NCBI GenBank assembly: GCA_025062295.1 | Contig: JANXAJ010000019.1 | Coordinates: 1 to 39,041, forward strand | Origin: Bacteroidia bacterium | Lineage (GTDB): Bacteria; Bacteroidota; Bacteroidia; SpSt-205 | Reading direction: 5' to 3' | Length of the DNA stretch: 39,041 bases | Shown here: positions 1-39,041 of the stretch, piece after piece | Position numbering within the stretch: position 1 is the stretch's first letter | Layout: each line of letters opens with the position of its first letter | Program-made: the position numbers and the translations under genes | The notes under the pieces: generated by a model | Databases searched by the model: none | What the model was told of the DNA's origin: nothing | Seen by the model: only the letters and a program-made list of their open reading frames with translations

Positions 1-25
1 CGGCAGCTACCGAAGGTAGCTGCCG
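1..25 (-). terminator. Perfect hairpin downstream of the giant surface protein gene
   Basis: An 11-bp perfect inverted repeat (CGGCAGCTACC / GGTAGCTGCCG) with a three-base GAA loop lies 74 bases past the stop codon of the minus-strand gene at 100-7155. Its place and strength fit a transcription terminator for the two-gene operon. Any T-tract would lie outside the window, so intrinsic termination cannot be confirmed. It could also be a dispersed palindromic repeat. Confidence 0.5.
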
Positions 26-99
26 CCGCCCACCTATCGCCCAATCGCATACAACCTCCCGAGCAGCACAGAAGCGGTGCTTCCCCCCGATACAGAGCC

Positions 100-3000
100 C
101 TAAGGCAAAAGCCGAAGAAGCTTCAAGCTATATTCTGTCCCCTCTATCATAACTTGGAGAGTATAAATACCCGTTGCCCATCCTCTCACATCTAACTTGA
201 ACTCATGAAAGCCTGCTGGGTAGGTTTCAGGCGTTAGATAACTTACTAAGGTGCCCCGGACATCATACGCTCGTATGCCTATACGCTTTTCTGTGGCAAT
301 CCCAACTTGAACTGTAAGCAGCTCATGCACAGGGTTCGGAAAAGCCCGAGCAAACTCGCTTAGATTGCGTATATTTTCCTTTGTGAATTCAACCTCTGCC
401 ACATTGCTATACACCAGGGCTTGAGTTCCATGCTCACTCACGACCCGATACAGATTTGGCTGCTCAAAGCTTGGGAAGCTATCCAGCCAAGTAAATCCAG
501 TTGCTCCCACTCTATCATGCCTGTAGAGGAGTACCCATCCTGTATCTACCTTTTTCTCTAGAAGAGCGTACTGTATAGGTGTATTGGTTTGCCATACCAG
601 TTGAACCTGAGCATTAGGAGTTGGAAAAGCTGTCAGCGTACTTTGAATAGCAGCTAAAGGCACACAGCTCACTACTTCTACAGTGGCTTCCATCGTGTCA
701 GGGCAGGCACCAGGGGCATTTACCACCATTTGAAGGGTTTTTATTCCAGGCGTATTCCATATACAAGCTTGTGTAGGACCTGTATGCCAAGTGAGACCTC
801 CATCGCAGCTCCACTGAACCTGCCCTCCAATCACAGGGGAACTGGAATACACCTGGAATTCACCGAAATTAGGGGCGTTTGCCGCACGGACATCAAACTC
901 TAACCTCCATAATTGGGCGAAAATGATCTGGGTCTCTGTAAAGATACCGCTGTCATAGACATATTGTCCGGAAGAAAAATGAAAAGTTTTTGCCAGCTTC
1001 CAGCCAGAGCCATCATTGTAGTAGAGTCGGGCACGATAAGGCAAGCGCTGAGCTGCGTTTGGGCAAGTCTGACATCCCCAGAAAACGATCCGATTCACAC
1101 TGCGTGGGATAGGATATCGCCACATTGCCCATTGAGTACCTGCAGATGAGTTGGCTGCTGTCCATGCTCCGCCATTCTGATAGATCCCATCACCGAGATG
1201 GACAAAATTGGCGCTCTGTACTGAGGAAAATGTAAGCTGGCCCAGATTCGGTACCGTTCCGTGAGTACCAAACCCAGTGATAAGGCTACCGAAGCTAGGT
1301 TGACTTGGACCTGAGACGAGAGTCTGATTTGTGAAAGTAACTGGCTGTCCTGTACAGTAGGGAATAGGACTGACGGAAAATTGCCCATTGAGCCTCGGCA
1401 AGGCAAGTAGAGTGAGAGGAACCCGCTCAGCTGTACACGCGTTTTCTATCCAGTACAATTCAGACCGGGTGGCAGTAGTAGAAAAGGTGGCACTATTCGT
1501 CTGAAAAGGTGTCCCTCCAGAAGGTACCCTATACCAGTCAGAAGGCACGCCGACATTAAGCGTTACGAGAGAACCCACGCACACAGCAGTGTCTTTCGTA
1601 GTAAAGGTGCCATAATAGGCAGTAGCGGCTCCATCGTAAGGTCCCCCAGCAATAGGTAAGGGACAGCGGGCAAGAATTACTTGAGCCGCTGCTCCGTCAT
1701 AAGGTCCGCCTCTTACACTGAGAGTGGCACAAGCAGCTGTAATCACTTGGGCAGCAGAGCCGTCATAGGGTCCACCTGCTGTCGCACTTGGGCAGGGGAA
1801 ACTCTGAAGAGCAGAAGCAGCCCCATCATAAGGACCGCCTCGGTAAGCAAAAGAAGGACATCCAGCGGTGAGAATCTGGGTTGCAGCCCCATCATACGGT
1901 CCGCCAGCATAAGGATGCTGAGGCGGAGGGCAATTCAAGATCGTAGCGTTTGCTGCTCCATCATACGGACCTCCAGTGTAGGGAGTTATAGGCCAGCATA
2001 TGGCTCGAATGAGAGCTGTAGCAGCCCCATCATAAGGACCGCCAGGATAGAACGATTCAGGACAATTTGCCCTCACCATTTGAGCTGCAGCACCGTCATA
2101 TGGTCCCCCGCTAATCGGCATACGACAGACCGCCTGTACAAAAGCAGTGCTAGCCCCATCATACGGGCCTCCTCTGTAGCTCAGAGATGGACAGGAAGCC
2201 CGTAGGACTTGGGATGCTGCTCCGTCATATGGCCCACCTGGAAGAGGCGGTACAATCACTTCAAACTCTATACATAGGGTAGAGCTACATGCAGCCCCAT
2301 TCGTCAGAGTTACGCAGACTCGCTTCCGTCCGGGGAGGCTATAGCTTACTGGGGGAGGCGTGGGTCCTACATGGTCAATCTGCGAAGCGCCACACGCTCC
2401 ACTCCCTGCACAAAAGTTCCAGTAAATGCCCTGTCCTGTACCCGCTACCGTGTCTGTGTAAACGGGGGTAAAGGTAATAGGCACGCCTAACCAGACAGGG
2501 GAAGAAGGGGACATACTTAGATTGACTCCTGGGTAGGGATATACCACCAGTATGCGACAAGCGGTGTCAGATTGAGTTCCATTACTAACCCCTAAGCACA
2601 CTAAGTATGTGTCAGCACGAGTATAGGTGTATTGAGGCTGAAACTGAGTAGAACTCCCCCCATCTCCAAAAAGCCAGTAGTAACTCATGCCAGGACCCAC
2701 GGAGGAATAGTTGAGAAACTGAGTGGGTTCTCCCAAGCATATGCCGCGAAAGTCAAAATTAGCTCGGGGTTTATTCGGATCAGGCGGCACACAGGTCTGA
2801 GTAATAGGAGTAGCCGTAATTTGGACCTCAATATGACCTGTCGCCCATTCTGGCATGACCACTTGTACCCAGAAGCTCTTAAGAGGAGGACGACATTTGA
2901 GATGGAGAATGACATGAGTCCCCTCTGCTACACACTCCTCCTGATTCATTGTATTACAATCGCCAGTGAGGACCCGATAGAGTACCTGCTCGCCTAGCGC

Positions 3001-6000
3001 AGTGGTATTTTCTACAATTCGCACATCAAAATTCATTGTGTCAGAGGTAAGATTATTCACTAATACCCACGCAGACTTTTTCCCTATAGGTGTTCCGAAA
3101 CAAGCCATTATCGTATCTGATTCACCCACCCCTTCTCCTATGGTGAAACAGTCTATAAAGAGATTCGCTGAATAAGGCCCGCCCGCTGCTGGAATGGAGA
3201 TTGACACCGAGTCGCGACAAAAATCGCCTGGATGTTGCCGCAGCCATATGCGTGGCACAACGACTCCCAGATGGTTACATCCTGTAATCATGATGTAGTA
3301 CCGACCTGGACGCACACATCCTCTTCCCCAATACCGATAGCCAAGGGTAGGATGTGTTTCCCAAACACCTGTCAGCGGCACCCGAACTAGGCCTGTGGAA
3401 GTGGAATCTCCAGGTACTACCTGATAATATAGCTGAATGTCCTGAGGGCTATAATTGTATTGACTTACACCTGGACGGTCATAATTTAGATAGATGTATC
3501 CTGTAATCGCTGATTCAAAAGCATACCAGATAGTTCTCGTGCCGCAAGTATTCTGATCCGTTGGATCCCTTGTGGCGCAAGTTAAATCACCCTCGCACCC
3601 CATGTAAGTCCCCTGATTGAGCGGAGACCAGGTATAAGGTCCATCGCACTGAGTGGTAGGATTGCCAATGATGACATTCGCATGAGAGTAGAAGTCATAG
3701 CGCACTGTCCAAGCAGGGAGTGGCTCATACCGTATATCTACCTCTATTTGGAGGTTAGGTTCTTTACCGCATGTATTTCGCTCCACGACTATGTAGTAAC
3801 GAGTGGGTGGAGGTACATTACACACATCCCGCAGAAAAGAGATAGTCTGGTACTGGACGCAGCAATACCACGGATCCTGAGAAGAAGCGATCAGGGAAAG
3901 TCCCTGTGCTATAGTAGAGTCTATCACGCCTGGAAAAGTGGAAGGAGGGTCATCACTCCTATACACGGCGAAGGCAGGTTGGGCGCCACCTGCAGTCAGG
4001 TTACGCACACGTACGTAGACTCGACCACTCCCCGATACCACGAAAGTGTACCAGAGGTTGCGTCGCCGGTCAACAGGCAACACTGTAGGGGGAGCATCCC
4101 CTGGAGTAGCATTATTCACTGTGCCTATCGGACAGTTTGCTGTAGGATCCGTAGCAAATGCATCAGTGGTACAGAAAATAAAATCAGTACTGGGAGGCCT
4201 TCCATACGGACCCAGGGGATCACCGATTCTGCCATTATACCACTGGTTATCGGCAGGTATAGTGCCGAAATCATATACTCCTCGAGCGTAATTGAACCGA
4301 GAGTACCCTACAGAATCTACATAAATGGTAGGAGTATATGTCTGACCGATACATCCATCACTGGCGAAGGTTACCAGCGTATAAGTGCCTGGAGGCAGCC
4401 AGCATATTCGTCCTGTCCCTGAGAAGCAATCATGCACAATCGTATAGGGAGGGGCCATGTTTGTAATGTCGCCCGCATACAGTCGAGATCGGCTCAGACA
4501 GCCAGACTGGAAGATGACCACATAGCTTGGACGGCTGATAGAAAAGACCCGATAACTCACTCGGTTTTCACTTGGATGGCAAGAGGTGATACCTGAAGGA
4601 AAAGGCAGATTAGAAGCACAAGACCAAAACTCCCAATCTAAGGTATAACTGCGATGCTGATTGGGTGCGTAGGTGTATTGAGGCACCCAATCCAGGCTTC
4701 CAGGCCGATCTGCCGTAGCGAAGGTGCTGAACTTCTGGAAGCGAGGGTCCCGAGAGAGGGTAAACCAGATGCGATTACCTATTGCTCCACCACGACCACT
4801 GGTATAAGTTGGATTTGTATAAGTGCCGCCCGCAGCATACACGACGAAGGTATACCATCCTGGCTCCATGCAAGCTGTGTAGCCGCTATGACAGTCCCGA
4901 AAGAGGGAGGTGAGAGAGCCATCACTTATCCGACCTCGGAAAGTGCGCCACCCTCGCACTCCAAGCTCTGGCCAAGCTACATAAGCATATTGAGGCGAAA
5001 AAGTAACGAGGCTCGGCTCAGCTATATAGACTTCCCAGTAGAACTGTTTAGTTGCCCCTCCACAGGGAGCATAACCCAAGATCGTCAAAGGATTATCTTC
5101 ACAGGTAACACGAGTCCAGGTGGCAGTTAGGGCGTGCGTAGTCCCTCCGATAGTTCCTATCTCCTCTACATGAGGTCGGGGGTCCGGATCAGAAGGTAGG
5201 CTCGCGGGAGAAGCTGGTACATAAAATCGCCGTTCTCCAGGAGGAAAAGCATGGAAGATGAACCAAGGACGATCCCTTTCCCCAATATCTGACTCATCTC
5301 CAAAGCTGACAAGTGTGTAGTACCCTGGCGTCACACACACTTTCACAGGCCAGTAAAGACTTTGACATCCCACCTGATCAATCAGATTTTGGATCCGTCC
5401 TCCCACAATCGGCTCTACACGAGCATCCCCTCTATAGAGTCTGTAATAAAACCGGGAGTAATTCCCTCCACCTATCTCTAAGATACCCTCCTGATTTATT
5501 CGGATAATCCGATAGATCGCTCGATTGTTTGCTGTCCCACATACATCACCGGCTGGCAGGACTGTAGAGCGACAATCTAAAGTATCTTGTGTAGCATAGT
5601 AGGTAACCCCAGGGAGAAGCGGATTGCCATTATTTATAGAGTCTGCTTCTTGGGGACGAGTGTGTAGCCCGAAGAGCTGCCGAGGCGTAGAGCCTAATCT
5701 TACATGAAAAGTGATGGGAAGCCCGAGAGCTGCTCTCTGTCCTGAGCAGGTCTGCCAGAGATTGGTCCGACTAATGCGAGCCAGAGCCTGAACCGTATAA
5801 GTGCCAGCAGGGAGACAATAGACCCATCCACTATTCTCTACCGTAGCCATGAGCGGAAGATTACACCCATCTACTGAGGTATTTCCTTGAAAGATACGAA
5901 ATTGAACTGTCCCCATGCAGTAGTAGTAGCTCCAGGGATGCGAGTACCACAGTTGCACATGCGCCGCTCCGTCTAGCGTGAAAGTGTAGTAAAGAGCAAG

Positions 6001-7155
6001 GTCAAAATCTTGAATTGTATCATCTGGCGTGACTGGACTCCCGAAGGCTAAACAGGGATTAGAGGAGATACGGCTTTGACAGCTCCAGTAATCAATCAAT
6101 GAGTAGGTAGGACCGAAGGTCAGTGTACCTAAGTGATGAGATGGAGGGATAAGAAGGGGGTTGGCAGAAAGAGCGGGCTGACTGCCCCGCTCATACAAGC
6201 GTAGACGTATCTGATTCGCATACCCAGTGCGTCCTAAAATCTTGAGAGAGTAATAGGTATTTGGCTGAAGCTGGCACAGCCAATCTGCCCGAGCAGGAGT
6301 CGTCCCATTTGGCTGAATAAGAGAAATACAACCCGTAATCAGTACAAGTCCTGCAGCAGAGTCAGTCAGGGCATTCCCTTGGTAGAGGAAAAGGCGCCAC
6401 TCCCTCGGACTAGGGTTTGAAGTATTCCATGGATCCTCCACTATCTCTACTCCAAGCCAGTCTATATGGGCGTCCGTCCGGAAAACATGCCATGTAGATT
6501 TGCTCCAGCTTGAGTCGTTCTCGCAAATAGCTTCACCGGGGGATACGGATTGACACGCAAACTCCAAGGTCACATCCCGAAGAAGCACGCTAGTGGAAGA
6601 GGTGGAAAGCAGTCCTAAGTGTTGAGCATTTGCCATGTGGTCATAGTAGGCTTCAGCGCCCAAATCTACCCGAGGTGCTTCCACAATCAGTTCTATGTAG
6701 ATGGGTCCGCTGGCTGCGAGATTAGCTCCCACCTGGATGAGGTACCATCCCCGCCGAAGGCACACATGGGTATACCCCTCCATTAGCACAATAGGAGGAT
6801 CTACCTGCTGGGCTGCGGTAGGGAGGCAAGCTGTTCCTCTGTAAAGTGTCCAACCTACATGAGTAGGATCTATGCCTATTCCTACTTGACGAATAACAAT
6901 CCGAACTGTCCGAGTAGTGGGGAGATAAAACCGATACCAGACTGATTTGCCATTTGGAACTCCAGGGGGGATATACTCACCAGGTTGAAGAGTAGCATGG
7001 GTGATATCCACAACGTCGCTGAGGAAAGTGCCTAATCCATATGCATCATGGGGATTTCCGAAAGGTATGAAGGTAGCATTTGTACAGTTGTCATTCCCGG
7101 GCGGCTGAGCCAAAAGGAGGGTGGTAAGCCCTCCTATCACCCAAAGGGAGCGCAT
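100..7155 (-). CDS. Giant modular T9SS-secreted surface protein with GGPYDGAA repeats
   Basis: This 2351-residue protein is probably exported by T9SS and anchored at the cell surface, perhaps as an adhesin; binding is inferred. In order: a short signal peptide (residues 1-16, cleaved before Gln17); about nine tandem ~160-residue beta-rich modules (about 20-1455), each with an aromatic-Y-F core, an LYRG-like strand and a final PG-x-Y strand; PKD-like domains (about 1460-1635) with WLFGDGG; ten GGPYDGAA-type repeats (about 1639-1842); an Ig-like segment; a PKD-like domain interrupted by a ~150-residue discoidin-like insert; an FN3-like segment; and a C-terminal type A sorting domain (about 2275-2351) with FPNPV and GIYTLQV. 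It starts 13 bases after the upstream SUMF1-fold gene with no Shine-Dalgarno site, so it is likely co-transcribed. Its ligand is unknown. Confidence 0.9.
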   Translation of the reverse strand: MRSLWVIGGLTTLLLAQPPGNDNCTNATFIPFGNPHDAYGLGTFLSDVVDITHATLQPGEYIPPGVPNGKSVWYRFYLPTTRTVRIVIRQVGIGIDPTHVGWTLYRGTACLPTAAQQVDPPIVLMEGYTHVCLRRGWYLIQVGANLAASGPIYIELIVEAPRVDLGAEAYYDHMANAQHLGLLSTSSTSVLLRDVTLEFACQSVSPGEAICENDSSWSKSTWHVFRTDAHIDWLGVEIVEDPWNTSNPSPREWRLFLYQGNALTDSAAGLVLITGCISLIQPNGTTPARADWLCQLQPNTYYSLKILGRTGYANQIRLRLYERGSQPALSANPLLIPPSHHLGTLTFGPTYSLIDYWSCQSRISSNPCLAFGSPVTPDDTIQDFDLALYYTFTLDGAAHVQLWYSHPWSYYYCMGTVQFRIFQGNTSVDGCNLPLMATVENSGWVYCLPAGTYTVQALARISRTNLWQTCSGQRAALGLPITFHVRLGSTPRQLFGLHTRPQEADSINNGNPLLPGVTYYATQDTLDCRSTVLPAGDVCGTANNRAIYRIIRINQEGILEIGGGNYSRFYYRLYRGDARVEPIVGGRIQNLIDQVGCQSLYWPVKVCVTPGYYTLVSFGDESDIGERDRPWFIFHAFPPGERRFYVPASPASLPSDPDPRPHVEEIGTIGGTTHALTATWTRVTCEDNPLTILGYAPCGGATKQFYWEVYIAEPSLVTFSPQYAYVAWPELGVRGWRTFRGRISDGSLTSLFRDCHSGYTACMEPGWYTFVVYAAGGTYTNPTYTSGRGGAIGNRIWFTLSRDPRFQKFSTFATADRPGSLDWVPQYTYAPNQHRSYTLDWEFWSCASNLPFPSGITSCHPSENRVSYRVFSISRPSYVVIFQSGCLSRSRLYAGDITNMAPPYTIVHDCFSGTGRICWLPPGTYTLVTFASDGCIGQTYTPTIYVDSVGYSRFNYARGVYDFGTIPADNQWYNGRIGDPLGPYGRPPSTDFIFCTTDAFATDPTANCPIGTVNNATPGDAPPTVLPVDRRRNLWYTFVVSGSGRVYVRVRNLTAGGAQPAFAVYRSDDPPSTFPGVIDSTIAQGLSLIASSQDPWYCCVQYQTISFLRDVCNVPPPTRYYIVVERNTCGKEPNLQIEVDIRYEPLPAWTVRYDFYSHANVIIGNPTTQCDGPYTWSPLNQGTYMGCEGDLTCATRDPTDQNTCGTRTIWYAFESAITGYIYLNYDRPGVSQYNYSPQDIQLYYQVVPGDSTSTGLVRVPLTGVWETHPTLGYRYWGRGCVRPGRYYIMITGCNHLGVVVPRIWLRQHPGDFCRDSVSISIPAAGGPYSANLFIDCFTIGEGVGESDTIMACFGTPIGKKSAWVLVNNLTSDTMNFDVRIVENTTALGEQVLYRVLTGDCNTMNQEECVAEGTHVILHLKCRPPLKSFWVQVVMPEWATGHIEVQITATPITQTCVPPDPNKPRANFDFRGICLGEPTQFLNYSSVGPGMSYYWLFGDGGSSTQFQPQYTYTRADTYLVCLGVSNGTQSDTACRILVVYPYPGVNLSMSPSSPVWLGVPITFTPVYTDTVAGTGQGIYWNFCAGSGACGASQIDHVGPTPPPVSYSLPGRKRVCVTLTNGAACSSTLCIEFEVIVPPLPGGPYDGAASQVLRASCPSLSYRGGPYDGASTAFVQAVCRMPISGGPYDGAAAQMVRANCPESFYPGGPYDGAATALIRAICWPITPYTGGPYDGAANATILNCPPPQHPYAGGPYDGAATQILTAGCPSFAYRGGPYDGAASALQSFPCPSATAGGPYDGSAAQVITAACATLSVRGGPYDGAAAQVILARCPLPIAGGPYDGAATAYYGTFTTKDTAVCVGSLVTLNVGVPSDWYRVPSGGTPFQTNSATFSTTATRSELYWIENACTAERVPLTLLALPRLNGQFSVSPIPYCTGQPVTFTNQTLVSGPSQPSFGSLITGFGTHGTVPNLGQLTFSSVQSANFVHLGDGIYQNGGAWTAANSSAGTQWAMWRYPIPRSVNRIVFWGCQTCPNAAQRLPYRARLYYNDGSGWKLAKTFHFSSGQYVYDSGIFTETQIIFAQLWRLEFDVRAANAPNFGEFQVYSSSPVIGGQVQWSCDGGLTWHTGPTQACIWNTPGIKTLQMVVNAPGACPDTMEATVEVVSCVPLAAIQSTLTAFPTPNAQVQLVWQTNTPIQYALLEKKVDTGWVLLYRHDRVGATGFTWLDSFPSFEQPNLYRVVSEHGTQALVYSNVAEVEFTKENIRNLSEFARAFPNPVHELLTVQVGIATEKRIGIRAYDVRGTLVSYLTPETYPAGFHEFKLDVRGWATGIYTLQVMIEGTEYSLKLLRLLP
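1631..2239 (-). repeat. Ten-copy GGPYDGAA protein repeat
   Basis: Ten GGPYDG(A/S) motifs follow each other at intervals of 63, 66, 63, 66, 69, 69, 66, 63 and 66 bases, all multiples of three. Most units continue with a short variable stretch (A-x-x-V/I-x-A-x-C-P) that ends in one cysteine. The DNA of the copies differs mainly at synonymous positions (TAT/TAC, GAT/GAC, CCT/CCA/CCC, GGT/GGA/GGC), so the peptide motif, not the DNA, is conserved. The last copy runs into the following Ig-like segment and lacks the cysteine at the usual place. I do not recognise it as a named domain. It resembles, from memory, short GG-x-x-DG repeats in other Bacteroidota T9SS proteins. Confidence 0.85.
2800..7095 (-). 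repeat. About nine tandem ~160-residue beta-sandwich-like modules
   Basis: The N-terminal 60% of the giant protein consists of repeated modules. A typical unit has a linker with a D-C-x-S type cysteine, an aromatic-Y-F strand, alternating hydrophobic strands, an LY-x-G strand and a closing C-x-x-PG-x-Y strand (LPAGTYTV, TPGYYTLV, EPGWYTFV, LPPGTYTL, RPGRYYIM). The layout recalls bacterial pre-peptidase C-terminal (PPC) domains, but the identity between units is low and the assignment is inferred from pattern only. The boundaries and the count of nine are approximate. Confidence 0.6.
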
Positions 7156-7168
7156 ACGAGTGAGCCGA

Positions 7169-8668
7169 TTAGCGGGCGCCGCGACCTCCTATCTCAAAGG
7201 AGCGTTGGGTCGGATTACGGGTATTTGCACAAGTATGACCTGGGCGAGAGCAATTTCGGCTAGAGACTCGGTGATCCTCTGGATTCTGATACCACGATCC
7301 TCCTCTCAGACCGAAGCCGCAGGGGTTGCCCAGAGGCCAATTTGGCTGGTTGGCTTGTCCATTAGTCCAATCTAAAACTCCATCCCCCCATACTCCTGTA
7401 TAGGTAGGCTGACCGACCGTCCCATCGGGCGCACTCACCATGACAACCATCTCATATACGTTCCCCGACATATCCATTGCCCCATAGTAAGAAGCTCCAC
7501 TGGCTTCACGAGAGGGAGAACCTGGCTTTGCATGAATGCCAACTCGCACAGGTCCTTGTCCGCCATCTCCCCCTGTGAAGTTACCGACCCACCCTGTGCA
7601 ATTAGCATTTGCAGGCGCACTAAAGACCTCCGTCCCGTTTTCAGGGACAATACTCAAGGTCGTGCCAAAGGCGATACTCGTAGTGCCCCAAGCGTATTCT
7701 CCCCTCACTTCAGGAAGAGTACCCCTACAGATCTTTTCATACTCCATTTCTGTCAGCGGTCTAAGGGCAGCCCAGTCCAAATAAGCGCATAGATCATGCC
7801 ACGAAAGAAAGTTTTGGGCTCGGTCTGGTCGGTCTGAGTAGTACTGATTAGGGTAAGTGCCATTATTATTGAGCCGATTCCGATTTGTACCGAAGCTTCC
7901 CACATATCGCTGTGAAGCAGCGGTGGTAGGAAGAGTGTTAAGAAAGTCAGCATACTGTCCTTGAGAAATCTCATACTTCATCACATGGAAGGCAGCAAAA
8001 CCCTTCGGAAAGGCAGCCGGAACAGTGATTGAATTCCCATTATCCCCGTTCCATCTTAGCGTAATTTGATTTTCCGAGGAGATATTATAAGGAGTTCGTG
8101 GTGTGCCTGTGCCACCATTTTGTTCAAAGGCGTAGGCGCCCCCTGTACTAGAGGTCGGAGTGCCATCTAATGTCCCGAGGACATAAGCCCCTTGCGGTAT
8201 AAACACCATTTCAATCCCGAAAATCCGAAAGTCATATTGCCCTGTGGTGGGCAGATTTGTAATGCGCAAGGTTACGCTATGAGGTCCGAAAGTAGCATAA
8301 GTGCCAGTGTTTGCAGGTCTCAGCATAACCCCTAAGTTATTGGGCGCAGGATCTATTCCTATACCACTTCCATCGGATAGCACTGCCTCTAATGCAGCTG
8401 GGATAGAATGGTCGCCGAGATTTGTACTGACTTGGCCGTGAGTCCAAGGCTGAGTAAATTCATTACAAGCGCGAAACTTGACGAAAATCCATACCGCATC
8501 CCAGTTCGCCGGAGGCGAACTCAGTCGCCAAGCATTCTCCCAGCTTACTTGAAAGGACACTGTCTGATTTGCTTGATTGACTGAAAAATTGGTAATTTGC
8601 AGATTATTCGCCAGTAGAGAAAAACAGGCAAGTAGCCCGAGCCCAGCGTATCCTCTTGTGCCTATCAT
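7169..8668 (-). CDS. Secreted SUMF1/FGE-fold protein
   Basis: This 499-residue protein has a signal-like N-terminus (about 1-20), a beta-rich domain (about 24-165) and a C-terminal formylglycine-generating-enzyme (SUMF1) fold. Recognisable family blocks are the MKYEISQGQYADFLN segment, RPLTEMEYE (about 304; usual form RLPTEAEWE), MSGNVYE (about 397; usual MSGNVWE) and LRGGSW (about 452). The usual closing GFR motif is absent: the protein ends in FEIGGRGAR. It may therefore be a structural or binding relative, as GldJ and GldK are, rather than an active oxidase. It has no T9SS sorting domain. It is the first gene of an operon with the giant surface protein 13 bases downstream, which suggests a partner role. 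Its own promoter lies just upstream. Confidence 0.82.
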   Translation of the reverse strand: MIGTRGYAGLGLLACFSLLANNLQITNFSVNQANQTVSFQVSWENAWRLSSPPANWDAVWIFVKFRACNEFTQPWTHGQVSTNLGDHSIPAALEAVLSDGSGIGIDPAPNNLGVMLRPANTGTYATFGPHSVTLRITNLPTTGQYDFRIFGIEMVFIPQGAYVLGTLDGTPTSSTGGAYAFEQNGGTGTPRTPYNISSENQITLRWNGDNGNSITVPAAFPKGFAAFHVMKYEISQGQYADFLNTLPTTAASQRYVGSFGTNRNRLNNNGTYPNQYYSDRPDRAQNFLSWHDLCAYLDWAALRPLTEMEYEKICRGTLPEVRGEYAWGTTSIAFGTTLSIVPENGTEVFSAPANANCTGWVGNFTGGDGGQGPVRVGIHAKPGSPSREASGASYYGAMDMSGNVYEMVVMVSAPDGTVGQPTYTGVWGDGVLDWTNGQANQPNWPLGNPCGFGLRGGSWYQNPEDHRVSSRNCSRPGHTCANTRNPTQRSFEIGGRGAR

Positions 8669-8676
8669 ACCATTTG

Positions 8677-8707
8677 TAAAGTTAAGGGCTCGTTAACCCC
8701 CACTCAA
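8677..8707 (-). promoter_or_regulatory. Bacteroidota-type promoter of the SUMF1-fold/giant-protein operon
   Basis: On the minus strand a TTG (-33 element, 8705-8707) is followed after 20 bases by TAACTTTA (8677-8684), one mismatch from the TAnnTTTG -7 consensus. The spacing is within the 17-23 range known for the phylum. Only 8 bases separate the -7 element from the ATG at 8668, which implies a leader of a few bases. Confidence 0.55.
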
Positions 8708-8746
8708 GGCGAGAGAGTAGGGGAAAGTCAACAAAGATCTAACCCA

Positions 8747-8787
8747 TATATTTGAGTGTGGATTGAATAAAGCACGGAAGGAGGTAA
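8747..8787 (+). promoter_or_regulatory. -7 element and strong Shine-Dalgarno site of the helical-protein gene
   Basis: TATATTTG (8747-8754) matches TAnnTTTG exactly; no TTG sits at the expected -33 position. An AAGGAGGTAA sequence (8778-8787) ends three bases before the ATG at 8791. It is the only clear Shine-Dalgarno site that I found at a gene start in this window, and this unit has a leader of roughly 30 bases. Confidence 0.6.
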
Positions 8788-8790
8788 ACA

Positions 8791-10215
8791 ATGGGAAGAC
8801 TCCAGCGGTATCTGCGGCGGCTCAAGCCTGAGGAGTGGGAAGCCCTGCATGAGGCAGCACTAAAGGAGATAAAAGGAGAGAAAATGCGTCTCCTTATGGA
8901 GCGCCTACGCCGCACGGGCGTCCCTCAGATTCTTAGCCCGTCAGAGAAGGAGCTTGCTAAGCGGATTGAACGGTGGATATGGAAGCGGGCCTATATTGCC
9001 CAGCATCAGGCTCACCCCATCTACAGAGCGGTTCCCCTTGAATGGAAGCTAATGGGTGCTACTCTTTATGCTCAGAAGGATCTTCCTGAAGATGCGCTCT
9101 CGCTTTTGAAGCAGCTTCCTCGGAGTCCTTCCCATCGCTTGGGTTTGCTCACCCTTCGGCTCAACATAGAACTCAAAACAGGGTTTTTCCAGAGCGCTAT
9201 TACGACTCTCCGGGCTATGGAGCGCCTTACAAAGGAGCTCAGAGCTTCTATTGAACGAAGCTTTCTTCAGCTTATTTTAGATCGGCTTTTACGAGAGTAT
9301 GGCGGCTCCTACACGGAAGTTGGTAAGCGCCTCCTTGAGCGGTTGGAGAGGCATCGGCACTGGAAGCGTCCCATTCCCCTCACCCCTCCCGAGGAGCACA
9401 TAGCAGAAATCAATCTCCGCACACTTTATGCTCTCGCTAAAGGCAAGCCAGAAGAGGGTCATCAGCTTTGCCAGTCATCCCCTTTTCGTTTTCATCCCAC
9501 GCTCCTCATGAATGACTGGATTTGTAGCTTACTCCTAAGGATGCCTCTTTCTGCTTACTCTCAATATGGAGGATTTGATTCGGCTCGGCTCTCTGAGTAT
9601 GACAAAGCGATTCTCCTCAATCGGCTGCTTTTGACTCTGCTTTTATATGCAACGCCGGCCTATGCGAAGGAAAAGTATGAACTCCTTGTAGGTCTGTATA
9701 GGCGCAGCATTCCCCTGCCTGAGAATGAGTATGTATGGGGACAGCTTCTCTGGCTTGGAGAAAGGTCCTCGGAAGCAGTCCAAGTATTAGAGATGCTCTT
9801 ACTGCGAGTCAAACCGAAGGCCTTTCTATATCTTCAAGCTGCTCTTTTGCTATTGATAATCCACGTAGAGATTCAATCATGGAGTAAGGCGCTTTGGTAC
9901 CTTCGGCATCTTTTACTCTGGCTTAGGCGGCGAGAACGCTTCTTAGCTTCAGCTCCGGTTTTAGCGCGCTTCTTGCAGCAGCTTTTGCGGGCAGGCTTAC
10001 ACTCTGGGACCCTTAGGCTCGTCGCCCATGGGTGGCAACAGCATCTGACAGAATATCCAGCTGAACGGTACCTATGGGAAATAACTCTTTTACCTGATTG
10101 GATACAAGCTCGGCTTCGACAGCAAAGCCTGCATCAATATCGCCAAATGCATCCGAGAACCTCTGTGGTAGAGTTAGAGAGTCTCTTAGGGCAAGTGTTG
10201 GGTGCTTCCTCTTAG
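8791..10215 (+). CDS. Helical repeat protein of unknown function
   Basis: I do not recognise this 474-residue protein. It has no signal peptide or clear membrane segment, so it is probably cytoplasmic. It is very rich in Leu, Arg and Glu and appears almost wholly alpha-helical. Helix pairs of roughly 30-40 residues (for example around 100-160 and 330-400) suggest a TPR- or HEAT-like solenoid without a clean consensus. The start is secure because of the AAGGAGGT site just before the ATG. It stands alone as a plus-strand unit, divergent from the SUMF1-fold operon (122-base gap) and convergent with rluD (38-base gap, no obvious terminator). A scaffolding role would be a guess. Confidence 0.75.
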   Translation: MGRLQRYLRRLKPEEWEALHEAALKEIKGEKMRLLMERLRRTGVPQILSPSEKELAKRIERWIWKRAYIAQHQAHPIYRAVPLEWKLMGATLYAQKDLPEDALSLLKQLPRSPSHRLGLLTLRLNIELKTGFFQSAITTLRAMERLTKELRASIERSFLQLILDRLLREYGGSYTEVGKRLLERLERHRHWKRPIPLTPPEEHIAEINLRTLYALAKGKPEEGHQLCQSSPFRFHPTLLMNDWICSLLLRMPLSAYSQYGGFDSARLSEYDKAILLNRLLLTLLLYATPAYAKEKYELLVGLYRRSIPLPENEYVWGQLLWLGERSSEAVQVLEMLLLRVKPKAFLYLQAALLLLIIHVEIQSWSKALWYLRHLLLWLRRRERFLASAPVLARFLQQLLRAGLHSGTLRLVAHGWQQHLTEYPAERYLWEITLLPDWIQARLRQQSLHQYRQMHPRTSVVELESLLGQVLGASS

Positions 10216-10253
10216 GCAAGGAGTTAGGTGCAGGTGTCATCGATCAGGTTTGT

Positions 10254-11258
10254 CTATAATCGTCGAAGGAAATCCATGGCAGCCTGCATATCAGCAGGCA
10301 TAGGAGCCGTGAATTCGAGGGGCTCTCCCGTGATAGGATGCACAAAACCCAAAAGATAGGCATGAAGAGCTTGCCGCTGGATAGAGTGAAGAAGAGCATG
10401 AGCTAACTGTCCTAAGCGAGGGCTCAGCAGAGGTAGACGCGGACGATGCCCTCCGTAAGTTTGATCCCCAACTAAGGGGTGTCCGATATGAGCCAAGTGG
10501 ACGCGTATTTGGTGAGTGCGTCCAGTTTCTAATTGACATTCTATCCAAGTAGCTATTGGAAACCGTTCAACTATGCGCCAATGGGTGACTGCATGCTTGC
10601 CTTGGGTGCCATCAGGGACAGCACGGTACTTCTTTCGCTGGTAGGGATCTCGGCTAATATGAGCGGTGATAGTTCCCTTCTCTGTGGGAGGCTGACCCCA
10701 TACCAGCGCCCAATATCGCCGCTGAACAGTATGAGCAAAGAACTGCTGAGCAAGGCCGTAGTAGGTTCGTTCTTCTTTGGCAATTACCAGTAAGCCAGTG
10801 GTATCCTTGTCAATCCGATGTACAAGACCTGGTCGAGCGGCATTCTGCTCAGAAGCAGGAAGAACCGCTCCCCTTAAATGATATAAAAGAGCATTGAGAA
10901 GGGTGCCTGAATAGATACCCGCACCTGGATGACAACTCATGCCTGCTGGCTTATTCACTACGAGTAAGTAGGGGTCCTCATATACGATATTTAGACTTAT
11001 GGGCTCAGGTTCAATCTCTAAGGGGGGCGGATAGGGAAGACGTACCTGAATAAGCTGGCCGGGGCGAACCTTAGTGCTTGGGCGCACAGGCTGGCCATCT
11101 ACTGTAACGAGACCTGCTTCTATCGCTAAACTGAGACGAGAGCGGCTCAAGTGAGTGAGCCGCTGCGCTAAATACTTGTCTATGCGTAGGGGTGATTGAC
11201 CTGCATCTACTCTTATCGCATAGTGTTCATAAAGTACCACTTCTTCTTCACGGTGCAT
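10254..11258 (-). CDS. rluD: RluD-family 23S rRNA pseudouridine synthase
   Basis: This 334-residue protein should isomerise uridines of 23S rRNA to pseudouridine in the cytoplasm. An S4 RNA-binding domain lies at about 24-75 (RIDKYLAQRLTHLSRSRL, then VDGQPV). The catalytic domain follows, with NKPAGMSCHPG (about 102-112) and the family motif HRIDKDTTGLLV (148-158), where Asp150 is the expected catalytic residue. The later RTHQIRVHLAHIGHPLVGD block is also present. Length and order match RluD rather than the shorter RluA or RluC. Its ATG overlaps the end of the upstream leucine-rich-repeat gene by 11 bases, so it is probably translated by coupling from the LRR promoter. The exact target uridines cannot be read from sequence. 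Confidence 0.93.
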   Translation of the reverse strand: MHREEEVVLYEHYAIRVDAGQSPLRIDKYLAQRLTHLSRSRLSLAIEAGLVTVDGQPVRPSTKVRPGQLIQVRLPYPPPLEIEPEPISLNIVYEDPYLLVVNKPAGMSCHPGAGIYSGTLLNALLYHLRGAVLPASEQNAARPGLVHRIDKDTTGLLVIAKEERTYYGLAQQFFAHTVQRRYWALVWGQPPTEKGTITAHISRDPYQRKKYRAVPDGTQGKHAVTHWRIVERFPIATWIECQLETGRTHQIRVHLAHIGHPLVGDQTYGGHRPRLPLLSPRLGQLAHALLHSIQRQALHAYLLGFVHPITGEPLEFTAPMPADMQAAMDFLRRL

Positions 11259-12399
11259 CTAACTGAACACCTTTTTTCCGAAGCTGTGCATTTAGAGTAG
11301 ATAGTTTTTCAGCCGGAATGTCCCTTCTGCTGATCATGACGTACGTAAGGGCGGGCATTTCCAGTAGCTTTTCCCAATCTACAATGGGATTCTCGTAGCA
11401 ATACAGTTCTCGTAGGCGAGGACAGCTCACCAAAGGGGCTAAATGGGAGACTTGGTTTTTTCCTATAGACAGCTTGACCAGGGAGGGGAGTCCGCTCAGG
11501 GGGGAGAGGTCTTTCACCATACAGTGATGAACATCTAAGTATAGAAGTCGTTGGAGCGGACGCACAAATGCAAGCGTATTGAGTGCCGGATTTTGTCCCA
11601 GTGTAAGCTCTTCTAAATGGGAAAGATGCTCTATTCCTTTCAGTAGGGTTGCGTTAGTAACCACTCCTTGTGCTTGAAGGACCCGAAGTCCTGAGAAGCG
11701 ATGAATCTCCAGAAGCAAAGGCTGGACAGTCTGAGGGTTCATAAATGACACATTCAGAAACTCAATCTGAGGCAGCGAAAATAGCGGCGAAAGGTCAGCA
11801 ATAGAATGGCAACGATATAGAGCAATCATTCGCAGATTCGGAAGAGATTTCAGGGGCTGGAGGTGAATGACCTTCGTTTCACTCAGGTCTAAGCCTTGCA
11901 GGGTCGGCAGGGCTACTATCCAGTCAATGGTTTCCAGCGGGGTGCGAGCTAAACTCAGAAATTGGAGTCCTCTTAGCTTTGCAAGGGGGGTAAAGTCCTT
12001 GATAGGATTCCCGTCTAACAAAAGCCCTTGCAATTGAGAAAGCTCTGATAGGGGAGAAATATCGCTGAGGTCGCAATCCTCTAAGGCTAAAATGCGGAGT
12101 TGAGGGCATAAGCGCTTGATTTGCCTTACGAGCTCGGCTGCGTTGAGGTCGCTAAGGCTGGAGAGATATAGCCCCTGTAAGCGAGGAAATCGGCTGAGGG
12201 AAGGCAGCTCCTCCTCAGCATATAAGTATAGGACGGTATCTGGGCGTGTGGTAGAAGTATTTGAAGCGGTCCAAGACTGAATGTGGAAAAACCGGTCAAT
12301 CAGAGCATCATAGACTACTAAGCGGCTCGGACCTTCCTGCTTTTGAGCCAAGATTACCCCACTGAGAAGAAGTGATAGTAATTTTGCCCTAAGGCGCAC
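11248..12399 (-). CDS. Exported leucine-rich-repeat protein
   Basis: This 383-residue protein has a signal peptide (MRLRAKLLSLLLSGVILA, cleaved before Gln) and then about twelve leucine-rich repeats of the ~22-residue internalin type (about 60-360), with units such as LQGLLLDGNPIKDFTPLAKL. It probably forms a curved protein-binding surface in the periplasm or outside the cell. There is no lipobox cysteine and no T9SS sorting domain, so periplasmic residence is more likely. The start is a GTG: an in-frame TAA lies four codons upstream and no ATG precedes the signal peptide. The TAAATTTG promoter element ends four bases before this GTG. It overlaps rluD by 11 bases, an odd functional pairing. 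Confidence 0.85.
   Translation of the reverse strand: MRLRAKLLSLLLSGVILAQKQEGPSRLVVYDALIDRFFHIQSWTASNTSTTRPDTVLYLYAEEELPSLSRFPRLQGLYLSSLSDLNAAELVRQIKRLCPQLRILALEDCDLSDISPLSELSQLQGLLLDGNPIKDFTPLAKLRGLQFLSLARTPLETIDWIVALPTLQGLDLSETKVIHLQPLKSLPNLRMIALYRCHSIADLSPLFSLPQIEFLNVSFMNPQTVQPLLLEIHRFSGLRVLQAQGVVTNATLLKGIEHLSHLEELTLGQNPALNTLAFVRPLQRLLYLDVHHCMVKDLSPLSGLPSLVKLSIGKNQVSHLAPLVSCPRLRELYCYENPIVDWEKLLEMPALTYVMISRRDIPAEKLSTLNAQLRKKGVQLDAP
12379..12386 (+). promoter_or_regulatory. -7 element of the rfaE2-PBP1A operon, inside the LRR gene
   Basis: TAATTTTG matches TAnnTTTG exactly on the plus strand, 30 bases before the rfaE2 ATG. It lies within the first codons of the divergent LRR gene. No -33 TTG is at the proper distance. 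Confidence 0.45.
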
Positions 12400-12403
12400 T
12401 CTA

Positions 12404-12411
12404 CAAATTTA
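12404..12411 (-). promoter_or_regulatory. -7 element of the LRR-rluD operon
   Basis: TAAATTTG on the minus strand matches TAnnTTTG exactly and ends four bases before the GTG start at 12399, which would make the LRR mRNA leaderless. It lies in the 17-base gap between the two divergent start codons. Confidence 0.6.
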
Positions 12412-12416
12412 TCAGC

Positions 12417-12899
12417 ATGTACGAAACGAAGCAGAAAATCCTTTCATGGGAAGAGCTTGACCGATGGCTGGCCTACTGGAGGTTTTTAGAGCAGAAGATT
12501 GTATTTACGAATGGTTGTTTTGATATTCTCCACTTAGGGCATATCACCTACTTAGAGGAGGCATCAAAGTTAGGAGACGTACTGATTGTGGGGGTCAATA
12601 GTGATGCATCGGTTCGGAGGCTCAAGGGCCCCTCTCGTCCAATCCAGACGCAGGAGTCGCGCTCCCGCATCCTTGCTGCCCTAGAATTTGTAGAGGCAGT
12701 AGTAATCTTTGAGGAGGATACCCCTTACAAGCTCATAGAAAAAGTGGCGCCAGATGTGCTGGTCAAAGGGGGGGATTACACGACGGAGACGATTGTAGGG
12801 GCTGATTTTGTGAGGAGTCGTGGAGGACAGGTGGTCGTTTTTCCTTTAGTTGAAGGCTTCTCCACGACAGCCCTTCTTCGGAAAGCATGCGCTGGCTAG
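12417..12899 (+). CDS. rfaE2: D-glycero-beta-D-manno-heptose 1-phosphate adenylyltransferase
   Basis: This 160-residue nucleotidyltransferase transfers AMP from ATP to heptose 1-phosphate to give ADP-heptose for lipopolysaccharide cores. TNGCFDILHLGH (31-42) carries the HxGH signature (39-42). VNSDASVRRLKG, the RPIQ segment, VLVKGGDY and the FSTT segment near the C-terminus are all family landmarks. It matches the separate adenylyltransferase (RfaE2, equivalent to the C-terminal half of HldE), so the kinase must be encoded elsewhere. It is the first gene of an operon: its last 13 bases overlap the start of the penicillin-binding protein. It has no Shine-Dalgarno site. Confidence 0.95.
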   Translation: MYETKQKILSWEELDRWLAYWRFLEQKIVFTNGCFDILHLGHITYLEEASKLGDVLIVGVNSDASVRRLKGPSRPIQTQESRSRILAALEFVEAVVIFEEDTPYKLIEKVAPDVLVKGGDYTTETIVGADFVRSRGGQVVVFPLVEGFSTTALLRKACAG

Positions 12900-15091
12900 A
12901 CCCTGCATACAAGTCTGAAAGGCTCTGGCTGGCGCTTTTAGCGGTGGGACTTTTCTGGGGAATTCCCCTTCTTCTCTTCCTTTATGTCTTTTTAGAGATG
13001 CCTTCCTTTGCCCGGCTTGAGAATCCAACCCAGGACTTAGCGAGTGTTGCCTTCTCAGCTGATGGGAAGATTTTAGGTACCTTTTATCATAGTAGCGATA
13101 GAGTCAGGGTCGGTGTCTCCGAAATACCAGCGGTAGTGAAGAATGCCCTAATTGCAGTAGAAGATAGGCGATTTTATGAGCATGCAGGGATAGATCCGGT
13201 AGGTATTGCTGCAGCTGCCGTCTCTTGGGTCAGAGGAAAAAGACGAGGAGGAAGCACGATTACTCAACAGCTTGCCCGCAATCTCTATGATGAAGTCGGA
13301 GTGGAACGCTCACTCTGGCGGAAACTCAAAGAGATGATAGTGGCAGTGTATTTAGAGTACCATTACAGCAAAGAGGAGATCTTAGCCATGTACTTGAATA
13401 CTGTGCCATTTGGAGGCGTGACCTATGGCATTCAAGCTGCGAGTCGGTATTACTTTGGCAAAGATGTAAAGGAATTGTCTCTATCGGAAGCAGCTCTTCT
13501 GATAGGTTTGCTCCGAGGGCCGAGCTATTATAGTCCTTATAAGTATCCTCAACGAGCCTTAGCTCGACGCAATCTTGTATTGGACCTCATGCAAGAAGCC
13601 AAGTTTATTTCGGCCGTAGAGGCTGAAAAAGCCAAAAGAGCCCCCCTCGGTGTAGGGAAAGCACCTTATACAGCGAGCCAAAGTCAAGGGCTTGCTCCTT
13701 ACTTCCGAGAGTACCTCCGATTGTGGCTTACTGAATGGGCAAAAGCTCGGGGGTATGACTTGTATCGGGATGGCCTCCGAATTTATACCACCATAGACAG
13801 CCGCCTCCAGATGCATGCTGAATCAGCCGTAGTTCAGCACCTGAGACGGTTTCAGCCCATCTTTGAGAAGGAACTGGCTGGGCGCCCCTTGCCATGGCAT
13901 CGTGATACTTCTATTTTATGGCGGGCTATGCGCCGTAGTGAGCGATACAATGCTGCTAAGAGTGCAGGTATGTCTGAGGCGGAGATTCTTCGGCAGTTTC
14001 GTCATCGGATTCCCATGCGCCTTTTTACATGGAAATCGCCTGGCTATGTGGATACTGTCCTGAGTCCATGGGACTCCCTGGCTTACTATCTACGGTTTCT
14101 GGAAGCGGGTCTTGTTAGCATAGACCCTCATACAGGGGAAGTGAAGGCATGGGTCGGAGGCATCAATCATACTTTTTTCAAGTATGACCATGTGATCCAA
14201 GCAAGGCGACAAGTCGGCTCCACCTTCAAGCCATTTGTTTATACGGCGGCGATGGACAATGGGTATTCGCCGTGTTATGAAGAGCTAAATGTACCTGTAG
14301 AAATTCCTGTCCGAGTAGAGGGGCGCGATACTATCTGGAGTCCTCGCAATGCAGATCGGGAAATTGGCGGCAAAGTTTCTCTTAAGCAGGCCCTCGCGCT
14401 CTCTCTGAATATCATCACTGCTCGCCTCATGAAAGCTCTTGGACCTGAAGTCGTCATCACCTACGCTCGCCGGATGGGCATTCAGTCTGACTTAGAGGCG
14501 GTGTATGCACTGGGATTAGGAGTGTGCGACTTGACCCTTTTGGAGCTTACTGCTGCCTATGGGTGCTTTCCCACTTTGGGAATCTGGCGTGAGCCCATCT
14601 TTATTCGGGAGATTCGCGACCGCCGAGGCAATCTTATTCAGAGCTTTACAGCAACGAGTCGCCGCGCCTTGAGTGAGCAAACAGCTTACCTCATGGTAGA
14701 GATGCTGCGATGGGTAACGATCGCAGGGACTGCGGGTGAGTTGAGATGGGGATATGGACTTCACGAACTGGATATGGGCGGAAAAACTGGCACTACTCAG
14801 CAGCATGCCGACGGATGGTTTGTAGGCTTTACCCCAGATTATGTAACGGGTGTGTGGGTTGGCACAGCGGATCGCGCTGTCCATTTCTATTCTCTTACCT
14901 ATGGGCAAGGGGCCCGTATGGCGATGCCCATATGGGCTTTCTATATGAAACGAGCCTATGCTGATACGACGCTGAGGCTGCAGAGTTCCAAAAGAATACT
15001 TCCTCCGCCTGGCTTTCGGTTTCCAGATTGTCAGCAAGAGCAGACCGAGGAGCATCAGGAGGGTCCTACTTTGCAGGAGTTCTTGAAATGA
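12887..15091 (+). CDS. mrcA: Class A penicillin-binding protein (PBP1A)
   Basis: This 734-residue bifunctional enzyme polymerises and cross-links peptidoglycan in the periplasm. An N-terminal membrane anchor (about 13-37) is followed by a GT51 glycosyltransferase domain with catalytic Glu92 in VEDRRFYEHAGID and the GGSTITQQLARN block (121-132). The transpeptidase domain holds the three penicillin-binding motifs: STFK (445-448), SLN (506-508) and KTG (633-635). Length and order are normal for PBP1A. Its ATG overlaps the rfaE2 end by 13 bases, so translation is probably coupled, placing LPS-core and peptidoglycan synthesis in one transcript. A weak hairpin followed by T residues lies about 220 bases downstream. 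Confidence 0.95.
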   Translation: MRWLDPAYKSERLWLALLAVGLFWGIPLLLFLYVFLEMPSFARLENPTQDLASVAFSADGKILGTFYHSSDRVRVGVSEIPAVVKNALIAVEDRRFYEHAGIDPVGIAAAAVSWVRGKRRGGSTITQQLARNLYDEVGVERSLWRKLKEMIVAVYLEYHYSKEEILAMYLNTVPFGGVTYGIQAASRYYFGKDVKELSLSEAALLIGLLRGPSYYSPYKYPQRALARRNLVLDLMQEAKFISAVEAEKAKRAPLGVGKAPYTASQSQGLAPYFREYLRLWLTEWAKARGYDLYRDGLRIYTTIDSRLQMHAESAVVQHLRRFQPIFEKELAGRPLPWHRDTSILWRAMRRSERYNAAKSAGMSEAEILRQFRHRIPMRLFTWKSPGYVDTVLSPWDSLAYYLRFLEAGLVSIDPHTGEVKAWVGGINHTFFKYDHVIQARRQVGSTFKPFVYTAAMDNGYSPCYEELNVPVEIPVRVEGRDTIWSPRNADREIGGKVSLKQALALSLNIITARLMKALGPEVVITYARRMGIQSDLEAVYALGLGVCDLTLLELTAAYGCFPTLGIWREPIFIREIRDRRGNLIQSFTATSRRALSEQTAYLMVEMLRWVTIAGTAGELRWGYGLHELDMGGKTGTTQQHADGWFVGFTPDYVTGVWVGTADRAVHFYSLTYGQGARMAMPIWAFYMKRAYADTTLRLQSSKRILPPPGFRFPDCQQEQTEEHQEGPTLQEFLK

Positions 15092-15333
15092 GCATATCCT
15101 TGAGCGTTCTTAGGCGATAATAGCTTTGCATGAAATACTTTGTCCAGAAGGTCTCAGTTTAGCCCCTATGCCAGCGTTTTGCGGGGCTACAGCTGTACAG
15201 ACCAGTTATCACTATCTTAGTACTTTGGGCGGGCCCCCCCCCCCAGCCCCCGGCGGCCCCCCCCCCCGCCCCCCTCAGGTCCTATAACAAACAAGCGCCC
15301 ACAGCTCACCAGAAATCTTGACAAATCTGGTTT
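15092..15333. other. Convergent intergenic region with hairpin and long C/G runs
   Basis: This 242-base spacer separates two convergent genes. It has an imperfect terminator-like hairpin (TAGCCCC 15160-15166, GGGGCTA 15183-15189, 16-base loop) without a T-tract. It then has an extreme C-rich tract at 15234-15274: runs of 11, 5, 11 and 6 C, so the minus strand has four long G runs. I see no small gene in it. Confidence 0.7.
15234..15274 (-). repeat. Four-run G tract with G-quadruplex potential
   Basis: Read on the minus strand, the tract holds G runs of 6, 11, 5 and 11, separated by one to seven other bases. It lies about 60 bases past the stop codon of the glycine-rich gene and could form a G-quadruplex in its 3' end. 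Homopolymers of this length are also prone to sequencing and assembly error, so the exact lengths are uncertain. Confidence 0.55.
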
Positions 15334-15335
15334 TT
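15308..15335 (+). terminator. Possible terminator after the PBP1A operon
   Basis: ACCAGA (15308-15313) pairs with TCTGGT (15326-15331) around a 12-base loop, followed by TTTT on the plus strand. The stem is short and A+T-rich, and the T-run overlaps the stop codon of the convergent glycine-rich gene. It is suggestive only. Confidence 0.35.
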
Positions 15336-18300
15336 AGCGAAGGATCGTTACAGTTCCTGTTCGCAAGAATTCTCGGTTGGAGGGAAGGCGTCCTCTTACC
15401 TTATATGTGTAAGCGCCTTCGGGACAATCACTTCCGTTTCGGCGCCCATCCCACAAGCGAGTATTGTCCCCCTCAAAGATGAGAAGGCCCCAGCGGTCAT
15501 ATACCCACACTTGATACGGGATTGAAGCACGAATCTGCCAAAGATCGTTAATCCCATCCCCATTCGGGGTGAAAACATTTGGAATGAAGATATCAACTCC
15601 TGCCTCAATTATGACGGTTCCTCGAGCCGTATCTCTACATCCCTCTGGCGTTAGAGCTACGAGTACCACTTCATAGGTATCAGGCTGAGCAAAATCAATC
15701 GGACCGGGCTGTTCTGCAGTGGAGGTTTGACCATTTCCGAAGTCCCAGAGGTATGTACTCGCCCCTTGAGATTGATTTACAAATGTAACCTGGGTCTCTG
15801 GCTGAGTCTGAAGGACCAAGGAGGGAGAAAAAGCCGCTTGAGGGACGGAATATACCGACACGGACGAGCGAGCTGTATCTCTACATCCATCAGCGCTCAC
15901 AGCTATAAGTTGAATAGAATAGGTTCCTGGCGTAGCATATACGTGCGAAGGGCTACTTGCGGTGCGAATGGTGTCTTGAGCTCCATCTCCCCATATCCAG
16001 ATGTAATACACGCCGGTCGCTCCCGCTGTGTCAGAGGTATTTTGGGGTGAAACAGAGAGAGGCGCGCATCCGCTCGACTGAGCTAAGCTCAGACCAGCCT
16101 GTGGGCGACGATTTACCGTAACTTGCCTTTGCACCGTCGTAGAACAGCGCCGATTGTGGTTCCATGCTGTCAAAGTCACGGTGTAAGATCCACTACTGGA
16201 ATAAGTGTGTTGGGGACTTGCGGCTGTACTCCGATTCCCATCTCCGAAGTCCCATTCCCATGCATAGCTATCTTCTCCGATATCGGAAAACTGCACAGGC
16301 TGATTTTCGCAGACCGTGCTAATGACTCCTATAGTCGGGGAGGGAGACTTGTAGAGCCGTATATAATGGACTTCCTCTACACTGATCCATGCTCCTCCAA
16401 AACGGGCTTCTAAGCGTACTGTATAAAAGCCTGGCTGAGTGTAGGTATGTTGAACTGGATTTTGGATGGTAGTGAGGGGAGGGGAACCATCGCCAAAGTC
16501 CCATCTATACTCGTCTGCTGCTGGAGTAGCTGTGAAAGTAGCTGTAAGCTGGTCACACCCTTCTCGCTCATCTGCTGTAAAGGAAGGAGTAGGGGGCGGA
16601 TTTGCAGAAATATTTACCTGTACAATGCAAGAAGAGATACATCCACGGCTATCGGTCAGGGTAAGTGTAGCTGTGTAGGTTCCAGCACCTCCATAATTCA
16701 CATTCTGAGTAATGGGAAGAGCATTGCTCTGCCCATTTATAGCGAAGCCATTCCCTAAGTCTATGCTATAAGCGTAAGGAGGCTGAAGTTGGGCTGCATT
16801 TGACGCATCCATGGAGAGGGTAAGAGGGAAGCCTAAAAAGCCGCTCACAGGCGAAGGGCAGGTGAGTTGCGGTTGAGGATAAACAATGATAGAGACAGAA
16901 TTGCTCAGCAGAGGACTATTGCTGATACATGGCAAATCGGATGTGACCAATACCTCGTAGGTATCGCCATTCTGAGGGGCAGGGTCGGTATAGGTAGGGG
17001 TCGTGCTACTGAGAATCACCTGTCCATTCTTTCGCCACTCATAGGTCGGGCTACTCCCTAAATTCCCACCAACGACGGTCAAGGTAACAGAAGAGCCTGC
17101 ACATACGGCAGGAGGAGAGGCTATAAGCTGAGCAGTCATCGTTTGAGTTGGAATCACCTCAAACTCCACGGAGTCTCGGATAGACCATCCACAGCACTCT
17201 GACTGTACGCGCATGTACAGCTTGTACCTGCCGGGCTGAGTGAGAGGAGGCGTAGTGTAAGAGGTAAGGTTAGCTCCACTCCTATTATCCGTAAGAGGTC
17301 CCCGGAGAACCCATTCATAAGTTTGCACGAGACGGTTATTTGGATTATTCAACTGAGCTTGAAAGGTAGCAGTCGCACCCAGACAGATAGGAAGAGAAGA
17401 GACGGGTTGAATCTCTGGGATGACGCCGGCCTGAAGAGGAGAAGAAAAGAGAGTGTAACGAAACGGTACGCCATTGACACGCAGGAGTACGGTCTGAAAA
17501 CCCGTAGTAGTGAAGAAGGTGGTGACTGTAGCTCCAGTGGCTGCGTTTGGCTGAGCATTTGGACCAAAATTCCACTCATATTGAGTGAGAAGGTCTGCAT
17601 TTTGGACTCTGAATGTCCATTCTGAATGAGCACAGATTCCACCTGCAAAAGCGATAGGCGGTTCAGTGGGTACGAAGCTACTTGTGACCGTGACGGGCTG
17701 GCCGGCGAGATTTTGATAGAGGGGTTGGGCGATGCCTGAGGCTCCATCGCCTCCTCGTCCGCCGTTTCCTCCATTGCCACCGCGTCCTCCATTTCCTCCC
17801 CATCCGCCTTGACAGCCTGCAGCACATTGATTGTTGAGGGGAGGGTCGCCGCAGAAGCGTTGGCAAGGGGAGCCGCTCCATCCACCGCCGCAGCCACCTT
17901 CACCCCCCTGTCCACCTCTTCCGCCAGCAGAACCAGTTCCTCCCTCTCCTTCTCGCCCTACTTTCAGCGGACAGTCCCGAATCTCTCCTCCCGTCCCGTT
18001 ATTCCAAATGAAGACAGCAAAGGAGCCACCGCCTCCTCCACCACCTTTTCCGCCAGGCCCTCCTTCTCCGCCTTCCCCCCCACCACCTCCACCACCGCCT
18101 GAGCTATTTGTATATCCATCATCTATCCGAACACATAAAATGTCATAGGGGATACCTCCCAGAGCTCCCCCTCCACCACCTCCGCCCCCCCCTGCACCTG
18201 GTTCGCCCGGCTGTCCATCCTCTCCATCACCAGGGATAAACCACCCTCCGCTAAAGCTCGGGTTGCCTGGCTGTCCATCGCTGCCGTTGCGACCATTTGC

Positions 18301-19242
18301 GCCATCCGTTCCATTCTTCCCTCCTCGCAGCGGATCACCAGACGGACAGCCGCCCAGTGCACCAATAAATTCGGCTACACTTGAGAAGCTTCTACAAATA
18401 TCCAATCCACTTCCTCCTTCTCCTCCTTCTCCTGCCAACTGCCCTTGAACGGCTGTAGTGCCATTGTTGCCTGAGACACCTGACGGTGCCGCTATAGAAG
18501 AGTTTAGCGGGCAAAAGTTAAGATCAAGGCACCCTGCTGGCCCCCGTCCTTGACCAATCGGCGCGCCATCTCCTCCCTTTCCTCCAGCTTGTGTTCCACC
18601 TGACCAGCTACTTCCACCATCTCCCCCTTCATTATTCGGGTCATCTACTCCCGGTTGGCACTGACGACATCCATCCTCACCTTTTTCACCTGGGGCACCA
18701 TTACGACCATTAGGTACGGGATCTCCTGGCTTTCCATCTGTGGCATCCCCTGCTTCAATCCGACATCGTACAATCCGATAATTCGAGCATCCATTCAAAT
18801 ACAGTCCGTATGTAGAGCAGCCTGGCCCATCATTCGTGTAATCAGCATCCTCCACCTCTATATGCAGGTCATGAAGTTCAAATCCCGATTTGCCAATCGC
18901 TTGAACCGCTACCAGCCTACATGGATTGATCTCAGGTGTGCCGCTTGCCCGACGCAGGCGAGTAATACCGTTACTGAGCTTGATAGGATTCTGGGGGTCT
19001 GAGAGATCAAACCCTCCCTCCAGAATCACTCCATCTTCCAGATTCAAAGGGGCTGAAAGGATGTAGTCCCCTACTTCCAGCCGGATGTATTTGGTGGGAC
19101 CTGCCGCTGCTTGAAAAATAGCGTTTTGGAGAGCATTTACATCGCCTGCTGGGACGTAGATGTAGCCGCAGCTTTCAGTTTGCCCCCACATCCAAGCCAA
19201 AAGTGCCAAAGCTAATAGAATGCTTCTTCGCATAAGGCTCAC
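15334..19242 (-). CDS. Glycine-rich PKD surface protein with type B T9SS sorting domain
   Basis: This 1302-residue protein is predicted to leave the cell by T9SS. In order: a signal peptide (MRRSILLALALLAWMWG, then Gln), a parallel-beta-helix-like domain (about 28-162) with LYLNGCSNYRIVRCR, a ~345-residue glycine-rich region (about 166-510) with collagen-like triplets and poly-Gly runs, Ig/PKD-like domains, four clear PKD domains (about 890-1205; WDFGDG motifs) and a C-terminal CHU_C type B sorting domain (about 1212-1302) with IPNVFTPNGDGINDLW and VYDRWG. The start is either the GTG at 19242, overlapping the upstream stop by one base (TAGTG), or the ATG at 19233, which gives the neater signal peptide. 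It is the second gene after its paralogue at 19242-22469. Its function is unknown; a fibre- or matrix-forming role is inferred. Confidence 0.9.
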   Translation of the reverse strand: MSLMRRSILLALALLAWMWGQTESCGYIYVPAGDVNALQNAIFQAAAGPTKYIRLEVGDYILSAPLNLEDGVILEGGFDLSDPQNPIKLSNGITRLRRASGTPEINPCRLVAVQAIGKSGFELHDLHIEVEDADYTNDGPGCSTYGLYLNGCSNYRIVRCRIEAGDATDGKPGDPVPNGRNGAPGEKGEDGCRQCQPGVDDPNNEGGDGGSSWSGGTQAGGKGGDGAPIGQGRGPAGCLDLNFCPLNSSIAAPSGVSGNNGTTAVQGQLAGEGGEGGSGLDICRSFSSVAEFIGALGGCPSGDPLRGGKNGTDGANGRNGSDGQPGNPSFSGGWFIPGDGEDGQPGEPGAGGGGGGGGGALGGIPYDILCVRIDDGYTNSSGGGGGGGGEGGEGGPGGKGGGGGGGSFAVFIWNNGTGGEIRDCPLKVGREGEGGTGSAGGRGGQGGEGGCGGGWSGSPCQRFCGDPPLNNQCAAGCQGGWGGNGGRGGNGGNGGRGGDGASGIAQPLYQNLAGQPVTVTSSFVPTEPPIAFAGGICAHSEWTFRVQNADLLTQYEWNFGPNAQPNAATGATVTTFFTTTGFQTVLLRVNGVPFRYTLFSSPLQAGVIPEIQPVSSLPICLGATATFQAQLNNPNNRLVQTYEWVLRGPLTDNRSGANLTSYTTPPLTQPGRYKLYMRVQSECCGWSIRDSVEFEVIPTQTMTAQLIASPPAVCAGSSVTLTVVGGNLGSSPTYEWRKNGQVILSSTTPTYTDPAPQNGDTYEVLVTSDLPCISNSPLLSNSVSIIVYPQPQLTCPSPVSGFLGFPLTLSMDASNAAQLQPPYAYSIDLGNGFAINGQSNALPITQNVNYGGAGTYTATLTLTDSRGCISSCIVQVNISANPPPTPSFTADEREGCDQLTATFTATPAADEYRWDFGDGSPPLTTIQNPVQHTYTQPGFYTVRLEARFGGAWISVEEVHYIRLYKSPSPTIGVISTVCENQPVQFSDIGEDSYAWEWDFGDGNRSTAASPQHTYSSSGSYTVTLTAWNHNRRCSTTVQRQVTVNRRPQAGLSLAQSSGCAPLSVSPQNTSDTAGATGVYYIWIWGDGAQDTIRTASSPSHVYATPGTYSIQLIAVSADGCRDTARSSVSVYSVPQAAFSPSLVLQTQPETQVTFVNQSQGASTYLWDFGNGQTSTAEQPGPIDFAQPDTYEVVLVALTPEGCRDTARGTVIIEAGVDIFIPNVFTPNGDGINDLWQIRASIPYQVWVYDRWGLLIFEGDNTRLWDGRRNGSDCPEGAYTYKVRGRLPSNREFLRTGTVTILR
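17710..18747 (-). repeat. Glycine-rich, collagen-like region of the type B protein
   Basis: About 345 residues are dominated by Gly with Asn, Asp, Ser, Pro and Glu. Short G-x-y runs (GRNGAPGEKGEDG, GEDGQPGEPG) alternate with GGGGGGGG runs and Cys-containing loops. It sits inside the N-terminal beta-helix-like domain, which resumes near SFAVFIWNNG. Such sequences can pack as polyglycine-II bundles or collagen-like helices; neither can be decided from sequence. Confidence 0.75.
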
Positions 19243-22200
19243 TAAATCTTATGAAGCTTTACGGTATGAGGTCCAATTCTAAGGAAATATAAACCAGAAG
19301 GCAATTGAGACAGATTGAGCGAGTGAATCCCCGCAGGAAAATGCCCTTCCCACAGAAGCTTTCCACGGCCCTCATATAAAGCCACTACAGCTTGAGTGGA
19401 TAGGTGAAGGAGTACCACTTCGGTGCATGGATTCGGATACACCCGAAAAGTTTCTCTTGGATGCCTTCCGAGTGCAGTTCCTGGGGCAGGATTGGGAAGC
19501 TTAATAACTGCTTCAGGTTTGACAAGCGTGTCCCGACAGCCATATAGATTCTCTACGATAAGGGTGACTGAATATCGTCCGGGTTGGGAATAAAAATAAG
19601 CTGGATTAGGGTCTGTGGATGAGGCATTCGGATTGAGTGGGTCGCCAAAGAACCACTGCCAGCTGGTCGCTCCCTGTGATTGAGAGACGAAGTAAGCTGT
19701 ATCCGACTCATATAAAATCGGAGGGAACACCGAAAAATCAGCCACAGGGACGGGATAAACAATCACCTGAGCCTCGCGGCGGGCAGTGTCAGTTCCTGTG
19801 GCAGAAATAGCATAAAGCGTAACCGTGTATTCGCCTGAGGCGGTGTAGGTATGGGTAGGGTCAGATTGAGTAGAAGAAAAGCCATCTCCAAAGTCCCAGC
19901 GGTAAGCATTCGCAGAAGAACTCAGATTCTGGAAACTCACTGTAAGAGGCGGGCATCCCTGCATAGGGGAGGCCGCAAAGTCAGCAATGGGGAGCCTGTA
20001 GATTACCAGAGTCGTCTCACAAACAAAAGCTGAACTGCTTTCGCAGCCATTACTATCAACGATTCTTAGCCGAATCTGGTAGGTTCCAGCTTCAGGATAG
20101 AGGATAGTGGCAGGATTCCCTACTGCCCCCCGTCCATCGCCAAGGTCCCAGTAGAAAGTGTAAGGGGGTGTTCCACCTATCGCCGTCGCTGAAAGAGTGA
20201 GGAGCTCGCCTGGAACAGGTGTACCTGTAAGCGTTATGCAACTTCCGCTGAGAGATTGGGGCTGGGGCAGGGGATGAACCGTCACAACGAGAGTATTAGA
20301 AGAGATAGACTGTCCTTGACCGCAAGGTGTGTTATCTACAGCTACTGCTTGCACTTGATCTCCCTGCTGTGGATTGAGAAGAGTAAAGGTAGTACCACTG
20401 CCTTGGGGCGAGTTATTGACAAGCCAGGTGATAGAGGGGTTGGGTCCGAAATGCTCTAACTGTGCGATGAAGGAAAGAGGCTGTCCTGTACAGACCTCCA
20501 GCGTTCCTGAAGCTGAAGAGATAGTAAGGGTGGGACGAGGAAGGTCTAATACTACTAATTGCCTTTGGATAGGATCAGACCAGCCGCAACAGGGAGAGTA
20601 GGTCTGATGAGTAATCGTAAAAGTGCCAGCCGTTTCACACAGCACCTCAATAGACTGGGCTGATGGGTCGATCACAGATGGGGCTGCTCCACCAAGATCC
20701 CACGCATAGTTAGCTGCACCTACAAGACTGCTGGTCAGAGTAACGGATGAATTCAAGCATACCGTATCTGCGCTCTGAGTGAAAGTGGGATTCGTACCGC
20801 TTCCATCATCCCGAATGTCTAGAAAGTCATAATAGACGAAGGTTTGTCCGTTTGCTACAAGAGAGAGGTTCTTTCGTCCGAAAGAGCTGTAGCGGGTCAT
20901 TACTGTATCGCCGCTTGCAGAAGGAGGGGTGCTGCCAGGACCAAAAAACCATACAAGAGAACCGGCTGCATCAGTCCAAATCTTTACCCCTCGCTCAGTA
21001 CAACCGCTATATTGTACGAAGACTTTAGGCTCATCCGGACTGCGGAAGGTAGAAAAAGTGGGGGCAGTGCTACCAGCAGAGATGTAGAGGTCTTGAGCCA
21101 AGCCATTGGCACCGGCCCCACCGTTTCCACCATTCCCGCCGTTGCCGCCATTCCCGCCATTTCCACCATAGCCAATATCACATGCGCTTGGCTGTCCGCT
21201 GCATCCTCTGGCTCCACCGCAGCCGCCTCTTCCTCCTCGTCCTCCCGCTCCGCCTAAGCCCCCACTCGCTCCTGCGCCAGGCAGCCCTGATTCTGCTACC
21301 ACATCTACAAAGAGTGTATTATTTCCATTGTTCCATAGGTATATGCCAAAGGAGCCGCCACCTCCTCCCCCCCCTTTTCCACCCTTGCCACCTTCGCCGC
21401 CTTCTCCCCCTCCTCCTCCCCCAGCCCCTGAGCCGTTAGTATTCCCGAAGAGACACAGAAGATTACCTTGGCTTCCTCCTCCCCCTCCACCGCCACCCCC
21501 CGAGCCGTGCTGTCCATCGGCTCCATCCTCACCACTCCCTGGTCTAAAGAAGCCGCCGCTATGCGAAGGGATGCCGATACCGCCATTAGTACCAGGCAAA
21601 CCGTCCTGTCCATTCTCCCCATCGCCTCCATTATGAACTGGCTGATTGTCGCAGCCTGCGCTAATAAAGGTGGCATTACCCACACCCCCGCTCCCACCTG
21701 CCCCACCAGCTGGAGCGTATGACTGAGCAGTAGAGGGATTTCCTCGCTGGCCAGGGTCTCCTGGAAAGGCAGATCCGCCTGGTCCGCATGTTCCGCGGGC
21801 CCCCCCTTGACCTCCCCCTCCGCCTGCTACTAATCCACCCGACCATCCATTCCCTCCCAACCCTCCGCCCCTACAACATCCTCCATCTTCATCTCCTTTC
21901 TCGCCAATGCCCCCTGGGGCTCCATCTCGTCCTGCTGCGCCGTTAGCCCCCGGCTCACCATTCCCCCCAGCACCTGCTATAAAACGACACCGATTCACCA
22001 CATAATCACTACATCCATTCAAATAAAGCGTATAAGTCGTCGTACTTCCACCTAATGTGGTGGCATCTTCTACATAGACTTCTAAGTCCTGTAGGCGAAA
22101 TCCACTCACTCCAATCCCTTCAATCGCAACAAGGCGAGAGGGATTTGCCTGCGGATTGACAGCTGTACGAAAGAGAATGGTAGGATACAAATTCGTCTTG

Positions 22201-22469
22201 AGCCACCCTTGAGCGGGGTCAAATCCTCCTTCTATCTGAAGGTCATTGTGAAGGGGTAAAGGTTGGGTAAGTGTATAGTTCCCATACGCTAAATAAATCC
22301 GTCTAATAGTTGGTGTAAGAAGATTGGAGATAGCATAATTCAGCTCGGCTGGCGTACTTCGGGTCCCTGTACCTGGTCCTACACTACCATTTGGAGCGAC
22401 AAAAATAACGTCGCACTCTTGCGCCCATAAGAGAAATGCCCACACAAGCCCGAGGAGAGGAAGCAGCAT
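19242..22469 (-). CDS. Glycine-rich PKD surface protein with type A T9SS sorting domain
   Basis: This 1075-residue protein is the paralogue of the next gene in the operon. It has a 16-residue signal peptide ending before Gln17 and a parallel-beta-helix-like domain (about 20-165) with LYLNGCSDYVVNRCR. A glycine-rich region (about 166-455) contains GANGAAGRDGAPGGIGEKG and long GGNGGNGGNGG runs. Ig/PKD-like domains follow, with about three clear PKD domains (about 735-985; WDLGDG, WDFGDG and WFFGDP). The C-terminal type A sorting domain (about 1000-1075) has VYPNP and LPSGLYFLRI. Its stop codon overlaps the downstream GTG. A -7 element TATATTTG lies four bases before its ATG. The pairing of near-identical architectures with different sorting domains is unusual. 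Confidence 0.9.
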   Translation of the reverse strand: MLLPLLGLVWAFLLWAQECDVIFVAPNGSVGPGTGTRSTPAELNYAISNLLTPTIRRIYLAYGNYTLTQPLPLHNDLQIEGGFDPAQGWLKTNLYPTILFRTAVNPQANPSRLVAIEGIGVSGFRLQDLEVYVEDATTLGGSTTTYTLYLNGCSDYVVNRCRFIAGAGGNGEPGANGAAGRDGAPGGIGEKGDEDGGCCRGGGLGGNGWSGGLVAGGGGGQGGARGTCGPGGSAFPGDPGQRGNPSTAQSYAPAGGAGGSGGVGNATFISAGCDNQPVHNGGDGENGQDGLPGTNGGIGIPSHSGGFFRPGSGEDGADGQHGSGGGGGGGGGSQGNLLCLFGNTNGSGAGGGGGGEGGEGGKGGKGGGGGGGSFGIYLWNNGNNTLFVDVVAESGLPGAGASGGLGGAGGRGGRGGCGGARGCSGQPSACDIGYGGNGGNGGNGGNGGNGGAGANGLAQDLYISAGSTAPTFSTFRSPDEPKVFVQYSGCTERGVKIWTDAAGSLVWFFGPGSTPPSASGDTVMTRYSSFGRKNLSLVANGQTFVYYDFLDIRDDGSGTNPTFTQSADTVCLNSSVTLTSSLVGAANYAWDLGGAAPSVIDPSAQSIEVLCETAGTFTITHQTYSPCCGWSDPIQRQLVVLDLPRPTLTISSASGTLEVCTGQPLSFIAQLEHFGPNPSITWLVNNSPQGSGTTFTLLNPQQGDQVQAVAVDNTPCGQGQSISSNTLVVTVHPLPQPQSLSGSCITLTGTPVPGELLTLSATAIGGTPPYTFYWDLGDGRGAVGNPATILYPEAGTYQIRLRIVDSNGCESSSAFVCETTLVIYRLPIADFAASPMQGCPPLTVSFQNLSSSANAYRWDFGDGFSSTQSDPTHTYTASGEYTVTLYAISATGTDTARREAQVIVYPVPVADFSVFPPILYESDTAYFVSQSQGATSWQWFFGDPLNPNASSTDPNPAYFYSQPGRYSVTLIVENLYGCRDTLVKPEAVIKLPNPAPGTALGRHPRETFRVYPNPCTEVVLLHLSTQAVVALYEGRGKLLWEGHFPAGIHSLNLSQLPSGLYFLRIGPHTVKLHKI
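21095..21974 (-). repeat. Glycine-rich, collagen-like region of the type A protein
   Basis: About 290 residues repeat the design seen in the neighbouring paralogue: G-x-y triplets first, then poly-Gly, a return to a strand (SFGIYLWNNG), then GGNGGNGG runs and Cys loops. The opposite strand therefore reads as poly-proline in several frames, which is not coding. Confidence 0.75.
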
Positions 22470-22473
22470 GAGG

Positions 22474-22481
22474 CAAATATA
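22474..22481 (-). promoter_or_regulatory. -7 element of the glycine-rich operon
   Basis: TATATTTG on the minus strand matches TAnnTTTG exactly and ends four bases before the ATG at 22469. No TTG occurs at the usual -33 distance. It lies just past the terminator of the upstream gene, so the operon has its own start. Confidence 0.6.
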
Positions 22482-22515
22482 AGGCTTCTACAAGAGGTGA
22501 AGTGGAAATTAGCAA

Positions 22516-22553
22516 ATAAGGAGGGCGATCTACCAGATGATCGCCCTCCTTAT
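22516..22553 (-). terminator. Strong hairpin terminator after the 546-residue T9SS protein gene
   Basis: A 15-bp perfect stem (ATAAGGAGGGCGATC / GATCGCCCTCCTTAT) with an 8-base loop lies 18 bases past the minus-strand stop at 22572 and is followed on that strand by TTGCTAATTTCC. It separates this gene from the glycine-rich operon. It is the best terminator candidate in the window, although the T-tract is broken. Confidence 0.75.
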
Positions 22554-22571
22554 CATGAGAGAATGAAAAGA

Positions 22572-24212
22572 TTAGCGAAGAATGAGGATGGTAAAGCTTG
22601 CGTGTCCAAACGGGGTTCGCACAGAGAGAAGGTATGACCCAGGGGGAGTATCGCCTAAGTCTACAGTGATTTTTTGATATCCGGAGCTGAAGCGCCGCTC
22701 CCACCGACGGATTACTCGCCCTGCCATCGTATGAAGGGAGATAATCGCCATTCCTGCGCCAGGACTTTCTAATCCCACTGAAATACAGTCTATAGCGGGA
22801 TTTGGGTAGGGAAGCGTAAATCCTTGCCTGCCCCAGCGAAGGGAAGAGGAAACAGTATCGGAGTAATCCGGCAAGCGAGGCGGCTCATACTCTGGGAGCT
22901 GAGAAATAACGGGATAGATATTGAAGTAGAGATTGCGTATCCATCTTGATTCAGATGGGAATACGCTTAGGGGATCCCATCCTTCAGCTACAAAGGGTCC
23001 GCCGATTTCCCTTACTAAATAGTTGAGGACAGCTACCCCTTCAGGTTTCGGGGCCAAACCTCGGAGGGAGTCATGCAGAGCCCATAGAGGAAAATTAATA
23101 GTCGTATCATCGTATGCAGGTCCCACTCTTGACCATAGAGTATCTAAGATTCCATCGACTTCTGGATCGTATAGCTCAGAGGAGATTACCATGTAGAGGG
23201 TGTCTCCAGGGGCAGGTGCATATTGCTGCTCGGGGGGAAAGTAAGCGACATTCATGTTGGTTCGCCAATCAGGGTCAGGAGAGTCAAAATCACCCACGCA
23301 TTGTCCCCCCTCAGCAAAAAGCCACGAGACTCGGAGCTGCTTGACAGGCCATCCTACCTCAGCCAAGATGTCGCCCTCTTCTGAACCAGGATAAGTGAAG
23401 ACGATGGGGATTGAAAGTGTGTCCAGCTGGCTATCTCCGTTTTGGTCATAAATAACAGTGTCCGGGGTAGAGTAGGCTGCATACCGAGCCCGACGAATCT
23501 GGGCAAAAATCTCATACAGCCCGTTTCCGTTTGAGAAATCGGGGGAGCCCTCTGGCGTACTAGAGAGATCACAGTCCCTATTCGGGTTCTGACCCGTGAA
23601 GAGATTGTTGTAAAGGTGGAAAGCGATGCCTACAATCTTGAATGGCTGAGCATTTTCAGGGACTTCATAGCGTGTGGCTACTGCATTCCCAGTGTAGTAT
23701 TCATAATCAGCATCACTCGTAAAACTTCGGATTCTATTAAAGACAACCCCACCTGCTCCCTGTGAATTGAGGGAATCAAAATACGGCTTGAAACAAGGGC
23801 CACGCACGATGCGGTTGCCGTTCTGATCAACCTCTACTACTTCTCGGATGAGAGTGTCTAAGACACGAGAAGGCACTCTGATCATGAGGGTATCCCCTGC
23901 TTGAACGTCTTCTAAGCCCTGCTTGACTAAACCTCGGGCTGGACGGATGGTATCGGCATCTAAATAAGAGGGGAGCCACGGCATAAACACCGAGGAATCG
24001 CATGCAATAGAGGTGCGCGCACTTTCACTTCTTCTGATTTTTGATGGGCTGATCTCAGAGAGCGGCAAGAGTGCTACTCTTTTGGCATTTTCTTCTCGTA
24101 GCTTTTTGATTACGTGGGGAGGGATGCTCGCCGGCGATATAGGACGGAGTCGAGGAGCTTGAGCCCACCCCATAGCTAATAGTCCCGCGATAAGTCCAGT
24201 GAGGCGCATCAT
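22572..24212 (-). CDS. T9SS type A secreted protein of unknown function
   Basis: This protein of 546 residues (545 if the second of two adjacent ATGs is used) has a signal peptide (MMRLTGLIAGLLAMGWA, then Gln). It has a ~440-residue body that I do not recognise and a C-terminal type A sorting domain (last ~85 residues) with LPYPNPAIDCISV and PPGSYLLSV. The body is acidic and rich in Tyr, Asp and Pro, with few Cys. The frame stays open upstream to 24479, but that part overlaps smpB and precedes a good signal peptide. A consensus promoter just before 24212 decides the start. It is a single-gene unit ended by the 22516-22553 hairpin and divergent from smpB (69-base gap). Confidence 0.87.
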   Translation of the reverse strand: MMRLTGLIAGLLAMGWAQAPRLRPISPASIPPHVIKKLREENAKRVALLPLSEISPSKIRRSESARTSIACDSSVFMPWLPSYLDADTIRPARGLVKQGLEDVQAGDTLMIRVPSRVLDTLIREVVEVDQNGNRIVRGPCFKPYFDSLNSQGAGGVVFNRIRSFTSDADYEYYTGNAVATRYEVPENAQPFKIVGIAFHLYNNLFTGQNPNRDCDLSSTPEGSPDFSNGNGLYEIFAQIRRARYAAYSTPDTVIYDQNGDSQLDTLSIPIVFTYPGSEEGDILAEVGWPVKQLRVSWLFAEGGQCVGDFDSPDPDWRTNMNVAYFPPEQQYAPAPGDTLYMVISSELYDPEVDGILDTLWSRVGPAYDDTTINFPLWALHDSLRGLAPKPEGVAVLNYLVREIGGPFVAEGWDPLSVFPSESRWIRNLYFNIYPVISQLPEYEPPRLPDYSDTVSSSLRWGRQGFTLPYPNPAIDCISVGLESPGAGMAIISLHTMAGRVIRRWERRFSSGYQKITVDLGDTPPGSYLLSVRTPFGHASFTILILR

Positions 24213-24219
24213 GGCAAAG

Positions 24220-24248
24220 CAAAGGTAAATATTTTTCCTAATCAACAA
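24220..24248 (-). promoter_or_regulatory. Promoter of the 546-residue T9SS protein gene
   Basis: TACCTTTG (24220-24227, minus strand) matches TAnnTTTG exactly. Two tandem TTG triplets (24243-24248) lie 15 and 18 bases upstream, the latter within the known range. The element ends seven bases before the ATG at 24212. It is the most complete promoter in the window. Confidence 0.7.
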
Positions 24249-24266
24249 TAAAGCTCGTGCCAATCT

Positions 24267-24281
24267 TAACTTTGCTGGAGG
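24267..24281 (+). promoter_or_regulatory. -7 element of the smpB operon
   Basis: TAACTTTG (24267-24274) matches TAnnTTTG exactly and ends seven bases before the GTG at 24282. GGAGG (24277-24281) abuts the GTG with no spacer, too close to act as a normal Shine-Dalgarno site. No -33 TTG was found. Confidence 0.55.
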
Positions 24282-24731
24282 GTGACTTCGCCTACAATAG
24301 TGAATCGGAAGGCCCTTCAGGGGTATGAAGTGCTGGAACGCTATACGGCGGGTATAGCTCTTCTTGGGGCTGAAGTTAAGTCTCTGCGTCAAGGTGGGGG
24401 TCAGCTCCAAGATGCCTTCTGCCGCTTCAAAGGGGGTGAACTCTACCTTTACAACATGTATATTGCTCCTTATGGGCAAGCAGGGTATATCCGCGTGCCC
24501 GAGCGTCGGCCCCGAAAACTTCTCTTACGAGAGGAAGAACTGAAGCGCTTACAGGGGCGTCTCACCCAGAAAGGACTCACTTTGATTCCCCTTCGCCTTT
24601 TCTTCAATCCACGAGGGTGGGCAAAGGTGGAGATAGCCCTTGTACAAGGACGCAGAAAGTTTGACAGACGGGAAGCTATTCGGGCGAGAGAGGAGCGCCG
24701 AACTATGGAAAGGCTGCGAAAACGATACTGA
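24282..24731 (+). CDS. smpB: SsrA-binding protein SmpB
   Basis: This 149-residue protein partners tmRNA in trans-translation, freeing stalled ribosomes and tagging the nascent chain. Family landmarks are complete: NRKALQGYEVLERYTAGIALLG at the start, EVKSLRQG, the NMYIAPYGQAG segment, the RPRKLLL block, and a basic C-terminal tail (RREAIRAREERRTMERLRKRY) that enters the ribosomal decoding region. The GTG at 24282 is the natural start; a later in-frame GTG would cut into the conserved region. No tmRNA gene is visible in the window. The ABC permease begins five bases after its stop, so they are probably co-transcribed. Confidence 0.95.
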   Translation: MTSPTIVNRKALQGYEVLERYTAGIALLGAEVKSLRQGGGQLQDAFCRFKGGELYLYNMYIAPYGQAGYIRVPERRPRKLLLREEELKRLQGRLTQKGLTLIPLRLFFNPRGWAKVEIALVQGRRKFDRREAIRAREERRTMERLRKRY

Positions 24732-24736
24732 AAGGG

Positions 24737-25732
24737 GTGCTCCGCTTTCTTCTTCGGCTGATGGGTCAGAGTTTACTTGTTCTCTTTATCAGCTTCACGC
24801 TCCTATTTATTCTTCTCAGAGGACTAGGGGATCCAGCACATATCCTTTTGGGGCAGCGCTCTGACCGAGTGGCTTTAGAAGCGATTCGGCGTCAGCTTCA
24901 TTTAGATAAGCCACTTTGGCAGCAATATCTATACGCTTGGGCTGAATGGCTTCCATACAGAGATGGGCAGTGGCGGATGCCTCTTCTGGGCACCTCCTAC
25001 CTTTATGGGCGTTCGGTAGCAGCGCTCTATGCTGAAAGATTTCCTGCCACTGTCCTTCTTGCTATGGCAGCGCTTCTCATTGCAGTCATTTTGGGCATTG
25101 GGGGAGGGCTTTGGCAGAGCGTTCGACCTTCCAAACTTCTCCAAGGGTTATCCCTTCTCCTTTTATCTCTTCCTGGGTATGTGGTAGGGCTTATGCTTGT
25201 TGCTCTCTTAGCCATAGAGTGGGGCAGATGGACAGGACTTCCACCTACTGGATATATTTTGACATACGATTCCAGCTGCGACTGTCTCCTCTATCAATGG
25301 AGAGCTTTAGTTCTTCCTGCCTTTGCTCTTTCTCTTCGTCCTGCAGCTTACCTTTTTCAACTCACAAGTGAAGAAGCTCGACTTCTCCTTCAAAAAGACT
25401 TTATTCGGGCGGCTAGAGCAAGAGGCAAGCCCTTCTGGCGCATACTTCTATCTGATGTTCTCCGAAATCTCTTTCCGCCTATCATTACTGCTTTGACTCA
25501 GTGGCTGGCTGGAATCCTAACAGGTGCTCTCTTCATAGAAGAGCTTTTTGACTGGCCAGGGGTCGGACGACTCCTTTTCTCGGCTTTGATAAGTAGCGAT
25601 TTCCCTCTTCTCATTGGGATTGCTCAGCTCTCTACTCTCATTTTTATCCTTCTCAATGCTATGAGCGAACTGCTTGGCTGGTGGAGCGATCCACGTCTAC
25701 GACAGCAAGAGGTGCATACCTTCGCATCGTGA
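24737..25732 (+). CDS. DppB/OppB-like ABC transporter permease
   Basis: This 331-residue inner-membrane protein resembles the first permease of dipeptide/oligopeptide ABC importers. It has an N-terminal helix (about 6-28), the GDPAHILLGQ segment, several further membrane helices (about 100-125, 133-158, 185-205, 250-270, 290-315) and the EAA-type loop that contacts the ATPase (DFIRAARARGKPFWRILLSD, about 218-237). No second permease, ATPase or binding protein is nearby, so its partners must be elsewhere or it works in another complex. It starts with GTG and follows smpB after five bases. Its stop overlaps the next gene's GTG start by four bases. The substrate cannot be inferred. Confidence 0.88.
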   Translation: MLRFLLRLMGQSLLVLFISFTLLFILLRGLGDPAHILLGQRSDRVALEAIRRQLHLDKPLWQQYLYAWAEWLPYRDGQWRMPLLGTSYLYGRSVAALYAERFPATVLLAMAALLIAVILGIGGGLWQSVRPSKLLQGLSLLLLSLPGYVVGLMLVALLAIEWGRWTGLPPTGYILTYDSSCDCLLYQWRALVLPAFALSLRPAAYLFQLTSEEARLLLQKDFIRAARARGKPFWRILLSDVLRNLFPPIITALTQWLAGILTGALFIEELFDWPGVGRLLFSALISSDFPLLIGIAQLSTLIFILLNAMSELLGWWSDPRLRQQEVHTFAS

Positions 25733-26199
25733 AAAATCCAAAGCTTTGGGCTTTTATCGTTTTCTTCTTAGGCATTCTAACTTTCATCGCTTTCTTCTTA
25801 CCTCAGTTTCAAATAGTGATATGGGAAAGTGGAGAAAAGAGCCTGATATACGCGTGGGGTGGGCATTCAAAGGTAGGAGCTACTGTCTCCCCGCTTCTTT
25901 ATGTGATAGCGAACTTGTGGGGGGGTGGGGCAGTCCTGAGTCTGATGTGGGCAGGATACAAACTTCGTGAGCCTCATCGCTCTGCTGTTGCTTGGATGAA
26001 CTGGGCTGCTTTCTTTCTGGCTATGGAACTCATTTTTCTCCTTGTGGTGGCAGAGGAAGTGCTAACTGATCTAAGAATACTTCTTCTTCATGCTGATAGC
26101 TTGGCTGCAAGCGGAAGCTGGCTGAGCTTTATTGTGCTCATTCTCCTTCTCTTTCTGCCAGGGCGGGTGAAAAAGAGTCTCTTTCGCCCTTCTTCATAG
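25729..26199 (+). CDS. Small four-helix membrane protein of unknown function
   Basis: I do not recognise this 156-residue protein. It has four predicted membrane helices (about 6-27, 52-74, 87-107, 130-148), short loops and a basic tail (GRVKKSLFRPSS). The chosen GTG start at 25729 overlaps the permease stop in a GTGA arrangement; a longer reading frame from 25681 would overlap the permease by 52 bases and looks false. Co-translation with a permease that lacks its usual second subunit suggests an accessory or partner subunit, but it has no EAA loop and is too small to be the normal second permease. Confidence 0.75.
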   Translation: MKNPKLWAFIVFFLGILTFIAFFLPQFQIVIWESGEKSLIYAWGGHSKVGATVSPLLYVIANLWGGGAVLSLMWAGYKLREPHRSAVAWMNWAAFFLAMELIFLLVVAEEVLTDLRILLLHADSLAASGSWLSFIVLILLLFLPGRVKKSLFRPSS

Positions 26200-26523
26200 G
26201 GTTGGGAGGGGGTCGAAAAGGGTATTTCCTTCCGAAAGTTCCTTGGAAATGAGACATAGTTAGCTGACAGCATAAGCAGTCTGTGCCAACCTGCTCCTCG
26301 TCTGAGCCTGAATTGTCAATCGCAAAGGGATAGGTAGGGGGTGGAGTGCCTTGCCACTGTATTAGTTTGTACCTGCCGACTCTCTAAGCTCTTTTCGAGA
26401 AGGGGTAAGGGTACTTTACAAAAGTTCAGGTTCGCTTTAGAGAAGCACCCCTCACAGGCCTTTGTTCCTTTAGCGGAAGGAAGACGATGCAACTCCTTCG
26501 TGAGGCACATTCGTATTTCCTTG
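26200..26523 (+). other. Long leader region with nested hairpins, no recognised RNA
   Basis: This 324-base gap precedes an exported-protein gene and has no -7 element near its start codon. Visible structures are ATTTCC/GGAAAT (26224-26229 and 26245-26250), and a nested pair: CCTCAC/GTGAGG (26450-26455, 26500-26505) enclosing TTCCTT/AAGGAA (26465-26470, 26477-26482). The frame of the downstream gene stays open back to 26341, but that part does not look like protein. It could be a structured 5' leader or hold a small RNA. I recognise no known RNA family. Confidence 0.5.
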
Positions 26524-27837
26524 ATGATGCTTACTCACCTGAGCATACTTCTTCTGCTGGGCTTGGGGGCTCTCAGAGCACAAAACTGCCCAAACCCTCC
26601 TACTTTACCTCCGCCGCCCGCCTGTACAAGCTGTACTCCTCTAACAGTTGATCCTCATGGTAATGCTTCTGTCCCTAATAATCAGAGTCGGTGTGTTCCA
26701 AGCCATATCTCTTTATCCGTAAATAACTTGAGTATAGGCAATAATGCTACACTCATTGTTTGTGGTCAGCTTGCCCTAAACGGATGGCTCAATCTCAATA
26801 ATGGGGCAAGTGTATGGGTGGGTTCTTCTGGGACCTTCAGTGGGCATGGAGCTAACATCAATACCCATTCTGCTTTCTACAACTATGGTGTGGTAAATCT
26901 CTCTGGCAGCCTCAACTTAAATGGTGCTCATTCTCAGTTTTACAACATCGGGACGGGAGCTCAGCTCAATGTAGGAGGAGACATTACCGTTAATTCCTCT
27001 GATGGCTTGATTAATTACGGGGGTCAAATCCATGCGACTCACCTTAGGATAAACGGAAGCGGTTCTATATGTGTAGCAAATGGAGCTTGCTTCTCAGGGG
27101 CGAATTTTACTTCAAATGGGAATAGCACCATCACTGTGGTGGGCAGCACGCCTGCCGCTATTCATTTTACGAGCAATAGCACTATTAATGGCGGTAGTGT
27201 GACGAGCTCTTCCAACTTATATGTTTGTCAAGCCCCCGGAGCCACTCAGAGCGGTTCAGGCACATGGGGAACAGCTCAAATTACGACAAATTGTACGGGT
27301 GGGTGTGGTGTCCTTGCCTATGGAATCCTTAGGATAAAGGCACATATCGCTACCTCTTCTCTTTCCCTTCGGTGGGAAGTGGAAGGCTCTTCCTCTTGGG
27401 AGATTAAAACTTGCTCCATTCTGATTGAACAGAAGGGGAGCTGGGTTGAAGTGGGTCGCACAACGGCCTCTACCTACACGATAGAGCTCAAGGATTTACC
27501 GCAGGGAGATGAATGGACCTTTCAGGTGAGGGGCTACGGGGCGGACGGCATGCTCCTTGTCCTTGGTCAGACTCGGGTCTCTCAGAGAAGAGAAGATAAC
27601 TCCTTTATGGTGTATCCGACGATTTTCTCTCACGAACTGAGGTATCGGAGCGAGGGGGAATATAACCTCTTTCTCTTCAATGCCATGGGACAGATGGTGG
27701 GCCGCTATAAAGTCCAGCGTGGGGCTGGTGTGTGGCACTCGGATGAAGACGGCACGTCCCTTGCCTCCTTGCCTGCTGGCATGTATATCTTATGTGGGGA
27801 GGGTGTTGCTCCAGTACGTCTCTGGAAGCAGCCTTGA
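26524..27837 (+). CDS. T9SS type A secreted repetitive beta-strand protein
   Basis: This 437-residue protein (436 from the second of two adjacent ATGs) has a signal peptide (MLTHLSILLLLGLGALRA, then Gln). A Pro/Cys-rich stretch is followed by a ~200-residue Asn/Gly/Ser-rich region (about 55-255) with regular short strands (LNLNNGASVWVGSSG, LNLNGAHSQFYNIGTG), which looks like a beta-helix or stacked-strand solenoid. An FN3-like segment comes next, then a C-terminal type A sorting domain (about 360-437) with VYPTIF and LPAGMYIL. The reading frame extends upstream to 26341, but the signal peptide argues for this start. No -7 element or Shine-Dalgarno site precedes it, unlike other exported genes here. 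Its role is unknown. Confidence 0.85.
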   Translation: MMLTHLSILLLLGLGALRAQNCPNPPTLPPPPACTSCTPLTVDPHGNASVPNNQSRCVPSHISLSVNNLSIGNNATLIVCGQLALNGWLNLNNGASVWVGSSGTFSGHGANINTHSAFYNYGVVNLSGSLNLNGAHSQFYNIGTGAQLNVGGDITVNSSDGLINYGGQIHATHLRINGSGSICVANGACFSGANFTSNGNSTITVVGSTPAAIHFTSNSTINGGSVTSSSNLYVCQAPGATQSGSGTWGTAQITTNCTGGCGVLAYGILRIKAHIATSSLSLRWEVEGSSSWEIKTCSILIEQKGSWVEVGRTTASTYTIELKDLPQGDEWTFQVRGYGADGMLLVLGQTRVSQRREDNSFMVYPTIFSHELRYRSEGEYNLFLFNAMGQMVGRYKVQRGAGVWHSDEDGTSLASLPAGMYILCGEGVAPVRLWKQP

Positions 27838-27848
27838 GGGCGGAAAAA

Positions 27849-27868
27849 GGGGAGTAGGAGCTATCCCC
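27849..27868 (+). terminator. Short hairpin after the 437-residue T9SS protein gene
   Basis: GGGGA pairs with TCCCC and TAG with CTA, with one bulged G and a three-base loop, 11 bases past the stop. An A-run precedes it, but no T-tract follows. It is a possible terminator for this gene ahead of ftsK. Confidence 0.4.
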
Positions 27869-28037
27869 TCAAGCCCCCAAACCCGAGGAAGGGGCGCTTT
27901 CTCTCCCCTGCTTTCTTCTCGGCTGCTTACTCCTTACAGATTTCAGCGAGCTTCTAATTCCACAGGTGCATTTATCAACATACTACTTAGTGGAAAAATG
28001 AAAAAAATACAGAGTCTGGAAGAGGATAATCGTTATC

Positions 28038-28045
28038 TATCTTCG
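28038..28045 (+). promoter_or_regulatory. Probable -7 element of ftsK
   Basis: TATCTTCG differs from TAnnTTTG at one position and ends four bases before the GTG at 28050, the same spacing as at several other genes here. No -33 TTG was seen. Confidence 0.4.
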
Positions 28046-28049
28046 CTTA

Positions 28050-30329
28050 GTGTCAGCGCTGGAGCTTGCATCTCGTAGGCATTTGATTCTCAGCATAGGG
28101 GTAGGCATAGTCGGGGTATATCTTCTGACAGCTGTATTGGCTTACTTTGCCAGCTACACTACTGATCTGCCAGCGCTGGAGGGGGCTCCCTCTGCAGTCC
28201 CTCTCAATAATCCAACTGGCTGGATAGGGGCGAAAATAGCTCATCGGCTTATTTATCGGGGCTTTGGCTGGGCTGGGGTGCTTTTTCCAATTGGACTTCT
28301 ATATGCTGCCCTAAGCTGGGTTCGTCGTCGTCCGATTCGGCTTCGGATTTTAGGATGGGGATTGGCTTGGCTTTATCTTTTCTCTACCTTCGGTGGTTGG
28401 CTAGTCCGAATTGGATGGGTGGAAGACCTTATCTGGTGCGGCAGTGTGGGTGCTGGGCTTACCGCCTGGATGAGTCTATATATCGGAGATGTGGGATTAC
28501 TGATTATATGGCTTCTTATTACGAGTATTGCTCTGCTCAGGCTCACTGCTCTGCAGGGGTTTCTGAGGCTTAGAAAGGTCCCCGAAATCCCTGTATCTTC
28601 TGAAGGTATCCCTTCTTCCGATGCTCCTAATCCGACCTCTCTTTGGTATGAAGTAGTGCATCAGTCCTCTTCACCCCCTTCTGATGAGAAAGTTTCTCCA
28701 GCTTCTCCTTCCCTCATAATAGAGGTTGAAGAGAAAAAAAGGGCTCCTTCTGAGTTGCTTTCTCTCGCTATCGTGCAAGGGGAGATAAAACCAGAGCCTA
28801 ATCCTTTTTCACCTCAGGAGCAAAGACACGAGGCTACTACCTCACAGCCGAACTCTGGGGTCTGCAGTCTAAACCTACCCCCTCTTAGCCTTTTAGCCCA
28901 AGGGGAGCGATTCTCTGCTCCGCCTATTTCGCCGGGCGAACTGGAAGCTCATAAAGATCAAATCGTGCGTACCCTTCAGCAGTATGGAATCCAGTTGAGT
29001 CGGATTACGGCAACAGTTGGTCCCACAGTTACCTTATTTGAGGTGGTGCCTGCCCCGGGTGTCCGAATCAGCCGCATTAAGAGTTTAGAGGATGATATTG
29101 CGCTCAATTTAGCGGCGCTTGGGATTCGCATCATCGCTCCTATCCCCGGGAAAGGAACTATCGGGATAGAGGTACCAAATGCGCGTCCTCGGACCGTCCC
29201 TCTTATTGAGCTCTTAGAATCGCCAGAGTATCAGCAGACCACCGCCCAACTGCCCTTAGCTCTTGGGAAAACTATCACCGGCGAAGCTTTTATTCGGGAC
29301 TTGACCCTTATGCCTCACCTCCTGATTGCGGGAGCAACGGGTCAGGGCAAATCCGTCGCTCTGAACTGCATGATTCTTTCCCTCTTGTATAAATGCACGC
29401 CCGAGCAAGTTCGCTTCATCCTGATTGACCCTAAAAAAGTGGAGATGAGCCTGTATCAGGGCCTAGAAGAGCACTATTTAGCTGAAATCCCAGGACTCTC
29501 TGAGCGCATTATCACGGATGTCAAGCAAGCCCTTCCTGCCCTTCAGAGCCTTGTCCAAGAGATGGAAATGCGATATGAGCTGCTGAAAGAGCTGCGCGTT
29601 CGCACGATTCTTGAGTACAATCGCCGCTGTAAGGAGAGCGAGGAACATCGTCCTCTTCCGTATCTCGTGCTGATTATAGATGAGCTGGCTGATCTAATGA
29701 TGACTGCTGGGAAGGAGGTAGAGACGCCGATTTGTCGGCTAGCTCAGCTTGCAAGAGCGGTAGGAATTCATTTGATTGTAGCCACCCAGCGTCCCTCTGT
29801 CAATGTCATTACGGGACTTATCAAGGCGAACTTCCCTGTTCGGATTTCTTTCCGAGTGGTGTCTCGAGTGGATTCTCGGGTGATTTTAGATGATGATGGG
29901 GCAGAGAGGCTTGTTGGACGAGGAGATATGCTCTTTGCGATGGGGACAGAGATGACTCGGCTTCAGAGCGGATTTGTCAGCGCGACAGAGATAGAGTCGG
30001 TCGTAGCGCACATCCAGCGACAGCCGATTCCTTCTCCATATGTCCTGCCTGAGCCTCCTCTTCAAGAGGAGAAGGAGAGTAGTGGGGAAGAGTTGTCAGA
30101 CCGAGATCCACTTTTTTATGAGGCGGCGCTGCTCGTGGTTCGCAGTCAATACGGCTCTACTTCCCTTCTCCAACGCAAGCTGGGGGTGGGATTCAATCGG
30201 GCAGGGCGGCTTATGGACCAACTTGAACGGGCAGGTATCGTCGGACCTGCCCGCGGTAGCAAGCCCAGAGAAGTCCTTATACAGGATGAGGCACAACTTC
30301 ACGCTTTCATAGAGAAATCACACTCTTGA
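28050..30329 (+). CDS. ftsK: DNA translocase FtsK
   Basis: This 759-residue ATPase pumps chromosomal DNA at the division septum and activates dimer resolution. The N-terminal membrane domain has about four helices (about 12-35, 70-90, 95-115, 125-165). A Pro/Ser/Glu-rich linker (about 185-290) follows, then the motor domain. The motor has Walker A GATGQGKS (about 428-435), Walker B LVLIIDELADL (about 537-547) and the ATQRPSVNVITG block. The C-terminal gamma domain (about 690-750; SLLQRKLGVGFNRAGRLMDQLE) reads the polar KOPS DNA sequence. The GTG start is the only reasonable one before the first helix. The next gene starts 22 bases on, with its own -7 element in the gap. Confidence 0.95.
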   Translation: MSALELASRRHLILSIGVGIVGVYLLTAVLAYFASYTTDLPALEGAPSAVPLNNPTGWIGAKIAHRLIYRGFGWAGVLFPIGLLYAALSWVRRRPIRLRILGWGLAWLYLFSTFGGWLVRIGWVEDLIWCGSVGAGLTAWMSLYIGDVGLLIIWLLITSIALLRLTALQGFLRLRKVPEIPVSSEGIPSSDAPNPTSLWYEVVHQSSSPPSDEKVSPASPSLIIEVEEKKRAPSELLSLAIVQGEIKPEPNPFSPQEQRHEATTSQPNSGVCSLNLPPLSLLAQGERFSAPPISPGELEAHKDQIVRTLQQYGIQLSRITATVGPTVTLFEVVPAPGVRISRIKSLEDDIALNLAALGIRIIAPIPGKGTIGIEVPNARPRTVPLIELLESPEYQQTTAQLPLALGKTITGEAFIRDLTLMPHLLIAGATGQGKSVALNCMILSLLYKCTPEQVRFILIDPKKVEMSLYQGLEEHYLAEIPGLSERIITDVKQALPALQSLVQEMEMRYELLKELRVRTILEYNRRCKESEEHRPLPYLVLIIDELADLMMTAGKEVETPICRLAQLARAVGIHLIVATQRPSVNVITGLIKANFPVRISFRVVSRVDSRVILDDDGAERLVGRGDMLFAMGTEMTRLQSGFVSATEIESVVAHIQRQPIPSPYVLPEPPLQEEKESSGEELSDRDPLFYEAALLVVRSQYGSTSLLQRKLGVGFNRAGRLMDQLERAGIVGPARGSKPREVLIQDEAQLHAFIEKSHS

Positions 30330-30339
30330 AGATTGTGAA

Positions 30340-30347
30340 TACATTTG
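30340..30347 (+). promoter_or_regulatory. -7 element of the first M43 protease gene
   Basis: TACATTTG matches TAnnTTTG exactly in the 22-base gap after ftsK and ends four bases before the ATG at 30352. It therefore implies a leaderless mRNA separate from ftsK. No -33 TTG at proper spacing. Confidence 0.55.
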
Positions 30348-30351
30348 ATAC

Positions 30352-32490
30352 ATGCTGGCTACTTTTCTAAGCTGGATTAGCTGGCTTCAAATTGAATGGT
30401 GTGGTACCAAAGCAAGTAAAGCTCAGGTAGGTTCTCTCCGAGAAGCCCTTCTGAGCGCTTCCCAGCAGTGGGTGCAAGCTAAGAGCCAGATAGAAGGGGA
30501 GTGCACCCCCTCTCGTTATATTATACCGGTCGTCTTTCATGTTATTTATTCGGGGACTTCGGATTATGTACCTTATGAGCGCATATGGCAAGAAGTGCTA
30601 CAAGTGTATGAAGATTTTCGAAAAATGCCAGAAACCTCAAGTTATACTGCTGGGGGTGCTGACATGGAGGTAGAATTTTCCCTCGCCACTAAAGACCCGA
30701 ATGGTAATCCTACTACAGGTGTAGTGTATTGGCTCTACAATCAGCCGCCCCTGAACTGGTCTTCTCCTAACTTCTGTGCGGATACCCAAGAGCTCCCAAT
30801 GAAGCAAGCCACGGGCTGGGATCCCCAACGCTATCTGAATATATGGGTTGTTCCTACTATCTGCTTTACAGGCGAAAATGGAGAGTGCTCTATTTGTGGC
30901 GTGATTGGTGGGTTTGCCGCTTACCCCCTATATGAAGCGCCAGAAGTCTACGGGGTAGTGATTGGAGCTCGGTCTTTTCAAAGACCATGGACTGATCGGG
31001 TTCTGACCCATGAACTGGGACATTGCCTTGATTTGATCCACCCCTTTGAGGAGGGATGTGGCACGACCGACTGCCTAAACTCTGGCGATGCCGTCTGTGA
31101 TACACCACCGACTCTCTTTGCCAACTTTGAGGTTTTGCGCGCAAATACCTGCAACAATGATAGTCCCGACCAGCCAGACAACCCTAGAAATCATATGGAC
31201 TATGTAATAGGGAGAGAGGCAAACCACTTTACTTATGGACAGAGGGAACGAAGCTGGGCGGCAATTGAGTCGCCTATTTCTCTTTTGAATCCTCTCATTC
31301 AACCGACGATCCCAGCGCAAACTGGAACGGGACCATATGGGTATGTAAAAGCTTATTTTACTGCTTCACAGCGGGTTGGATGCGTAGGAGAGCCCATTCA
31401 ATTTTTCAGCTATAGCTTGGGGATGCCTCACATTCATGAGTGGGACTTTGGTGGGGGGGTCGCCGAAGATGCGAGTAGCGCTTGCCCAAGAGTCTCTTTT
31501 TCAGAGCCAGGTAGCTATTCTATTCGCCTGATTGTAGAGAATCTCAGCGGTCGTAGAGATACCTTAGTCAAATCAGATTACATCCTCATAGAGGATGCTA
31601 AGCGGACCTTGCCTTATGTAGAAGGGTTTGAAGAGCCGACTTTCCCTCCTTCTGGAAGTTACATAGAAAACCCGGATGGAAGGCGCACATGGGACAAAAT
31701 CAGCAGCGCCTCTCCTCCACGCGGTGCCTACGGACGCTCCCAAAGTAGCATGCGGATGCCCTTCTACATCAACTCTGTGTATCATGAAAAAGATTCATGG
31801 ATTTCCCCTGTACTGGATCTTAGTACTTACAGGAGGGAAGAAAATTCAGTTATCCTCCGCTTCTCATGGGCATATGCTTGTTTAGATTATGAAAAATCTG
31901 ATACGAGCGATCCTTCCTATCGATTAGACTACACGGATACCCTTAAGATTTACATCAGCTCGGACTGCGGTCGTTCATGGCGTCTATTATGGGCTAAAGG
32001 AGGACGCGATCTTTCAACGCATCCTGCTGGCTGCATTCAGGCACGCGGTACCTATCTTGGCTATCTCTATACCCCTTCTGCTTCTGAGTGGCGTACAGAT
32101 AGCCTTCTTTTAGATGAGTTTATAGGAGAGCGAATTCGCATAAAATTGGAGTCCATCTCTGGCTGGGGAAATAACTTATATGTAGATGAGATTCAGGTGG
32201 ATACTGTAGCGCCACGCCCAAGCCATCTGCACAGCTTCTTCTCTATGCCTGCGCAGGTGTATTTTCATGGAGGTATAATGTATCTCCAAGCTGCTGAATC
32301 CCTCTCTGCGATAGAGGTTACCTTTTACGATGTCTCGGGAAAGTGTTTATATCGTCATACTTTCTCCTCCCTTTCCTCAGGCCTGCATGCTTTTCCCCTT
32401 CCGTTAGACAAGTTAGCAGCGGGAGTATATCAAGTGTATGTGCGGCATGAAAGAGGGTGCCAATCACTGAAATACGCTCACTTGCCCTGA
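30352..32490 (+). CDS. M43-type metalloprotease with PKD domain, T9SS substrate
   Basis: This 712-residue predicted zinc endopeptidase belongs to the pappalysin/cytophagalysin (M43) family. The zinc motif HELGHCLDLIH (220-230) is complete, and the Met-turn region NHMDYVIG follows at about 278-285. After the catalytic domain come a PKD domain (about 330-410; WDFGGG), a jelly-roll domain of the MAM or choice-of-anchor type (about 425-625) and a type A sorting domain (about 640-712; LAAGVYQVYV). The N-terminal signal is short and weak (MLATFLSWISWLQ); cleavage before that Gln or at SKAQ is possible. The glycine usual inside the M43 zinc motif is Asp here. A second M43 protease follows after 103 bases. 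Substrates are unknown. Confidence 0.9.
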   Translation: MLATFLSWISWLQIEWCGTKASKAQVGSLREALLSASQQWVQAKSQIEGECTPSRYIIPVVFHVIYSGTSDYVPYERIWQEVLQVYEDFRKMPETSSYTAGGADMEVEFSLATKDPNGNPTTGVVYWLYNQPPLNWSSPNFCADTQELPMKQATGWDPQRYLNIWVVPTICFTGENGECSICGVIGGFAAYPLYEAPEVYGVVIGARSFQRPWTDRVLTHELGHCLDLIHPFEEGCGTTDCLNSGDAVCDTPPTLFANFEVLRANTCNNDSPDQPDNPRNHMDYVIGREANHFTYGQRERSWAAIESPISLLNPLIQPTIPAQTGTGPYGYVKAYFTASQRVGCVGEPIQFFSYSLGMPHIHEWDFGGGVAEDASSACPRVSFSEPGSYSIRLIVENLSGRRDTLVKSDYILIEDAKRTLPYVEGFEEPTFPPSGSYIENPDGRRTWDKISSASPPRGAYGRSQSSMRMPFYINSVYHEKDSWISPVLDLSTYRREENSVILRFSWAYACLDYEKSDTSDPSYRLDYTDTLKIYISSDCGRSWRLLWAKGGRDLSTHPAGCIQARGTYLGYLYTPSASEWRTDSLLLDEFIGERIRIKLESISGWGNNLYVDEIQVDTVAPRPSHLHSFFSMPAQVYFHGGIMYLQAAESLSAIEVTFYDVSGKCLYRHTFSSLSSGLHAFPLPLDKLAAGVYQVYVRHERGCQSLKYAHLP

Positions 32491-32580
32491 AACTAGACAT
32501 AGCGGTTATTAGAACAGGAACCCCGATAGAGCCTTTCTTTTCATCTCCTTCTTGAGCTTCTGAGTTTGAGGGAAGTAATG

Positions 32581-32588
32581 TAGCTTTA
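32581..32588 (+). promoter_or_regulatory. Probable -7 element of the CUB-containing protease gene
   Basis: TAGCTTTA differs from TAnnTTTG at one position and ends five bases before the ATG at 32594. TTG triplets upstream are 12 or 26 bases away, outside the usual 17-23 range. Confidence 0.4.
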
Positions 32589-32593
32589 TCCTG

Positions 32594-34840
32594 ATGAGAG
32601 GCCTTTTCTTTCTTGCAGGGCTGTGGCTGTATGCCCAACACCGCTGCGGCACAATGGAGCGACTAAGCTATTTGATGCAGCAGGATCCTACGATTGTTGA
32701 GCGTCTGCATAGGGTGGAGGAAGAGACTCGGGCTTACATAGAGCAGATAGAGCGGCAGCCATCCCTCCGTACTCAAAATGTGATTGTTATACCGGTCGTA
32801 GTTCATGTCGTCTATCGGACTGCTGCGGAGAATATTAGCGATGCTCAGATTCTATCGCAAATAGAGGTATTGAATGAAGACTTCCGACGACAAAATGCGG
32901 ACCGAGTCAATACACCGTCTCTTTTTGCAAATGTGGCTGCTGATGCAGAAATTCAATTTTGTCTTGCCACTCGGGATCCCCAGGGTAACCCCACCACTGG
33001 TATTACTCGCACTCAGACGAATAAAACCGCTTTTAGCATTTACTCTGATGATGTGAAATTTTCCAATCTGGGGGGGCGAGATGCATGGCCTACGGATCAA
33101 TACTTGAATATCTGGGTGTGTCGCCTCAGTGGGGGTATTTTAGGGTATGCTCAACTGCCGGGGGGAGGACCTTCTGAGACGGATGGGGTTGTAGTGGATT
33201 TTCGCTATTTCGGGCGCGGAGGCAGCGCTCAGGCTCCTTACAACAAAGGACGAACGGCTACACATGAAGTAGGCCACTGGCTCAACTTGCGCCATATCTG
33301 GGGTGATGCCCAGTGCGGAGATGATTATGTGAATGATACTCCTCCGCAAGCAGAGGCCCACTATGGCTGTCCTTCATTTCCTAGTCCTTCTTGTGGAAAC
33401 ACGAGTGATATGTTTATGAACTATATGGATTATACGGATGATGCCTGTATGAATCTTTTCACTCATGGGCAGAGGAATCGGATGCGTGCTCTTTTCAGCT
33501 TGACTGGCTACCGGCGGGGGTTACTTACTTCATTAGGGTGTGCTGCGCCTGGCAGTTGCACGGGTAGTGTAACCCTCACTGCTTTTTCAGGTGCCTTATC
33601 TGACGGGAGCGGTGATTATCCAAACAATGCAGATTGTCGCTGGCTGATTGAGCCGCCTGGGGCTATCTCTATTACTCTGAGGTTTAGGAGTCTGGATCTT
33701 CTTGTGGGGGACTCAGTGATTGTATATGATGGGGCTACTACGAGTGCTCCGCGATTAGGTGCTTTTTCGGGTAACTATATTCCCCCGCCGCTGACCTCCT
33801 CACAGGGGCGTCTTCTTGTTCGGCTCAAAACGAATGCGAGTGGGAGATCCAGTGGATTCGAAGCCACTTACACAACTCAACTGCCTACCCTCTGTGGGGG
33901 CACTCAGTTGCTGACTCAGCCTACGGGGAATCTCACAGATGGCAGCGGTGCCGACCCTTACCATAACAATGCCGACTGTAAATGGATCATCCAATCCCGT
34001 CAGGGGGCAGGCATTCGCATTCAGTTTAGCCGATTCCGAACAGAGCAGAACTACGACTTCCTCAGCATTTATGATGGGGCTCAGGTTAATTCACGATATA
34101 TGGTGCGGCGCTTTTCCGGGACCTCTCTCCCCCCTATCGTTACCACGGCTCTGCCAGAGGCGACAATTTATTTCACTACAGATGAAAGCATTACAGATGA
34201 TGGGTGGGCGCTGAACTATGAGGTGGTGGATACTCTTTATTGTAGAGGTCAGAAGGTGCTCACGAGCTCCAGCGGCATCTTATCGGATGGAAGCGCACAA
34301 AGCGATTATACCAATCGTACGAACTGCAGCTGGCTTATAGCGCCTCCTGGTGCAACATGGGTGCGCTTGACCTTTCAGAGCTTCAGTACGGAGGCAAACT
34401 ACGATTTTGTGCGCATATATGATGGTTCTACACCGAATGCGCCTCTGCTTGGTTCTTTCAGTGGGGCAACGCTTCCCCCTTCTCTTACAGCTCAGAGTGG
34501 GAAGATGCTAATAGTTTTTACCTCCGACAGTTCTATAACCCGAGCGGGGTGGGAAGCCTCTTACGCCAGTGATGGTCAGCCAGCTGCTACCCCCTATGAG
34601 GAGCCTTTGAATGGGGTGCGATTCTATCCGATCCCTGCCCGAGAGAGACTCTGGATATATCTGCCGGGCTTTGAAGCTGGTGTGCTTTCAGTCTATGATG
34701 TACAAGGTCGGTTATTACTCCACGAGGAGTGGCCTCCAGGCGAGTCGGCTATTTCCTTAGAGGGCTGGCCTGTAGGACTCTACTTGGCTCGTTTGCAACG
34801 AGGAGGGAGCTTTGTAAGTTTCCGCTTCCTCCACGAGTAA
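32594..34840 (+). CDS. M43-type metalloprotease with three CUB domains, T9SS substrate
   Basis: This 748-residue predicted secreted zinc endopeptidase has a very short signal peptide (MRGLFFLAGLWLYA, then Gln). Its M43 catalytic domain has HEVGHWLNLRHIWGD (zinc ligands His224, His228, His234), CGDDYVNDTP and the Met-turn MNYMDY. Three tandem CUB domains (about 315-425, 430-545, 550-655) follow, each with a conserved W-x-I/L core, a YDG motif and SG-x-x-x-PP. A type A sorting domain (about 670-748; FYPIPARERLWI, WPVGLYLARL) ends it. The CUB domains probably give substrate or surface binding. The last 84 bases overlap the end of the convergent mutY. It is the second of two M43 genes in a row. 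Confidence 0.92.
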   Translation: MRGLFFLAGLWLYAQHRCGTMERLSYLMQQDPTIVERLHRVEEETRAYIEQIERQPSLRTQNVIVIPVVVHVVYRTAAENISDAQILSQIEVLNEDFRRQNADRVNTPSLFANVAADAEIQFCLATRDPQGNPTTGITRTQTNKTAFSIYSDDVKFSNLGGRDAWPTDQYLNIWVCRLSGGILGYAQLPGGGPSETDGVVVDFRYFGRGGSAQAPYNKGRTATHEVGHWLNLRHIWGDAQCGDDYVNDTPPQAEAHYGCPSFPSPSCGNTSDMFMNYMDYTDDACMNLFTHGQRNRMRALFSLTGYRRGLLTSLGCAAPGSCTGSVTLTAFSGALSDGSGDYPNNADCRWLIEPPGAISITLRFRSLDLLVGDSVIVYDGATTSAPRLGAFSGNYIPPPLTSSQGRLLVRLKTNASGRSSGFEATYTTQLPTLCGGTQLLTQPTGNLTDGSGADPYHNNADCKWIIQSRQGAGIRIQFSRFRTEQNYDFLSIYDGAQVNSRYMVRRFSGTSLPPIVTTALPEATIYFTTDESITDDGWALNYEVVDTLYCRGQKVLTSSSGILSDGSAQSDYTNRTNCSWLIAPPGATWVRLTFQSFSTEANYDFVRIYDGSTPNAPLLGSFSGATLPPSLTAQSGKMLIVFTSDSSITRAGWEASYASDGQPAATPYEEPLNGVRFYPIPARERLWIYLPGFEAGVLSVYDVQGRLLLHEEWPPGESAISLEGWPVGLYLARLQRGGSFVSFRFLHE

Positions 34841-35809
34841 TCGTCTGAGAGGAGCGGGAAGGGGAGTTCTTTCCAAGTGCTCCCAGGGGACTAAAAAAGT
34901 TTCCTCTGGGGGGATGTCTTTTTTCTCCACATAACCCCATAATTGAAAATGGGTCAGTTGATGGGTGAAGGTGGGCAAGGCCGAAGGGCACTCTTTGAGG
35001 AACTGCATAGGGGGGCACCAGAGTCCCCCCCATAATCCCCGAGTGGGGCGCTTCTGCAGCCAAACCCCCTCTCTGCTCGTGCAGAGAATAAACAGAAAAG
35101 GACGAATGGGTTTTTGTCGGGGAGGGGGGACTGGAGGGTAGGCGGAAGGACGGCCTTGGGAAAGGGCAATGCATTCTTTTTTGAGGGGACAGAGCAGGCA
35201 CTTGGGAGAGCGAGGCACACAAATGAGCTGGGCTAAGTCCATCAGGGCATAACCTACTTCTCTCTGGCGCCAATGTAGCGGGAGAGCATCGGCATGTGTT
35301 TGATAAACTGTACGTGAACGGGTCGGTAGTCCCCATAAGCGACTCAGTACCCGCATAACATTTCCATCTACAGGAAGGTAGGCCTCTCGTTCGGAGAAAC
35401 TCAAAATCGCCCGAGCAGTGTAGGGACCCACCCCGGGGAGGGCTTCCAGATAGCGAAGGGGGGATGGATACCTCCAGATTGCTTCCCATCCTCCATCTCG
35501 GTAGAGTTGCTGTGCTGCTTTATGAAGGTTATGAGCCCGCTGATAATATCCCAAACCCTGCCAAATCTCTAAGAGTGATTCCACATCGGCCTGAGCCAGC
35601 TTCTCTAAAGTAGGGAAGCGTTGGAAGAATCGCTCTATGTAGGTGCGAGCCTGCGAGATTTGGGTCTGCTGGAGAAGGGTTTCAATCACCCAAATCTGAT
35701 AAGGGTCTCTGCCTTCTCTCCAGGGAAGGCAGCGTCCCTCTCGACGATACCACCTCAGCAAGTGCTCCCGCCCTTCCTCTGAAAGGAAAAAAGCCTTTTC
35801 TTCTCCCAT
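34757..35809 (-). CDS. mutY: A/G-specific adenine glycosylase MutY
   Basis: This 350-residue enzyme removes adenine mispaired with 8-oxoguanine. Catalytic Glu43 lies in IETLLQQTQ, and the helix-hairpin-helix is LPGVGPYTARA (124-134). Asp148 in PVDGN is the second catalytic residue. The [4Fe-4S] cluster ligands are Cys197-x6-Cys204-x2-Cys207-x5-Cys213. A NUDIX-like C-terminal domain (about 230-330; QKRPTRGLWGGLW, HQLTHFQLWG) recognises 8-oxoguanine. Length is normal. The final 27 codons and stop lie antisense to the end of the CUB protease gene. The Fe-S scaffold gene nfu is the next gene upstream on the same strand (109-base gap), fitting for a cluster enzyme. Confidence 0.95.
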   Translation of the reverse strand: MGEEKAFFLSEEGREHLLRWYRREGRCLPWREGRDPYQIWVIETLLQQTQISQARTYIERFFQRFPTLEKLAQADVESLLEIWQGLGYYQRAHNLHKAAQQLYRDGGWEAIWRYPSPLRYLEALPGVGPYTARAILSFSEREAYLPVDGNVMRVLSRLWGLPTRSRTVYQTHADALPLHWRQREVGYALMDLAQLICVPRSPKCLLCPLKKECIALSQGRPSAYPPVPPPRQKPIRPFLFILCTSREGVWLQKRPTRGLWGGLWCPPMQFLKECPSALPTFTHQLTHFQLWGYVEKKDIPPEETFLVPWEHLERTPLPAPLRRLLVEEAETYKAPSSLQTSQVESYRPAL

Positions 35810-35824
35810 GGCTATTCTCTAAAC

Positions 35825-35832
35825 GAAAGATA
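35825..35832 (-). promoter_or_regulatory. Weak candidate -7 element of mutY
   Basis: TATCTTTC on the minus strand differs from TAnnTTTG at the last base and lies 15 bases before the ATG at 35809. No -33 TTG was seen; mutY may instead be read from nfu. Confidence 0.25.
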
Positions 35833-35918
35833 GTGAGGGCTTTGAGTCGGTAAATAGGGAGTGTCGTAGGTATAGGCTACATGGCGACTATTTAGACACA
35901 TCCAGTAGAAAAGAGGGA

Positions 35919-36470
35919 TTAAGAGGCTTCCGCTTCTACGAGCTGCACTTCAGGGATGAGACGACTGAGTAAAGTTTCAATACCCGCTTTCAAAGTATAA
36001 ATGCTTGAGGGACAACCTGAGCAGCTTCCTCGCAGGCGCAAGCGAACCACTCCGTCGGCATAACTCAGAAATTCTACATCGCCGCCATCCATGGCTACGC
36101 CTGGGCGAATGTACTCATCCAGCACCTCACGGATTCGGCGCTCAATCTCTCCTGGATCAGAGGGAAGGTCTTCCTGAGTACTACTAAGGGGACCTTGAGG
36201 TAAGTAGAGCTTCAGCACTTCCTTCACCTGAGGAATAAGGGTATGCCAGCTTTCGGTTTCCTCTTTCGTAACTGTGAGGAAAGCACGAGTAAAGAAAAGA
36301 GATTTGATACCTGGCACTGAGCCTAAGGCTCGCAGAAGGGGTTCCTCTGCTTTCTTCATCTCTTCTATTGAGATCACTTCACGAGTCCCTCGCTCAATCA
36401 AGGGATATTCAGGGGGGACTATAAACTTGAGACTATGAGGGTTTGGGGTTATTTCGGTGTAAATCAGCAT
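35919..36470 (-). CDS. nfu: Nfu-type iron-sulfur cluster scaffold
   Basis: This 183-residue cytoplasmic protein assembles or carries [Fe-S] clusters to target enzymes. An N-terminal Nfu_N domain (about 1-90; TPNPHSLKFIV) is joined by a short Pro/Ser/Glu linker to a C-terminal NifU-like domain (about 105-180) with MDGGDVEF and the cluster-binding Cys150-x2-Cys153 in GSCSGCPSS. Length is typical of bacterial two-domain Nfu proteins. It stands upstream of mutY, whose product needs a [4Fe-4S] cluster. It is divergent from the acylase gene (67-base gap). A one-mismatch -7 element lies four bases before its ATG. Confidence 0.92.
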   Translation of the reverse strand: MLIYTEITPNPHSLKFIVPPEYPLIERGTREVISIEEMKKAEEPLLRALGSVPGIKSLFFTRAFLTVTKEETESWHTLIPQVKEVLKLYLPQGPLSSTQEDLPSDPGEIERRIREVLDEYIRPGVAMDGGDVEFLSYADGVVRLRLRGSCSGCPSSIYTLKAGIETLLSRLIPEVQLVEAEAS

Positions 36471-36474
36471 GCCT

Positions 36475-36482
36475 TAAAAGTA
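36475..36482 (-). promoter_or_regulatory. Probable -7 element of nfu
   Basis: TACTTTTA on the minus strand differs from TAnnTTTG at the last base and ends four bases before the ATG at 36470. No -33 TTG was seen. Confidence 0.4.
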
Positions 36483-36524
36483 GGGCTTTTGTTTGATTTG
36501 AGGGGACCTCTTTAGAGAAGCGCC

Positions 36525-36532
36525 TATTTTTG
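36525..36532 (+). promoter_or_regulatory. -7 element of the acylase gene
   Basis: TATTTTTG matches TAnnTTTG exactly and ends five bases before the GTG at 36538. A TTG lies 24 bases upstream (36498-36500), one base beyond the usual spacing. An in-frame TGA upstream and this element both support the GTG start. Confidence 0.6.
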
Positions 36533-36537
36533 CCTGC

Positions 36538-38640
36538 GTGCATCTCCTCTTTGCTGTAGGGATAATATGGGCGCAGATGGTAGAGATATACAGAGATAGC
36601 TTTGGCACGCCGTATATCTTTGGTAAGCGCGATGCGGATTGTGCATATGGACTTGCATGGGCTCACGCTGAAGACGATTTTGGTCGGATTCAGTATATGG
36701 TGGCCTTAGCAAAGGCTAGGTTGGGACGACTTCTTGGGAAATCGGGCGCAGCTATGGACTACTTCGCTCATTTCAGTGGGGCAGCTCAGCTTGCAAGGCA
36801 GCAATACGATAGCCTCTCACCCTCTATTCGAGCTGTAATAGAGGCATATGCGGCTGGTCTCAACGATTTTGCTCGCCGTCATCCCAAAGCAGTTTTAGAC
36901 AAAGGGCTTTTTCCAGTCAGAGGGGAAGATATTCTCCGAGGATATATCATCGTCTTATCGGGCATGGTGGGAGCAGGACAGGCACTTCAACTTACTCTCC
37001 AAGGGATGCCTGAAAAATATGAATTCAAAGTCTCTGGCTCCAATGCGATCGCTCTTAGCTCAGCGAAGACCTCGGATGGCAGTACCTACCTTCTGATTAA
37101 TCCGCATGTCCCCTTAGAGGGGGTCATGCGATGGTATGAAGCCTTTCTTCATAGTGAAGAAGGCTGGCACATACTTGGGGGGTTTTTCCCCGCCTCAGTG
37201 GTGCCAGGGTTAGGAACTACGCCCTACTTGGGCTGGGGAATGACTTTCAATTGGCCTGACTTCGTAGATATTTACCGCCTCAAGATTCATCCTCAGAATC
37301 CGCGCTTATATGCGATAGATGGGAGATGGGATACTCTGCGGCAAGAGGAGGTCATACTCTCCCTTCGTCTCATAGGGAGACCTCTACGATTCGCTCAGGG
37401 ATGGCCTCTTCTCAGTCCCCCTCGTCCGAGAGGTCCTGTAATAAAAGTGAGGAAGATCATAGAGCGGAGCGCTTTTGGGGCTGTAGTCCGAACCTCTACA
37501 GGAGTATATGCGATTCGTTTCCCAGTGGAAAGGATGTATAAAGCGCCTCAGCAGTGGTATGAAATGAGCCGAGCTCGTACCTTCTCCGAATTTCAAGCAG
37601 CCCTTCGTCTTCAGGGGATTCCCCTCTTCAATATCGTATATGCAGATCGCACAGATACAATCTATTATCTCTTCAATGCGAGCTTGCCTGAACGTTCTCC
37701 TGCCTATGACTGGCAGGGGGTGCTGCCGGGGGATACCTCGGCTACCTTGTGGAGACGCTATCTGACCCTTGACGAACTTCCCCAAGTGCTTGCCCCGCGC
37801 TGTGGATATGTTTTTAGCGTAAATAACAATCCATTTGCTACAACCTGTAGAGCCGAAGCACCACATGCAGAGAATTTCCCTTCCCAGCATGCATGGCATT
37901 GGAATCGTCATAATAATCGGGAGCGTCGTCTGTATGAGCTATTAGAATCAAAGGAGAGGCTTTCTTGGGAGGAGTTTCATGCGGTGAAGTACGATCGTCG
38001 GTATCCTGCTGATGGACCCATAAGGAGTCTTTGGGCTGCTTTTGCTTCTCTTCCTGATACGCCGGCAGCTTCCTTCAATGAAGCTCTAAGGGTCATTCGG
38101 AGTTGGGACTTTAGTGGTTTCGGGCATAGCCGCGCAGCTACCCTCCTTTCGCTTGCCGTAGCTTATGCTCTGAAGAAAGCAGGCCTGCCAGCCTATACCT
38201 GGTTAGAAGAGGGCAAGGTCCAATTACCTGTAGCCCTTCTATGGGAAGCTCTTGGATATGCTATAAAGGAATTGCAACGATTTTATAGGGAGATAGCGCC
38301 GCCATTAGAGAAGGTCCAAGCAATTGAAGTAAAAGAGCAGCGTTACCCCTTCGATGGACTTCCCGAACAGCTTGCCCCCACTTATGCCCAATGGGATCCC
38401 AAAAAGGGTTTTTTGAGAGTAGTAGCAGGCGATACCTATATTCAATTTGTCCGATTTGAAAGAGGAGCGAAGTACCCTTTTATAGAATCAGTTTTGCCCT
38501 TAGGAGTTTCTGGAGACCCCACAAGCCCTCACTATGCAGATCAGCTTCCTCTTTACCTAAATCGTCGCTGTAAGCCAATGACCTTGGACCCTGAGTCAAT
38601 TCGGCGTCGGGCTATTCGCACCCACTCCTTCGTAAGGTAA
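36538..38640 (+). CDS. Penicillin-acylase-family N-terminal nucleophile hydrolase
   Basis: This 700-residue predicted periplasmic amidase belongs to the family that includes penicillin G acylase, aculeacin acylase and acyl-homoserine-lactone acylases. A very short signal peptide (MHLLFAVGIIWA, then Gln13) is followed by the alpha-subunit block with YRDSFGTPYIFG and AYGLAWAHAEDD. The autocleavage site is at Gly167-Ser168 in SGSNAIALS, making Ser168 the N-terminal nucleophile of the beta subunit. Later landmarks include FSVNNNPF, which probably supplies the oxyanion Asn, and WNRHNNRERRL. The GTG start is favoured because an in-frame TGA lies upstream and a -7 element sits five bases before it. 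The true substrate cannot be told from sequence. Confidence 0.92.
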   Translation: MHLLFAVGIIWAQMVEIYRDSFGTPYIFGKRDADCAYGLAWAHAEDDFGRIQYMVALAKARLGRLLGKSGAAMDYFAHFSGAAQLARQQYDSLSPSIRAVIEAYAAGLNDFARRHPKAVLDKGLFPVRGEDILRGYIIVLSGMVGAGQALQLTLQGMPEKYEFKVSGSNAIALSSAKTSDGSTYLLINPHVPLEGVMRWYEAFLHSEEGWHILGGFFPASVVPGLGTTPYLGWGMTFNWPDFVDIYRLKIHPQNPRLYAIDGRWDTLRQEEVILSLRLIGRPLRFAQGWPLLSPPRPRGPVIKVRKIIERSAFGAVVRTSTGVYAIRFPVERMYKAPQQWYEMSRARTFSEFQAALRLQGIPLFNIVYADRTDTIYYLFNASLPERSPAYDWQGVLPGDTSATLWRRYLTLDELPQVLAPRCGYVFSVNNNPFATTCRAEAPHAENFPSQHAWHWNRHNNRERRLYELLESKERLSWEEFHAVKYDRRYPADGPIRSLWAAFASLPDTPAASFNEALRVIRSWDFSGFGHSRAATLLSLAVAYALKKAGLPAYTWLEEGKVQLPVALLWEALGYAIKELQRFYREIAPPLEKVQAIEVKEQRYPFDGLPEQLAPTYAQWDPKKGFLRVVAGDTYIQFVRFERGAKYPFIESVLPLGVSGDPTSPHYADQLPLYLNRRCKPMTLDPESIRRRAIRTHSFVR

Positions 38641-39041
38641 GGAGGAGCGTCAAAGGCTCGCTGGAGAGGCTCCTATCACTCTCTCCATGACGCATCCTTC
38701 AGCGTTGGGTCAGAGCTGTGCCGTGGTTGAGTCAATCTCCTATTCTTTACACCCACTTAGGTGCATACCTCGTCTCTCCCTGGGAAAGCCTTAATTTCAA
38801 TCTTACTGTTCTCATCTTCCCTACCTGTACGGCTTAGGCACGAGGCGAAATAGCCCTTTTCCGACTCGTCCAAACGAATAAATCCTGAGAGGGGGTAGGT
38901 AGATTGGGGGGAGTTCTTTATGCTCATTAATGTCATATACTTCCCTGCATGGGCACTTCCTGTTTTTGACTTACGGGAGTGAGAAGGAGGCTTGACTTTT
39001 GGGAAGTTTCCGCTGGATTAGGTTTTAGCTGCCTTAGGTAG
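38641..39041. other. Gene-free end of window
   Basis: No reading frame of useful length, RNA gene or consensus promoter is seen in these 401 bases. Just after the acylase stop, AGGAGC/GCTCCT (38643-38648, 38669-38674) and GGAGAG/CTCTCC (38663-38668, 38681-38686) are mutually exclusive short stems that may end that transcript. The last bases (AGCTGCCTTAGGTAG) could start a hairpin that continues beyond the window. Confidence 0.6.

Follow-up and report, generated by a model that had tools for sequence, protein, structure and literature searches.

A secreted protein with ten GGPYDG units is encoded in the window, the whole stretch of 39,041 nucleotides from a Bacteroidia bacterium (contig JANXAJ010000019.1) that was analysed. 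This array belongs to an unnamed family of GGxxDG repeats that is spread through secreted proteins of the whole phylum Bacteroidota. The genes of such proteins are almost always found immediately downstream of a gene for a probably inactive protein resembling formylglycine-generating enzyme (FGE). The repeat family and the pairing of the two genes are described in none of the libraries and papers searched. The FGE fold and the export route are known, and so is docking by an inactive FGE fold in Bacteroidota. The original prediction overlooked both the occurrence of the repeat across the phylum and the FGE-like gene directly upstream, which is a near-constant companion of the array.

The array protein and its repeat

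The array protein comprises 2351 residues and is encoded by a single open reading frame on the minus strand (100..7155), with orthologues in the genus and in other families. A putative Sec signal peptide (MRSLWVIGGLTTLLLA; 7108..7155, minus strand) was assigned by eye. The protein further contains a PKD domain (residues 1474-1532; 2560..2736, minus strand; PF00801, 39.3 bits with a cut-off of 23.5), the ten GGPYDG units (residues 1640-1845; 1621..2238, minus strand), an Ig_7-like domain (residues 1854-1916; 1408..1596, minus strand; PF19081, 22.0 bits, below the cut-off of 27.3) and a C-terminal sorting domain of the type IX secretion system (T9SS; Por_Secre_tail, residues 2272-2345; 121..342, minus strand; PF18962, 29.9 bits with a cut-off of 27). 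The sorting domain is also present in most of the relatives scanned. The signal peptide and the sorting tail are shared with T9SS cargo that carries Por_Secre_tail and PKD/Ig_7 domains, but the array protein differs from other T9SS cargo in its unnamed GGxxDG repeat and in being paired with an FGE-like gene. The original prediction located the array at positions 1631-2239, which is right to within about 10 bases. A 174-aa open frame on the plus strand (1681-2205) runs antisense to the array and is probably no gene but a by-product of the repeat. Elsewhere in the window, two adjoining glycine-rich, secreted-looking proteins are encoded on the minus strand (15334-22469), and positions 15228-15274 hold a C-rich 23-base tandem.

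All ten units carry GGPYDG without any variation, followed by alanine in nine of them and by serine in one. Shuffling of the array protein yields at most one copy of the motif in any of 2000 shuffles. The spacings are 22, 21, 22, 23, 23, 22, 21, 22 and 21 residues, with units 4-5 forming an off-phase 23/23 pair, and each of the nine full units contains exactly one cysteine (residues 1655, 1677, 1698, 1720, 1742, 1766, 1788, 1809 and 1831). The near-invariant GGPYDG(A/S) motif, the periods of 21-23 residues and the single cysteine in nine units, all noted originally, are borne out. Among the 45 unit pairs, the motif codons differ at 169 nucleotides, every one of these differences being synonymous; the linkers of the same pairs show 108 synonymous and 670 non-synonymous differences. 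Tandem Repeats Finder detects no DNA-level repeat at the array. Since all motif differences are synonymous and no repeat is visible at the DNA level, the array is old and conserved at the protein level, in agreement with the selection proposed at the outset. The array occurs only once in the genome of the window, according to a genome search, and no matches were found among plasmids and viral contigs. The view that no named domain fits also holds: no model in Pfam or NCBIfam covers the GGxxDG repeat, and neither the motif nor its FGE-like pairing is described in the open-licence part of the literature searched.

Structure prediction with AF2 gave models of low confidence, both for the PKD-array-Ig7 segment (pLDDT 43.7) and for the array with a 13-row alignment (pLDDT 55.8, pTM 0.50). 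Regular short beta strands follow the DG turn in both models, in keeping with the strand-turn-strand element that the GGxxDG unit probably is, but at this confidence the models speak neither for nor against an ordered fold, and so neither for nor against the disorder that the original prediction named as refuting. Foldseek returned no match at E<=1e-3. A profile search of the PDB with the repeat retrieved mainly Kelch proteins through a local GGYDG turn (8pjx, 2.5e-6; Keap1, 0.04-0.2), and the YxxGGYDG strand-turn-strand motif of Kelch repeats is indeed locally similar to the array unit. A Kelch-like beta-propeller with two 21/22-residue units per blade, to which the 43-residue dimer period in the genus would correspond, is nevertheless very improbable. 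The PDB matches cover the turn motif only, there is no Pfam Kelch match, and single-copy motifs exist. Moreover, Kelch repeats have about 44-56 residues with a GG doublet and conserved Tyr/Trp, whereas the array units have 19-32 residues, a period of about 22 instead of about 50 and no Trp, and their variable copy number (3-20) is unsuited to a closed ring. MORN repeats are hairpins of about 23 residues whose Y-x-G-x-x-x-D-G spacing is similar to that of the array unit. They were likewise rejected, with no Pfam MORN match at E<=1 to 5. Metal binding had been suggested in the original prediction, and the Asp and Gly residues in a probable tight turn would suit an RTX-type repeat. However, the RTX nonapeptide reads GGxGxDxUx, while the array has GG-x-x-D-G with a single Asp per 19-32 residues, no nonapeptide spacing and no family match. 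Nothing in the sequence appears to point to calcium, and this explanation is considered most unlikely.

A repeat family paired with FGE-like genes

The orthologues within the genus contain 10, 10, 14 and 18 units, and a further one (genome G008) is frame-broken into 4 + 13 units. As the unit numbers of the first four orthologues are all even, the array probably grew by 43-residue dimers. An odd pair of 23-residue units is common to all genus orthologues, with differing numbers of normal units on its flanks, and reads ICWPITxYT / NCPPPxHPYA in most of them. Relatives in two other families (L153 and L155; 2322 and 2335 aa) possess ten units and a similarly placed off-phase stretch, and another relative of 2272 aa (L152) has eleven 22-residue units without such a stretch. 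Off-phase pairs (23/23, 25/23/23 or 23/24) were observed within the arrays of the window, L021, L022, L023, L025, L153 and L155, whose flanking 22/21 units differ in number. They may represent a site with a special role or the trace of an ancient fusion. In the paralogues L026 and L027, 25-residue units make up most of a smaller protein. Frameshifts inside the array occur at L024:5934-5996 (G008) and L027:5500-5530 (G007), and could stem from slippage of the repeat, from phase variation or from an error of assembly.

More distant relatives are distributed Bacteroidota-wide, and their unit length ranges from 19 to 32 residues. In a set of 211 units, the motif positions are conserved with frequencies of 1.00 (G), 0.99 (G), 0.93 (D) and 1.00 (G), and F or Y is located two residues ahead of the motif in 80% of the units. 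A variable linker of 19-32 residues combined with a fixed GG..DG is what would be expected of a recognition element.

An FGE-like gene is located directly upstream in every array locus that has upstream sequence. These loci are the window, L021, L023, L118/L024, L026, L027, L107, L109, L110, L111, L112, L113, L114 and L115. The reverse test covered 40 loci, in which the next ORF after the FGE-like gene, itself non-FGE, was compared with a background of 484 other ORFs. Arrays of at least three units were found in 13/40 next ORFs versus 0/484 in the background (Fisher p=4e-16). One or more GGxxDG motifs were present in 23/40 versus 5/484 (Fisher p=9e-25). In many of the remaining next ORFs, the mature protein opens with a single motif, degenerate in some cases (e.g. 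AQTLNKYHGGNGDGYALG and AQAPYAGGEGDGYAS), and several of these single-motif proteins end in a T9SS-tail-like sequence. At several more distant FGE-like genes, the adjacent motif protein is absent. The association is strong, albeit not universal, and a functional link between the array gene and the FGE-like gene is very likely. Given this tight pairing, the two proteins probably act together at the cell surface.

FGE-like genes were searched for in 247 genomes sampled from the class, using the FGE-like alignment as query (E<=1e-15). The partner was detected in 48/247 of these genomes, corresponding to 36/141 genera. Another FGE-like gene follows 13/55 FGE-like ORFs. Two to four tandem FGE-like genes precede the array or other large secreted genes at L152:2-5478, L167, L168 and L184, and the partner is split into two ORFs at L114:5983-7324 and L112:9059-10585 (frameshift; in-frame TAG).

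The FGE-like partner and the matching cysteines

In the window, the partner gene (7169..8668, minus strand) lies upstream of the array gene at a distance of 13 bp and encodes a secreted FGE-like protein of 499 aa. Its FGE-sulfatase domain (residues 224-478; 7235..7999, minus strand) matches PF03781 with 48.7 bits, compared to a cut-off of 23.3. Among PDB sequences, the matches at E<=0.01 are proteins named formylglycine-generating enzymes, one of them a kinase, with a best E of 8e-5; PorK is not among them. In FGE, the Cu(I)-binding catalytic Cys pair sits after RGG. A pattern search recovered this pair in 0/62 FGE-like proteins, and the FGE substrate motif CxPxR is present in 0/164 Cys units of the arrays. 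In view of these two results, an enzymatic function of the partner is improbable. No T9SS tail is visible in the partner. Inspection of the lipobox by eye revealed LLAC in the signal of the window partner, and no Cys at the signal end in L021, L023 and other members.

Close FGE-like orthologues differ in a stretch of about 35 residues that comes after RGGSW and ends in a conserved GGRG(A/V)R (e.g. window 7169-7310). The variability of the C-terminus exceeds that of the remaining protein only moderately. A varying C-terminus on an FGE-like fold is also known from the variable proteins of diversity-generating retroelements (DGRs; C-type lectin/FGE fold). A DGR was rejected, since no reverse transcriptase (RVT_1) was found in the window genome or in 9/10 array genomes, one of which is single-contig, and the 3' end of the FGE-like gene has no second copy. 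One array genome carries an RVT_1 on another contig (G148:C10:784194-784814; L121).

The cysteines of the arrays follow an all-or-none pattern. In 19 Cys-containing arrays, exactly one Cys is present in 166/166 full units, while five Cys-less arrays have none in 21/21 units. A matching Cys column is found in the N-terminal domain of the partner (FVKFRxC), represented in the window by Cys68 (WDAVWIFVKFRAC; codon at 8465..8467, minus strand, hand-counted from the 499-aa ORF). It is occupied in 16/18 partners of Cys arrays and in 0/7 partners of Cys-less arrays. The two partners missing the Cys are truncated ORFs, and realignment recovers the residue, once in a split-off N-terminal ORF. At the family level, a hand tally in which any unit Cys was counted gives 9,0 / 6,16 (p=2.5e-4). 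This table becomes perfect under an offset rule, which is post hoc. It concerns six loci (L172, L156, L157, L159, L170 and L111) that lack the partner Cys and have their unit Cys at offset 10, counted from the first Gly, assigned post hoc to a second Cys subtype. At L162 and L176, the unit Cys is at offset 12 and the partner Cys is shifted by about 4-5 residues (ETGGACT, TGGTGC).

A later draw from the phylum yielded motif-bearing loci with neither a partner Cys nor a unit Cys. As this draw gave Cys-negative partners only, it tests one side of the covariation. The partner-Cys trait changes about three times on the partner tree, and the 1-4 independent pairs are mostly or all concordant, too few for significance. 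With so few changes and independent pairs, common descent could explain the covariation. The cross-linking role also envisaged in the original prediction comes closer to these results than metal binding, with one Cys per unit, all-or-none occurrence and covariation with the partner Cys speaking for it, and the few independent changes against.

The same gene pairing could be accounted for if the FGE-like protein were an enzyme acting on the repeat in the periplasm, prior to export, either by converting Cys to formylglycine or by another change at the GGxxDG turn, making the array a multi-site substrate. FGE acts on short linear motifs, and Pro is often found at +1 or +2 of the unit Cys (57 and 45 of 164). 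However, the missing catalytic Cys pair and the missing CxPxR described above argue against such a modification, as do whole Cys-less arrays that retain the same partner. These three observations led to the rejection of formylglycine formation, and a modifying enzyme in general is distinctly unlikely.

Proposed docking on an inactive FGE fold

A precedent for an FGE fold without enzymatic function exists in the T9SS itself. PorK has the FGE fold without its cysteines, and the former substrate groove docks turns of PorN (PMC12421860). GldK also belongs to the FGE-fold proteins (PMC12421860) and is disulfide-bonded to SprF and PorG (PMC12635249). The partner resembles PorK, GldK and GldJ in its FGE fold without catalytic cysteines, as judged from the sequence match, and in the T9SS setting within Bacteroidota. 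It differs from them by its own N-terminal domain, the lack of a consistent lipobox and the pairing with a secreted cargo gene. Of the features defining the PorK/GldK/GldJ group, the inactive FGE fold was found by sequence and the lipoprotein anchor was not. With FGE proper (SUMF1/FGE, PF03781), the partner shares the Pfam domain, and it might conceivably recognise a short linear motif as well; the catalytic Cys pair and CxPxR set the two apart.

In the proposed mechanism, the array would offer consecutive docking sites, and the product of the FGE-like gene immediately upstream would recognise each GGxxDG unit. The partner would have lost catalysis, its FGE fold now serving for binding. Export by the T9SS would bring the array protein to the cell surface, where it would display several FGE-like subunits, their number being set by the number of units. 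The partner may be co-exported with it. In Cys-type arrays, including that of the window, the unit Cys would form a disulfide with the Cys in the N-domain of the partner (Cys68 in the window). Cys-less arrays exist, and pairs of that type must therefore work without a disulfide. Physical binding of array and partner is judged to be an even proposition. The docking model, in which the units bind the FGE-like partner and the Cys type is held by a disulfide, falls just short of that. A disulfide between array and partner, taken separately, is a rather doubtful element. The most elaborate version, a phylum-wide two-gene surface system with one inactive FGE-fold subunit per GGxxDG unit of a T9SS-exported repeat protein and intermolecular disulfides building a multivalent covalent scaffold, can be put forward only tentatively and is on balance improbable.

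Alternatively, the array may form a rigid or elastic stalk, beta-rich and perhaps a solenoid, with cysteines paired internally. The FGE-like protein would then be expressed together with it at the surface but make no contact with the array. The copy number varies (10-18), as in stalks, and the low-confidence AF2 models contain regular short strands. Furthermore, one 32-residue array (L109:2393-3217) barely exceeds the cut-off of a Pfam model of an autotransporter beta-solenoid region (PF24078, 28.0 bits versus 27), over 25 residues only. A stalk leaves unexplained the fixed GG..DG with its freely varying linker, the single-copy motifs at mature N-termini beside FGE-like genes and the match between unit and partner cysteines. 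In addition, the nine cysteines of the window array are an odd number, so that not all can pair within the array. Overall, this explanation appears unlikely.

With its FGE-like companion, a previously unannotated repeat becomes a defined and widespread two-gene module. Docking of the partner onto the GGxxDG units, if true, predicts one partner per repeat unit and, in the Cys type, additionally one disulfide per unit. It would carry the recently found reuse of the FGE fold for docking in Bacteroidota beyond the T9SS core and into secreted surface proteins.
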